From NCBI GenBank assembly GCA_004194705.1, contig SADC01001235.1, positions 5,508 to 69,507 on the forward strand: a stretch of 64,000 bases of DNA. The letters are read 5' to 3'. This stretch comes from Ditylenchus dipsaci (lineage: Eukaryota; Nematoda; Chromadorea; Rhabditida; Anguinidae). The notes below the pieces were generated by a model that saw nothing but the letters and a program-made list of their open reading frames with translations, was not told the DNA's origin and made no database searches. Of the stretch, positions 1-64,000 are shown piece after piece (position 1 is the first letter of the stretch; each line of letters begins with the position of its first letter). Made by a program: the position numbers and the translations under genes.

Positions 1-130
1 TTTTACCATTGTCAAACCATCTTTAAATGCTCAAATTAGTGCATAAAACCAGTTTTGAAACCGAAAACGAAAAAAAAAATTTTGATCCAAGTCGACGATC
101 CCCTGATTTGTTGATGCATGGGACATCCAA
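1..130. repeat. Partial copy of family P inverted-repeat element
   Basis: The text 'gtcaaaccatctttaaatgc' followed by 'aaaaaattttgatccaagt' matches one arm of a palindromic element seen again at 1.0, 16.4, 49.8, 58.6, 62.2 and 63.5 kb. The outer motif of the family is CCAAGTGGTCGTCCACTTGG. The left arm lies outside the window. Confidence 0.6.
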
Positions 131-521
131 TAGTCAGATGAATTACAGGAAATGGTATAATAATACAAGCTGGGGTACTGCCAACTGAGTGCTACCATAT
201 AGGTGTTAATGTGTTCTTATTCTTAAACAGTCGAAGTCATATCAGAGTAATTATGAAAACTCGAAAACTCCTGGAAAACAGAATTTTACTACTAGACATC
301 TAGACCTCATCCTGAGTACCGATACCTGATCAGTGCCTTATACTACCACCTGAGTGCCGCTTTCTATGCACCACCACTTCCGTACTACCACTACAAAAGT
401 AGAAAAGTACTCCAGAACTAAGGTGTTGTAATGTCAAGGCGTGTTTAGCATTATAAAATCAGTTCAGGACGCGATACTAGATATTATATGATGATTTTAA
501 TTAATTTTAGCTGAATCCAAA
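131..521. other. No gene; degenerate CTGAGTACC-type repeat
   Basis: This stretch contains loosely repeated words such as 'ctgagtgctacc', 'ctgagtaccgatacc' and 'cctgagtgccg'. Similar degenerate text recurs near 16.2, 45.8, 48.6 and 60.8 kb. I see no coding sequence. Confidence 0.4.
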
Positions 522-614
522 ATGTCGAATTTTGGAGGTGGACACCTCTTAGAAAAGCTCCCAGGTGGTTTTCCTGATCCTTTAAAGTATTCTAGTCTGA
601 AAATTCCACTCGTG

Positions 615-745
615 CAAGTTATAATCGGCGCGAGTTGGGACCGGGCGCGAATCGCGCCGGTCCTAAGTCACAAATCCAACTCGCGCCGCGCGAGTTGGTT
701 ATGGGTGCAAGTTGGAGAGCGCGAGTTGGATTTTTTATTTTCGTG
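615..745. repeat. GC-rich GCGCGAGTTGG repeats
   Basis: Several copies of 'gcgcgagttgg' occur in both orientations, with a central 'gggcgcgaatcgcgcc' palindrome. Base composition is very unlike the AT-rich surroundings, as in other foldback elements of this window. A 132-codon open frame crosses it but looks like a by-product of the repeats. Confidence 0.55.
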
Positions 746-1019
746 CAGAATTTTTGGCGGATTGTTTGTTCAGGCAGTCAAATTAAAAAATGTTAAAATG
801 TATAATGTTGAGATGGTGCGTAGGCGTTTGGCCACTTTTGTGACAACGTCACGAAACGTCCGCAACGTCGCAAAAGTCGCCTTCGATAGTGGTAAATACC
901 ATTTTGTAAGGTATTTTTGAGTTTAGTAAAATCGAATTAAAAAAAATCAATTCTCCCAAAACTCAAAAAATATATAAAAAATAAGCAAGAGCTTTTAAGT
1001 ATACTCTCCTTTTTGTTCC

Positions 1020-1165
1020 CCTTTTCAGCCCTTGGTTAAGGCACCCTTTAAAACGGCATTCATCACTGTCAAACCATCTTCAGCATGCCTTCAGAAATAA
1101 CGTTATGGAACCCGAAAAAGTAAAAAGAATTTTGGTCCAAGTGGACGACCACTTGTTTTAATGGT
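1020..1165. repeat. Family P element, one arm
   Basis: The order 'gtcaaaccatcttcagcatgc', 'ttatggaacccgaaaaagt', 'attttggtccaagtggacga' matches the right arm of complete family P copies at 49.8, 62.2 and 63.5 kb. The opposite arm is missing. Confidence 0.6.
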
Positions 1166-1334
1166 CTGATGTGCATTTGGGTACTGCCGACGAACACTAC
1201 TATTAAGATACCACTAACTAGAAAACAAATAATAGTGAATAGTCATTTAGGGACGGGTGCCAGGTAGTTTATACTCATCCTGAAGCTTACTGGTCATTTA
1301 ATAATCAGCTTATGACTATTATTCAAGGGAAATA

Positions 1335-1385
1335 TTAAATGCTAATCACCAGGATTTGAACCTGTGATCTTAGGTTCAATATTCG
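1335..1385 (-). repeat. tRNA-like B-box, probable SINE fragment
   Basis: Read on the minus strand this contains a degenerate RNA polymerase III B-box (GGTTCAAATCC). Comparable text beside family P DNA occurs at 63.90-63.96 kb and 46.09-46.16 kb. No complete cloverleaf can be drawn, so it is not called a tRNA. Confidence 0.4.
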
Positions 1386-2099
1386 AAAAAGGCGCAAATT
1401 AAAAAAAATGTCACAAAAAATGCCAAGTCATTTGGTACTGCCGACTGAATTAGAGACATTATTTATGCGACCAAACAACAATTTTCTTTCGATTTTCTTT
1501 GATTTTGACTAGAAGAAATCGACACTTTTCTGTTGATGATCATAACTTTCTCAGACAAATCAAAAAGAGGAGTTGACCTACCAAATGTATCTAAGATTCA
1601 GGGCTTACATTGTAAAGCTGTTATTCATGCAAATGGTTATGTTACCTATACAAAATAAATGGTTGTTGATTGAACGGTAACTTTATCCGCGCTTTTTTTG
1701 AAACTTGATGCAAAATCGAAAAAAATTGAAAAGTAAAAACAAGTGTTAATATGTATTTTGTAGCCTTGAGTAGATGACATATTGGTACATATTGGTACAT
1801 CGGTTTTTTTTATCTCACAACACGGCTGTTTTATTTCCAGACGTTTTGTTGAGGAAACTGAAAAAAACGTGTCGAACGGAAACTTTTGTCCGCCACTGTA
1901 TGAATCAGGTTTAATTTGATTTTAACGATTTTCACGCAGTCCAGATACGAAAAGAGATATACCCTCTTCACAATGTAGCTAAGAAGTTACTTCACAACTC
2001 AACGTTAGTTTTTCCCACTTAGTACAGAACAATTTTCAAAATAATATAACATTTGCCCCAAAAATGCAACTTTTGCATGAAAAACCTATGCCAAAAACC
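1386..2099. other. No gene seen
   Basis: AT-rich sequence without a supportable reading frame. The segment 1440-1640 ('gcgaccaaacaacaattttctttc', 'ctaagattcagggcttaca') recurs diverged at 50.94-51.12 kb, so it is dispersed repeat. Confidence 0.4.
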
Positions 2100-2348
2100 T
2101 ACCGTATTCTCTCTATTAGTTCCACATGTGGATATTTTTCAATCGTCCGAAAATCGGAAAAATTTGGGGTCGACCTCGAGATTTTTGGTGAAAATTTAAA
2201 ATCTAAAGAGCGGAATCAGTAGAGCTCGTGGGAGAAGATAATGCAATGAACAGCTTTGCTAAATTTTTTCTCTGAGCTGAGATACAGGTCCTCAAAGTTG
2301 GGGTGTGGGTTTAATAGAGAGTGTGGAACTAATAGAGAGAATACGGTA
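2100..2348. mobile_element. Family Q palindromic element with TA ends
   Basis: Inverted ends are 'accgtattctctctattag' at the left and 'ctaatagagagaatacggt' at the right, with TA at both outer edges. The interior ('ggtcgacctcgagattttt', 'agagctcgtggga') is shared with copies at 34.5, 39.4 and 43.9 kb. No coding capacity. TA flanks suggest a Tc1/mariner-superfamily non-autonomous element. Confidence 0.8.
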
Positions 2349-3164
2349 TTTCTTATTTATGACCTTGAAGCTTAAAATTATACTCATCGCTGAAGAATTT
2401 CTAAATTAAGCAATAAAATAGCTCAAAATGTAGCCAAAAAGTGACTACAACTTAACTTTGAGTTATCTTCGGGTTGGTATTAAAATTCTGAGAATAACTG
2501 ATCAATCAAAAAACTTTCACTTGCAAACATAGTCCAAATACCAGAGATGAAAAAAGTTTGAGTTTTTAACTAAAAAGGTGAAAAAAGAACATAAAATAAG
2601 ATACCAAAACGTAGAAGGCACTTTGTGAAATATCAATCAGGGAACCTATTCCACGAACATGTTGTCGCATGCTGATAGTCATAGTTTAAAAAAACTCTAA
2701 AAAGTGTTTGCAGCCATATGATTTAAAAGCGGTTTTTTGCAATTTTGAACCACATTTTGTTCTCTCGATCTCTGACACCAAATTTTTTTAGGCTTATTGT
2801 GTAGAGGAGGTTGTTTTAGGCAGGGTTTACGGGATCAAGTGTCGGAAAATGCAACTATCAGGGGTCACTTGTAAGCATAAACTGAATAAAACTCACTATC
2901 TTTTTGTTTTTGTTTATTTTTGCAACAATTTCAACATAATGTATATCATGATATGCCATTCGACGCGGAAGGAAAGCACTATCATGCTACATAAAAAATT
3001 ATCTCAAATAGTCGTAAAAATAGAGAAAAAAATAGTTTTTTCGTAAAAAAGGCATTTTCGGAGGTGAAACATTTGGCATATTTTGTCGACTTTTACCATT
3101 AGATCACCCTTTTGAAAAATTTGGAATACTGTCTCAGAAGCCCTCTTAATCTTACGTTATTATA
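2349..3164. other. No gene seen
   Basis: AT-rich sequence with only short chance frames; no splice-consistent coding exon or repeat boundary was found. Confidence 0.35.
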
Positions 3165-3325
3165 AATTCACGGAGAATTTTTTATTTTCCCCCAATATAA
3201 TTTTCTGGATATTTCTGTTTTTGACAATAAAATGGGCATAACTCTGCATACAAATCAATTCTAGCTAAATGGTCGATAAAAATAAAGAGCGAAATCTCGC
3301 GATTATTTTGACACAAATAAAGAGC
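3165..3325. repeat. Arm of a 160-bp inverted duplication
   Basis: This block, from 'ttataaattcacggagaat' to 'gcgaaatctcgcgattatt', is repeated in reverse complement at about 5130-5295. The copies are close to identical apart from small indels. They enclose the nested element at 4.25-5.14 kb. Confidence 0.7.
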
Positions 3326-3339
3326 TATACTATATAGAA

Positions 3340-3960
3340 TCCAGTGTGCGCATCTCACCCCGAGCAACCAAGCCCCCTGCGCCCGAAGGGGGCGAGGGGC
3401 TTGAAAAATTTTTTTAATTCAAATTTTTAAAGAGATTAAGAACTGTATTGGGGAGAGGAAGGAATAAAAGGAGTCCCTTTGATGGCAAAAATGGGATATT
3501 GCTATATTTTGGCTGTCTTATCATGTTTTCAAACGTGGCCGTGGCAAGAAAAAGCCCCTATTAAGGCATGTAATCAAAATTTGAAAAAGTATATTTGGGT
3601 AAAAAAGGACATTTTTGATCATTATTGAAGAAAAAAGGTCATTTTATCCAGTGCTCATTGCTATTTTGAGCGAAAAAAAAAGATTTTGACTAAAAACTTT
3701 AAAAATAAAAAGCTTCTGGGTCCCACAAAAAGACAAATCTTTTTAAAAAGCACATATACGAGCCCTGCCCTATATGCATTTTTTCATCAAGAGTACTTCT
3801 CGGAATCATGTCTAAGGTAAGTGAGTCTCTAACTCAAGCCCGAAGAGAGCTTGGAGTTGAGATGCGCACACCCACATACCTTAGACACAAATCACTCGAA
3901 AGTGACTCTGGATGCATCAAAAACATGCATACCAGAGTTTGCATACCAGAGAAATAGTCC
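3340..3960. repeat. Composite repeat: family G hairpin plus hAT-like fragment
   Basis: It holds the hairpin-forming text 'ccccctgcgcccgaaggggg', a hAT-like fragment with 'aatctttttaaaaag' and 'gagccctgcc', and 'aatcatgtctaaggtaagtg'. Nearly the same order occurs in reverse complement at 9.43-10.08 kb, so both descend from one composite unit. Confidence 0.6.
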
Positions 3961-4253
3961 ATAATTCCCTTTTAATAATTTTGGCATGAAAGTGGCCCCT
4001 TTTATTCCCTTCCCCTCCCAATACAGCGCTAAATCCCTTTTAAATGTTTTCGCGGGAATTCAAAAAAAATTTTTTTTTGAATTTCCTAAATTTTTTACCT
4101 TAGGTACCAAGGGAAATCGAAAAAAAAATTTTCGATTTTTCGGAAACCAAAGTGTTTCCGTGCCTTTTCAGAGCACGAGAATCAAAATGGGACGGTCCCT
4201 TTCCCTTCAGGAAAAGTAAATTTTTGCTAGCTGGGGGGGGGGGTGGATTCATA

Positions 4254-5137
4254 GTGTTACCAAATAAGAAATAGTTTATTATAAAATTAAGACAAATTAT
4301 GTAAAATCAGTATATAAGTGTAAGGCAACTTTACTACAACTTCGTACTCTCTAGTAAAAACCTCAATTATAACACTGGATTCGGGGTTTAGGACATTTTT
4401 CCGTTGGACATTTTCCGTCGAAATTTTTCCGTGGTCATTATTGGCTGTAATTTTTTTTCGTGATTAAAAAAAAACGAATTCTGTTAGTACCGTTTTGTAG
4501 CTAAGATTCAGGGCTTCAAATGAGCTATAACAATCAACGTTCAATTGCAAAATTTTGGATAAAAATGCCCAGTCTGACACTGAGTCTCCAATTTCGACGG
4601 AAAAATGTCCAACTCCTTTTTGTTATTATTTTTTATCCAAAATTTTGCAATCAGACATTGATTGTTAATAGCTCATTTGAAGCCCTGAATCTTAGCTACA
4701 AACCGTACTAACAGAATCATTTTCTTGATCAAGAAAAAAAAGTACAGCCAAAAATGACCGCCGAACGCTTTTGACGGAAAAATGTCCAACGGAAAAATGT
4801 CCGATCCCCTGGATTCGTGTTCAGCGTGGTCGATTTGCATATAAAACCATTCTTAAAATAAAAAGTAACAGTGAAATTTTCAATTATTCTCGAGACAAAA
4901 TATATTCAAGTTTGAAATTCAAATATTTATTGTCTTGAGCGGAAAACTAAATTTGACAAGGACTTTCCAATTTTAAGAGCATTTTCATATGCAAATCGAC
5001 ACGCTGAACTTGAATCCGGTGTTATAATTGAGGTTTTTACTAGAGAGTACGAAGTTGTAGTAAAGTTGCCTTACAACTTATATACTGATTTTACATAATT
5101 TGTCCTAATTTTATAATAAACTATTTTTTATTAGTGT
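4254..5137. repeat. Palindromic element interrupted by a second element
   Basis: The left arm (4254-4385, containing 'ctctctagtaaaaacctc') and right arm (about 5010-5137, containing 'gaggtttttactagagag') are near-perfect reverse complements over about 125 bp. The element at 4384-4808 is inserted close to the inner end of the left arm. Confidence 0.7.
4384..4808. mobile_element. MULE-like foldback element, GGACATTTTTCCG repeats
   Basis: The ends read GGGTTTAGGACATTTTTCC and, in reverse complement, GGGATCGGACATTTTTCC. 'GGACATTTTTCCGT' is repeated in tandem inside each end. Both sides carry the 9-bp direct repeat CTGGATTCG (4375-4383 and 4809-4817). The interior is a second palindrome centred near 4.6 kb ('tagctaagattcagggctt' in both orientations). 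No coding capacity; its size and 9-bp duplication fit a non-autonomous MULE. Confidence 0.8.
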
Positions 5138-5295
5138 CAAAATAATCGCGAGATTTCGCTCTTTCATTTTTATTCGACCATTTAGCTAGAATTGATTTTA
5201 TGCAGAGTTATGCCCATTTTATTGTCAAAAACAAGAATATCCAGAAAATGTATATTGAGGGAAATAAAAAATTCTCCGTGAATTTATAATCTCTC

Positions 5296-6740
5296 TGTGG
5301 CAAGTTTGGGCGCAAAAGATAGCTCTGATCTGGCTCACCATTTAAAGATGTTATTTGCTTTGTTGGAATAGGAATATAGGAGAAAGCACCTGAAAGAAGC
5401 TGAAAATTCAATCATCTGGAAGGTCACGTCACATTTTCGACAATTTTAAATTGCTCGGATTCTCAAAAATTGCAATCAGAAGTGCAAAAACAAATTGCAC
5501 CATCGTGTTCAGCGTGAAATTCTGAGTCAGAATCGACAGAAATCACAACCAACCTTCTTGTGTTAATGAGAATTCGGTATGTAAGAAAACATTCAAATTG
5601 TTCAAAATTTTTGCCTGCGGCGCAGATCTTCGTTTATTGTTTCAAATGCGCAATTATTTTTGGTATAGAGTCAATTCTGAATTTAACATCACCGCCAGGA
5701 CCGCTCACAAGGTGACGCTGAATCGAGGGTTTACTTTGACTAAACTTTAGGGACCCAGACACCAAAAGACCAAAACCACAGTAGGACCAAGTCAGTCGAA
5801 TTTTTTTTCTTTCGAAATGTCCTTTTCACACTTTTCTGGCCGTTTTTTATCGGTTTAGGGCATATAAATATTGGACTACCTCAATAGTGTACTCTTGCCC
5901 TTTATCCTATACCTTCCCTTGCCTTTTTCAATGCAATTTGAGGATTCAGTCTTTTGATATGATTTTTCGATATGAGTTCGACAGAATCAAGCGACAGTAA
6001 AGGAAGCCTGCCAGACATCGCACCAATCATGTCTATGCCGTATTGCAAAAATCTTGAAGTTGGATACTTTTGTTTGGTTTTGTTTGCTTGAAAATTTATC
6101 TTTTGTTGTAGAATAGAATTTTTTGAAAAGTCTACTTATTTTTTGGTTCAAAATCTTATTTTACTTCCTTTTGAAAAGTGATATGAATTTGAGTATTGAA
6201 GTTCAGTACAAGGTTCAAATCCAATTGATATCAGTAAAATGTTTGTGCTTAATCTTTTGGGGTTCATCTGGCTTAAGGAACCAGCTTTGTGATCAGAAGC
6301 CTCACAATACCGTTACGGATAGTCATATATGTCTATGTCTATGCCTTTCCGATATGTCAGGCCTATTGATATGTCTATCGGTTAAATATTTGAGACTAAT
6401 TTTAGATGAAAAAACCCGTTTTTTAGTTTTTTAATCTTAGGTTCGGTGCGGTTAACCAAACATTTTTGGTTCACGTCGGCTTCGTAATTAACCGCATCTC
6501 ATTACCGAACCATTCCAACTACACCTAACCACATACATACTCGACATACTTATGATTCCCGCTTTATCGGTAGCAGCTGAGGGACTATTCTCCATTTCGA
6601 ACAATGCACGCTGAGTGCAGAATGCTGTGCATTGAAGAAGCCTCATTGAAAGCTCGTTAAATAATAAGTTATGACGAAAAAATATTAATAATTACGATGC
6701 CATTATTGTATGCTACTGTTTTATTATTTAAACAAAACAT
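5296..6740. other. No gene seen
   Basis: AT-rich sequence with short chance frames only. A few words ('ctgtggttttggtc'-type at 5760-5790) recur at 39.6 kb. No splice-consistent exon was found. Confidence 0.3.
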
Positions 6741-6744
6741 TTTA

Positions 6745-6835
6745 TGTTATGGACGGCGGACGCCGGCTATGAAGTAGCCGGCCGGCGAAATTTCGGACGC
6801 CGCTTTCAAAAGACGGGACGGGACGCCGTCCAAAT
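6745..6835. repeat. GC-rich short palindrome GGACGGCGGACG
   Basis: It begins 'ggacggcggacgccggc' and ends 'gggacgggacgccgtcc', giving GC-rich inverted ends around a 'gtagccggccggcg' core. Probably another short non-autonomous element. No target duplication is visible. Confidence 0.5.
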
Positions 6836-6858
6836 TTGGAATTTGTCCCCACTATAAC

Positions 6859-8042
6859 TGAGAGTGGGAGTAAGGCGGTGTTCACAATGCACCTCCCTCT
6901 CAGGTGTTCACAATGCTTTTTTTTCCTTTTGCGTGAAATTAATTAACTTGTTTGATTATTTTTTAAATTCGTCATAATATCATAGATTGCGACCAGATAT
7001 TGTGAAAAACAAATTATATTAGAATTTTTAATATGCAAAAAAGCTGAAGTTGTTCATGACATCAAGCGTCTCCTTCTCTTTTAGACTAGGTGGAGGACGA
7101 AGATATGAAAGACGGAGACACCATGACGATTCTCTAGGATAAAGAGCTCACGCAATCATCACAGCCAGCTGTATCCAGCGTACGAAATTTCCCTTTACCT
7201 TCACACAGATAGTGTCGAGAACGCTATTTAAGACGCTTCGAAAACTGTGAACAACACGACTTGTTGAATTTTTCCCCATTATCTCAGTCAGTTTATCGAA
7301 TTCAAGCATTGGAAAGGATAGCAGCTTTACTCTCTTAGAGTTCAAAGAAGATATACCGTATTCACTCTATAACTCCCCACCCTCTAATAAACCTTCACCC
7401 TACGGACCCCATATCCCAGCCTAAAGCAAACATTTCGCAAATCTGTTTTCGGCGTTTCCTAATTACTACGAGATTACCTAACTCCAGTTTTCAAACTGTG
7501 GTGAGCACCAAAAATCTCAAATCGACCATAAAATTTTCCGATTTTCGGGCGTTGAAAAATAACTCCTCATGGGGAGTTAATAGATGAATATGGTAAGTAT
7601 AATTTTGGACAACTATGAATCGGGGCTCGGATTAGGAAATAAATTTAAAAAATGTTTATAATGCCATGAAACCTCTACTAATAGTCCTGTGTCTATTTGT
7701 ATCCTCGGGAATAGCTAGAGAAAGACGAATGCACACGACTTCTTAATAGCTTTATTCGGACACAAACTAATCCTGAACACAGACGTTCAGACTTATATAC
7801 TAAAAGATAACATATCACTGCAAGACAACAGGTAATACAAATCACACTATACAACACTATTATAGAAATTTTACATTATAACTATCCAACAAGCAATCTT
7901 TTGTTGTAATTTATAATATTATGAACAATTCAAAAAATAAAATATTAAAATGATAAGTTAATGCAAAATAGGAAAATGCATTGTGAACACCTGAGAGTGC
8001 GAGTTGAGGGTGTTCACAATGACAACTTACTCTCACTCTACG
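6859..8042. repeat. Long palindromic element (GAGAGTGGGAGTAAG ends) containing family Q
   Basis: The left end 'gagagtgggagtaaggcgg' with 'ggtgttcacaatgc' is mirrored near 7980-8042 by 'gcattgtgaacacc' and 'acttactctcactc'. A family Q copy lies inside at 7354-7595. No transposase is visible. Confidence 0.55.
7354..7595. mobile_element. Family Q palindromic element with TA ends
   Basis: The left end 'taccgtattcactctat' and right end 'atagatgaatatggta' are diverged inverted repeats with TA at the borders. The interior shares 'accaaaaatctcaaatcgacc' in reverse orientation with the 2.1-kb copy. Confidence 0.65.
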
Positions 8043-8648
8043 TATGTGAACAGGCCATTACTTAAACGCCTTTACGCCCAAAAAAGTATAAAAAAGTAAA
8101 GATCACACCCAAAGAGATGTCGAACTAGCAACCTATAAATGTGGCTTAATTTAAATAAAAAAGATTTCCATGAGGACCAGATACGGAAAGGAAATACACC
8201 TCTCCCCTTTCAGTTGTTGAAAACATCGATTCAGCGCTTTCTCGAAGACGAGTGTCAATTTGAAGCCTTTAAGCCATAGTTTAAATTTACGAAAACAGTA
8301 CAAAACTGGCGCCTGGAGAGCACCGCATTTTACTTGGCGCCGAGCCTGTGCCTGTGGCTACACGACATTGGTTATAATAAATACATTAAATAAGTGCAAT
8401 AAGTAGCATCTGTCACCTAAATCAAGGCAAATTATTTTTTTTATGTAAAGGCGCCTGTAATGCGTCCATCCACCTCAAGAAATATAGCCACAAATTCATA
8501 TTGGAAAATAACTTTATTGAGGTATGGAGCGGTACAAAAATACAAAAATCATGTTCAACAATTTTTAATCAGATTAATCAGCCAAGAACTATAATCCTGA
8601 GGTTTCGTACATATGTCGTATACTTATAACCTCTTTGAATACCGGACG

Positions 8649-8785
8649 CAGGGTTTCGAATAATGACAGTGACAGTGACATCACTGACATGTCACTATAA
8701 GTGTCACTGTCATTGTGACAATGACAGTGACACTTACAGTGACATGTCAGTGATGTCACTGTCACTGTCATTATTGGAAACCCTG
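8649..8785. mobile_element. Short hAT-like palindrome of GTGACA repeats
   Basis: The element starts CAGGGTTTCGAATAATGACA and ends with its near reverse complement. Between them GTGACA/TGTCAC words form an almost perfect 137-bp hairpin. CAGGG ends suggest the hAT superfamily, but no 8-bp target duplication is recognisable. Two short frames here in opposite directions encode near-identical peptides because the DNA is palindromic. Confidence 0.65.
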
Positions 8786-8799
8786 CCCCACGGGGATAA

Positions 8800-8921
8800 A
8801 TTTTCAACCCCTGAAAAATTCGAAATTGTAAATGAAAAATGGCCTTTACTCTAAAATCCTAGTCAAAAAAATGAGGAGTGGGGATTATGAGAGGGTGGGG
8901 ATTAATAGAGGTCATACGGTA
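8800..8921. repeat. Family Q, right half only
   Basis: 'ggattaatagaggtcatacggta' is the right terminus of family Q. The corresponding left end is absent; the element abuts the short hAT-like palindrome upstream. Confidence 0.55.
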
Positions 8922-8923
8922 TG

Positions 8924-9253
8924 TCAACATTTACCACCCATCAAACATTTCGGGAAAAACGTTTTGGCACCTGGAGTTCCAATTAAATTCCGTGCAAATT
9001 CATGAAAGATGGCCCATGGATGCTGTGGTTCATCCTCCCAGCTCTCGTGTCCAAAATAGAAGTGGCGGATGCGAGGATCACTGTATGAAGCTGGTGAAGT
9101 GCCTTTTCCATAAATCTCATCTAATGTTTCGTACAATTTGGCAAATGATGATTGTTTTTGCAGTAAACAGGCGATCCAGTTTAGAGCCTGAGAAAACAAG
9201 ACACTTTGGCCGAAGTGCACAATGCGAACATCTCCCGGAATCGCGTTTAAACC
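8924..9253 (-). pseudogene. Unrecognised coding remnant (SGLNAIPGDVRIVHF...)
   Basis: On the minus strand an open frame of about 108 codons has strongly protein-like composition. It begins near 'SGLNAIPGDVRIVHFGQS', contains the aromatic-rich segment 'IRHFYFGHESWEDE', and ends 'FHEFARNLIGTPG' followed by a stop at the border of the family Q fragment. The first codons recur on the plus strand at about 10,575-10,640 ('SGLNAIPEK'), so the source gene or repeat exists in at least two copies. I do not recognise the family. There is no start codon with context and no partner exon nearby, so it is treated as a fragment. The opposite-strand frame over the same bases lacks these features. Confidence 0.5.
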
Positions 9254-9429
9254 ACTCCCAAAGCAAAAAAAACATGCTTATAACAGAGAAAAGAGGTTTT
9301 TAGATTAGGAAAGCATTTTTGAAAATATTTTTTTTAACCCTCAGTGGGGTATCATGTTTTATCTGGTCAGAAATTCAAAATTTGAATTGCCGCCTTTGAC
9401 TTTTAACTGGAATAAGGCTGTATTGGGAG

Positions 9430-10080
9430 GGGAAGGGAATAAAGACGGTCACTAATCGTAGAAGGACCATTAACAAGACGATGTTGAACATAGTTTTGTT
9501 AACTGGGGCCTAGCGCATAAAGAAACTATGGTATGCATGCTTTTTGATGCATCCAGAGTCACTTTCGAGTGATTTGTGTCTAAGGTATGGGTGTGCGCAT
9601 CTCAACTCCAAGCTCTCTTCGGGCTTGGAGTTAGAGACTCACTTACCTTAGACATGATTCCGAGAAGTACTCTTGATGAAAAATGCATATAGGGCAGGCT
9701 CGTATATGTGCTTTTTAAAAAGATTTGTCTTTTGTGGGACCCAGAAGCTTTTTTATTTTTAAAGTTTTTAGTCAAATCTTTTTTTCGCTCCAAAATAGCA
9801 ATGAGCACTGGATAAAATGACCTTTTTCTTCAATAATGATCAAAATGTCCTTTTTACCCAAATATACTTTTTTCAAAATTTTTGAGTTACATGCCCTTAT
9901 ATAGGGGCTTTTCTTGCCACGGCCCACGTTTGAAAACATGATAAGACAGCCAAAATATAGCAATATCCCATTTTTTGCCATCAAAGGACTTCCTTTTATT
10001 CCCTTCCTCACCCAATACAGCCCTAAATCTCTTAAAGAATTTTTGCTTTAATTTGAAATATTTTTTAATTTTTGGCAAAG
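9430..10080. repeat. Composite repeat, inverted copy of 3.34-3.96 kb
   Basis: In reverse complement it repeats the 3.4-3.96 kb block: 'cttaccttagacatgattcc', 'aaaaagatttgtcttttgtgg', 'tatattgggtgag'-type ends. The short open frames it contains are mirrored in the other copy and are not taken as genes. Confidence 0.6.
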
Positions 10081-10339
10081 TGCGCCCTTCTTTTTAAAAC
10101 CCCTTTGTGAACCCTTTTTTTTAATTAAAAATTTATTAATTTCCTAATTTTTTTTGAAATCGCAGGTAGCCCTGCGCTTCTAGTTTCTTACGATATCAAT
10201 CAATTCACCGATTTCGTCTTAAAAACTCATGTCAGATTTGTTAGAGATGACACAGTGCTCAAGTGAAAATGGAACCACGATTTTGATAAAAAGCGTATGG
10301 TTCAACATCGGTCTTTAGCCTTATCAGGATTTTTCTTTT

Positions 10340-10645
10340 CACAGTTTTGAATAATGGTGCCCACCGCGTAAATAACTCTGGTATGCATGCTTTTTTATGC
10401 ATCTTGTGTCTGAGGTTTTTAGGTGTGCGTATCTCAACTCCAAGCAATCCAAACTCTCAAGCTCTCTGCGCCCCCTTCAAGCTTGGAGTTAGAGTTGCGC
10501 GCCTGTGGGTCCATTTTTTTAAAGTGCTATCCCAATCTGAAAAACTCTTTTTCTATCGTCCGAAGCATGTTCTATTGCCCTAGAAGTGGTTTAAACGCGA
10601 TTCCGGAGAAGATCACATTGTGCACTCCGGCCTTTACTCTTGACT
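10340..10645. repeat. Family G fragment plus short coding relic
   Basis: 'gtgcccaccgcgtaaataactctggtatgcatgc' marks a family G end, followed by 'gcgtatctcaactccaagc'. From about 10,575 the plus strand repeats the 'SGLNAIPEK' codons of the 9.2-kb remnant and then stops after 'AFTLD'. Confidence 0.45.
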
Positions 10646-11264
10646 AACACTTACTAACAGATGTTAAATTAAACGTATCCCCGAAATTAAAAAAGGGCGT
10701 TTGGGTGAAAAAGTCATTTCGGCCATTTTTAAATTAAAAAGATCATTTTATCAAATGCATATTGCTATTTTAAAGGGCTATAGTTTTTTTGGCGCAAATT
10801 GACTTTTTTGGGCCCAAATTTTTCTTTTGCCTGTTTCTCTCCAAAACTTTTATAGTTTTTTAAAGATTAGGATTTGGAATTTGAATTTGGATTTTAACAT
10901 AATTTTTAAAAAATATTCATACCATCATGTAGCCCTGAAAGTGAGCTTTCTAATGAGCTATAACAATCAACTGTATAATTCAAAAATAAAAAGGTGTACG
11001 TACCAGAAGATTCAAATTTCGAATACGTAAATCTCTCAATTTTTTATATTTTACAATCTTAATTTCTAGTTCATCAGAAAGCTGAGATCCGGGGCTACAT
11101 GATAATGTAAAAATTTAGAAAAAGTTATATTAATAAAAAGTCAACAATCAAATTTAAAATTAAACGTGAGATTTTAGATTAAAAGCGGGATGTTTTATAC
11201 CCATCCAAAACACACTTTAGTCCCTCAAGGTAAAATATGTTATATTAAGATACCCTACCACGAA
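10646..11264. other. No gene; degenerate palindrome
   Basis: The segments around 10,915-10,985 ('catgtagccctgaaagtgagc', 'ataacaatcaact') and 11,070-11,105 ('gctgagatccggggctacatgat') are degenerate mirror images, another foldback remnant. No coding sequence. Confidence 0.4.
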
Positions 11265-11620
11265 TTTGGTCACTGGAGCTAGGCAAAAAGGGTCTCCATA
11301 TGCATTTTTAATCAAGAGTCTTACTCGGAATCATGACTGTGGTGAGTAAGTGCTTACACCCACATACCTTAGACACAAATCACTCGAAAGTGACTCTGGA
11401 TGCATAAAAACAATACCCATACCAGAGTTTCTTTATGCGGTAGGCCTAACTGAGAAAAAAAACCTTTTTAGTTTTTTCAGCTTGAAGGACCAAGGTAATT
11501 GGTCAATTAAGGTTTTGGTTTTATGATTCCGGCATGATTCCGAGCAAAACTCATGATCGAAAATTCATATTTAGACTTTTTGCGCTCAACTTCAGTGACC
11601 AAACGAGGTATAACAGCCTT
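11265..11620. repeat. Family G element
   Basis: Bounded by 'ggtcactggagctaggcaaaaag' at the left and 'ttcagtgaccaaacgagg' at the right, with 'acctttagacacaaatcactcgaaagt'-like and 'atgcataaaaacaat' text between. The same order occurs at 27.06-27.33 kb and in part at 41.64-41.76 kb. Confidence 0.6.
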
Positions 11621-12391
11621 ATGTAAATAAAAATAGGTATCCTCCTACCCTCCAGTACCCTTTACCTTGGTCTTCCAAGGCAAAAAGTCGATTTATGGAT
11701 TTATGATACGGTATGCGATCTGAACTATTTTAACCGAAAATTTGACTAAAATTTGAAAAATTGGCATATTTTCTGGATATATCGATACATATCGATAACC
11801 TGATAAAATCAGTGGATTTTGACATACCTTGCATTTGTGCAAAGCTTCACACACCAGATCTACAGAGATTCTATTGCGCACATAGAAATGCTAAAAATTA
11901 ATCTGGTTTACAGGGTTCATCAAAAAAGGGACATTTAAGAAAAGTTTGCGTAGGTGCCTTGCGCGGGTACCAATGCCCTATAGTGGTGCATTTTGAGTTT
12001 CCTCGCATGCAAAAGAAACTATCAATTAATTGGTTCTATCCGACTATCTCACGCAAAAATATGCCTCGGTCCCCCTTGTTGTTTTTTCTTGACAAATGCG
12101 TCAGTCTCTTCTCTTGCTGTTAAGACAACCGTTGTTGAAGACGGCAATAGCCTTTTAAGAAATATTGATGCCCAAAGAGCCTCCTAGAACTACACAGTGA
12201 AACTCAATTCGACGGCGCCGTCAGGCCAATGTAGCCCCGACAATGCTCTAACGAATGGTATATTGAAGGAGCATGCCTGTGCCCGAAACGGAGAAAAAGG
12301 CTGAGACCAGCATTTTTTTCTTTCTCGATCAAGTTGTACGTGCGTTCTCATCCAAATTTTTTAAGTTTTCTGCCCTGTTTTTAAAGTAGTA
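11621..12391. other. No gene seen
   Basis: Only short unsupported frames. The word 'ttggtcccccttgttgttttttc' (about 12,070) recurs at 40.24 kb and, inverted, at 58.05 and 59.23 kb, so part is dispersed repeat. Confidence 0.3.
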
Positions 12392-12976
12392 CAGTCGACG
12401 TTCCCATAACATACACCTCAAAATTTCGTTCCCGCCTAGGGTCCGACACTTTCAGCCTCATTTTAGCCTCATTTTTTCAAAATTTTCCTTTTCTGTTTTG
12501 ACAGTCTGGTCGCAAATATCGCAAGGATCCGATTTTGCCGATCATTTTTGCAGAAAACAATGATTTTGACATTTAAAAAGCAAAAACTCCCATTAACATA
12601 CACCTGTTTTGGATTTCGGTGTATGTTGATGGGAGTTTTAAACCTTTAACCGAGGGCTGATAAAAAGGAACAAAAGAGAGAAGATACCTAAGGCCAGAAC
12701 GAAGGATGACAGCATCAACAGAGAAGAGAGCCAGAATTTTTTAAACCGAGGGCTGAAAAAAAAGAACAAAAGAGAGAAGATACGGAGTTTTTGCTTTTTA
12801 AATGTCAAAATCATTGTTTTCTGCAAAATGGTCGGCAAAATCGGAATCCTTGCGATATTTGCGACTAGACTGTCAAAACAGAAAAGGAAAAATTTTGAAA
12901 AAATGGGGCTAAAAAAAGTGTCGGATCCTAGGCGGGAACGAACTTTTAGGGTGTATGTTATTGGGAGCGTCGACTG
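12392..12976. mobile_element. Tigger/pogo-like non-autonomous palindrome
   Basis: The left end CAGTCGACGTTCCCATAACA and right end (TGTTATTGGGAGCGTCGACTG-like) are inverted repeats flanked by TA (12390-12391, 12977-12978). Both arms share 'gggtccgacacttt' and 'aatcattgttttctgcaaaa' and surround an inner palindrome with 'aacatacacctgttttggat'. CAGTCGA ends with TA duplication are typical of pogo/Tigger elements, as at 15.4 and 29.2 kb. The longer open frame on the minus strand reflects low-complexity sequence. Confidence 0.8.
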
Positions 12977-13499
12977 TATAGGGTCATCAATATTAGATTT
13001 GATGCCAAACGAGTGAAAAATTGAAGGATTCAAAAAGATTGCTTGTCCCCGCCTTAACTTCTTGAAACGCACGGGCATGCCTCTTTAACATTGAAAAATT
13101 GAAAAAATATTATTAATGAATAATCAGAACAAAAAACCTTAAAGGAGGACAGACTTTAGGGGGGGGGTTATTTTGACTAGAAAATGGGATTTTGCAAGCT
13201 TAAGTTAATTTTATTTTTATTTTTAACGCCTTATTTTTTTTCACACCAATCGAAATTACCATGACACAACCTGACAAAAAACACATCAGATCAAAGTTTT
13301 GCAATAAAAAAAATTTTCGAAAAAATTTGCCCTGGTCCAATTCAGGAGGCTCCTAGTATTTTAACAACTCACATTTTATCGGTGCTCTAGTAAATATGAT
13401 TATATAAAAGTTTATACTCAAAGGACACTAGTAAGCAGGACTACATTTGATTATAATACTGTCTATGACTGTGACAGCATAATTTGCGAAAAAACAAAA
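12977..13499. other. No gene seen
   Basis: AT-rich sequence with homopolymer runs (G at 13,158, T at 13,235) and no supportable frame. Confidence 0.35.
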
Positions 13500-13519
13500 G
13501 TGCCGCTATTCCATCTCTA

Positions 13520-13580
13520 ACTCTCAAGCCCCCTGCGTCCCCTTCGGGGGCGCAGGGGGCTTAGGGGCTTGGAGTTGAGA
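13520..13580. repeat. GC-rich hairpin of family G
   Basis: 'aagccccctgcgtccccttc' is followed immediately by 'gggggcgcagggggctt', forming a strong stem-loop. The same hairpin sits inside family G at 3.37, 27.19 and 41.72 kb. Confidence 0.6.
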
Positions 13581-13598
13581 TGCGCACCCCACATACAA

Positions 13599-14128
13599 TG
13601 GGGCCTACATTCAGTTCATTTATCCCTACAAATCTACTGCACTCTATGCCAGAGCTTATTGAAATCGTCGACTCTTTCAAGCAGAAAAACATGGAGAGCA
13701 AATTTATGGAATTCTATGGGGCTATGACTGCGACTTCTTTCAGCCGCTTGGACATGGATGTGCAGGAAAGTCTAAGCGAAAGTTTCCAGGTTGCCTTTTA
13801 TTTTAACCAATTTTTGTAATTTCTTCCACTTACGGGACTTCTACACGTCTACAGACAGAATGACTTGCACTCTCTAAAGCCGGACACGGTTAAGGCTCTT
13901 CTCCAACTGCGGGTTAACTTCGAAATAGACTATGCAGACTTTGCCTTAATCCCCAAAAAGGCAAAAAACAAAAAGTTTTTTGTCAAAAAAAATTTCGACG
14001 GTCATCTTGCGCCACCTAAAACATGTTTTTTACACACTTCAGGTGCTAAAACACATGAAAAAGTAATCAAAAGCGCTTTTTTGAAAACTACATGTACTGT
14101 ACATCTGCCGATGGAGCCAACTAATTAG
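13599..14128 (+). CDS. Two-exon coding fragment, family unknown
   Basis: Exon 1 (to 13789) reads 'GPTFSSFIPTNLLHSMPEL' through 'SRLDMDVQESLSESFQ'. A 69-bp phase-0 intron (13790-13858, GT...AG) joins it to exon 2, which begins 'NDLHSLKPDTVKALLQLRVN' and stays open to a stop at 14128. The first 37 or so codons of exon 2 look protein-like; the rest becomes Lys/Phe-rich and may be read-through into intron. No domain is recognised. The upstream end lies inside the family G repeat, so the true start is unknown and the gene is probably truncated by that repeat. Confidence 0.45.
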
Positions 14129-14644
14129 TTAAGTATTAAAATGCTCATTTTAAGCAGAGGAATTCGACCGATACCCATACTAAGGTCGAATTGACTGGCA
14201 TTGGATTGGATAAAATTGTGATTGGATATACTTTTTTCAAATTCGCGCCTTTTGGTGCCCTTCTGGGACACATATTTGAGTCCGTCCTAACATGCGCTGG
14301 CCTACCCTTGCTTAAGCATTGAATCTAAGTTGAAAATAGTTTAAAAAATATGCAAAAACCGAAGTTTCCAACGCGCAAATTTGAAAAAAGTGTAACCAAT
14401 CACAATTTGTATGCGACTGCAGTTTCAGCGGTCAAATTCTTTTATTTGACCGCTCAACTATTTGTTAGTCAACGTTATTCCAAAGTAATTAAAGCAAAAC
14501 CACTTTTTAGGAAAATCATTATTATCTCAAAGCATTTAAAAATTAAGTCAATTTTCACCGAAGCATTTTCGACGAATTCTATTTTTGGATGAAACCTGAC
14601 TTCGGCCAAAAATAATTTTGACAAAACTGAGTAGAATATAATTT
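14129..14644. other. No gene seen
   Basis: AT-rich sequence; the 80-codon frame at 14,350-14,592 lacks protein-like composition or splice context. Confidence 0.3.
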
Positions 14645-14848
14645 TTAATTCTTAACCTGCAATTGTTTTTTGACGATTAGAGCATTTAAAAGGTTCGCCA
14701 CTGCTGTTTTGTTATTGCACAAAATTGAGAAATGAGTCAGATGCTCTAAATCAGCCAGTACAATTAGTTCTTCGTCGAAAACACCAGATTGAAATATAAT
14801 GTCCAAACACTGAAGCTTCTTAAAATTTTCTACGATCCTATATAACAC
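14645..14848 (-). CDS. Last exon of an F-box/LRR-like protein
   Basis: Reading on the minus strand from a clear acceptor (TTTCAG before 14848), this exon gives 'VLYRIVENFKKLQCLDIIF', 'LIVLADLEHLTHFSILCN' and a stop after 'KKQLQVKN'. Leu-rich 'L..L..L.HLT.F' spacing resembles the C-terminal leucine-rich repeats of F-box proteins and is similar in style to the gene at 23.8-24.6 kb. Upstream exons were not found; the minus-strand sequence just beyond is a degenerate GATTTCGA repeat. It could be an orphan exon or a pseudogene fragment. Confidence 0.45.
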   Translation of the reverse strand: MLYRIVENFKKLQCLDIIFQSGVFDEELIVLADLEHLTHFSILCNNKTAVANLLNALIVKKQLQVKN

Positions 14849-14929
14849 CTGAAATGTTTTTTTGTTATTACGCTGAGCAATAAATAATGGTGATTATAAG
14901 AGTGACGAAAAAGAATTTCACACCCTAAT

Positions 14930-15175
14930 TGCTGAACAGTGTTTTCAAAATCGAAGTCGAAATAGCAGTCGAAGGCTAAATCGAAGAAATTTAAATCAAA
15001 GTCAAAGTCCAAATTGAAATCATTGGTTTGAGATAAAAATCACAGCGATTTCCACCTGAAAACGAGTAAAAAGATTGTTTTTGATCATTTTACTATGGTT
15101 TTCAGGTACAATACAGTCTACATTGCCCTAACTGCAATTTCGATTTCGACTTCGATTATGAAAACACTGTTGCTA
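14930..15175. repeat. Degenerate palindrome rich in TCGATTTCGA
   Basis: 'gctgaacagtgttttcaaaatcgaag' on the left is mirrored by 'ttcgattatgaaaacactgttgc' on the right. Both arms carry short TCGAAGTC/GACTTCGA words. It encodes only Asp/Phe-rich chance frames. Confidence 0.55.
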
Positions 15176-15380
15176 AAAAATCCTTATCTCAGAAATAACC
15201 CACTTAATTCCGGCTATAATGTCCCTTTATTTTTTTTCTCTACTGTCTTTTATCGCTCCTGTGGGTAATTTCGATTAGTAAACACGATTTAGTGTCAGTT
15301 CTATGAGTTTCTCAATAATTGATGTATGAGGACTTCAGACTTGATATGTATGATTTGCGGCACTATTAAGTGTATGAAGT

Positions 15381-15382
15381 TA
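15381..15382. other. TA target duplication of the Tigger element, left
   Basis: TA immediately precedes the terminal CAGTCGAG of the Tigger element and is matched by TA at 21944-21945. Confidence 0.8.
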
Positions 15383-15821
15383 CAGTCGAGTCCCGCTAAC
15401 GCGGCACCACTGGGACCGGCAAAAAGTGCCGGGTTAGCGGGGGTGCCAGGTTAGCGGGGTTATCATTTTATCGGGCATTAATCATTACAGTCGATCCTCA
15501 ATATAATCACCCTTTATTCAAACAAACATAACATTCAAGAAATGGTTAAACAATCGGGAAAAAAGTGGTAAGTTGGCTTTGGATTTCACTTTTCTTGCGC
15601 TCCTGGTACAAATATTCATCGAAAGCATCACTGTGGATGAGCATGACGGGATCGACACTGTTTTTCTCCACGAATCGGCGGACGAGATTGAAGGCGGTTT
15701 GTGCTTCTTGGCGAGTGACGACCGGTTGCTCCTCTTCCACTTCCATTTGCTGACTGTCACCGGCGTCGTTGGATTCTTCATCCTCAACGGCTGAGACTTC
15801 CGCCACGATTTCTTCCAGAGT

Positions 15822-15830
15822 GAATGCTCC
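15822..15830. other. 9-bp target duplication of the MULE, left copy
   Basis: GAATGCTCC here is identical to 20045-20053. It falls in coding sequence of the Tigger transposase. Confidence 0.93.
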
Positions 15831-16434
15831 GGGCGACGGTCTTTTCGTCCCCGGTCATTTCGTCCCCGGTCATTTTCCCCGGTCATTTCGTCCCCCGGTC
15901 ATTTCGTCCCCCGGTCATTTCGTCCCCTGTCCTTTTCGTCCCCAATTCCGCCAATTTAAAATTTTGAAACAGGTTCAGATCCATGTGGTAGCAGACATTT
16001 TTTTCCTGAATGACAGTCATATATTTGTAATAATCCCGTGGCATCTCCTCTAAATGTAACACTCCAGAATCCGAAATATTGGATTTAATTGAAACTAATT
16101 ACAATTATTGTACTCATCTAGAATTGTGTCCTGAACATGGTTTTATAATGCTAAAACATTAAGAACCCCAGCTCGGGAGTTGTTTCCTATGAGTAGTTTC
16201 CTATCCCGTAGAAAATACACGTGATAGTATGAAGGTGGTAGTACCGAGAAAGTAGTACTTAGTGGTAGTAACAAGGCAGTGACTATGAATCGATACTCAG
16301 GTGTAAGTGCCTGGGTGATGGTACTTGGGTGGTGGTAGATAGTAATTTATATTTAGTGGTACCTAAAGGTGAGTACTTAGTCGACAATAGCTAGATTGTA
16401 TATTAGACTATTTTTCGCAAAGCATATTACCATG

Positions 16435-16750
16435 CTAGCAGCTGGATGCACATGCACCAACTAAACCAAGTGGTCGTCCACTTGGATCGAATTTTTTTAC
16501 GTTATTGGAAAATCCAAAACTTGTTTTTTCGCACTAATTCAATCATTATAAAGATGGTATGACAGTGCTAAAATTACGTTTTGCGAGATTTACGAGAACT
16601 GTGAAAATACCATCAAAACGTAATTTTACTACTGTCAAACCATCTATAGAATGCTCGAATTGGTACAGAAAGTAGGTTTTGGAACCCAAAAACGAAATTT
16701 TTTTTTGATCCAAGTGTACGACTACTTGGTTTTGTTGGTACATCGGGCAT
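16435..16750. repeat. Family P palindromic element
   Basis: The left arm 'caagtggtcgtccacttgg' and right arm 'ccaagtgtacgactacttgg' enclose mirrored 'aagatggt...tgacagtg' / 'ctgtcaaaccatc' segments. It lies inside the MULE but outside its gene, so family P was active after or within the MULE lineage. Confidence 0.75.
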
Positions 16751-17029
16751 CCAGGTATTGAACAGGTATTGAGATTCTCTATTTTATTTCAGGCCAATTA
16801 GGATGCATATCCGCTTGATCAGCTGGTACCCTCTCCAGATTTTGGAGGGTGGGTGGAGGACCGGGTACGATGACCAAAAATCAGTGAGGCAGAGACGGGG
16901 ATGGCCGTCCTATTTTTAGAGTCCATAACCACCATGATTGTAAGCATCATATAAAACGAACTAATTTTTATTCCTAATCAAGTCTTACAGTGCAAACAAC
17001 AATAGCAGACAAAATAAGCAGTTAATACT

Positions 17030-19735
17030 CTACGTTAATTCTCCTCTTCTAATTTCTATGCTCATTTTTTCTCGTAAGTTATCCATTGTCTCCTGACTGA
17101 AATCGATTTCTCTCCCTTGAGTCACACATTCAGCATATTGGCAGACGAAAACACCGCAATCATTTCCATTTGTCTTGGCTTGCATGGGAATGTTCTACAA
17201 AAATAAAAAATATCAATACAAATTTCAACTGAAAATTAACCTTTTTGTTCATAGCCAGCCAATTAGTCGGATCTAAAGCTTCATACCCTCTTTGTACTGC
17301 AATTTCTTTGAGGAAATTTCTAAAATCATTATATGTGCGAAACATTAACAAAGAGAGCATTTAATACTTGATCAGGCTTATTGACCTGCTACCATCTCCA
17401 TGAAAAGAATCATAGTAAACCACTCGGGACTTCACCATTTTGATGATCTGATTTCAATATTAATTAAACAACCCTACAAGCGTCGTAGAAGACATACGAT
17501 AAGAGACCAATGGCCTGGCATATAAATAGGTACAACCACGAGATCATAGAAAAACAGGTCAAGCTCATCCCATATTCCTTGTTCGAGAAGGGCTTCTGAT
17601 CCTTTTTCTTCCAATTGCGTGTAGAACAAAGAATCGAGTGCAAACACCTAAACACAATCTTCAATAGGCGATTTAAAAAAACATTAGAACAAACCTTTGG
17701 CAGATTAAGATCCTCTTGGCTTCTTTTAACTATCAGTTGCATGTAATAGTTGATGAGAACGTCATTAAGCCATTTTCCAGGCAGTAATCGCTCCAGATCT
17801 TCTGAAGTCAATGAAATTCCGAATTTTTGGACAAGTATTTCTCTATCTGTATTCTCGGTTTCGCCTGTAATACAAGCAAAAAAATCTATGTGCAATAAAA
17901 AAAACTTACCATTACAATCAAGGATCACTACTTGAATATCCTGACCCTTAGACTTTTCTGTCTGCTTCTTGTTGACCTTACATACTTGATTGGCTTTCGC
18001 AATAACTAAAAAAGGTGTGTGGAAACAGCTCAAGAAAAAACATATACCGGGACAAGGTCGTGAAAGGCTTGATATCATGCTTCCTAGATTGTTGGCGATC
18101 GAGCCCAAGTATTCCACCTTCTTTGAAAATTCTTCATAGCGCTTTACCACATTCTTGATACGCTCGTTGAGATGTCGATAAGCAATTCCTCGTCTTGGTG
18201 TGTTCTCTCCTCCGAAGTATGCTGCTACACGCTGTCCAGCCAACGCAAATTCAATTTTCAATCCATTTATCAGCTTCCATATAGTGGGATGAGAGGCTGC
18301 CATAGTCCTTATCATCTGCCCGTTAAAGGACTCAATTCCGTTGCTTGTCGTCGGCTCACCAGTTTGGATTAATGAACGAACGCTCCACGTTTTCGGCAGA
18401 TATCTTAATTACAAGTTCCAATCTTGAAGTGACAGAACTAAATTCACCTTGCATTACGGCGTTTCCCTCCACTCAAAAGACGACCAACGTAATTATCTTC
18501 AAAATAGTCCAGCAGGGATTCCATCTCACTAGCAAAAATTGACTCTTCAGATGTTATCCTGGAACATGTAAAAGGTAAAATTAAAAAAGCATAGAAATAA
18601 TATGCCTCAGTGATTCGAAAACCTCTTCTACATCATCCACTGGAACAAAAGCTAAAGCTGGTATCCTGTTCACCTGGTGCCGAAACTCAGGACTAGAGTC
18701 GTAAAGCACCTTGTTCCCTTTCTTAGCCACATTTCTGACAATCGACTTTTGAAGATGAAAGAAACATGCGCGAATTACAATCTTTAGAAAGACGCTCTTT
18801 AATAATTACTGGGTGCCTGAGGACTTATAATAAAACCAGATGTACCTGAAATGCATTGAACTCAGCCTTTTCAAAGTCTACAGCTACGCTTTTTGGGGAT
18901 AAATTTGGACGCAATTCTACGAGACGTTTGAGCACGAATTCATAAGATGATTGCAACCGATGATTGAGCAGGCAGAAAACTACTGGTACATAGGAGTGTG
19001 CAAGCCGTATAAAGAGAATCCAAAGTTGATCGAAAAGAAGAGGCACAACATCAAAAGTTTCGTCACATCCCCATTTGTTAATGTCAACCAACAAGTCCAG
19101 GCAGCGATTGGTTGAGAAAATTAGCACTCTTTCATCGCTGTTCCACCCATCAAATTTCAGGAAGACTTCTTCTCCACATAGCTTGTACTTATCAGGGATC
19201 TATTCGAAAACAATTCTGTACTAAAAATTGCTAGATTAAAAAAAAATCACCACGAGGTCATGAAGTGTTTTCGGGTTAGTTGGTTCCATATTGGCAACGT
19301 GGCGTCTTCGACGAACTGAACGGGCGAGAAGTGAACGACGGATAAGCGGCTTTGCTGGTGATGCTACTCGTTTGATTCCTTTGCGATAATTGATCGGGGA
19401 GCTCCTTTGCTGGTCACTGACTTTTTTTGAATGATACCTTGCAATCGTTTGAGCTCAACCCGATTAGAATCTGGTAGGTGGTTGTGCTCCGTAGTTAGCC
19501 TAGCTTGCTCGTTTTCGGTGACAGCTCTTCCTGATTGGCGAAAATTCATTAAAAACGACCATATCAAAAATCCACCTGGACATTTTGATTCGCTTTGCCC
19601 ATCGGCTCCAGCCTCATAGAATATGCAGCGCCAGTAAGTTTTTGTCTCTCTTGTATCTTTTTTCCAATACATTTGGCCAGTTACATCTTTCAGGAGCTCT
19701 TTCCCTCTGTTGGATGGCAGCAGTTCAAAAATCAT
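17030..19735 (-). CDS. MULE transposase fused to Ulp1/C48 cysteine peptidase
   Basis: Eleven minus-strand exons (19735-19251, 19199-18846, 18796-18606, 18558-18448, 18403-18048, 18005-17910, 17864-17695, 17647-17498, 17447-17368, 17319-17241, 17194-17030) give about 745 residues. Introns are 43-60 bp; the one after exon 3 appears to be GC-AG. N-terminal FLYWCH-like finger ('TKTYWRCIF', 'TTEHNHLPDS'). Transposase core: first Asp in 'CDETFDVVP', second in 'VAVDFEKAEF', then 'ACFFHLQKS' and 'PTTSNGIESFNG'. C-terminal Ulp1 domain: 'GKWLNDVLINYYMQ', catalytic His 'MPGHWSLI', Asp 'VVYYDSFHGDG', and Gln/Cys in 'QAKTNGNDCGVFVCQYAE'. All exon phases agree except for one missing base near 19,380. Known: C48 enzymes cleave SUMO/ubiquitin-like modifiers. 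Inferred: the element may modify or process a sumoylated host or transposase protein. The first Met is the likely start but is not proven. Confidence 0.85.
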
Positions 19736-20044
19736 AATGTCCCTTAAACAAATATAGTAACAAGTCAATATAACGATCGCCTCATTCAGATTCGAAATTA
19801 AGTTTCTCCACAGCCATTTCCGGGGTTATCATTATATGAAGTTTTGACTGTAACCTTATACCGCAGTTAGAAACTTAAATTGATATAGATTACGTACAAG
19901 ACAGCACATTGAATGGCTATTGAAAAAATTTAACTTGGCGGCTTTTGGGGACGAAATGACCGGGGACGAAAAGGCCAGGGGACGAAATGACCGGGGACGA
20001 AATGACCGGGGACGAAATGACCGGGGACGAAATGACCTAGTGCC

Positions 20045-20053
20045 GAATGCTCC
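20045..20053. other. 9-bp target duplication of the MULE, right copy
   Basis: GAATGCTCC, identical to 15822-15830. Two bases away (20056-20060) lies the acceptor of the last Tigger exon. Confidence 0.93.
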
Positions 20054-21943
20054 ATCTGCAATGGAGAGAATAAACAAAGAAATGACAAAGCTGAAACTAA
20101 CCTGTGATCACATCTGCGTCCACGTCCATGTAGTCCATCATCGCAGCTTCTTTATTGATTCCACCGAGCAGCTGCAGATTGCCCCAAGCATTTAGAAGCT
20201 CGTCCATTCCATCCGCTTCATCTGCCACGGTTTCTTCCACCTAAATATTGAATGGTGGCGACGCAAACCAATTAAAAACCTTACCTCTTGATTGATTACA
20301 AACTTTGCGTGCCGGAAGCAGTTGGCAATGGTCTGAGGCTTCACTTCAGTCCAGGCCCGACGAAGATTGTGCAGAGCGCTGAGCAGGTTGATCAGGATGT
20401 CCTTCTTGTCGTCGATCACTTTGATTCTTTCGACGAGCAGGAATCGTCTGTAGTGCACCTTCAAATTCTGAATGATGCCCTGATCGCATGGCTAAAAAGA
20501 GGTGTTCAATGAGCAAACCAAAAAGAAAACACCGACCTGGCTCATTGCTGTCGTGTTTGGCGGGGAGAACTTGACCGTGATGCATTCGAGCTCGAGATTC
20601 TGCGGATGAGCCGAGCAATTGTCCACGTAGAGAAGCACTTTGCGGCCATCCTTCTTCAGCTTCTTGTCCCACGCTTTCAGCCAATCTTTAAAGATAGCTC
20701 CTAAGCAAGCAATAAAGTCATTAGAAACCAAAACAAAACATACAAAACATACCTGTCATCCAAGCTTTGGCATTGGCAGTGTAGTTGAGTGGAACTTTGG
20801 CATTCTTGAAGCAACGCGGTTTCTTCGATCGTCCGATCACCAGCAATGGCAGTTTTTCCGTGCCCGACATATTGGCTCCAACCAGAACTGTGACGCGCTC
20901 TTTGCTCTTCTTTCCGCCGGTGCACTTTTCGCCTAAAAATCACTTGAACAACATAAAACTGGCTAAAAACTCACCCTTGAAGGCCAGAGTCTTGTTTGGA
21001 AGCAGTTGCCAGAAAAGTCCGGTCTCGTCCACGTTGAAGATGTCATCTGGCTCGAACTTGCCCAGCTCCGCTTGAAGAACTAGCTGCTGCCACTTCTGAA
21101 GCGATTCGACGTTGATTGCACCGGCTTCGCCTTGATTTGACTTGAAAAGGATTCCGTGACGCTGTTTGAAGTTGTCCAGCCAGTGCGGACTTGCCTCGAA
21201 TCCGACGATGCTGAGCAGCGCTGCAATTTCCTTGGACTTCTCCTGAACGTGGTGACGTTGTACAAAGAAGAAGAGTAAAAAAAGTGAAAATAAAAGCTCA
21301 CCTTGACCAATTCGCCGCTCACTGGAAGATTCGAGCTTCTCACTTGCTTGATCCAAATGACGAGTGCTTCTTCCATCTTCGCATGCATTCCGGTGTCAGT
21401 CGAGCCCGCTTTGCACTGCTGCCCTCTTCGATAGCCTTCAGGATTGCTGCTTTGTTGTTAAGAATGTCCCAAATCGTGCTCCTCGGAATATTGAACTCCT
21501 TTGCTAACGCCGTCTGGTTGTTATTCTTTACGGCTGCATTGATGATCTTCATCTTCGTCTCCAGGGAAACTGCAGTTTGCTTCCGTTTTGACATCTGAAA
21601 ACAATAAAATGACACGAAAAAGTAAAAATGACATACATGTAGACAAATTAAACGTGACAAGCAGAAAACTAAACTGAATGACGAAAATTCGAAAAATATT
21701 TAGAAAAAATTGATGCAAATTGAAAAATGTTGCAAACTATGGTAGATGCCGGTTTATTGGGGTAATTTTTATTGGACGGGACCAGTCTTTGCGTGCCGGG
21801 TTACTGGGGTGCCGGGTTATCGGGTGCCGGGTTATTGGGCGTAAACTTTGTTGATTTTCTTAGCCAGCCAACCAAATTTTTAATAAGTCCCGGGTTATTG
21901 GGGGTGTCGGGTTATTGGGGTGCCGGGTTAGCGGACTCGACTG

Positions 21944-22499
21944 TAATATAATTAGGACCGACTAATGAAGGTAGCCCTCTGATGGCTCTCTGAAACCAGT
22001 GAAACTGACACTAAAACCGTATTTAGTAACCAAAATTGCTCTTAGGACTAATGGAATTTGTATAAGACAGTACGAAAAAAAATTAGGGGCATCTTTCAGA
22101 AAATTAGGGTTTAATTTTCAATAATTAGGGGCAATTAAAATTAGGGGCATTTTTCAGGGAGCCAAATTAAATACCACCCGACGGAAAATACGTACCTTGT
22201 TGGCATACACACTAACCCTGAATTTCACCATAAAAGCGACAAGCTGCGACAATTCACCGATTATAGCATTGAAGGACGGCAAAGTATCTTTGCAAAGAAT
22301 TATAGTCAAATATCGCAACCTAAAGGCTGAGTATTATATAAAGTCGGATGTCGAAGTCAGAGTTAGAAAGTCGCTAGTTCGACTCTAAGTTGGTATTATT
22401 ACTCTTAAATTATTGGAGAGTTTCTGTTTGACAGGAAAAGACCGTAAGAACAGCCAAAATTTCTTTACAAAACTAAAAAGTACACTGTTTGGGGTAGCC
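21944..22499. other. No gene; Tigger TA duplication then repeat
   Basis: TA at 21944-21945 is the right target duplication of the Tigger element. Beyond it lie AT-rich sequence with 'aattaggggcatttttcag' repeats (22,080-22,165) and no supportable frame. Confidence 0.4.
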
Positions 22500-22633
22500 A
22501 GGGATCACAATTTGGTACTATTCGCCTTAAAATTAGAACTATTTAGGACTAAAATAGACCTTAAAAACGCCATCATAGTAGTATGGTCCTATTTTAGGAC
22601 TATGGTCCTAAATAGGACCATACTACTATTAGG

Positions 22634-23121
22634 CAGGGCTTCGAATCAGGGGTGCACCGGAAGTTCCGATTTCCGATTCCGATTTCCGATGTTTTTTGGC
22701 TTCCGATTCCCGATTTCCGAAAAAATGAATCAAATTTCGGAATTTCGGAACAACATAGGCTCTCCTGATTCGAATTAAGAAATGCATTTTTGTTCCGATT
22801 TCCGATTCCGATTTCCGATTTCCGATGTTTTTTGGGTTTTGAATTCCGATTTCCGATTCCGAAATTTTCGGAGTTCCGATTCCGATTTCCGTTCCGATAT
22901 TTTTCGTTTCTTCCGGTGCAACCCTGCTTCGAATGAAAAATTTCAAAAAAAGACATTTGGGGAAAAAAGGACATTTTGACAGTTTTTGAAGTAAAAGGGT
23001 CATTTTATCCAGTGTTTGTTGAAGCGAAAAAAAATTTTTGACTAAATTTCAAAAATGAAAAAAGATTTGGGGTGCGAAAAAAAATGACAAATCTTTTTAA
23101 AAAGGGCGATTCCAAGCCCTG
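22634..23121. mobile_element. hAT-like non-autonomous element (CAGGGCTT ends)
   Basis: It starts CAGGGCTTCGAATGAAAAAT (interrupted) and ends TTCCAAGCCCTG, and is flanked by the perfect 8-bp repeat CTATTAGG (22626-22633 and 23122-23129). Its interior words ('aaatctttttaaaaag', 'ttttatccagtg') match copies at 3.5, 9.7, 24.7 and 26.4 kb. CAGGG ends with an 8-bp duplication fit hAT. Confidence 0.85.
22647..22926. mobile_element. Second hAT-like element nested 13 bp inside the first
   Basis: It begins CAGGGGTGCACCGGAAGTTCC and ends with 'cttccggtgcaaccctg', flanked by the perfect 8-bp repeat CTTCGAAT (22639-22646 and 22927-22934). The body is CCGATTTCCGATTCCGATTT repeats in both orientations, which produce several overlapping chance frames. 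Confidence 0.88.
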
Positions 23122-23185
23122 CTATTAGGACGTTTTTGGGACCATAAATAGTGCTATGAAGGACCAAATTCTCATCCCTGGCAAC

Positions 23186-23451
23186 AGGTATGCGCTTTAT
23201 CGAGACTTGACTATACAGGCTGACACAAAATCGCTTCACCATTTTTGAAAAGTTTTATTTCAAATTTTTAAATTGAAATTTCCGGTCGCATTTAAGTTCT
23301 ATTGTTGTTTTTAATCAAAATTGGCTGTATTTCTGATTGGATATTTTGTTTTTCTTCTAGGTAGCTCCCATGTAGCTTAACCACTGCCCTCGATTTTCCT
23401 GGAAAAATCGATGACATAGGTGGGAGGAAGGAGCTGAATTGGCTAAATTAC
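23186..23451. other. No gene seen
   Basis: AT-rich spacer with no supportable frame. Confidence 0.3.
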
Positions 23452-23697
23452 GCTATACCGTCTAGCTCAAAATCGCCTTAGACCATGTTCTTTTAGCGTT
23501 TTAGCAGCTGAAACACGATTACAACATGTTTTGGTCGACACGTTTCAGCAAAGAAAAATTTTGGCCAGAATTTTTGTCAACAACTTTTTTGCTGCAAAGT
23601 GTCGACCACCACCTAAAAATAATGTAGTAAGCGTGTTTTAGCTGCTAAAATGCTAACAAAAAACATTATCTAAGGCGATTTAAGCTGGGCGGTATAG
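23452..23697. repeat. Palindromic element with CTATACCG ends
   Basis: 'ctataccgtctagctcaaaa' with 'tcgccttaga' is mirrored by 'tctaaggcgatttaagc' and 'gggcggtatag'. 'gttttagcagctgaaacacg' is mirrored by 'cgtgttttagctgctaaaat'. No coding capacity. Confidence 0.65.
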
Positions 23698-23826
23698 TTT
23701 GATTATGCCGCTAAATTTTTCAAAAATGGTGTAGAAATTTTTTTCTCACCCTTTAGAGCCGAAAACTAACAAGGGTCAATCCTTGATAAGACTATTGACA
23801 ATGAGAACTTAAAGTGGATGGACAAC

Positions 23827-24562
23827 TCACTTAGTAAAGTCCATTTTTGCCAAAAAGTTATACGGCCTCTGATAAGGATAAATAAATGGCAATCGAAGAC
23901 CTTCCAAGGCAATATTCTGTCGAATAACTACTTCTATCACTTGGTAGAGCTCGCTTTTTTCAACAAGAAACTTCAGAGAGGATGGCAGATGCTCAATTTT
24001 GTAGCCTTTTGTTCCTTCTAGCTTCAAGTATTCCAGCTGAGAGCACTTGGAAAGCAATGTGTTTAAAGTGTCGGTGCGAGGTATCTCCTATGAACGGTCA
24101 CTTTTCTGTATAGAAATTGTTGTTACTTTGAAAATTTACATAAAACATAAGCGACAAAGACTCCAGTTGATCCCATAGTTTGAGTTTGACCATCTGAACC
24201 AGAGAATATTCCTCAGTCGGCAATTCCATAGTCAAGTGCTTCAATTTTGGTGCCAAAGAAAGACAGAAGAGAGCTTTGGAAACATGCAAACGATAAATAT
24301 CGTTATTATAAGTGGAAGGAACATTAATTTGAAGCCTTTTCACAAACCGCCCACTTCGACAAAGGACATTGGTCATCTAAATAGTTTAAAGATTTTAAAG
24401 CGGCTGAGAGTTTTTTTCATATGAAAAAAGACTTACATTTTCAAAAGGCACAGTGCACCAGCGAAAATTAGACCAGCTCTTTTCGACAGCCTGTTTCCAC
24501 TTTTTACACACTCGCTCAATTTGTAGTCGATCTTGGGGTGAGAGCAATTCGAAAATATTTAT
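23827..24562 (-). CDS. F-box/leucine-rich-repeat protein, 5' end missing
   Basis: Three minus-strand exons (24562-24437, 24376-24140, 24087-23827) join in frame across introns of 60 and 52 bp and give 208 codons to a stop. Exon 1 carries most of an F-box: 'INIFELLSPQDRLQIERVCK' followed by 'KWKQAVEKSW'. Exons 2 and 3 hold Leu-rich repeats ('LAPKLKHLTMELP', 'LWDQLESLSLMF', 'CSQLEYLKLEG', 'NIALEGLRLPF'). F-box proteins recruit substrates to SCF ubiquitin ligases; the repeats would bind the substrate. The first F-box residues and the start codon should lie upstream of 24,600, but only repeats are visible there, so the exon is either distant or lost. The exon at 14.6 kb may belong to a paralogue. 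Confidence 0.7.
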
Positions 24563-24691
24563 CTGAATTTGAATAGTGACTATTTAGTGAGGATTGTAAA
24601 AGAAGGGTTGTGGAATTTTCGGCGTATGGACGTTGGTCCCTTTTTGCACATTTTCGGCGTTCTGCCCTATGTTCTGTTTTAGCCACTTAGG

Positions 24692-24884
24692 CAGGGCTGC
24701 CATATGTCCTTTTTAAAAAGATTTGTCTTTTTTGGGACCCAAATCTTTTTTTATTTTCGAAGTTTCAGTCAAAATCTTTTTTCGCTCAAAATGGCAATAA
24801 GCACTGGATAAAATGCACTTTTTCCTTCAAATTCCTGTTTTTTGACCAAATGTCTTTTTTTTCTATTTTGAGGGGGCGGCTCTG
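24692..24884. mobile_element. hAT-like non-autonomous element
   Basis: Starts CAGGGCTGCCATATGTCC, ends GGGGGCGGCTCTG, with 8-bp flanks CACTTAGG and CACTTAAG (one mismatch). The interior is the inverted form of the 22.6-kb element ('aaaaagatttgtctttttt'). Confidence 0.75.
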
Positions 24885-24892
24885 CACTTAAG

Positions 24893-25639
24893 CCTTATTT
24901 TCAACGGCTGTAGATGAAAACACCCGTCAAAATGTGTAAATATCCCGTCAAATTTTTAAAACTTCTTGTTCTCGGTGTTTACTTTTCAAATTTTCAGTTT
25001 TTCTGCGGCAGCATGTAGCCCTGAATCTCTAGTTTTTAAAAAGCTTTCAACTGGCTGACTATGATATTGAAAAGTGGAAGAAAAATTGATTTTGAAAAAA
25101 GAGGTGTTGTTTTAAAAAATATAATTTTTCTCCCAATTTTTTATTCTGTACTTGAGCACTTGAACCTGAGCCCCTACCTACTGCCCCCCCCCTCACTTGA
25201 ACCTGAGAATATGCATATGCAAAAACATATAGATCTGCTTTCTACTCATTGCCTGCCAAAAAAGTTAGGTGGGAAATAATAATTCTCGGAAATTCGCAGA
25301 AAATATTAATTTTCTGATTTCTAATCTGCCAGAAATATTTTGGAGAATTGTGGAGAATCGTTCATTTCACAACACTAAGGTTAAGCTTGGAAACGCACCA
25401 AGGCATCTTCGTGCAGACAATCAATTGGGGCACTTGTTTTTCGATCAAGAGAAAGAGTTTTAAGGGCAGTATTGGCACAATCTTTTGGCGTTTTCTGAAA
25501 TCTCCAAGAGTTATGTAAAAAGCAAAGCTGAGAAAGATTAAACCACTTTTACAGCTGGCTTTTTCTCACAGAACACATCAGATCCAGCACATTTGCGCTT
25601 CAACATCTTTGTTTAGCAATGACAACTAAACGTAAAATT
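24893..25639. other. No gene seen
   Basis: AT-rich sequence including dispersed words ('catgtagccctgaatctctag') shared with the 10.9 and 59.8 kb palindromes. The 64-72 codon frames lack protein-like composition. Confidence 0.3.
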
Positions 25640-25977
25640 TCACTTATTTAAAAATAGTGTTTAAACGATTTGTAAGTAATTTTTATATGCTTAAAACTAG
25701 GGTTGGACGCGGTCGGGTACCCGAACTGGGAACCGAACCGAACCGGAGCTATTTTGGCAAAATTACCCGAACCGAGAACCGGGTGTGCAGGAACCGGAAG
25801 AACCGAGAACCGGGTCCAGGAACCGACCGGTTCCGGTTCCAAATAAGCATTGGATAGAATTGCTAATTTGAAAGTTTAATTTAAGTTTGAAGTTTAAACT
25901 TTGAAAATTTGATTGAAGTTTGTAAGTCGAAAATTGTCTCGACAGGATCGTATTGTAAAATGGCACACAGTTGTTGC

Positions 25978-26201
25978 TAGGGTTGTGAAACGAGCATGTG
26001 CTCGAGCAGATTGGTCAATTTCGAGCATATGCTCGGCCACAGTCAACCCTTGAAATAGAAACCAGTTTAATTGTACAGTTAACTGTACGGCCACAGTTAA
26101 CGGTCAAAATATGTCGAGCATATTTCGAATACGCTCGAAAAAAACGCAAATGCTCGAGTATATGCTTCAAACCAATCTGCTCGAGCATGTTTACAACCCT
26201 A
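25978..26201. mobile_element. TAGGGTTGTGAAACG palindromic element
   Basis: Left 'tagggttgtgaaacgagcat' and right 'gagcatgtttacaaccct' plus A are inverted repeats. The interior is repeated GAGCATATGCTCG words. Flanking 8-mers GTTGTTGC and GTTATTTC match at six positions. Confidence 0.7.
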
Positions 26202-26370
26202 GTTATTTCTAAGTCATTTCTAAGTGTAGATTGTTGCTAGCAGGTTGCTAGCAGTGTTGTTATGATTAATTTGCCACTTTTTGTGTTCAGTAAACCGTAT
26301 CTCGGTTGGTAATTTCATTGGAAATTTCACCAGAAATCAGGGGGGAGTGGGTAAGGAACACACCCTTATT

Positions 26371-26562
26371 CAGGGCTCGTAATGAAAAATTTCGAAAAAA
26401 GAACATTTGGGTAAAAAAAAAGATTTATTTCATTTTATCCAATGCTTAATGCTATTTTGAAGCGAAAAAAAAAAGATTTTGACTAAAAACTTCAAAAATA
26501 AAAACGATTTTGGGTCCCGAAAAAAGGACAAATCTTTTTAAAAAGGACGGTAACGAACCTTG
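26371..26562. mobile_element. hAT-like non-autonomous element
   Basis: It starts CAGGGCTCGTAATGAAAAAT and ends GGTAACGAACCTTG, flanked by the perfect 8-bp repeat CCCTTATT (26363-26370 and 26563-26570). Same family as 22634-23121 and 24692-24884. Confidence 0.85.
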
Positions 26563-26667
26563 CCCTTATTCCATTGAAGGATAGGGCCAGGGTTCAAACT
26601 CACAATAAGGGTCTGAATTTTTCTCATTGGTCTCCCTCGACCTTCACGGATCTTTTACAAAAACCAT

Positions 26668-26762
26668 GTCTATAACGGCACCTCCTGATAACGGCACCTC
26701 TCTATAATGGCACCCTGAGGCCGGTCCACAGAGGTGCCGTTATACAGAGGTTTGACTGTATC
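26668..26762. repeat. Tigger-like terminal repeat, solo end
   Basis: 'aacggcacctcctgataacgg' words lead to 'ttatacagaggtttgactgta', in reverse complement TACAGTCAAACCTCTGTATA, a typical pogo/Tigger end. No opposite end is visible nearby. Confidence 0.6.
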
Positions 26763-27057
26763 TCAAATGTAAGGATCTCTATAGGCTCCAAAGGTTCCAA
26801 GGTTAAGTTGCCATTACCCGCATACCCGGTCGGGTACCCGACCGGTAAAATGCTACCCGAACCGAGAACCGGGTCCGTGAAAACCCGGGTACCCGGGAAC
26901 CGGGTTGAGCCAAATTACCCGACCGCGTCCAACCCTACTTAAAACGATGAAAAAGTTATTTTCTGACATTTTTCCACACGAAAAATAGATTTTTTGAAAA
27001 AAATTTTTGGCCAAAATTCGACTTTTTGCCTTGGGTGGCCAAGGCAAATTACCTTGT

Positions 27058-27335
27058 ATTACGGTTTTCTACCCCGTTTTGGTCACTGGGGCTGGGCAAA
27101 AAGAGTCTCTTCAGGAATTTTTGATTAAGACTATTGCTCGTAATTATGCCTAAGGTAAGTGAGTGCGCGCATCTCTAACCAACCAAGCCCCCTGCGCCCT
27201 CTTCGGGGGCTTGGAGTTGAGATGCGCACACACACCTACCTTAGAGTGCCAATCACTCGGAGTAACTCTGGATGCATAAAAATGTATGCATACCAAAGCT
27301 TCTTTATGCGGTAGGCCCCAGCTAACAAAATTATG
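27058..27335. repeat. Family G element with GC-rich hairpin
   Basis: Left 'ttttggtcactggggctggg', centre 'ccctgcgccctcttcggggg', right 'atgcggtaggccccagctaac'. Shares order and words with 11.27-11.62 kb. Confidence 0.6.
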
Positions 27336-27540
27336 TTCAAATTCCATCTTTTAGGAGTATCCAGGTACCCTTTCAGGTTGGATTGCCTTGGGGACCAAGG
27401 CAAAAAGTCGAACTTTGGCCAAAAATTTTTTTTTAAATCTATTTTTCGTGTGGAAAAATGTCAGAAAATGACCTTTTTATCGTTTTAAGCATACAAAGAT
27501 TACTTAGGAGTCTTTAAACACTATTTTTAAATAACTGAAA

Positions 27541-28736
27541 CTCGCCAACCCATCCCCCCCCCCCAACCCAACAAGTGCCGGTCTTATTATAACATGAAAT
27601 CAAAAAAAGGTTAAGATGACTAAAATCTCAATATTTCAACAACTTTTGGAAATTGGGTTTTGTCCTTTTTCAACTAATTTTGTAGTTTTTAGACCCACTT
27701 TTTGTGCATAATATCTGACCAAGTTACCACTCAAAATGTAGTATATTTTCTCAGGTATATTTTGAGTAAAAACTTTCCTGACAATTGTTGAAAAAAGATA
27801 AGGAAAAAAAGAATGCCAAGAAAACGAATTTGAATCTTTCATGTTTTCCTAAATTTTTCCGCAATGGAGAAATTTTTTAACACAAGCTATATCTTAGCGT
27901 TCTTACATGACAAAATTATTCTGCAAAATGAGTTTTTTTAGCTTTTAGTCTGTTCTATCACGCAGTATTGATCTACAACAAATAAAAATTTTGATCGAAA
28001 TGCTTGTAAGCTTGTCAAAAATTACCGATTTTTTCAATCAAAATTTTCACAATTTGAAGCAACTTTTAAAAATTGAAAACTACTTTTTGAAATATGCCGA
28101 AACTCAGAACCCCAAATCAAAAAAAATCAGCTCATGAAGTTTAAAGATCGCGAGAACCAAATCATCGAAATTCGCGTCGATTTGCAATACACGCTGGCAG
28201 AATTGGCTTAAATATTGAGTCAGGACGATCAAAGGAAGTTGGTCTAACTGAAGCTCAAAGCTCTCAAAAAATAAGGCAAAAAATATTCACCAAAAACAAA
28301 ATTGAACTTGAAAGGATGCGGTTACAAAAACAAGACTTTTGGAGGTAAAAATTAGTTTTCCGATTAGTTTTTCGGTTCACTTACCATAAATGCTCTAATA
28401 AGCCCTGTCGTATCAGGCTGTTAAGAGGAAGGGGGACTTTTATTGCTAAAGTATTATTATTTTCTACCTCCTGATATCCTGAACAACGGCTGATATTTTT
28501 GCTATTAGACTGTTTTGGAGGTAGAGCGCAGGTCCTTACGATCTATTGGAGGTAGAAAGTGAACAACGGCAACCAGTTATTTAGACACATTAGAAATCAA
28601 TGACAAAAGGTAGCCCCCACTCCTTTATTTAGAGCATGAGGATAATATTTTAGCACGTAACAAAAGTGCCTCGAAAATTTAGCTTTTTTTCCCAATTTCC
28701 CATTGACCGATTTACGACTGTTCTATGAATAAAAAG
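27541..28736. other. No gene seen
   Basis: AT-rich sequence including a C-run at 27,554 and a short palindrome around 28,440-28,580 ('ctacctcctgatatcctgaacaacg' mirrored by 'ggaggtagaaagtgaacaacgg'). No supportable coding frame. Confidence 0.35.
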
Positions 28737-29037
28737 TAGCGTATTTCCTCTAATTAAATCTCCCGTGCGTTTATTTTTCAACCTCCCTCCAGGGCAGTCT
28801 TGGGAAATCCTTAATTTACGGCTTCGGCTCCAGCTCCCAGATTTTTAATTTTCAGCTCCGGCTCCTGCTCCGAGCTTTCAAGTAAACCTCTGGAGCCCAG
28901 GAAATGCGTTAATTAGAGGGGGTGCGTTCATTAATGCGCCCGAAAATTCTGAAATTGTCAATCGAAAATGGCCTCAACTTTGACATTCTAGTCGAAAATG
29001 AGGACAGGTGCTTAGTTAGATTAGAGGAAATACGGTA
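28737..29037. mobile_element. Family Q element with internal insertion
   Basis: Left 'tagcgtatttcctctaatta' and right 'tagaggaaatacggta' are inverted ends with TA borders. The interior holds 'cggcttcggctccagctcc' and 'cagctccggctcctgctcc' repeats not present in other copies, probably a small nested element. Confidence 0.7.
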
Positions 29038-29641
29038 TGCCTAACAAACTAAGACAAATATGAATCATAAATGAAAATTGAAGCACACATACATGCAGAA
29101 TACAGAAATATGAAATTGAACGCTACTCGGTAATACCACCCCCTCATTAATTTTTTAAATGCCCCTAAAACTTTACTTTTTTCTATAAAAAGGTGAAATT
29201 AGTACGGGTTGTAAACCAAGTACAGTCGACCCCAGCTATAGTGACAGACCGCTATAGGAACACCTTCGCTATAGTGACACCCCAGGGCCAATCCCAACAA
29301 ATAAAAAAACCCTCGATACAGTGACACATGTCAGGTTTTTAATTAAAGTTGCATCTTTAAGTAAAATTTCATTTAAGAACAAATTTTAAGCTCTCCGTAA
29401 ATTTCTTCGATACTAATTACGTGGATTTTACTTTGTTTTCGTTGCCAATGTTTAACCCAGTGATGTAAATACTGTCGAAAAACTATAGTGTAGTTGAAGA
29501 ACTGTAGTACAGTTCAGAACTGTACTACAGCTGTGACTAATATTTGCAATAGTAGTGCAATTTTTCGGCATTATTGAAATGACTGATTTAATCGAATTTA
29601 TTCTAAAAAAAAACACTATGGTTTGCACTATGGTTTGTAAA

Positions 29642-30224
29642 GGTACTAATTCGGTTTACACCCACCCCATTTTTTATTTTTAAATAAATATTTTTTTTAG
29701 GAGAAATCTTTATGTGGCCAGTTGAAAGAAGGAATGCCGAAACTCTCCTCAACCTTCTTCGTCGCTGTGTTTTCAAAGGTTTATTTTAGTGTCTTAATCC
29801 GCTCATGAATTTCTACTACTTTTTAGGAACTACAATCATGTCAGACTGTTGGTCGGGCTACATCAACAATCGCAATGGAGTGAGTCTAATTGAACAGCTG
29901 CCTGATGAGTTCCGTCACTTCACCGTCAATCACTCAGTCAATTTCGTCAATCCGGAGACTGGAGCGCACACTCAGACGATCGAATCAACATGGCAGAAGT
30001 TCAAGAGAAGGCACAAGCTAGAATATGGCACACATCGTTCTGTTTTTAAAAGTTATGTCTCAGATTTTGTTTGGCGTCGAAAGTTCAGTGGAAATGATAG
30101 TATGTTTTATTTATGGTCTCAGATTGTTGAACTGTATGTATGTGAATAAATAAAATATGTTTGTCGCAACATAGAAACCGATAAACCCAAAAACTGGGGG
30201 TGGGGTGTAAACCGAATTAGTACC
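29642..30224 (+). mobile_element. Merlin-type (IS1016-like) transposon, internally deleted
   Basis: The ends GGTACTAATTCGGTTTACAC and its exact reverse complement bound a 583-bp element with a C-terminal transposase fragment. The flanks do not show a clear 8-9 bp duplication. The element begins only about 58 bp before a splice acceptor, so the 5' coding half is deleted. Confidence 0.8.
29701..30149 (+). pseudogene. Merlin/IS1016-family transposase, C-terminal part
   Basis: Two exons (29701-29778 and 29827-30149) join across a 48-bp intron. Exon 1 reads 'EIFMWPVERRNAETLLNLL'. Exon 2 has the second catalytic Asp in 'GTTIMSDCWSGY', the family motif 'VNHSVNFVNPETGAHTQTIE' with its likely catalytic Glu, and 'WQKFKRRHK'. 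These are diagnostic of ISXO2/IS1016-type DDE transposases, known in eukaryotes as Merlin. The N-terminal zinc region and first Asp are absent and sequence before exon 1 is the terminal repeat, so the copy cannot encode an active enzyme. Confidence 0.88.
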
Positions 30225-30599
30225 GCTTTTTAGGTATACAACTCTCGATTTAGATCATGAAAAATGTGTACGCTAATTCCAGAGTTGCTAGTCTAAATGA
30301 CGAAGTCATAGTGTTTGCTTGACCAGCCTTCGACCAGCAAAATCAAAATTTTTGCAATATTTTGGACAATACTGACGCATCAGAGCTGTCAAAAGAATTT
30401 AAAAACTCAGTTAAAAGGCTTCAGACCGTAAACTGGAAAAAATTTTTGTTGATTGTATTAGCATACACGAAACCCTCGATATAGTGACACTTTTGAAGAT
30501 GTTCTTTGAAAACACCCGCTATAGTGACACACCGCTATAGTGACACCCCGAGGCCCGTCCCAAGGGGTGTCACTATAGGAAGGATGGACTGTAGCGCCA

Positions 30600-30960
30600 A
30601 ATCGGATGGAAACAGCCTGTACGACTGATTATTAAGATTGCCGTATAGATAACATTTTATCTGTACACATCAACCAATTTCCATCTAGACAGACAAATGT
30701 ATCAAGAACCAATTAGATCAGGTCAAAAAGTGAAGGGCATTTTGCTTGCGAGAAGTGTAAGAATGAAAGTTTTTTGAACAGTAAAAAGGAAAAGTGGCGA
30801 TTCAAAATTAGTTTTGTCTCGTATGGAAGAATATTAAACTAGTCAAAACTATTTTGAATTCTTTTTTTTGAATAATCTAAAGAAAAGTGCACAAAATGTT
30901 CTGATTTACGAAGCCTGAATATTTTTTAATTGACAATTTGAAAATTAGGTTGGTATATTT
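30600..30960. other. No gene seen
   Basis: AT-rich spacer without supportable frames. Confidence 0.35.
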
Positions 30961-31141
30961 GGTATATGACAGTCAAAGCACAGGAAAAAGGAAAAACATT
31001 TTACGGGTGAAAGTTTGCCAAAAAATGAAAATTTAGACTTTAGACTGCCCCAGAGGTGGCTAAACTCTAAATTTTCATTTTTCGGCAAACTTTCGCCCGT
31101 AAATTTTTTTCCGTTTTCCTGTGCTTTGACTGTCATATACC
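30961..31141. repeat. Near-perfect palindrome (GGTATATGACAGTC ends)
   Basis: 'ggtatatgacagtcaaagcac' and 'cgggtgaaagtttgcc' are mirrored by 'ggcaaactttcgcccg' and 'gtgctttgactgtcatatacc'. A 181-bp hairpin-type element. Confidence 0.75.
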
Positions 31142-31289
31142 AAAATGCGCCCAAACATATCATTTACGTGATAAAAGTAACCACAAGAATAAGTAGGAAA
31201 ATATTTGCCAAGCAATCAGCCAATTAGCATCCCAACTAAAAAGTAGATTTCTAAAAGTCTAATTCGGAGTCTAATCATGAAAATCGATT

Positions 31290-31539
31290 TACCGTATTTC
31301 CTCTAATAAGCGCCCTCCCCAAAATCCGCTATTTCTTAAATTCATTCTCCTCCTTTTATACCGGGTTTTTGTTTTCGAACGCCACATATGTTATATACTA
31401 AAATGTAGCGCAGATTCCCAGCTACATTTTGGTATATAACATATGTGGCGTTCGAAAACAAAAACCCGGTATAAAAGGAGGAGAATGAATTTAAGAAATA
31501 GCGGATTTGGGGAGGGCGCTTATTAGAGGAAATACGGTA
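31290..31539. mobile_element. Family Q element, almost perfect palindrome
   Basis: TACCGTATTTCCTCTAATAA at the left and its exact reverse complement at the right. The arms stay complementary almost to the centre ('gcgcagattcccagctac'), so it can fold into a hairpin of about 120 bp. TA at both borders. Confidence 0.85.
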
Positions 31540-32231
31540 TCTTAGCCATGCTAACATATGCTGAATGAAGTTTATATCTCATCTGAAAGCCAGATAAATT
31601 ATCTTCCGACCCCTAAAAACTGTTTTTTGTAAAGTTGACTAATCGGCGAGATAATGGGCGCATTTCGGTAATGGGCGCATTTTGAGTTTTTGCAACTTTT
31701 TTATTCATTAAATTATTTATCGACAAATAATCAGATCCAACAGACACCTCGAAATAAACCTCACAAGACTCAGATCAAAAATTAGTAACTTTTATCTCCT
31801 GACAGCCTCCGAAAACCTGATCCACCGGCCAATTTTTGAGAGAGCGGTTCAAATAGCAGTCAGTGTTTGCGTCAGTGGGTGAATAAGGTGGCTCGGGCAA
31901 AGATCCAACTCATTCTCAGCGATCTTGGGAATCGTTGCACCCTTCTTCCAATGTGGGGTTCGTTTACGTCCTAAATATCTTAGTCTTGCTCAAAATGGCA
32001 TAGCATAATATCGCGAATTCAAATTTTGAAAAAAAACGGCAGATTTTGGAAACAAAACGTTATTTTCCAGAAAAAGACGTCAATTTTCGAAAAAAACGGT
32101 ATTTTTCAGTTTTGATCATGAATTTTCAGACAATTTTGTGGACGTTCGCTAAATCGAGTGTCGACTTTTCCAGTAGGGACCGCCAAAACGTTTCGTTAAA
32201 GAGGCATGCTCGTGTAAGATGCAACACAATT
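31540..32231. other. No gene seen
   Basis: AT-rich sequence. A 118-codon frame starting at 32,046 is Lys/Phe-rich and overlaps the direct repeat described next; it is not supported as a gene. Confidence 0.3.
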
Positions 32232-32345
32232 TTCAAAAAAGAAAAGGCGCGAACCAGGCGTGCCAGAGATTTGAAAAAGATTAAAATTTTGTATTTGAAA
32301 ATTCACGAAGTTTTTCTCTCCATTCTCTCCCTTTTATATCTGTTG
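32232..32345 (+). repeat. Direct repeat copy 1 (partner at 32939-33056)
   Basis: 'gaaaaggcgcgaaccaggcg' through 'tttatatctgttgtt' recurs almost unchanged at 32939-33056. The copies are about 707 bp apart and enclose an unidentified coding remnant and the GCGCAATTT array, suggesting a tandem duplication of the whole unit. Confidence 0.75.
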
Positions 32346-32412
32346 TTTCGTTTCGAGAAATGCATAACAATACACCGAAAAAAGCACAACAGTGTGACAT
32401 AAATATTGTGAT

Positions 32413-32595
32413 TTAATTGCTTTGGTACTTTTCTAGATGGACACCAATTGAGACAAGGAATTCCATCCGAAGTTGCCCACCACCATCGACGTAGTTGGTA
32501 ACCAGCTGCTTAATTTCATCGGCAGAATAGATTGCTTTTTTCGACCTGATTCCACCTGTCACGCGCGCCAACGGATTGTGGAGACGACTAAACAT
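32413..32595 (-). pseudogene. C-terminal fragment of unidentified protein, copy 1
   Basis: The minus-strand frame 'FSRLHNPLARVTGGIRSKKA', 'IYSADEIKQLVTNYVDGGG', ending 'FLVSIGVHLEKYQSN' and a stop. It is clearly paralogous to the minus-strand sequence at 36.35-36.51 kb ('SRIHNPFARVTGGMRS', 'FLVSIG'-like 'VLVSIGAHLEKYHSS'). The family is not recognised. No N-terminal part is seen at this locus. Confidence 0.55.
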
Positions 32596-32789
32596 TATGA
32601 TTTATATCCACGCTCAAGAAAAAATCAAAACTCATTGAATAGCCATTGCAGAAGCCAAAAAGAAGCCAAAGAAGCCTCTTTCAGTATGAAATACTCTGAC
32701 CATTTGCTAAACTGATCGTTAGAGCACATGAAAACAGGTTAAGACGAGAATTTTGAAAGGTTTAATGGAGATGTTTCATTACACTACAC

Positions 32790-32938
32790 AATGGCGCAAT
32801 TTGAATGCGGGGCGATTTGCGGTGGCGCCATTTGAATGCGGCGCAATTTACGGCGGCGCAATTTGCGGCGGCGCAATTTGAATGTGGCGCAATTTGATAT
32901 GGCGTAATTTAATATTGCGCAATATGTCGCTGCCCCAA
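32790..32938. repeat. GCGCAATTTGAATGCG tandem array, element end
   Basis: About nine copies of 'ggcgcaatttgaatgc'-type units lead to 'gcgcaatatgtcgctgccc', a diverged form of the terminus 'gcgcaatcgtcggctgccc' at 41.09-41.11 kb. It therefore looks like the right end of a tandem-repeat-ended element. Confidence 0.6.
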
Positions 32939-33056
32939 TTTTCAAAAAAGAAAAGGCGCGAACCAGGCGTGCCAGAGATTTGAAAAAGATTTAAATTTGT
33001 ATTTGAAAATTCACGAAGTTTTTTCTCTCCATTCTCTCCTCTTTATATCTGTTGTT
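32939..33056 (+). repeat. Direct repeat copy 2 (partner at 32232-32345)
   Basis: Second copy of the 'aaaaggcgcgaaccaggcgtg' block; starts exactly at the end of the GCGCAATTT array. Confidence 0.75.
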
Positions 33057-33114
33057 CTTATTCATGTTTCCACGATTTTACAGGGTTGTCCGTCCATCCA
33101 TCAGAGGATTTCTT

Positions 33115-33560
33115 TACTGGGTCCGAACGCTAGATTGCCTTCACATTAGATAAGTATTTTTATGTTTTTTTCGCCGTCACCCTCTTTGTGGTTTTGTTTA
33201 GACTCTTTTGTCGTCGTCATTGGCTTTCAAGCTTTGCATTATCTGAGTGCTAGTATCCTGTATTTTCGTCATCGGGCAAGACTCACCATCTTATAAAAAT
33301 CATCAGATAAGTCTTTTCATATGGCTTTTGCCGTCGTTGTCTTCTTAGTCTTCTTCAGATCTTTTTGAAGAATTTTGGTTTCCCGTGCTTTGAATGATCT
33401 GAGAAGCAAATAGAAAGTCAGAAACTGGTAGATTGTGCTGGAATTAGATAAGTCTTTTCATATAATTTTTGCCGTCCCCCTCTTCGTGGTCTCTTTAGAT
33501 TCTTTTGCCGTCGTCATTGGTTTTCAAATTACAATTGCTGTCATCTATTTATCTGATCTC
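33115..33560. repeat. Diverged tandem repeat 'TTAGATAAGTCTTTTCATAT'
   Basis: Three diverged units begin 'ttagataagtattttta', 'cagataagtcttttcatat' and 'ttagataagtcttttcatat'. Each is followed by 'ttttgccgtcg' and 'cgtcgtcattggctttcaa'-like text, with spacing near 150 bp. Upstream of the THAP transposase gene. Confidence 0.55.
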
Positions 33561-33758
33561 TATTTATATTATCCTTGCTTTGATAGTTGTGAAATGTACT
33601 GTAAAATAAAAAGCTTTGGAATGCGCTTTGGCATTTTTTACTATGCCTGGTTTACCTTTTTGTAATCATCTTAGTTTTTTGCAGTACAGTGGCTGGATTT
33701 TTTCGCAGTTCATCTTATTCTTCTCTTAGATTTATCAATCATACAACTTCGCCATAAA

Positions 33759-35596
33759 ATGGTGTGTCCTGTATGCCAGAAAAAAGTGGGTAGCGCTCTT
33801 TGTGTACGTATTTCTATAAGTGATGTTAGACTATTGCCATACCAAACTTCTCAAAATTATGATGCACTTTCGCCGGCCAAAGAGTCATTGTGTGTTACAG
33901 CCATTTCTCTAACCATGATCTCGTCAGGCGTGGTCACAGAATAGTGAGCATTGTACCGGGAGCTAAAATAATTCCACCAAAAGTATTTTATTTTTATTTT
34001 CTCACCTTTACAAGGGTGGAATTCTTTACAGAATCTGTCTACTGTAGCTTCTTCTTTTCATCTTCTTTCTGCGATTATGTCGAGTACTGAAGCTAATTAT
34101 TCATCTCAACTCGTTCCTTCAGCTGAGCTGCCGTTTCCTTCCTCTACTACTAGCTCTTTTGAACTGCCTTTATCTTAATTACCAATTACCGATGTAGTAA
34201 GGGCATTCAAAGTTTTCACAACTATATTTTAGTTCCAGATACCGATGAAAAATCTAAAATGGCTGCTAGAAATGATTGTTTGTTGGTTGAAGACTTTTTG
34301 ATAACTGATGCCGACGTGGAAGACGTGTTGGGATCCCTTGAAAAGCCCAAATTTGTAATTGTGCAGGTCGAACAATTGGAAGATCTTTTGAATCGGTGCT
34401 TTGAGTGTGGTCAAAGATTATTTTAATCTCGCAGAAAGCAACGAATCTAAATGTGAAGTTTTTCTGCAATACCGTATTTCCTCTATATACCGACACCCTC
34501 TAATAAACCGACACCCCCTACTTCGAGGGTCCGTATCTCAGTCCAAAGAAAGAAATTTACATCGCTTTTTTTTGCGTTTTCTTAGCTCCCACGAGCTCTA
34601 TCGATTCCGCTTTTTCGATTTTGGATCTTCATCCAAAATTGTCGAGATCGACCCAAAATTTTCACAATTTTTGAGGGGTTGAAAAATAAACCGACATGTC
34701 GGTATATTAGAGGAAATACGGTAACTGCCGTACGAAAAAGTACTGGAGTGGGCAAAAGCGTGTTGGTGATACCTCGCAATAAAAAAGGAACTTTGCGTGT
34801 TGTAGCTGCAGCAGTAGTCGCCCCTGTCGCCTATCCGGTATTATTATCTCTCTTTTACAACCCTTCCATGGCTTCTAATAGGAATTGTCTGCTTTCTTTG
34901 ACAGTGCTGGGATTGCAAGTCTCAGCGTTTCAACTTATCAGAGATTAGCACGGTCATTTGTTTGGCAGACTGTCAATAAGATATATGAAGAAAAAGAGCA
35001 AAAATTAATAGCACAAACAATTGAAAGAAGCATTCTGGTATTTAGAGAAAAACCCAAACAGATTCTAGAGGTCATTTTAGAATCCAATTCACATTTCGTT
35101 AGATGGACAGTACGACAGTCCTGGATACAGTGCAGAATTGTGTTGTGTTGCAGCTATTGACAATGAAAGCAAGCAAGTTATAAGATTTGAGGCAGTGCAA
35201 AAGAAAGAGACAGGTTCTCTAAAACTTATAACAAAACTCATCCCTAACAAATATCACAGGCAATGTTTCAACAAGAATGGAACTGGAAGGAGTAAAGCGC
35301 TGCATACAAGCACTTGAGGAATCTGGCATAATCATCAAGTCTGTTACTACAGACAGACACTTACAAATTCGCGCTTACATGGCATCCGAAAAACCTGAGC
35401 TCGAGCATGATTTTGATGCGTGGCATATGTTGAAAAGCATTCGACGAAACATAGTCAATGTAACTAAAAACAAAGAACAACAGTGCGAAAAAATTGTTTG
35501 TAGGAAGCTAAGAAGAAGTGCAACAAGGAGCTAAAAGAAGCAGGACCTCGCTTTATGAATCACTTATGGCATGCAAGAGGTCTCCAGCTAATCGGG
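33759..35596 (+). pseudogene. THAP-domain transposase, broken by two insertions
   Basis: Plus-strand pieces in order. (1) A THAP-like C2CH finger at 33759-34010: 'MVCPVCQKK', then in another frame 'VIVCYSHFSNHD' and 'IVPGAKIIPPKVF'. (2) A Ser-rich exon at 34,078-34,180. (3) From 34,233, 'KPKFVIVQVEQLEDLL' and 'RCFECGQRL'. (4) After the family Q insertion at 34470-34723, 'YCRTKKYWSGQKRVGDTSQ'. (5) A diverged core at 34,780-35,100. (6) 'DGQYDSPGYSAELCCVAA', a 45-bp GT-AG intron, then 'STRMELEGVKRCIQALEESG', 'TTDRHLQIRAYM', 'HDFDAWHMLKSIR' and 'RFMNHLWHAR'. Part 6 matches a THAP-associated transposase-like family with a conserved Asp and an H.FD.WH..K motif; I do not assign a superfamily. The 3' end stops where the GCGCAAAT element begins at 35597. 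Several frame changes show decay. Confidence 0.7.
34470..34723. mobile_element. Family Q element inserted in the THAP transposase
   Basis: TACCGTATTTCCTCTATATA and its mirror 'atattagaggaaatacggta' bound the element, with TA at both ends. Removing it and one TA restores the reading 'EVFLQ' to 'YCRTKKYW' of the transposase. Confidence 0.85.
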
Positions 35597-36125
35597 CAGC
35601 CGACGATTGCGCAAATTCACATTGCGCAATGTTCAAATTGCGCAAATGCGAATTGCGCAAATGCAAATTGCGCCAAAATCTATTTGCGCCAGTGTAAATT
35701 GCGCAGATATCAAATTGCGCAAATGTAAACAGCGCTACAACTTTATCAAAATTAGAGGGATCTACTATTGCAAGACTTTTCCATTTAATCATTCTATCAT
35801 CTTCATCCTTTCACTATTCTAAAAATCTAATCTATCAATCCAACCTACGATCATCCACGGGCATACAACCTTTACAACCCCAATATACAACATTCGATCC
35901 TCAATTAGAGTCGCTCCATTGTTTCTACCGTGAATTTCTACCGTTCCCAGATAACTTTTACCATCTTTGTTATGGACACTCCAATTATTTGTAGGACCTT
36001 TTTAATAAATCATCCTTAGAGTTTTTTCGAGTACTCTACCTATGTCATCTTTGTGCGTTTACGATCTAATATTCAGTCATCCTCTGTATATATCAAACTG
36101 CGCGGATGCAAATACGCCATGATTT
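35597..36125. mobile_element. GGGCAGCCGACG/GCGCAAAT element, degenerate
   Basis: It starts GGGCAGCCGACGATTGCGCA like the complete short copy at 40844-41108 and continues with about ten 'attgcgcaaatg' units. 35,940-36,030 ('agataacttttaccatctttg', 'tatttgtaggacctttttaa') matches the arm of that copy, and 'caaactgcgcggatgcaaata' near 36,100 is a diverged second array. The right terminus is not clear. Confidence 0.55.
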
Positions 36126-36347
36126 TACTAAAATTAGAAGGCTCTAAATTTTTACCAAATTTCTTCAAAAATTCCGAAAATTCTAAAGCTTTTCAATTCT
36201 GTTCTCAAAACGCTGTTCCATTTTTTTCTGACATAATCACGACAAATTTCATCGATAACTATCTACACCACTTTAATTTTTTTTTGGAATACGTAACAAC
36301 GACACTAATAACAATAAATTCATGATTCAACTACTGTGATACTTCTC

Positions 36348-36740
36348 AAGATGGGCTCCAATTGAGACCAAAACTTCCATTCGAGTCTGCCCTTATCCAT
36401 TCGCGTAGTTGATAGCCAGCTGCTGGATTCGGTTCCCGGAGTAGATTGCTCTCTGAGACCTCATTCCACCTGTGACACGCGCAAAGGGATTGTGGATACG
36501 ACTAATGACCTACTATTGACATGGTTGATTGAATCGTGCGGAATGACCTCCCTCCTGCATAAGTCATCTTTGGCTGCCTCAAGCTGATCAATTCCATCAT
36601 CTATCGAAGTATCTTTTGCTGGCATCGCAAGAAGAGTTTCGCCCACCAGTCCGCCGAACGCAATATCTATTATGCTTCTCACCGGTGGGTCGCGATTGAC
36701 TTCTGCTGCTAGGACCGCTTCCGAGACCTGCTTTCTAACT
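36348..36740 (-). pseudogene. Unidentified protein, C-terminal region, copy 2
   Basis: Minus strand: 'KQVSEAVLAAEVNRDPPVRS', 'DIAFGGLVGETLLAMPAKD', 'IDQLEAAKDDLCRREVIPH', then after a small frame change 'SRIHNPFARVTGGMRSQRA', 'IYSGNRIQQLAINYANG', an in-frame stop, and 'VLVSIGAHLEKYHSS'. The last part is paralogous to 32413-32595. No domain recognised. The upstream minus-strand frames at 36.76-37.00 and 37.33-37.58 kb may belong to the same gene. Confidence 0.5.
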
Positions 36741-36760
36741 TAAAGCATAAGGTAAAACAT

Positions 36761-37003
36761 TTATCCAAAAGAACTGAAAAAGCCAACTTCAACAAGAGCT
36801 GTATCTGGAAAATGACCGTGATGCTTCTTTTCTTCGACCAAATTCTCCTGATTTGTTGATACAGCTGTTCCAGAGCAATTCTTTCTTGTGTTTAAATTAC
36901 AGTTTAAATTACAGGCGATTGCTTCGACTGTCCCAGTGGCCGTGGCTATGATCATGTATTCAGACATTGCTTTCTCGTTGATTAGTGAGTGCTTTAGTGA
37001 CAA
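36761..37003 (-). CDS. Unidentified frame, possible upstream part of copy 2
   Basis: An 80-codon frame with 'EYMIIATATGTVEAIACNLN' and 'HHGHFPDTALVEVGFF', ending in a stop 20 bp before the next coding block. Composition is protein-like but no family is recognised. It could be an exon or a decayed neighbour. Confidence 0.3.
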   Translation of the reverse strand: MSLKHSLINEKAMSEYMIIATATGTVEAIACNLNCNLNTRKNCSGTAVSTNQENLVEEKKHHGHFPDTALVEVGFFSSFG

Positions 37004-37331
37004 TCTTGTTTTATTAGCCCATTAGTGTGCTTCTTCGAAAAGATCTTCAGCCGAATTGACCTCCAGCAGAAGCAGCAGTAACCAAAATGAAGTATTGCTT
37101 CCCTATCACAAGTGTATTGCGATGTAATGTAATGGACTGAATAAAATTGTTTTTAGCACATCAAGTTTTTAATTATACCGTGTCTATCGTTCCTCCCCGG
37201 GCTAATGTTAGAATTGGGCAATGTAAGTAGGAGTGGCGATCTCTCTATTGGCTTACTACTAAATCATTAAAAGAATTAGACGGCTACCATCTGCTACCCT
37301 GCGCTTGTGGACGGTCGTCTACCGCACTTTC

Positions 37332-37577
37332 CTATGTTATAAATTTTCGGCCGGCTGTCTTGGTATTTTCTGCAATGCACCAGCTGTACTCCAACCCTGG
37401 CTGAATGACGTGATTGATGTCTGCGGGGTTGAATTCATTAGACTTTATTCCTGGAGTGGCGACGATTAAGTGAACTTTACAGATAATGGAACCCCGATTG
37501 TGACTCGGGAAACTTCGATACAAAAATGTGTTTTCTCCTAAAAGGAAGCTGAAGTTGGTTGTGAATCCGGCTTCCAT
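37332..37577 (-). CDS. Unidentified 81-codon frame
   Basis: A frame from ATG: 'MEAGFTTNFSFLLGENTFLY', 'FPSHNRGSIICKVHLIVATPG', 'FNPADINHVIQPGLEYSWC', then a stop. Composition is protein-like. It lies upstream of the 36.3-37.0 kb frames on the same strand and may be part of the same unit. No domain is recognised and no signal or membrane segment is evident. Confidence 0.35.
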   Translation of the reverse strand: MEAGFTTNFSFLLGENTFLYRSFPSHNRGSIICKVHLIVATPGIKSNEFNPADINHVIQPGLEYSWCIAENTKTAGRKFIT

Positions 37578-37619
37578 AATAATAACCCATGGCTGATGGA
37601 TCAGTTATGTAATCAGTTA

Positions 37620-38110
37620 TGTGTTATGCAGTTCGGAAAATTTTTTTTAGCTCAACTTTTTTTTCCAATTTTTCACGGCAAAAATTTTTTTTGGTTTTCC
37701 GATTTTTTGGGGGGGGGGGGCGATAAAAACAAAATTTCCAAAAAAAGCTAAAAAGGGAGGAAAAAATGATTTTCCCACAAAATCAGCTTGGTCCCCCTGT
37801 GGTTTTGGAAGAAAAATTCCAAGATCGGCCTAAAACAGGGTTTCCATCAAGGGAAGTGGTCTTGCTCATTTTTCAAGCTGGCCTTAAAATCCGATTTTAG
37901 GTGAGGTATGTGCAGGTCCTTTTGACTAAAAACTTGGCTTTTTAGGTCTCACCCCGAATTTCTTTTTTCGAGCCTTTTTTGTCCACCTGCTATCACCCTT
38001 ATAGAAAAAAAACTCATTTAACTGCAAAGCTCTTTGTTCGGTATGTTCCGGGCACTTTTTAAAAAAAATTTTGCTAAAATTTTAAGATACGCGATATTTT
38101 CGGTGTTCTT
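37620..38110. other. No gene seen
   Basis: Low-complexity A/T and a G-run (37,709-37,720). No supportable frame. Confidence 0.4.
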
Positions 38111-38114
38111 CAAG

Positions 38115-38370
38115 GAAATTACCTGAAGTGATATAGATATGTAGACAGGGTGGAAATGCCTGAAGCAGTGCAGAGCGGTGTTTATCATGCGAATTTCCTG
38201 AGGTGGTATAGTGATGTGAATGGGTTCAAAATGCCTGAAAGGACGTAAAACTGTGTTGTTTAGGCAAATTGCCTGAAGTGGTATTGATATGTCGACAGGG
38301 GAAAATGCCTAAGTCAAGGCAAAACGCTGTTGTTCAGGCAAATTGCTTGAAGTGGTTTGGTACTGTGGAC
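38115..38370. repeat. Minisatellite, GCCTGAAGTGGTAT unit
   Basis: Three diverged units near 80-100 bp share 'aaattgcctgaagtggtat', 'gatatgtcgacaggg' and 'aaatgcctgaa'. Confidence 0.65.
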
Positions 38371-38423
38371 AATGTGAAAATGGGCATAGGATTCCAGGTT
38401 GCGTTATATGTCTTTAAATTAGT

Positions 38424-38620
38424 ATGAGAACCCAGGCCACTTGGGTTGAGATGAGAACCCACTTGGATGTCCTGAAAATGGACATTAGAGCCCGGGCTGG
38501 GTTAGATGTCTTGATAGGAGGTATGAGATCCCTGGCTGGGTTGGATGTCGTGAAAATAGGCACGAAAATCCGGGCTGGGTTGGGTGTCCTGCATGGACCC
38601 CGGGCTCGGTTGAATTTTGG
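38424..38620. repeat. Minisatellite, GGGCTGGGTTGGATGTC unit
   Basis: About five units near 45 bp share 'gcccgggctgggttagatgtc' with 'tgaaaat'. The 78-codon frame here simply reads through these repeats. Confidence 0.7.
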
Positions 38621-38639
38621 TAAGTCTAATTCGAAATTT

Positions 38640-39145
38640 CAAGTTTGTTGTACGCATTAGCTTAGAAACTTATTATATTTTCAATATCTGGTAAAATCCA
38701 TAATCAAATTGTACAAGATAAATTTTTAAATTTGAATTATATTTGGTTGTAAAATTTTGGCCGCTTTAAGCGGCCATCTAGCATTAGTACGACGCGCGTA
38801 GCGCGTTTAAAATACAACAAAGTTTTAAAATAACAATTAGCTAATATACTTTTTTCAACTATATTTTGAAAATATCTGTCCCTGAGCCCCTAGTTATTAT
38901 TAAAAATTACTAAACCCATTTATTATCAACAAAAATTATTCTCGATTTAAAGTTTAACAAAAAACATTTTATGCCAGAAAAATTGATTGGAGTAGTGAAA
39001 AATGACCACAAAGATACTTTTAGTAAAAAGTCGATTTACTGGCTAGAATATGTCTGCAATTTTAAAAATTCCGTTAATCAAAATTTTCTTAATGTTTTGC
39101 TATTCTAATCAAAACATCACTGGGCTAGACCACCCAGGGTTACGG
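38640..39145. other. No gene; short hairpins
   Basis: AT-rich sequence with the small GC hairpin 'ggccgctttaagcggcc' (38,760) and 'gcgcgtagcgcg'. No coding sequence. Confidence 0.4.
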
Positions 39146-39148
39146 TAG

Positions 39149-39298
39149 AATGAGAGGACTCGGTACCGGCCTCACAACCGTTATTTTAACATCCTTCATT
39201 ACGCCCGAAATCTTTATTTCGGACGGTGCGCAGGAACCATTGACGAATAAAGTTTCAGAACTGCTGGAATTTTTGTTGGACACTCTGTACAGCAATTA
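39149..39298 (+). CDS. Small 49-codon ORF, possible secreted N-terminal exon
   Basis: ATG-initiated frame 'MRGLGTGLTTVILTSFITPE', 'IFISDGAQEPLTNKVSELLE', 'FLLDTLYSN' and stop. The short hydrophobic N-terminus could be a signal peptide. It lies about 600 bp upstream of the first astacin exon on the same strand, separated by a family Q element. The only GT near its end does not give the exon phase needed to join astacin, so the link is speculative. Confidence 0.3.
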
Positions 39299-39369
39299 AC
39301 ACATAATCTTAAGAAAACTTACCGGTCGTATGTAATCTTCCTTTCACATAGCACCTAGTTAGGTGCGGA

Positions 39370-39829
39370 TACCGTATATTCTCTATTAGAAGGCCCGGGC
39401 CTTCTATTTTTCAACCCTAAAAAAGTCGGAAAAAATTTGGGTCGATTTTGAGATTTTCGCGTGCTCAACCAAAATTTTAAAAGTGGAATCAGGTAAGCTC
39501 GTGCTAACTAAGAAAACGCGAAAAACAGATTTGCGAATTTCTTTTTCTAGGCTGATATATAGGTCCTCAAGGGAGGCCTTCTACTTTTGGTTTTGGTCTT
39601 GGTCTGTGGATGGCCTCTGGATGGGTAAGACCAAAACCACAGGGGGACCAAGCGAAAATCGTGATTTTGACATTATATACCAAAAAAATTGCCATGAAAT
39701 TCTGAGTCGATCTGCGTTTACAAAATTTCGAAATCGTGCCGGGATAAAAAGTTATGGCAGTTTGAAAGTGTTACAATTTCTTGAATAACCCTGTATTAGA
39801 GAGGGCATTCTAATAGAGGATATACGGTA
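39370..39829. mobile_element. Family Q element with an internal palindrome
   Basis: Left 'taccgtatattctctattag' and right 'ctaatagaggatatacggta' with TA borders. An extra 150-200 bp containing 'ttttggtcttggtctgtgg' / 'gtaagaccaaaaccacagg' is inserted in the right part. Confidence 0.75.
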
Positions 39830-40192
39830 ATTCATTTTATCTAAATCTTATCATTTCTAAAGTTTTACGTCTAAGTAATCTAAAAATTTTAGCTATTTTG
39901 TGTCTGAAGTCTTCTTATTATTCATTCATGATGGGCCAATCAATCAGTAAATATTCTACTTTACATAAGCAACTTCAACTGCCTAGTCTGATGGTGGAAA
40001 TCTTTAGTGATCACTATATAGATCGACTTGAAGCCTTGGACACTGATGTTTACATTACTGAAAATATTTATTTATGGCCCAGAAGTTCTAATGGTGAACA
40101 CTATATTCCTTATGTGTTTGCGGATAATCATTTTAGTGAGTTCAGTGTTTTTTCTTCCTGAGCAAGTTTAAGGAAGACAGTCAGGAGCACTT

Positions 40193-40367
40193 GAACTATA
40201 CCCCCACATCTCAATTAAACTATACCCCACATTTTTTTGCCTTGGTCCCCCCTGTTGTTTTTTCGTGATCTTTTAGGCTTAGGCAAAAAAATCACAAAAA
40301 CAACGGGGGAGACCAAGGCAAAAAAAGCGTGGGGGTATAGTTTAATTGAGATGTGGGGGTATAGTTC
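40193..40367. repeat. Palindrome with GAACTATACCCCCACATC ends
   Basis: 'gaactatacccccacatctc' is mirrored by 'gagatgtgggggtatagttc', and 'ttgccttggtccccc' by 'gggggagaccaaggcaa'. Lies in astacin intron 1. Confidence 0.75.
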
Positions 40368-40843
40368 GATTTAGCCGACAGTCATATCAAAAAGTCGGTC
40401 TTACACGGAAGATTACGTGCTTTGAAAAGGTGGCGGTGGAGACCCCCGAAAATGATTTTTGAGTGCTCAATATCATTTTTCATACTTGTTTCGCGCCGCA
40501 GTACACATGTGTGCAACGTTCAAAAATGCCCACAATCATCTCGTTCATGGTTTGTTTGGTGATGAACGTCGACAAAAAATGTTTTAGCATTAAAAAAACA
40601 CTTTTTCTCAAAATAAAAAATAAAAAAAGTTTGAATTGGCCACCATTTTTAAAGGGAATAAAGGCTTTATTGAGAGGGGAACACCGCCTTTCAGAGTAGT
40701 CAAAATGGGCAGTAGGTGACTCATTAACAATTCAAATAAATTTTCCTGGAAACTGAAAAAAACTTTTAGAATTTAACTAGAAAAATGGGTTATAAACTTC
40801 ATATGGCTTCTAGATTTCTAATCTTCTAATTCTAATTTCTAAT
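40368..40843. other. Astacin intron 1, no gene seen
   Basis: AT-rich intron sequence; the 78-codon frame at 40,463-40,699 has no splice or domain support. 40836-40843 is the left target duplication of the next element. Confidence 0.35.
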
Positions 40844-41108
40844 GGGCAGCCGACGATTGCGCAAAATCAAATTGCGCAAATTCACATTGCGCAATGTTCA
40901 AATTGCGCAAATGCGAATTGCGCCAAAGTCAAATTGCGCAAATGCAAATACCGCGACTGTTGACTCCTTTGTTTGAACTCTAAGGATTATTTTTTAAAAA
41001 GGTCCTACAAATAATTGAAGTGTTCATAACAAAGATGGTGAAAGTTATCTGAATTTTTGCGCAATTTGAACATTGCGCAATTTGATTTTGCGCAATCGTC
41101 GGCTGCCC
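40844..41108. mobile_element. MULE-like element with GCGCAAAT tandem ends
   Basis: GGGCAGCCGACGATTGCGCA and its reverse complement bound 265 bp, with 'aaattgcgcaaat' units repeated inside both ends. The perfect 8-bp repeat TTTCTAAT flanks it (40836-40843 and 41109-41116). Related to the larger degenerate element at 35.6-36.1 kb and the array at 32.8 kb. Confidence 0.85.
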
Positions 41109-41116
41109 TTTCTAAT

Positions 41117-41639
41117 CTATCTTAATTTTTAGTAAATTTCTCTAATTTGTATGAAAGAGAAGATTTTCAGCTTTCATTTGCGACGTAAAACGTCTCAAAA
41201 ATGGAACTTTTCGCATTTTTCATGCAAGAATTTTTTTTTCCTTATTTTGTTCTTATATTTGACGTAAATTCTGCAGTTTTGTTCACTTTCGTCAATCGGC
41301 CATGCTAAACACGTATCCGGTTTCGAAGGCAACACACTCTAGTTGGGAGGCTAAATTTTGTGATATTCGGGTTCTCATTGAAAGATGGGCAAGGGTAAAG
41401 TCAGGAATGCCCGTGTTAAAAATGGTTGGCCGGAGTATAGAATCCCCCTGGCCCGAAAACCGGTTTAAACCTTGCTTTTACGCGATTTGACCACTTTTAC
41501 GTATAGAGGAGATGAAAAACGATTGGGAAAGCACTTTCCACAAAAAAAAAATTTTGACCAAAAATCGACCTTTTGGCCGTTCTGGAGGGTACTCAGATAT
41601 CTTATTTGGTGGTTTTTACCCTGTTTTGGTCACTGTAAC
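41117..41639. other. Astacin intron 1, no gene seen
   Basis: The 62-codon frame at 41,302-41,490 has moderately protein-like composition but no partner exon or domain; it is not called. Confidence 0.3.
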
Positions 41640-41760
41640 TGAGCAAAAAGAGTCTCTATATACATTTTGATCAAGAGTCTTGCTCGGAATCATGTCTAAG
41701 GTAAGTGAGTGCCCCTTCGGGGGCGCACGGGGCTTGAGAGTTACCTTGGTCCCCCAAGGT
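41640..41760. repeat. Family G fragment
   Basis: 'agtcttgctcggaatcatgtctaag' with 'cccttcgggggcgcacggggc' matches family G at 3.8, 11.3 and 27.1 kb. Confidence 0.55.
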
Positions 41761-42449
41761 AAAAATGCAAAAAAAAATTGTCAAAAAATGCTAAAAAGTG
41801 TCTTCCCACTAATTTTTTGTTGCTTTTTCCAGTTGAAAGTAGCTGAAATGCCATTAGGACACCAGTTTGAGCATTTTCAGGCCAGGGGGTGATTGTTTAC
41901 TTTAGCAAATGGTTTCCACCCTTTCAGTTATCACAGTGGAGTGCTGGATTTTTAAGGTAAAAAGCAGAAAGCAATGATTCGTAAAACCATGGATCTGATT
42001 AATGCAAACACATGTGCTAAATTTATACCTTCCACTGGTCAACAACATGTTTGGTTATGACTGCAAAACCAGAAGGGTTAGATACTTCACAGTTTAACTA
42101 TACACAATATGACAAAAAAATTGTTAAGCTATTGGGCCTGTACAGGATTCAGTGAATATTCTTATCATCAAAATGCTAATTTTGATCCAAAATTTGGCGA
42201 AAAGGACGGTTCAAGCATAGCTCATGAGCTGTTTCACGTTCTTGGCAGACTGCATGAGCATCAACGAGAAGATAGGGATGACTACATAACTGTTCATCAA
42301 GAAAATATAGAGCCCGGCAAGTATTTGGTTTAAAAAAGCTTTACAACAGGCCTATCACGAAAGAACAGATCAAACTGTAAAATTCAATGCATAAATGCTG
42401 CATTAGTAAGGGAAAATAGCAAAGGCCACATATTATACCAACTATTCTG

Positions 42450-42873
42450 GGTACTTTCCTGTTATCTCGAATCATTTTTGGATGTATTAGTTAACATTCT
42501 CAAGTATTTCACCCTGAAATACGAACTTATTTTTCCCTATCCCTTGCAATGTGGAGTGTGCTGGTCATGGCCGCGAAGCGGCCAACCTTGGTCGTGTACA
42601 GCAATCTGTACCCACATAACAATATGATATCCCGCTTCATACTTTCAAAATATAATAACATTATTGTAGGGCATTGTAGGGCTGTTCTTAATTTAATAAA
42701 AATTAATAAAATTTCGGATGTTGTACACGACCAAGGGTTGGGCGCGAAGCGGCCAAGACCAGCACACTCCACATTGCAAGGGATAGGGAAAAATAAGTTC
42801 GTATTTCAAGGTGAAATACTTGAGAATGTTAACTAATACATCCAAAAATGATTCGAGATAACAGGAAAGTACC
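42450..42873. mobile_element. Palindromic element with 8-bp target duplication
   Basis: GGTACTTTCCTGTTATCTCG and its reverse complement bound 424 bp, with arms matching for about 180 bp, including 'gtggagtgtgctggtc' and 'gcgaagcggcca'. The perfect 8-bp repeat CTATTCTG flanks it (42442-42449 and 42874-42881). Located in astacin intron 2. Opposed short frames are mirror images. Confidence 0.85.
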
Positions 42874-43059
42874 CTATTCTGACTGTTTTACCATGTTTTC
42901 TTAATGTATCTCTGGTATACCAACGACCGGGTACACATTATGACCGGGTACAACAACCGGGTACAGTGCCAAATTTTGCTTATAATTTTGATTAAATATT
43001 CCAAATTAAAAGACCATGAAACTTGATAAGCACAGGAATTTGCGGAATTTGAATGGCAT

Positions 43060-43833
43060 AAACTGATTTGGTTTGCGAAAAGGCTGAAATATGCCACGAA
43101 AAAGATTATTTCTGCCACGAAAAACGACATACCACGAAAAAGCTGAAATGTACCACGAAAAAGCTGAATTGTGCCACGAAAAAAAGAAGTTATGCCTTTT
43201 TCTGTCCAAGACCAACCAAATTTTGCAATATTTTGCAAGAATTCAAATTTTTTAATCATGAAATAACTTGGATCCCTCAGAATCCCACCCCGCAATGGCC
43301 AGAAGCCCCTGAAAGTTGGTTTTTTGGGGGTTTACTAAAGGGGGAGTGAACTTTTTGCGAAAATTCGATTGAGCGGATCAGAATCCCGGTCCGATCGGCT
43401 GAATCACTCAGAATTCCAGGTTTATGGTGGTTTTGAGTGGTTCAGGGTGGAATTCTGAGTGATTCAGCCGATCGGACCGGGATTTTGATCCGCTCAATCG
43501 AATTTTCGCAAAAAGTTTACTCCCCCTTTAGTAAACCCCCAAAAACCAACTTTCAGGGGCTTCTGGCCATTCCGGGGTGGGATTCTGAGGGATCCAAGTT
43601 ATTTCATGACTAAAAAATTAGAATTCTTGCAAAATATTGCAAAATTTGGTTGGTCTTGGACAGAAAAAGGCATAAATATTTTTTTTCGTGGCACAATTCA
43701 GCTTTTTCGTGGTACATTTCAGCTTTTTCGTGGCACATTTCCGCTTTTTCGTGGTATGTCGTTTTTCGTGGCAGAAATAATCTTTTTCGTGGCATATTTC
43801 AGCCTTTTCGCAAACCAAATCAGTATGAGCCAA
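43060..43833. mobile_element. Large foldback element, TGCCACGAAAAAGCTGAAA repeats
   Basis: The arms 43060-43434 and about 43440-43833 are near-perfect reverse complements of about 370 bp each. The outer 130 bp of each arm is tandem 'gccacgaaaaagctgaaatg'. The outermost text 'ctgatttggtttgcgaaaa' is shared with the element at 59.74-60.37 kb. Located in astacin intron 2. Several opposed open frames are products of the repeats. Confidence 0.82.
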
Positions 43834-43907
43834 TTTGAATTTGCGCGGACCACCCTAATTTTTTCCGGCTGTATAATATTCGTAAAGTCGCTTTTCAAAA
43901 CAGTATA

Positions 43908-44163
43908 TACCGTATTCTCTCTAATAGGCCGACATGTCGGTTTATTTTTCAACCCTTCAAAAATCGTGAAAATTTCGGGTCGAACTCGACATTTTCGGGT
44001 GAAAATCCAAATCGAAAAAGCGGAATCGATAGAGCTCGTGGGAACTAAGAAAACGCAATAAACAGCGATGTAATTTTTTTTTTCTTCGGACTGAGATACG
44101 GTCCCTCAAAGTAGGGGGTGTCGGTTTATTAGAGGGTGTCGGCCTATTAGAGAGAATACGGTA
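43908..44163. mobile_element. Family Q palindromic element
   Basis: TACCGTATTCTCTCTAATAG and its reverse complement with TA borders; interior 'cggaatcgatagagctcgtgg' shared with 2.1 and 34.5 kb. Located in astacin intron 2. Confidence 0.85.
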
Positions 44164-44615
44164 TTTGAAATGCGTTTGACTCGAAAGAAGAATTTTTGAC
44201 CCTATAGCAAATTATCTGTAAATGCCAAAATGTTCATCTTGACGGCGATTTTTGTAGTCCGAAAAAAAAACTCTCGAAAAATTTTACGTTTTCGTCATGG
44301 TACTCCCCCTTATGGTCCAAAATGGTCAATCTTATCATCTTGTTGGACCATAGGGGGAACAAGGCAAAAAAGTGAAAATTTGCGCGTATCTTTGGGCGTG
44401 AATCTTGGAGTTCAAATCTCACCGTGTCTGGTCTAACAGTTGTAAAACTTGCGGCGGAATTGTCGCGTCGCAAATCTTGGCGTGCAAAAGATGAGGCGCA
44501 GATCTTGCAGAAGGTCAGGATGCAACGCTAATCTTCAGGCGCATATCTTGGAGTTAAATTCTGACATTCTCTCATCTAACAGTCGTTAATCTTGCGACGC
44601 AACTATTGGTGTGGG

Positions 44616-44880
44616 AATAGGGTTGGAATAAGACCGGTCCGAATCTTTTCGGGAATATTCCCGGTCTTAATCTTTTTTTCCGGTCCGATTCGGTCCGAAT
44701 CTTTTATCTTCAAATAACCAAATTTATTTTTTAATTATTAAAAATCGAGCAAAATCGCTTAAAAAACACCAAAAAGATTCGGACCGATTTTTTCGGTCCG
44801 AATCTAAGATTGGACCGGGAATAAACTGGAATCTTCCTGGGAATATTCTGGCCATGCCGTGGTTTCATTTCAATGATGTC
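44616..44880. repeat. TAGGGTTGGAATAAGACCGG palindrome
   Basis: 'ggaataagaccggtccgaatc' and 'ccggtccgattcggtcc' at the left are mirrored by 'gattcggaccgattttttcgg' and 'gattggaccgggaataaactgg' at the right. The TAGGGTTGG start resembles the elements at 25.7 and 25.98 kb. Confidence 0.6.
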
Positions 44881-45499
44881 ATATGTAGGTAAATGACATA
44901 CCATAAAAAGCACAGAAAAAAGTCTTTCTTGGTAGCATAGAAGAAAATGCTGAGCTAAATCGATTTACTGCTGACCAGCCTGTTGAAAAATCAAATTTAA
45001 ATTAAGGATTCGAAGATGAGATGCCAAAAATTAGAGGTTTGCGACCAGATATAAAGTACGACCACAAAAGTGTTATGCACTACCCTCCAACCTATAAAGA
45101 TGCTAATGGGAATGTGAAGATACAGTTTACAGCCAAGAATAGTGAACAAGTAAGCATGAAATAAGAATTATACTTGCAACTTAATCTTTTCTAGTTTTCA
45201 AAAATAGATCAAGTGCAGCCGAGTGATCTCCAACATATTAACATTATGTATCGGTGTGAGCAGAAGTATTTTGACAGAGCGCAGCACTATCAAGTTGAAT
45301 GATAGCTTCTTGAAAAAAAATATGCCAAATGATGAGATCTTTCAGTTATTTCACTTACAATATTTAATCCGGAAATTTTGTGTGTGCTTGAAGACAGTGT
45401 CAATAGATTTGTTAAATATAGTATTAAAGGAAAGGCGGTATTTTTTCAATTTCCCATACTTGGATTTTGTGAAAAGTGCCCAAAATCACCTCTCGAACT

Positions 45500-45620
45500 A
45501 ATTGTTTCTGCTCAACCAGGGCTGGGTGCGTGCCGCTTTTCTTTCGGCCCGGCCTAAAGTCTCTCGGGCCGCGGCCGGCTTGGTCGGCCCGGTATATCTA
45601 ATGTTCCCGAAAAGTCTAGC
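45500..45620. repeat. GC-rich CAGGGCTGGGTGCGTGCC element end
   Basis: A burst of 'ggcccggcc' and 'cgggccgcggccggc' text in AT-rich DNA, starting with CAGGG; probably one end of another hAT-like element. No opposite end found. Confidence 0.4.
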
Positions 45621-46080
45621 TTCCGTTTTTTTGTATTTTTCTGAAAAATTTATGATTTTTTCGTATAAAATATTAAATAGAAGCTTTTTCATTAGTTATG
45701 AAATGTGCAATATATACATAATTTTTTTTGAATGCCGTCGAAAGTCTGCAGTCATTAACAACGACCACTTATTCGTAGGTAACCCCACTTGAACACCTGG
45801 ATAATTAATTCTGAAAGGCGACCACTTATACACATAGGCACTCTTAATTAGGTACCTTGGTTGTACCTGCTGGGTAAATAGGTATCACTACCTGAGTACT
45901 ACCACCCTTGTAGCAGAATCAAAGTAGGAATAACGAAAAAAACCGAGTGTAGGGCTTTGGATGCCTGGATACCACTAGCTGCATACCTGGGTATTACTAC
46001 ATCACTACTCCGTTCCATGCAGTAGACTTCCTTAGAGCCAGGAAGTTTCCTTAAAATTCCTTAGACTTCCTAGTTCCTTG
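45621..46080. repeat. Degenerate ACCTGGGTACTACC tandem repeat
   Basis: From about 45,780, 'acctggataatt', 'ggtacctgggtgtt'-like, 'tatcactacctgagtactacc' and 'ctgggtattactaca' words repeat at irregular 12-16 bp spacing. No gene. Confidence 0.45.
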
Positions 46081-46084
46081 AAAG

Positions 46085-46165
46085 TATTTTAGCCGATAAA
46101 AATAATTTCTGCTACCACCTGGACTCGAACTTGTTACCCTACAGAATTGGAGGATCAATTCACCG
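46085..46165 (-). repeat. tRNA-derived SINE-like fragment
   Basis: On the minus strand, 'gtggcttcccggtgaattg' (A-box-like) and 'aagttcgagtccaggtgg' (B-box) are spaced as in a tRNA. The arms do not form a full cloverleaf, so a tRNA-derived repeat is preferred. Confidence 0.45.
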
Positions 46166-46531
46166 GGAAGCCACATAACATGTCGTGTCGGTACAAATTT
46201 TTGTGGATGAATTCGTTGCCCTGTAAGATTTGCGTGTTTTTGGTGAAAGAATTTTTTAAACGATTTTTTTGCACAAACAGTGTCCTCAACGGGTGTTTGA
46301 CTTTCGAATGACTCCAATAAACAGCGACCTACGCCAGCTTACAGAATTAAAACTTCGTCTCACCAATCCAACCAGACATGAGTCAATCCATCAATCAACT
46401 CATCACTGAAAAAATACAGTAGGGCCATTAATTTCAGTAACAAATATTTATTTGAAGGCATGTAACAACAACTGGAGTACAACAATAACTGACAAGGAGA
46501 CTGCAATGTGATATTTGGTCATTTTTATGCA
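46166..46531. other. No gene seen; downstream of the Hsp70 chimera
   Basis: AT-rich sequence containing the putative 3' untranslated region of the minus-strand gene beginning at 46532. No clear poly-A signal was identified. Confidence 0.3.
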
Positions 46532-48247
46532 CTAACTTCTTCCAGTATCATCGTGCTTCTTGTGCTGCATGCTATGATCCTTGCACTTGTCCTCTCCCTT
46601 GATGACAGTGGCGACTAAAAATTGGGATTCATGATCATACACATAATATTGCAAGGATTGAGAGAGCGTTAAACTAACCGATCCTACGCGTATCACCTGA
46701 ACCAAGAATAGTCAGAAAGGCAAAAATAATGAAAACAAAATTACCTTCAGGATGCGGATGTTTGTGCTGCGCCTGCTCAGCCTTGTTGCGCTTATCTAAA
46801 ATAACCAGAAATCATTGACAGAAACAGTGCAAGATGCTGACCACCATCAGCCTTAGCAACATCATCCTGATCAATTTCCCCACTAGTGTACTCTCCGGCA
46901 ATTTCTTCATCACAGTCTGAACAAGAAAATTCATTAAATGACAAGACATAATGACAATAGTGGACGAAAAACTATATGTGACCAAATTACGGCCGCGACG
47001 AAATTTCGCCGACGAAATCTTGTGACATATCGTTCTTAAAATCATTCCTTACCTGTAGTCATTAAATATCCGCCCGTCTGCATTGTCTGCTTTTTAAAAA
47101 GCGGTTGCTTCATAGCTACAAATACACAAGATTATTACCTACGACGTAGATGAAATTTTATCCAAACCATTAGCATACCTGTCTTGAGCCATGACAAACC
47201 AAAATACCCAACAACAACCGACGCACACCACAAAGCATACATTTCCTACAATAAAAAAAAGTATTCGGTACATGGAAGAGCAACAAAAACTTAAAACTAA
47301 CCATTCTGCCGAACTTCAACATTCTTATTATGGTTCTGAGGAGACGTAGCTCTTCGCTGGTTTCTTTTGGCTTAGACTCAGGCGAATTCTTTCCCGCAGC
47401 ACTCTTCCAGTGAGTAGCATCGGAGACCTTAAAATGAAGCTTCCCCGGTTCTTCGACAGATTGACGGACATTGATGGCTTCAACCATTTCTTTCTTCTCA
47501 GTATCTTCGATGGCATGACGTTCGGCATCACGGACCATATTTTCGATCTGGTCCTTCGACAGACCACCAGACGATCGGATTTTAACTGAAAGTAGAACAA
47601 TTAACAGGATTTGATGAAGAGAACAATTGCATACTTGGCTGCTCTTGCCCTGTGCCACAATCCCAAGCCGAGACGTTTACAATTCCACTTGCATCAATGT
47701 CGAATGTAACTTCAATTCGAGGCACCCCGCGAGAAACAGGAGGAATTCCGACGAGAGAGAACTGCCCCAGCGACTTTTTATCTGCAAATAATGATATAGA
47801 TTGACGTAAACAAATGGGGAAAAGCCAACCGGCAGCCATTTTACGTTCGTCCTGATGAACTTTGATTTCCACTTGAGTTTGACCATCCGCAACGCCAACT
47901 AGACGATCACCATTCTTCGAGAAGGGCACCACTGACGGAGTCGCATCAGCACCTTCAGCCTTTTCGATGACCTGAAAATTTACTCGTTAAAGTTTAAAAT
48001 ACGGAAATGTAGAAAAGCTAGTAAATCACCTTGACCTGCTTGCCTTCCATAACCGAGACGTGTGAATCGGCGTCCCCCGGTCGATGCCAATGACCGTGCT
48101 ACGGACATCAGACCTAAGCCAAGTAGGAAGGTATCGAAATAAGAATAGAATAAGAAAGAAATGTATCAAAACTGAAAATTATTACTTTGAGCGACCAGCC
48201 AGTGCATTCACACTAAGAGGTGGAAGTTTGAGAATTGCACGCATCAT
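46532..48247 (-). CDS. Chimeric mtHsp70-derived protein with membrane segment
   Basis: Twelve minus-strand exons: 48247-48186, 48113-48030, 47971-47830, 47781-47635, 47585-47302, 47245-47179, 47115-47053, 46916-46842, 46795-46745, 46696-46679 (18 bp), 46614-46532, with introns of 44-125 bp. They give about 358 codons, all phases agreeing if one base is supplied in the 'CCGGGGG' run near 48,080. Order: a mitochondrial-type presequence '[20 protein letters not shown]'; the first ATPase residues ('STVIGID', '[18 protein letters not shown]', '[16 protein letters not shown]'); a jump over nearly the whole ATPase domain to the substrate-binding domain ('[19 protein letters not shown]', '[20 protein letters not shown]', '[19 protein letters not shown]'); then unrelated sequence with a hydrophobic segment '[20 protein letters not shown]', an acidic part '[19 protein letters not shown]' and a His-rich tail '[15 protein letters not shown]'. 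mtHsp70 is the matrix chaperone; this form lacks ATP-binding machinery and cannot be a normal chaperone. It may be a new chimeric gene or a spliceable pseudogene. Confidence 0.72.
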
Positions 48248-48752
48248 TCCGAGGCTTATACGCGATTTGGATGAAGCACAACTTAAAAATAGTACAGCTG
48301 AGAAAGTTACTCTTTAGATTTAAACAATCGTCAACGAAAAAGTGCAGTCTACCAGGTGTAGAATGAACAGTTGAACAGGTGCAGAATGAAGTCTAGACTC
48401 GACAAACTTGGTAAAGGAGCATGCCCGTGCGTTACAGTGGGACCAGTGGTTTTTTTAAAGATGGAGGACCAGTGGTTTTGTTCTTTCTCGCTAATTTTTT
48501 CTACCGGAGCTGCCTGGAGGGTGCCCCAACCTAAGGATCCCACCACAGTTGCCTGGATTACACCACAACCACCTCGAAGGTATCCCAACTGATTGCATTG
48601 CACTTTGACTACTCGGGGGAGGTGGTGTTGGTAGATGTTAGCCAATCTCCTGGAAATCCTCTCAACCGCCAAAGGGTAGCCAAACTGTCTGGATCATAAT
48701 TTAGCCACCTGGATAGTACCTGAATTACTTGGATCGTACTCCAACCACATGG
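48248..48752. repeat. No gene; degenerate CACCTGG repeat
   Basis: 'ccaccacagttgcctgg', 'ccacctcgaaggtatccc' and 'ccacctggatagtacctg' words repeat loosely. The first ~100 bp may hold the promoter and 5' leader of the minus-strand chimera. The 107-codon frame over this area is low complexity. Confidence 0.4.
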
Positions 48753-49082
48753 GTACAGGGCGATTGACCGTCACATTATTGACCGTCAGCCTATTTTGAC
48801 CGTCACAATTTTTACCGCCACAAAATTGACCGTCAACGATTTTGATCGTCGTTTATGTTTGATCGTCGTGTAAATTGACCGTCGAAATTTTGACCGCCGC
48901 CATTTTGACCGTCGTTTAAAATGACGAGAAACGGAAACGAATTTGATGCTAATCTTGACTGTGGGCAAGGGTATTGAATTCTTCAGGGTATTGAATTCTT
49001 GACTGTGGTCAAAGACCTAAAAATTAAATTTAAACGACAGTCAAAATGACTACGGTCTAATTTTAATCACGGTCAATTTACA

Positions 49083-50398
49083 GGGATCAGGACGATTGAT
49101 CCCCGTCCGATTGATCCCCGCCGATTGATCCCCGGGCGATTGATCCCCGCCGATTGATCCCCGTCCGATTGATCCCCGGCCAATTTGAAAAAAATAGTGA
49201 ATACAATACGGAGATGGTCATTTCGCCTAAAGTACTTTTCGCCCAAAAGTTCACTTAAGCTCAGGCAAGGGTAGGCCAGCGTATGTTTGGACGCACTCAA
49301 ACATGATGTTTTTGCTAAGTTAGACTCAGGCTTAGACAGGCGAACTCCCAGTAAAAATAGGAGAACTACATAGGCAATTATTCAGACCCTAGATCAAGCA
49401 TAATCCTCAGCTAAATAAGGCATATAGCTGGATAGGGATCACGGATCAAAGATATATTTAATCCTGATCCTGAATCTGAATATAGGATTATTTCTGATAT
49501 AGCTTTTTTAAGGCTATTTAACAGTTTTTTTGGGAAAATTTGTCTGATCTAGCCTTTAGTCTGATACACCCCTAATTCTTCCTAATCCACCCTGATACAG
49601 TCTGATCCGGCCTGATCTACTCCTGGCCATCTCCTGATCCGGATTGATCCACTCCTGTTCCCAGTGGGTTGGGCTGCATCAGAACGGGTCAGCCGTAGAT
49701 CAGGGATGCATCGAGTCAGATCAGGCTGAATCAAGATTTTGGATCAATATCTGGATCAAGATATTTTCGTCTTGTAAATAACTTTTAAAATGTTTTTCAT
49801 GACCCAACTTCAGTTCTACTGGATAATCCATGCACCAACTACACCAAATGGTCGTCCACTTGCATCATAAAAAAATTTACGTTTTGCATGTTCCAAAACT
49901 AGTTTTCTGGACTAACTCGGGCATGCTGAAGATGGTTTGATAGTGGTTACATGCAGTTTTATCAGGTATTGATTTTACCAGAACCCGATTTTACCAAAAC
50001 TCGATATATACCCTACAAAACCTCATTTTACCATTATCAAACCATCTTTAGCATGCCCGAGTTAGTCCAGGGAACAGGTTTGGAACCTGAACCAGTGAAA
50101 AAATGTTGAATTTTTATCCAAATGGACGACCATTTGGTTTGGTTGGTTCAAGCTGAAAAATTCCTCCGAAATTTTCACTGAAAGTGAGAGTGAAAAAAAA
50201 GTCATTGGGTAGTAGTACCAGGATAATCAGGTAGAACTCACCTCAGATGTCCAACAACATTGCTGTTATATTTTTGTTTGTTGTACATTAAAAAAAAATA
50301 CTGGTGAAATTACATGAACTTTTTAATTGTTCGCGGATCAATCGGCCGGGGATCAATTGGCCGGGGATCCATCGGCGGGGATCAATCGGGGTGGACCC
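49083..50398. mobile_element. MULE-like element with CGATTGATCCCCG tandem ends (middle)
   Basis: Left GGGATCAGGACGATTGATCC and right in reverse complement GGGTCCACCCCGATTGATCC. Six or more 'ccgattgatccccg' units lie at the left and four at the right. The 9-bp flanks CAATTTACA (49074-49082) and CAATTTATA (50399-50407) differ once. Contains a family P copy. Confidence 0.78.
49835..50153. repeat. Family P element (innermost of a three-level nest)
   Basis: 'accaaatggtcgtccacttg' and 'ggacgaccatttggtttggt' are the outer ends; 'gcatgctgaagatggtttgat' is mirrored by 'atcaaaccatctttagcatgc'. Confidence 0.78.
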
Positions 50399-50569
50399 CA
50401 ATTTATACGACGGTCAAATATAAACGACGGTCAAATTTGTGACGGTTAGAGTTGTGACGGTCGAAATATCCTGACGGTCTAAATTGTGGCGCTAAATCGA
50501 CCTGTACACAACCAGATGGAAGTATCCCGAACAACCTAAAACTACAACAATTATTTTGTGAGATTCTAT

Positions 50570-51490
50570 CTTGGTTAATCATTTTTTTGAAGCAAAAATA
50601 CTTTTTTTGTGGCAAATTTACTCTTTTTGTAGCAAATTTTCATTTTGCCTGGTTTCATTAAAATTTTTCGTCTTTTTTCAAAAGTGATAACATCATCATA
50701 TAGCTCTACTCTTCTAGTTTCTAATGAGGTATCGTTTCATCAGCCGGAAAACCCAGTAAAAAAACCTCTATTTTTGCCTTATTTTGGGACATTTTCACTT
50801 CTTTCAACTTCAACCATCCGTTTCTCAGCCCTGTGCAATTTTCAAAAAAAGCCTGATATGTCATTTTGTAGAAAAATTATTAAGCTTTCAAATAGTGCAT
50901 TAACTCATAACTTTCGATATTGAAATTTTCAAGAAAAGTCAGTATTTATGCGACCGAACAACCATTTTCCTTCCATTTACTTTGATTTTGACTAGAAATC
51001 GACACGTTTTTTTGATGGTCATAACTTTTCTCGAAATAATCAAAAAGAAGAGTTTGACCCACCAAATTGTAGCTAAGATTTAGGGCTTACATTGTCAAGC
51101 TATTGTTGATGTAAATTGCTATGTTTGTTATGTTATTATCCAATAAAACTTTCTGACGCCAATCAATTGTCGGGCAAAAAAATGCAACGCTCTTAAAAGT
51201 TGCCCAAAACAAACCAAGAAAATTATTTTTTTTAGAAAAGTGTAATGACAGTTTTGTAGCCCTTGAAGAGCTCTACAAAACCGTGTATTTGGTTTTTCGA
51301 AAACATTTATATTTACGTTCAAAATCAACAAGATAGAAAAATATATGTGCTGACGCCAATCAATTGTCCGCAACTGTACATGATGGTGTTACCACTTTTG
51401 AAAAAGACAAAAAATTTGAATAAAACCAGGCAAAATGAAAATTGGCCACAAAAAAAGTATTTTTGCTACAAAAAAATGATTATGCTTCTA
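50570..51490. repeat. Palindrome with TTTTTTGTAGCAAA-type arms
   Basis: 'tttttgtggcaaatttactc' and 'cattttgcctggtttcatt' near 50.6 kb are mirrored by 'aataaaaccaggcaaaatga' and 'ttggccacaaaaaaagtattt' near 51.42-51.47 kb. The interior includes the dispersed block shared with 1.44-1.64 kb. No coding sequence. Confidence 0.65.
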
Positions 51491-52097
51491 TCTTTTAGTG
51501 TTACTGCTTTTGTTGACAGACGCATCAAAGAAATTTCTAACGCTAACGGTATCATGATGACAGGCATGTGAGGTAAGTGAGCCAGCTGTTGGTGTGATAG
51601 AAACACCATGGAGGCGCAGATAGGTGCCTGTTCCCACTAGTTCTATAATTAATCTTTATTTTAATACTCTATTTTTGGATGACCATCCCATTTTTCTTTT
51701 TTTTTATTGAAATAAATAAGGCCGTTACAATTTTTTCCGACTTTTTTCAACATTTCTGGGGGAAATTAGGACGGCTCATCGAAATAAAAATGAAATCATA
51801 TCAGAAAAAGTACGAAAATGCTTATTTGTCAACTACGTGGTAAGATAAATTTTTAACCAGCCAATAAAGTCAATTCTTCATAAAACGAACCCATCATGTT
51901 TGTTTCTGCATAGAATCATCACATTTTACCTGAAAAAATGCTGAAGCTATCTCCCTGTCCCTTTACTCATATGTCATCCTAACAGAATTCCACACAAGAT
52001 GTCGCTTTCCAAAATAGGATGGCCGAAAAAAGAATAAAATTTTTAAAATTAAAAAAAACTCTTCAAGCAATGCCAAAAATGAAATTTAGGTGCCGAA
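51491..52097. other. No gene seen
   Basis: AT-rich spacer; no supportable frame. Confidence 0.35.
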
Positions 52098-52260
52098 AAG
52101 GCTAAAGTTTAGAATGTGACCTTTTTCTAAAAATGGTCAAAATCAGTTTTTTTAGTTGTGTAACATTGTAAAAATGCTCAGCATTCATTTTTATTGTTGG
52201 GAAAGCCAATTTTTCAAAAAAAAATTTTTGTCGAAAATTGTCAAAAAAGTCGGCTTAGTC

Positions 52261-52509
52261 GGTACTTATGCGGTTCCCCCCCCCCCATATCGAAATTAAG
52301 GGGCTTCCTATTGAATTAGGGTGCCTGCCGAAGGCAGGCAGGTAAAAAATGTGAAAAAGTCAAAATGTCTGATGGAAAAAAACCTTTTCTGTATTTTTAT
52401 GTGGTCGGAAACAACGTTTTTATCGGTTTTAACGTGTAAGAATTGCTTAGAAATGGTTAAAACCTGTTTTTGGGAAAATTTCGATATGGGGGGGAACCGC
52501 ATAAGTACC
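52261..52509. mobile_element. Merlin-like MITE, GGTACTTATGCGGTT ends
   Basis: GGTACTTATGCGGTTCCCCC and its mirror 'gggggaaccgcataagtacc' bound 249 bp. The 8-bp flanks GCTTAGTC and GCTTAGGC differ once. The GGTACT start resembles the Merlin element at 29.6 kb, hence the tentative assignment. The core contains 'gcctgccgaaggcaggcagg'. Confidence 0.65.
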
Positions 52510-52544
52510 GCTTAGGCGTGTAATCGGGTAGCTAGTAACCTTAG

Positions 52545-52600
52545 GCTCAGCCTTAGGCTTAGGCTAACTCTAAGCTAGGCTTAGGCTTAGGCTTAGGCTT
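52545..52600. repeat. TTAGGC simple repeat
   Basis: Short imperfect tandem array of TTAGGC/TTAGGCT units. TTAGGC is the nematode telomere repeat, but the array is brief and imperfect, so it is reported only as an interstitial repeat. Confidence 0.6.
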
Positions 52601-53004
52601 TAATTTGTATGTATTTATTTTGCTAGATGGCTTCGGCTACTTCCTATCTATTCCTTTTCTGTATTTTTATTATTGGTGTTAGTGCTAGTGAGAAGAATGT
52701 GATTTAACAGTTTGCTTAAGGAATGTTGAAATAAATTTTTTTTTGTGACATTTTTATACAAGAAAAACAGGTATTTAAGGAGCATATAACGTTTTTTGAC
52801 AATTTTCGACAAAAATTTTTTTTTTTTGAAAAATTGGCTTTCCCAACAATAAAAATGAATGCTGAGCATTTTTTACAATGTTACACAACTAAAAAACTGA
52901 TTTTGACCATTTTTAGAAAAGGTCACATTCTAAACTCCAGCCGCCGAAAATCCCAGTTTATAAACCGCAGTATGCGTTTCCAATTCACGGTGTACGTGTT
53001 CACG

Positions 53005-53410
53005 GGTAAATCTTACTTTTTGGGACAAAGTTTTTATTTTGACTGATTATTTCAAAAAAATTCGTCTTTTTTCAAAAGTGATAACACCATTATGTAGCGC
53101 TGCGATTCTTTTTTCAATGAGGTATCAGTCATTAAATTATCTTTGTAAAATATAGCAAAAAAATTGAAAGTATGAGCCTAATTATCTTTTAACTTGGTTC
53201 ATACTTTTACCAAATTATCTTTCTGACTTGGTTCATACTTTTACTTTTTTAGCTGCATTTTACAAAGATAAATATTAATTCAATGACTGATACCTCATTG
53301 AAAAATAGAATCGCAGCGCTACATAATGGTGTTATCACTTTTGAAAAAAAAACGAAATTTTTTGAAATAATCAGTCAAAATGAAAACTTTGTCCAAAAAA
53401 AGTAAAATTT
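53005..53410. repeat. Palindrome with GCGCTGCGATTC arms
   Basis: 'cattatgtagcgctgcgatt' and 'atgaggtatcagtcatt' are mirrored by 'aatgactgatacctcat' and 'aatcgcagcgctacataatg'. Outer text 'tttttgggacaaagttttta' is mirrored by 'gaaaactttgtccaaaaaa'. Confidence 0.75.
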
Positions 53411-53442
53411 ACACCACTACCCCTCCCCCCCCTCTCAAAAGA

Positions 53443-53660
53443 ATTACAGTCGCCTCTCGCTATAACGGCATCCCTAAAAGTTCGTTCCCACCTAGGGTCC
53501 GACACTTTTTTAATCCAATTTTTGAAAAATTTTGCCAGTTCTGTTTTTACAGTCTGGTCGGAAATATCGTAAGGATTCCGATTTTGCCGATCGTTTTTTT
53601 GAAAAGTAAAAATTTGGGTTAAAAAGCGAACATTCGATATAACGGCACTTCTTTTTGAAA
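53443..53660. repeat. Tigger-like terminal region, solo end
   Basis: Starts 'acagtcgcctctcgctataac' and shares 'cacctagggtccgacactttt' with the element at 12.39 kb. 'gatataacggcactt' follows at 53,635. No right end recognised. Confidence 0.6.
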
Positions 53661-54683
53661 AAGGTATTCGTACCATTCGGACTATAAAATGTACCCGCCC
53701 CTTTTAAGGTGATTTCTAGGCTTTTTTTAACCAAGTGCAGACGAAAATTTTTACAAAAAAACAATGCTGTCAAAAATTTTATTGAACAACAACAGCATTT
53801 CTAACATTTTAGCTTTGCTTTCCCCTGTTTTTTTGAAAAACGCATTTCTTCCCTGTGTTATTTTGAATGTGATCATGTTTAAGGTGATCACGTTAGCCAT
53901 AATTACCTTGCTGCCTATAATCGCAATATGTCGGGGTAGCTCGCACAGGTTTGACCCACCTAGAAAAGAGGGCACTTGTTCACTCAAATGGTTGGTAGTG
54001 GGTGGTAAGTGGGGTGGTTCTTTATTTATAATTAACTTTTTCGCTAAGGCAAAGCCTAAGGCGTAGACTAGGTCAGTGCAAAAAAATCAAGACAAGATCA
54101 AACCTTTGTGTCAAAATACACGTCTTACTGGTCATTTGGGGGTATCTAAGTAGTCAGTTACTTTGGTGAAAATGTGCTTTTGAAGCAGGGCCCCGAAGTA
54201 AACAAAAGCCGAAAAGAGTATGTTTTAAGGGTAGGATGGTACAAAATCAAACATGTTTCAGTATTTTTTATTTTAGCTTCCCTTGTAGAATTATATAACT
54301 ATGATAGATAGAGGGGATCAATACATTTTTGAAGAAAAAATAACAAGGGTGAGAAGCTAAAAATGTTGCCCGCAAAGGTCAACAGGGTAATTCAACTTTA
54401 CAAAAAAATCTGAACAATCATTAACTTCTGACTTTATCTCTATGATAGCGCATAGCCATAAATTCTAACTTTAACCTTACACCTTATCAGGTTTATCATT
54501 GAAATTTTAACTTTAATTATTAATTTAACTTTGAAGTTTAATTTTCAAGTTTAACTCTATTATGGTTAATCCCTTTTTTAAATAATTTTTAACATTAACC
54601 CTAACTTTGTATTCGCTAGTAAAAACGGTGCAATTAATTAAATAACATAATAACAAAAATAAACTGACCATCACAAAATAGGG
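53661..54683. other. No gene seen
   Basis: AT-rich sequence; a 100-codon frame at 53,764-54,066 is hydrophobic but lacks splice or family support and has an opposed frame of similar length. 54,440-54,620 is a degenerate TTTAACTTTAA-type stretch. Confidence 0.3.
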
Positions 54684-54779
54684 AAGGGGCGCTTATTAGA
54701 GGGGGTCGCTTATTTTTTGGATGATCTCCAGAGGGGGGGGGTCGCTTATTAGAGGGGGCTTTTTAGAGAAAATACGGTA
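54684..54779. repeat. Family Q, right end only
   Basis: 'gggcgcttattagaggggg' words lead to 'tagagaaaatacggta'. The left end is missing. Confidence 0.6.
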
Positions 54780-54912
54780 TATCATTTGCTAGAGAATTAT
54801 CCGAGCTACAAAATGACATATAATGGGCAAAAAAAGTAATAATTAAATGGGCTTAACGGCGCTGTCAAAATTCGGGTTTTTTTTTATTGGCTCACCCTGT
54901 AGGTTCGATTCC

Positions 54913-55649
54913 CAGTTGCCATTTCTCGCTAACTCGCCACTCTCGGTAACCCGCCACCCCCGAGTGAGCCCCCACTGAGAAAATCTCTCTCGATAACCCG
55001 CCACACCTCAAGTTTTGCTACTATTTAGCTGAAAAAATATCAAAATAAGGTCAAAAATTTGCAATTACAACATGCCGACTTTGAAACTGACAATAAGCCA
55101 TTGGTGACAGAAGAATAATATGATCTTTTACTTGTCTGGCCCGTATTTAAGTTATCGATGAATGAAATCGATGAAACAGCTGTAATAGACGACCACATGC
55201 ACATCGACGACGAAGTGGTTGCGGGTTTTTTATTTTTAGATCAACTATTTAAAGGGAATTGTGAAAGAAGTGACAACAGAAGACAGCCAGATGGTCGAAA
55301 GTGAGAGTATGACCATTAGAGAAGAAGACATTGACTCAATTAAGCCGCCAATCACAAGCATGCATCCGAAAAGCCATAAAAGTTGTTTGTCGCAACACAA
55401 AAAAGAACTTTGTCCATCCGGTCATTCTCATTCACAGTGAGGCCTTGGCAAAGCTTTCCACTAACTCAAAAGCTAATTGATTACTTTGTTGGATTCAAAT
55501 CATAATATTGTTGTTATTTGTCTGAATAAATTGAAAACTTTCGATAAGCCGCCAGTCATGATTTGATAGTCTTTTCTCGCTAACCCGCCACCCCGCTAAC
55601 CGCCACCTAAAGCCGGTCCCTAGGAATGGCGGGTTAGCGAAAGTCGACT
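54913..55649 (+). mobile_element. Decayed Tigger element with transposase relic
   Basis: The right end 'gcgggttagcgaaagtcgactg' followed by TA is a typical Tigger end; the left end 'cagttgccatttctcgctaac' is diverged. 'cgctaacccgccac' repeats lie inside both. On the plus strand near 55,345-55,470 a relic reads 'QACIRKAIKVVCRNTKKN', 'FVHPVILIHSEALAK', alignable by eye to 'IHSDAFDE' near the C-terminus of the 15.5-kb transposase. Stops and frame changes fill the rest. Confidence 0.65.
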
Positions 55650-55794
55650 GTATAAGCAAAAACGGGATTTTTTATGTAATTGAGAGATCACTTTCATAGC
55701 CATTTTGAACATCCTCTTCTGTATCGATTTCCACCGTCGGGATGACTTCAATGCTTTTTTTCATTTCACAGTTAAAAAGGTGTAGGTAAAATGG

Positions 55795-55910
55795 CCTTGG
55801 TGGCGAATAATTAGAGAGTGGCGTATAATTTTTCGATCCACCCTCGGGGTGGCGTATAATTAGAGGGTGGCTGATGATTAGAGAGTGGCTTATAATTAGA
55901 GTGGGTATGG
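55795..55910. repeat. Family Q-like diverged right end
   Basis: 'ggcgaataattagagagtgg' units repeat and end 'attagagtgggtatggta', resembling the family Q right end. Confidence 0.45.
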
Positions 55911-56374
55911 TAATCGTTTTGCCAATGAAACTTTTGCCAATGAGATCTTTTTGCCAATAAGATCACTTCGCCGACCATATGTTTTCGTCAATAGCTTCTT
56001 TTCTCAAGTATTGTTATTCCCTTGTCAGGCAAAGTAACACTCATTCTGTAGCTCATCTCACTGGCTATGAAATGAGTGTAATTTGCCTGACAAAGAAATA
56101 AGAATACTTGGGAAAAGAAGCTATTAGCGAAAAAACACTATTAGCATCTACAGTTAAGCATGCCCCTTTAAAGACTATCGAATGATACCAAGATCTCCCC
56201 AAAATGTCCACAAAAGTGGGATAAATCTCGTTCCGAACAAAAGTTCCAAACAGCGTCACACACTGACACATGCATAATACTACATAGAGATACCTATTAT
56301 AACTAATTTGCTTGTCGCATTTCTTTTCTTATTTTCACTGCTTTAAGTTTTATGAAAGCCAGTGGATTTTTAAA
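55911..56374. other. No gene; short palindrome
   Basis: 'atagcttcttttctcaagtatt' (55,990) is mirrored by 'atacttgggaaaagaagctat' (56,104-56,125), with 'gtcaggcaaagtaacactc' also mirrored. No coding sequence; 56366-56374 is the left target duplication of the next element. Confidence 0.5.
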
Positions 56375-56609
56375 GGACGGTACTTTTAATTAATTTTGGC
56401 CGCAAAATACTTTTTTCTGGCCTCTAATTGCATTTTTCTGGCCGCAAAACACTTTTTTCTGGCCGCAAATTTAAAATGGCCGTGAAAATTTGCGGCCAGA
56501 AAAAAGCAATTAGAGGCCAGAAAAAAATATTTTGCGGCCAAAAAAAGTAATTAGTGGATTTCTAATTTGTGGCTAGAATAAAGTAATTAGCGGCCAAAAA
56601 GTACCGTCC
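56375..56609. mobile_element. MULE-like element with TTTTGGCCGCAAA repeats
   Basis: GGACGGTACTTTT and AAAAAGTACCGTCC are the ends; 'ttttctggccgcaaa' is repeated in both arms. The perfect 9-bp repeat ATTTTTAAA flanks it (56366-56374 and 56610-56618). Confidence 0.87.
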
Positions 56610-56738
56610 ATTTTTAAAAGTGCGATCGTGATTAATTTTTTGCAAGATTTGTAAACTTTAAACCAAATTTCAAGCTATTTCAATAGAAGCTCAATGTCGA
56701 TGTCATATCACGGCGTAAATAAACTGTGAGTATACCCA

Positions 56739-57628
56739 GGGGTGGTAGTAACAATCAACGAATAAAATCCGCGGATTTATCCGCAGCTAAGAATAAATCC
56801 GCGAATATATCCACGGATTTTATCCGCGGAAAAATCTGCGAATAAATATGAGCATGGTTATTTCCACTAAAAGTAAAAAAACTTAAACTAATATTTTTTA
56901 TGTTTTCTTTAAACCAGGAAAATGTTTTATTTAATTTATTCATGTGTTATTTTACAAAATCAGTCGAAAAATATTGCAAAAATCTTTTTTTGCACCATGT
57001 TTTCAAAGAATTTTGCACAACTGTTCTTTTAAATCTGTCTAAAGTTTTTATAATTTCTACAATAAGTCCAACACAGGGATGGAAAAGAATTTTTCTTAAA
57101 AAATTGTACACTTAGAAACCGCAGGAGCTCTTTTTCAAAGTTTTATGTTAAAATCTAGAATATAACTTTCCCCAGATAGATTTGTTTTCGTGATCCTGTT
57201 TTATGATTGCTAAGCATTTCCTCTGTGCTAAAACGATAAATAAACTATTTTTAATGATTTTTGAAGAAAAAATTTAGTGCAGCAAAAATACGACTAAAAG
57301 ACGTCTTTTTAAACAAAACTTCTTTTTTAGCAGTATAGTACACATATTCAAACGTGTTCACGCGTTTTCTGATAGTAATCGATTTTAAATACATGAGAAA
57401 ATATTTTTATCCGCGGATTTATCCCGCTCCCGACCAGGTAAAGGATAATATCCGCGGATACGGATAAATATCCGCGGATATTTGATTGTTACTACGGATT
57501 TTATCCGCGGATATTTATCCTTATCCGCAGATAAATATCTGCGGATTCTTTGATTGTTACTACCGATTATCCGTATCCGCGGAGGATACGGATTTATCCG
57601 CGGATATTTTGATTGTTACTACCACCCC
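56739..57628. mobile_element. Foldback element with ATCCGCGGATA tandem arms
   Basis: 'ggggtggtagtaacaatcaa' and 'ttgattgttactaccacccc' are inverted ends. Repeated 'tccgcggatatttat' words fill both sides, and 'gattgttactac' recurs three times at the right. No clear target duplication. The unit is its own reverse complement. Confidence 0.75.
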
Positions 57629-58554
57629 ATGTGAAGGGGCGCTTATGCACTTCGGGAAGGGGGGGGGAGGCGTGCTGGGAGGGGATTAGGCGCATTTTAT
57701 ATTGATTTAAGAAAGGTATTTAAACATCTCCTAAGTAACTTTTTTACTTTACACTTTCATTTACACTTTCATGAATGAACGGCTGTACCTCATTTCGTAA
57801 CAGGTTCATTTGGTAACAGGTTCATTTGGTAACAGGTTCATTTGGTAACAGGTTCATTTGGTAACAGGTTCATTTGGTAACAGGTTCAGTTAGTAACATT
57901 TTTTTCGTAACGCAAGATTTCGTAACAGATTCGTTTCGTAACAATTTTTTTCGTAACACAAGATTTCGTAACAAACATTTTCGTAACAGTGATTTCAAGG
58001 CTACTACCTAATTCAATTTGGTCTAATTTACAACTTTTTCAAACAACAGGGGGACCAAGGCAGTTTTTTTAGGTTTTTTGAAATTTTTTATTTTGTGTCC
58101 AAACACCAAAACCATCGCAAACCGACCCAAATACCCTCAAACTGCCTTAATAGTCCCAAACCTAACCCAAACATGAAAAATAAAAATTTCTTTAAAATGA
58201 AAAATAAACCATTTTTTCCAACTTAAAATTGTGTGAGGAATTGGGTTTATTGAGTCCAAAATTGCGATTTTACACACTCCAACTTCAAGGTACCACCTGG
58301 TCAGGTGGATATCCACCTGGATGGCCTAAAAATAAAAAAGGTAATTTAAATAAAAAAAATCCATTTTTCCAAACTAAAAAAATTGGGAGGAATTGGGCTT
58401 GTTAAGACCAAAACTGCGATTTCACCTACTCAACCCAAACCTGGGGCGGCTACCACCTGGACAGGTTGATATCCAGGTAACTCCAGAGTAGGGCTACATT
58501 CACCCAAATGACCTGAAAAATCAAATGCTTGCTTTTATATCTGAAATTATATTA

Positions 58555-58620
58555 AAATAAGGAATGCGCCCAGGTGAATTCGAACCAGCAACCTAAATCA
58601 ACCTTAGAATTACTAACACC
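58555..58620 (-). repeat. tRNA-like B-box fragment (SINE-like)
   Basis: Minus strand 'gctggttcgaattcacctgggcgc' carries a canonical B-box. The plus strand at 58,905-58,950 has the same text ('gctggttcgaatccacctgggcgc'), and 59,010-59,030 a third. Together they flank the family P copy. Confidence 0.5.
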
Positions 58621-58624
58621 CCAT

Positions 58625-58865
58625 CATGCAGTGTGACCAAACCAAGTGGTCGTCCACTTAAATCAAAATTTTTTTTTCACGTTTTCGGGTTCCAAAACAA
58701 ATTTTCTGCACTAATTCGAGCATCCTGAAGATGGTTTGACAGTGGTAAATCACGTTTTACCGAGAAATTTTGAGTTATTGCTAACGATTGATTTTGATAA
58801 ATCAACAATTAGCAATAACTTAAAAATTTGATCCAAGTGGACGACCACTTGGTTTGGTTCGTCCC
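58625..58865. repeat. Family P element nested in the 57.8-59.5 kb element
   Basis: 'accaagtggtcgtccactta' and 'aagtggacgaccacttggtt' form the outer ends; the centre 'ttgctaacgattgattttg' is mirrored. Confidence 0.8.
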
Positions 58866-60719
58866 TCTGGATGTCCCTCGGGTGGAGTTCTGAGCGATTA
58901 TAAGTGGTGATGTAGAGCTTGCTGGTTCGAATCCACCTGGGCGCATACTTTTGATTTTATTATAATTTTGAGTGTTTGAGTGGTGTAGAGGTCCATATAC
59001 TCACCACCAAGGTTGCTGGTTCGAACCCCTCTGGATGCAATCAGTCCCGGTACTGGTCACTAGGTGCTTAACGGGGTTCGGAGAGCGTGAGGTGCTTTTA
59101 GATGCTTTGGGATGATTTGGGGTGGTTTCAGCAATTTGGGACGTTTTGGGGTAAATTACGGATGGCTTAAGTAATTTGGGATGGTTCGGACACAATCTGA
59201 AAATTTTCGAAAAAAAACTAAAAAAACTGGCTCGGTCCCCCTGTTGTTTGAAAAAAGTTGTGAATTAGATTAAATCAAATTAGGTAAAGTCTTAGTATCA
59301 CTGTTACGAAAATGTTTGTTACGAAACCTCGCATTACGAAAAAATTTGTTACAAAATCTCGCGTTACAAAACCATTTGTTACGAAATTAGCTCATTACGA
59401 AATGAACCTGTTACCAAAATGAACCTGTTACCAAATGTACTTGTTACCAAATGAACCTGTTACGAAATGGCGCGTTACGAAATGAGGTACAGCCGAATGA
59501 ACAATCGATTTTTGGAAAAAAATTTCAACCAAAATTTAAGTTTTTACTTTGGGGACCAAGACGAATCAAGATTTTGGTCAATTTTGATCAAATTTTTTTC
59601 CTTTAATTAATTTTTATGTAGGAAAGTGTCATAAAATAGCTCATTTATCGTTTTTAGCTAATAAAATTACTCATGAGACGTTTCAACACTGTTCTCAGAT
59701 ATGTATATGAAATGCAAATGACATCAAAAAAGGCATAAAATGATTTGATTTGCTAAAAACCTGAAATATGCCACGAAAACCCTGAAATATGCCACGAAAA
59801 GCGAAATTGATATTAAATTGATATTTTGCGTTGGTTTTTTTAAACTTTAATAGTATCGTGTAGCCCAGAATCTCAGTTTTCCAAGAAGCTATCGAACTTT
59901 ACCGAATTATTTAAAAAAAATAGCTATTCGAAGGTTTTAAAGGACCATACTTGTTAATGCAAATGAGAATTTGACAAATTCAAATGCGCGGGACACTATT
60001 CTTTTATCTCTCACTGTACTCTTTTGAGTCACTCGAAACAACTCCAAAGAGTAGAGTGCGAGACGAAAGAGAAGTGCCCCGCGCTCATTTGAATTTGTCA
60101 AATTCTCATTTGCATCAACAAGTATGGTCCTTTAATGAAGTAACAAAAACAAAAAAGTTACTTCAATCAAACCCCTAAATTCTATCACTTTTTAAATGAT
60201 TCAGTGGAGTTTGATAGCTCATCAGGAAGCTGAGATTCAGAACTACACGATGAAAAAAAATGTCAAAAAATCAAAAAAAAAACTTTGTAAAATTTAAGGT
60301 TGAAGTTTTTTCGTGGCATATTTCAGTTTTTCGTGGCATTTTTCAGGTTTTTAGCAAACAAATCAGGGGTACATGACACTTCTGTCCGGACATTTCTGTC
60401 CCGACACTTCTGTCCCGACAGTTCTGTCCCGGACACTTCTGTCCCGACAGTTCTGTCCGGACAGTTCTGTCCCGACACTTCTCCCGACACTTCTGTCCCG
60501 GACATTTCTGTCCCGACACTTCTGTCCCATTTCCAAATTTACTTATAATTTGCATATTAACCAAAATTTCAGTTTTAAATCTGAAAAACCATCATCCAGG
60601 ATTGTTTTTATTGTGTGTATGAGTAAAACAATGTTACAATAATAAACTAGAAAAGCGCCAGTTGCATTCGCGCATCTCCACACACTAAATCCTGACTTTA
60701 AGGTTGCATAAAAGCTTTC

Positions 60720-61265
60720 CTTACATCACTTTCTAAGTAACACTACCTAGGTATCATACATAATTACCACTATCTGAGTGCAATCACCTTGGTACCTCGC
60801 CTGAATACCCCTTCTAGTTCTCCTCCATCTTGATAGCATCCACTTAGATACCCGCTCCAGAGTATACCTCATCTGGGTATACCCTCCTGAGGATCCCTTC
60901 TGAATATTCTTCCTGAGTACCATCAACTGGAGCGCTTTCTTAAATATCACCACGTAGTTACCTCATCCTGGACGCCACACCTCACCTAGGTACCCCTTCT
61001 GGGTACCGTATTTCCTCTAATAAGCGCCCCGCTCAATAAGCGCCCCCCCCCTATTTTTTGACTAAAATTTGGATTAAGGCCATTCTGATGACAATTTCAA
61101 AATTTTAGGGGTTTGAAAAATAAGCGCCCCGGGCGCTTATTAGAGGAAATACGGTATTCCTCTTGGATGCCACCACCTTAATACCTCCTTCTGGTGTCTC
61201 CTGCTTACCCTTCCTATGTGTCCCACTCTGGCTACTTTTCAATAGGTGTCCTTGGTTGTTATCAC
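60720..61265. repeat. Degenerate ACC(A/T)CCTGGGTA minisatellite
   Basis: 'atagcatccacttagatacccgc', 'ctcatctgggtataccctcctg' and similar 14-16 bp units repeat, interrupted by the family Q element at 61004-61156. Confidence 0.55.
61004..61156. mobile_element. Family Q short element
   Basis: TACCGTATTTCCTCTAATAA and its reverse complement bound 153 bp with TA borders; 'taagcgccccgctcaataag' lies inside. The shortest two-ended copy in the window. Confidence 0.85.
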
Positions 61266-61499
61266 TTAGATTTCCCGCAGGTTTCAAACTTAAATTTAGG
61301 ATAATATGCAAATTTTAAGTAAATTTGGAAATGGGACAGAACTGTCGGGACAGAAGTGTCGGGACAGAAATGTCCGGGACAGAAGTGTCCGGATCCCCAA
61401 ATCAGTTATAGATAGCCATCAAAAAAACTATTTTACGGAAAAAATCTCAATCCAAACTTTGTTGTCTCGAGTGGAATTCAAAACTTGATAGTTTTTTTT

Positions 61500-62220
61500 G
61501 GGATAAAACGGAAAGGCTCACCCTGAGACTGGCATTAATTTTTCTGATATCAATTGATTCTGGCAAAAATTAATTCTGGCAAAAATTCAAACTGACAATA
61601 ATTTGTCTTGACCAGATTTTTTTCGAATAAATTTGTTTGGTAGTTAAATGTTCATGCAAAATTTTTTTCGATTTATATTAAACTGTAAATAATTGGAAAT
61701 TAGGTTTGATAGGACCGAAATTACGATTTCAGCAACCTGAACCCGAAATATTTGGGTAGGTACTACTTGGATAGGATATCCTTCTCGTGGACCGGGAAAT
61801 CAAATTTTAAAATCAAAAAATAAATCATTTTATCATATGTAAAATCCTGTGGGAAATCGATTTTGTTAAGCCCAAAAGTGCGATTTCACTTAACCGAGCC
61901 CCGAAATCCAGGGTAGGTACCACCTGGTCAGGTGATATCCACATGGATGGCCTAAAAATAAAATTTTTTAAAAATTAAAATATAAACACTTTTCTTTATT
62001 CAAAATTGTGTGGGTAATTGGGTTTGTTAAGACCAAAAGTGTGATTTTATCGACCCAGACCCAAACCCGAAATGGGTACCTTCTGGTCAGATGGATATCT
62101 ATTTACATGAGTTAACCGAATTGATCCACACCGAATTGGTCCAAACACGAACTGGCCCACACATGAATTGATCCACATTTTTCAAATTTGTGCATTTTTA
62201 ACAATTTTGCAGGAATTTAA
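61500..62220. other. No gene; diverged ACCTGGTCAGGTGGATATCC repeat
   Basis: 'gtaccacctggtcaggtgatatccac' and 'aattgggtttgttaagacc' blocks recur at about 130-170 bp spacing (61,690, 61,850, 62,000) and again at 58.2-58.5 and 63.2-63.5 kb. No coding sequence. Confidence 0.5.
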
Positions 62221-62224
62221 TTTT

Positions 62225-62553
62225 TTTGAACAACCAAACCAAGTGGTCGTCCACTTGGATCAAAATTTTTTTCACGTTTTTCATGTTCCAAAACCTATTT
62301 TCTGAACTAATTCGGGCATGCTGAAGATGGTTTGATAGTAGTAAAATGCCGTGTTCTCGGGTATTTTTTTTTTGGGCATTATTTTCACCAAAATAAATTT
62401 TTGCCAAAACTAAAAACATACCCGACAAAACGGAATTTTACTGCTATCAAACCATCTTCAGCATGCCTGAATTAGTTCCGAAAATAGGTTTTGGAACATG
62501 AAAAACGTGAAAAAAATTTTTGATCCAGGTGGACGACCACTTGGTTTAGCTGG
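62225..62553. mobile_element. Family P element, complete
   Basis: 'ccaaaccaagtggtcgtcca' and 'ggacgaccacttggttta' form the ends; 'catgctgaagatggtttgatag' is mirrored by 'ctatcaaaccatcttcagcatg'. No clear target duplication; class uncertain. Confidence 0.8.
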
Positions 62554-62869
62554 TACGTGGATCATGCAGTAGAACTGAGGTTGGGTCATAGAAAAACATT
62601 CAAAATGATGGTAGTTCTTCACAAGACAAAAATATTACTACCTTTGGGGTATTATTACTACCTTGGGGGTCTGAGTGGGTGAAACCGGGGTTTTGGTCCT
62701 AACAAACCCAATTAGTAACACGATTTAACGTATGATAGAACGATTTGTTTTAGAATCTGACTCAACTTTTTTCAGGTCATCCAGGTCCAAAAGAAGCCAA
62801 ATTTAACACAAAACCATTTTTCACTAGAATCTTTAATTTCGAAACATTTTCCGACAATATAAAGCTGGG

Positions 62870-63000
62870 AACCCAATGGAGCCGCACCTCCGCACTCCGC
62901 ACTCCCGCGCAAATCTTCACTCCGCGGTGCGGCGCCAGCGTGTACACAATCAGGCGACACATTTTGGAGCCGCACTCCGCGCTCTTTCATTCTGAGTGAG
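62870..63000. repeat. GC-rich CCGCACTCCGC repeats
   Basis: 'tggagccgcacctccgcactccgc' and 'ttggagccgcactccgcgc' repeat around 'ccgcggtgcggcgccagcg'. Sharp GC rise typical of the foldback elements here. The 86-codon frame across it is not supported. Confidence 0.5.
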
Positions 63001-63499
63001 GCGATTTTTTTATTCTTAGTGTGGCGCATCATCGTTGTTTCATTTTCTTATGCTCTTTTCGGCGCTCAAGTTTTTTTGAGGCGCTCAAATTAATTTTTAC
63101 AACTTTCGCTTGTGGATCCTAACTGAAACTTTTAAAGACTAAAGCTTACGATCTACAAATTTTCGGAAAATTGGAAATTTTCAAAGTAACACAGAAAACC
63201 ACCCTATCTCACCTGAAATCATGTGCTGAACACCGTTTGTTAATACCAAAATAGTGATTTCACTAGCCACAACACCTATAATGGGATAGATACTTATTCT
63301 GAGGAGCATCTGCCTACAAATCCCGAAAATATCAGTTTTATATGGATTGTAAACCATGATTTCTCACCCAAAATTTTACGCTGAACATGGTTTGACAATA
63401 TCAAAACTGTAATTTTGGTGACTCAAACTATGAAACCTAGGATATGTACCCATGGTTCAGGTGGATATCCAGCTGGATGGCCTAAAAATGAAATTTAGT
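63001..63499. other. No gene; copies of the 61.5-62.2 kb repeat
   Basis: 'cacctgaaatcatgtgctgaacaccg' and 'cccatggttcaggtggatatccagc' match the diverged repeat described at 61.5-62.2 kb. Confidence 0.4.
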
Positions 63500-63504
63500 C
63501 AACC

Positions 63505-63805
63505 TTTTTTTTACGTTTTTCATGGTTCAAAACTGTTTTCTGGACTAATTAGGACATGCTGAAGATGGTTTGATAGTGATAAAATGTCGTTTTGTAAGGT
63601 ATTTTTTAAATTATAGGCAATAATTAATTCGCTAAAATCAATTATTGCCTGAAACTCAAAAAATACTCGAGAAAACGGTATTTTACCTCTATCAAACCAT
63701 CTTCAGCGTGCCCGAATCAGTCCAGAAAACAGGTTTTGGAACCCAAAAACGTGAAAAAAAAATTTTGATCCAAGTGGTCGACTACTTGGTTTTAATGGTC
63801 CAGAC
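63505..63805. repeat. Family P element, left terminus lost
   Basis: The right end 'ccaagtggtcgactacttgg' and the mirrored 'catgctgaagatggtttgatag' / 'ctatcaaaccatcttcagcgtg' are present; the left outer motif is missing. Confidence 0.7.
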
Positions 63806-63894
63806 TCTAGAGAAAGGGCCAGATGGTTACCCTGCTGACCATGAGTTTCACTGGTCTTTTACAGAATAGTTTATAATTGTTATTCAAAAAAATA

Positions 63895-64000
63895 ATGTCT
63901 GTTACCACCAAGATTTGAGCCTGCGACCTCAAAAATCGATCCAGCAGCCTCTAGATCACCCCTGAGAATCCATGCACTAAACCAAGTGGTCGACCACTTG
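63895..64000. repeat. tRNA-like fragment and start of a family P element
   Basis: 'accaccaagatttgagcctgcgacc' is a degenerate minus-strand B-box; 'accaagtggtcgaccacttg' at the window edge is a family P terminus that continues outside. Confidence 0.5.

What the first reader, a model, noticed from the sequence alone, without database searches (positions are those of the whole stretch)
17030..19735. Animal MULE encoding a transposase fused to a complete Ulp1/C48 peptidase
A single 11-exon gene joins a FLYWCH-like finger, the MULE catalytic core and a Ulp1 domain with His, Asp, Gln and Cys all present. Ulp1-like sequences are known in some plant MULEs; a spliced fusion in what looks like an animal MULE is unusual to my knowledge. 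It suggests the element cleaves SUMO or a related modifier during transposition or to evade silencing. That function is inference.
Basis: partly seen in the sequence, partly recalled or inferred. Interest (0 to 1): 0.9.

Follow-up and report, generated by a model that had tools for sequence, protein, structure and literature searches.

The report
Jumping gene fused to SUMO protease
A DNA transposon in what is very likely the stem nematode genome carries a gene predicted to make a transposase joined to a SUMO-removing protease, while sister elements carry an OTU-type (ubiquitin-removing) protease domain in the same place, which suggests that this mobile DNA recruits interchangeable modifier-removing enzymes, likely to blunt silencing by its host.

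Summary
Window 15831-20044 (minus strand) is a 4,214-bp Mutator-type element with a 9-bp target duplication, inserted in a pogo-type element; a second pogo copy shows the empty site, 260/260 bases. Its gene (19735-17030; 12 exons in my model, not 11) holds FLYWCH, MULE and Peptidase_C48 (E 3e-10, 2e-8, 2e-23) with catalytic residues present. The window copy has a one-base frame break in exon 2 (mutation or PacBio error). In this genome, very likely Ditylenchus dipsaci, 28 of 85 MULE clusters have Ulp1 downstream, 0 upstream; 47 have neither Ulp1 nor OTU in the capped lists. Between subfamilies Ulp1 is as constrained as the transposase (dN/dS about 0.15). Ulp1 in animal Mutator elements was already in print (hydra; lancelet disputed). 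What looks new: kin in the same MULE clade carry OTU instead of Ulp1, in 10 of 85 clusters and never both, after the same transposase end. Closest solved relative: SENP1. Most likely the domain removes SUMO at the element and weakens silencing; that step is inferred. New variant of a known kind.

The parts
15831..20044 (-). the whole Mutator-type element, 4,214 bp
   Evidence: between two copies of GAATGCTCC; joined flanks match an empty site at C1288:452547-452806, 260/260 bases
15822..15830 (.). target-site duplication, copy 1 (GAATGCTCC)
20045..20053 (.). target-site duplication, copy 2 (GAATGCTCC)
15837..15943 (+). left terminal region: tandem 15-16 bp repeats GGTCATTTCGTCCCC
   Evidence: direct and inverted repeats; a 27-base double repeat occurs 291 times genome-wide with up to 1 mismatch, reversed control 0
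19947..20037 (-). right terminal region: same repeats, inverted
17030..19735 (-). transposase-protease gene, predicted 12 exons
   Evidence: splice model; splice sites of introns 6-11 are present in C1354, C25, C905 and six deletion derivatives
19478..19717 (-). FLYWCH finger (spans intron 1)
   Evidence: PF04500 E 3.2e-10; coordinates
19364..19370 (-). one-base frame break in exon 2 (frame-0 stop at 19366-19364; MULE frame in use by 19370)
18748..19001 (-). MULE domain as matched by Pfam (spans intron 3)
   Evidence: PF10551 E 1.7e-8; coordinates
19062..19064 (-). MULE catalytic Asp 1
   Evidence: D in 38 of 49 tree rows, 7 gaps
18876..18878 (-). MULE catalytic Asp 2
   Evidence: D in 45 of 49 rows, 2 gaps
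18331..18333 (-). MULE catalytic Glu
   Evidence: E in 44 of 49 rows, 3 gaps
18006..18047 (-). intron 6, phase 1, 11 codons after the IANNLG end of the transposase: the joint to the protease module
17910..18005 (-). exon 7: linker between transposase and protease
17053..17775 (-). Ulp1/Peptidase_C48 domain (exons 8-12)
   Evidence: PF02902 E 2.2e-23; SENP1 best solved relative, E 1.3e-38
17510..17512 (-). Ulp1 catalytic His
17409..17411 (-). Ulp1 catalytic Asp
17180..17182 (-). Ulp1 Gln
17156..17158 (-). Ulp1 catalytic Cys
15383..21943 (-). host of the insertion: pogo-type element (CENP-B_N, HTH_Tnp_Tc5, DDE_1), interrupted in its last coding exon
   Evidence: ends read from the sequence, approximate

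Best explanation
The sequence holds a 4,214-bp Mutator (MULE) DNA transposon, flanked by a 9-bp target duplication, whose gene is predicted from its splice sites to run from a FLYWCH finger through the MULE transposase into a SENP1-like Ulp1 protease domain, which likely removes SUMO from host proteins at the element's own DNA and so would ease its silencing. Shown: element borders, the three domains, catalytic residues, recurrence of the pair in several families, purifying selection on Ulp1 between subfamilies, and OTU in place of Ulp1 in kin. Predicted: one spliced transcript. Inferred: SUMO as substrate, tethering by the FLYWCH/transposase part, and relief of silencing as the benefit. The OTU alternative suggests that what is selected is removal of a ubiquitin-like mark as such, by whichever enzyme occupies the C-terminal slot.
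For: Borders and duplication; empty site 260/260. Domains and catalytic residues. 28 of 85 MULE clusters have a Ulp1 match downstream within 4 kb on the same strand, 0 upstream, 0 on the opposite strand; over all 197 MULE clusters 38 downstream, 0 upstream, 1 opposite. dN/dS of Ulp1 0.145 (235 codons, vs C25) and 0.171 (239 codons, vs C905), against 0.119 and 0.144 for MULE; Fisher p 4e-15 and 1e-13 against dN=dS, Ulp1 not different from MULE (p 0.46, 0.47), introns less alike (79%) than exons 7-12 (89%). Nearest solved proteins: SENP1 1.3e-38, SENP2 1.1e-27, SENP5, SENP3, yeast Ulp1; no SENP8 among the 20 hits. A predicted fold of the relative P0003 matches SENP1-SUMO1 (7.9e-19) ahead of NEDP1 (2e-10). 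OTU follows the MULE core in 10 of 85 clusters, never with Ulp1. P0003 reads MULE tail and Ulp1 as one uninterrupted frame on a 1,396-base contig. SUMO is needed for Argonaute-directed silencing in C. elegans (PMC8131101, PMC8131105: abstracts and outlines seen), and Ulp1-bearing VANC genes of plant VANDAL MULEs go with loss of methylation (PMC13317346, passages seen).
Against: No enzyme activity, substrate or transcript of this locus was seen. The window copy is frame-broken. 47 of 85 MULE clusters have neither Ulp1 nor OTU in the (capped) lists, and 7 of the 8 PF10551-found loci with a MULE match and about 3.2 kb held show neither domain, the eighth likewise. Recent copies show no constraint: window against C1354 has 2 changed residues and no silent change in Ulp1, and the same in MULE. 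A SUMO-interaction-like motif in the linker, picked by eye, is not above chance (4 of 8 families, 1.7 expected, P 0.064). A close relative without a protease exists (P0050 ends at IAHNLRLH), so the domain is dispensable for MULEs in general. Six deletion derivatives have the finger out of frame with Ulp1. The weakest solved hits include a bacterial deubiquitinase/deneddylase (1.2e-4), so other modifiers are not excluded. Tylenchid nematodes are thought to lack piRNAs (recalled), so the C. elegans piRNA link does not transfer directly.
Confidence: 0.5

Rival explanations
1. The protease acts on the transposase itself: it would remove SUMO or ubiquitin from its own or partner transposase molecules and so keep them stable or active; the host's silencing machinery would not be the target.
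For: Predicted fusion in one polypeptide; OTU and Ulp1 alternate, as expected if either conjugate marks the transposase for removal.
Against: No modification of a MULE transposase was tested here; P0050 and the arthropod kin have no protease domain that the calls could see.
Confidence: 0.25
2. The protease helps host DNA repair at excision sites by removing SUMO or ubiquitin from repair factors, as proposed for Ginger1 in PMC2836005.
For: The proposal and the same OTU-or-Ulp1 alternation in Ginger1 (PMC2836005, passages read).
Against: No evidence here on excision footprints or repair.
Confidence: 0.12
3. A captured host gene fragment carried along without a function (as in Pack-MULEs).
For: MULEs are known to capture genes (recalled; also PMC6446971 abstract start); deletion derivatives carry Ulp1 with no obvious use for it; recent copies show only replacement changes.
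Against: Ulp1 dN/dS 0.145-0.171 between subfamilies, as low as the transposase's; catalytic residues mostly kept in divergent families; found behind MULE cores of several families of this genome.
Confidence: 0.06
4. A self-cleaving polyprotein: Ulp1 cuts itself off the transposase.
For: Viral relatives of Ulp1 process polyproteins (recalled).
Against: No di-glycine in the linker of the window protein, read directly from the sequence; the GG in the MULE tail is not tied to the protease (a GG is present in P0050, which has none).
Confidence: 0.05
5. Ulp1 exons belong to a separate host gene next to a MULE.
For: No transcript of this locus.
Against: Ulp1 lies between the target duplications; 0 of 85 MULE clusters have Ulp1 upstream or on the other strand; deletion copies with the same ends keep Ulp1 at several unrelated sites.
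Confidence: 0.01

Closest known systems
Mutator (MuDR-type) elements with Ulp1 in hydra and lancelet (Bao and Jurka, Repbase Reports 2008 and 2009, cited in PMC2836005)
   Same: Animal Mutator transposon encoding Ulp1 (per PMC2836005, passages read; the Repbase Reports themselves were not seen)
   Different: Different hosts; FLYWCH, splice pattern, domain order and any OTU alternative in those elements were not checked; PMC6446971 (passage read) could not confirm MULE transposases in the lancelet
Ginger1 DNA transposons (PMC2836005)
   Same: C-terminal Ulp1 or OTU in sister families, not both
   Different: Gypsy-integrase-like transposase, not MULE
Tm1 of root-knot nematodes, a Phantom-type Mutator/Foldback family (PMC3169594, passages and outline read)
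   Same: Nematode; FLYWCH plus MULE; spliced gene; composite terminal repeats; 9-bp target duplications; deletion derivatives
   Different: 496-aa transposase; the searched words protease, Ulp, SUMO and ovarian tumor do not occur in the main text held
Arabidopsis VANDAL/Kaonashi KIU genes (PMC13317346, passages read; Hoen 2006 not seen)
   Same: MULE-borne Ulp1; linked to escape from silencing
   Different: Ulp1 is in a VANC-type gene, one of three genes of the element; non-TIR elements; plants; function of Ulp1 called unknown there
MuDR-6_HM of hydra, listed with an ovarian-tumour gene (table in PMC6446971, passage read)
   Same: Animal MULE with OTU
   Different: The paper does not contain the word Ulp1

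Membership tests
Mutator/MULE superfamily | MULE DDE transposase domain (PF10551) | tested here: met
   E 1.7e-8, 35.2 bits over cut-off 27.6
Mutator/MULE superfamily | D, D, E and CxxH residues | tested here: met
   window residues; rows
Mutator/MULE superfamily | 8-11 bp target duplication | tested here: met
   9 bp, with empty site; 8-10 bp at 4 of 5 other Ulp1-type copies and 2 of 2 OTU-type copies examined
Phantom subgroup | FLYWCH finger before MULE | tested here: met
   PF04500 E 3.2e-10; out of frame with MULE in this copy
Phantom subgroup | transposase groups with Phantom in a phylogeny | tested here: inconclusive
Ulp1/SENP (C48) proteases | C48 domain with His, Asp, Gln, Cys | tested here: met
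Ulp1/SENP (C48) proteases | cleaves SUMO | not testable with these tools
   only similarity: SENP1 1.3e-38, fold of a relative
Kaonashi/KIU (plant) | Ulp1 in a VANC-type gene apart from the transposase, element without terminal inverted repeats | tested here: not met
   here in the predicted transposase gene, with inverted terminal repeats
Ginger1 | Gypsy-integrase-like transposase | tested here: not met
   only FLYWCH, MULE and C48 (plus a sub-cut-off ElaD/SseL match over C48) found by Pfam at E 0.001
Autonomous element | intact open transposase gene | tested here: not met
   frame break in exon 2 of the assembled window copy

The most novel reading that the evidence does not exclude
One lineage of animal Mutator transposons has a C-terminal isopeptidase slot, entered through a phase-1 intron right after the transposase, in which a SUMO protease and an OTU deubiquitinase have replaced one another while the ends stayed of one kind: selection demands that the transposase strip a ubiquitin-like mark from its host, and does not care which enzyme does it. 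The transposon is thus a ready-made, DNA-guided eraser of SUMO- or ubiquitin-dependent silencing.
Probability: 0.4. Interest if true: 0.72.

Novelty: new variant of a known kind. Interest (0 to 1): 0.45.

Why it matters
Ulp1 and OTU domains turn up in proteins of unrelated transposons (Ginger1, Mutator elements, Helitrons; PMC2836005, passages). PMC2836005 offers only a proposal for why, and PMC13317346 calls the function of Ulp1 in plant MULEs unknown. A single genome in which close MULE relatives carry one or the other, with purifying selection on Ulp1 and an empty site that suggests recent insertion, makes the question testable by comparison: if both enzymes serve the same end, the shared need is removal of a ubiquitin-like mark. 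It would also give a natural design of a DNA-bound SUMO eraser for studying SUMO-dependent silencing.

Tried and rejected
Ulp1 as a host gene: rejected by the target duplication and empty site. The six copies with FLYWCH next to Ulp1 and no DDE core (C259, C98, C1248, C74, C964, C19) first looked like a finger-protease fusion; read from the rows, the shared junction runs into a stop, so I take them as ordinary internal-deletion derivatives; all six have Val in place of Asp before the catalytic Cys (the C19 row is misread at that place). SUMO-interaction motif in the linker: not above chance. Self-cleavage at di-glycine: no such site in the window linker. One OTU origin: one search rejected it (p 7e-8), but that test wrongly counted two truncated OTU-clade proteins (P0004, P0005) as outsiders; with them included it is not rejected (p 0.43), and the deepest branches are unresolved, so the direction of the swap is open. 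One Ulp1 origin: the Ulp1 tree of 33 rows leaves the families in an unresolved comb, so one or several captures cannot be told. An allelic empty site: the flank outside the pogo element is not among the matches at C1288's site, so it is taken as another copy of that element. Query-anchored rows from tblastn pick up some intron read-through (for example C25 and C19 at the catalytic Cys).
Full report
What is there. On the minus strand of the window, 19735-17030, lies a gene with a FLYWCH finger (PF04500, E 3.2e-10), a MULE transposase domain (PF10551, E 1.7e-8) and a Peptidase_C48/Ulp1 domain (PF02902, E 2.2e-23), in that order. MULE D, D, E and Ulp1 His, Asp, Gln, Cys are all present. The finger (frame up to a stop at 19366-19364) and the rest (frame in use by 19370) are separated by a one-base frame break in exon 2. 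Seven close copies differ from the window at that spot; C25, which has several other one-base gaps, does not. The likely source assembly is PacBio/CANU (PMC6929663, whole text read), so mutation and assembly error cannot be told apart.

It is a transposon, and Ulp1 is inside it. The gene lies in a 4,214-bp element (15831-20044) between two copies of GAATGCTCC, with tandem 15-16 bp repeats at both ends in inverted orientation. It sits in the last coding exon of a pogo-type element (CENP-B_N, HTH_Tnp_Tc5, DDE_1). The joined flanks match C1288:452547-452806 over 260 of 260 bases: an unfilled site in what is taken as a second copy of that pogo element, since its outer left flank is not matched there. 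A 27-base double repeat from the ends occurs 291 times genome-wide with up to one mismatch, against 0 for the reversed control.

Where it is. The window is part of a 226,978,389-base, 1,359-contig genome. The nearest proteins are from Ditylenchus dipsaci. The published D. dipsaci draft has 227,234,012 bp, 1,394 scaffolds and 37.5% GC; the window has 34-47% GC in 2-kb steps. I take the genome to be D. dipsaci; no tool named it.

Other copies. Of 85 clusters matching the MULE piece, 28 have a Ulp1 match within 4 kb downstream on the same strand, 0 upstream, 0 on the other strand; adding PF10551 matches, 38 of 197 downstream, 0 upstream, 1 opposite. These rest on the 150 listed of 188 Ulp1 and 150 listed of 156 MULE matches, and only part of the candidates was scored, so they are lower bounds. 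47 of the 85 have neither Ulp1 nor OTU in these lists. The eight loci found by PF10551 alone (L001-L008, about 3.2 kb each) show neither domain. Of the 50 stretches compared (49 merged loci plus the window), the closest kin are C1354 (all three domains, 98.8% identical), C25 and C905 (MULE and Ulp1 in what was fetched, 85-86%), C158 (86%, a separate deletion) and six copies sharing one internal deletion (element position 713 to 1964, 98-99% identical). In these six the junction, read from the rows, leads to a stop, so finger and Ulp1 are not in one frame. Target duplications of 8-10 bp, all different, were found at 4 of the 5 deletion copies examined (C259, C98, C1248, C74; not C964; C19 was not examined).

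Selection. Between the window and C25 or C905, Ulp1 has dN/dS 0.145 (235 codons) and 0.171 (239 codons), MULE 0.119 (365) and 0.144 (133). Fisher tests against dN=dS give p 4e-15 and 1e-13 for Ulp1; Ulp1 and MULE do not differ (p 0.46, 0.47), and introns are less alike (79%) than exons 7-12 (89%). Among near-identical copies there is no such signal: window against C1354 shows 2 replacement and 0 silent changes in Ulp1, and 2 and 0 in MULE; C25 against C905 shows 6 and 2 in MULE and none in Ulp1, as expected of copies decaying after insertion. Among the 14 stretches of this genome with over 100 MULE residues and Ulp1, the tblastn rows show His in 14 of 14, Cys in 13 of 13 with letters, Asp in 11 of 13 (C1306 and C882 depart) and Gln in 10 of 12 (C1196 and C25 depart); the C25 row is misread there, and one search shows its Cys and Gln.

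What the protease resembles. By sequence the best solved relatives are SENP1 (1.3e-38), SENP2 (1.1e-27), SENP5, SENP3 and yeast Ulp1; SENP8 is not among the 20 hits, while a bacterial deubiquitinase/deneddylase is, at 1.2e-4. The window protein is spliced and was not folded; a relative, P0003, was (mean pLDDT 58.9; residues 1-201 mostly under 50, 205-407 mostly confident). Its best structural matches are SENP1 and SENP2 bound to SUMO (7.9e-19, 2.5e-18), with NEDP1 at 2e-10. So SUMO is the likeliest substrate, by inference.

OTU instead of Ulp1. D. dipsaci P0001 is FLYWCH-MULE-OTU (PF02338 E 4.3e-5, 24.5 bits over cut-off 23.3); two D. destructor proteins have MULE plus OTU (P0008, P0086). Searching the P0001 tail, 10 of 85 MULE clusters have OTU downstream, 0 of them with Ulp1; one of the ten, C1247:451707, probably borrows its neighbour's OTU. 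The OTU-type copies C1247:1035398 and C853 have terminal sequences like the window's and target duplications of 8 and 10 bp; C1283 and C597 also match the window's ends. A MULE tree of 49 rows (rows with under 150 of 380 columns were dropped; 18 of 102 retrieved proteins were used) puts 25 of the 27 protease rows, with two others, in one clade (99/96), with P0050, which has FLYWCH-MULE and no protease tail, as its sister (100/100); the main OTU clade (100/99) and the window's Ulp1 clade (97/98) are both inside. One of the OTU rows, P0002, has only a weak OTU resemblance (35% over 80 residues; no Pfam OTU). The other two Ulp1 rows (C517, C882) lie in an outer lineage. At least one exchange between OTU and Ulp1 is needed if the clade is right; direction and number are open. 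Of the 87 profile hits (7,996 candidates scored, lengths limited), those with Ulp1 or OTU, by their Pfam column or by BLAST with the two tails, all bear Ditylenchus names; in the rest neither was seen.

The joint. Over all 74 retrieved proteins that reach the end of the MULE core, protease-bearing ones included, the median tail beyond it is 3 residues. In 8 of 10 Ulp1-type loci (five families, with near-copies) a phase-1 intron 8-11 codons after IAxNLG leads into V[IVL][AS] and on to Ulp1; in 3 of 9 OTU-type loci, close kin of each other, a phase-1 intron 13 codons after that point leads into the OTU part, with a phase-0 alternative in one (C597). The search fixed the landing motif, not the phase; the 2 and 6 loci without a result were not examined further. 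This fits exon-wise exchange of the C-terminal module; the introns are predicted.

One transcript? No RNA was available here. P0003, on a 1,396-base contig of unnamed source (best match in this genome 72%, so likely another species), reads the stretch after the finger, the MULE tail and Ulp1 as one frame without introns, and lacks most of the catalytic core. A spliced message would look so; its source type is not shown.

Known or new. PMC2836005 (passages read) states that Ulp1 is encoded in Mutator transposons of hydra, lancelet and plants, and that Ginger1 carries OTU or Ulp1, not both. PMC6446971 (passages) lists hydra MuDR-6_HM with an OTU gene, has no Ulp1, and could not confirm MULE transposases reported earlier from the lancelet. 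PMC3169594 (Tm1; passages, outline) describes a nematode Phantom element with FLYWCH and 9-bp duplications and without the searched protease words. PMC13359780 (term search) has none of the searched domain words. PMC13317346 (passages) ties Ulp1-bearing VANC genes to loss of methylation in plants. I saw no paper on Ulp1 or OTU in nematode MULEs in the listings (54 and 58 listed only 20 of 477 and 10 of 21); the library lacks most subscription journals, and Repbase Reports were not seen. So the fusion is known in animals, and the within-clade alternation with OTU in a nematode appears undescribed as far as these searches reach.

Mechanism. I commit to relief of silencing: the FLYWCH/transposase part would hold the protease at the element's ends, and Ulp1 would remove SUMO from silencing factors there. 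For: SENP-type domain, selection, OTU as an alternative, need for SUMO in Argonaute-directed silencing in C. elegans (PMC8131101, PMC8131105; abstracts and outlines seen). Against: no activity data, a linker motif test that failed, and MULEs without a protease. Identity as a MULE with Ulp1: above 0.95. Mechanism as stated: about 0.5.

Noticed in passing
window 16442-16754: A nearly palindromic stretch (arms 16452-16491 and 16704-16743, inner arms 16526-16583 and 16614-16671) downstream of the gene; the self-complementary part is shared by C1354 and the six deletion copies, so it is older than them.
   Followed up: partly
window 15383-21943: Pogo-type element (CENP-B_N, HTH_Tnp_Tc5, DDE_1) that hosts the insertion; a copy at C1288 is identical over the 260 bases compared.
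   Followed up: partly
C259, C98, C1248, C74, C964, C19: Six copies of the window element with one identical 1.25-kb deletion of the transposase core: a young non-autonomous subfamily.
   Followed up: yes
genome-wide, e.g. C70:738013-738863: Short stretches bounded by inverted terminal-repeat motifs of this family, likely small non-autonomous relatives.
   Followed up: no
window 14500-15350: An inverted copy, 94% identical, lies on the same contig outside the window (C1206:95415-96294).
   Followed up: no
window 22600-23000: Low-complexity frames full of N, R, G, S and E (minus strand) or F, R, D, S (plus strand), probably a degenerate repeat.
   Followed up: no
L036 (C517) and L063 (C882): Ulp1 downstream of a clearly different MULE lineage of the same genome; a second gain or an older common origin is possible.
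   Followed up: partly
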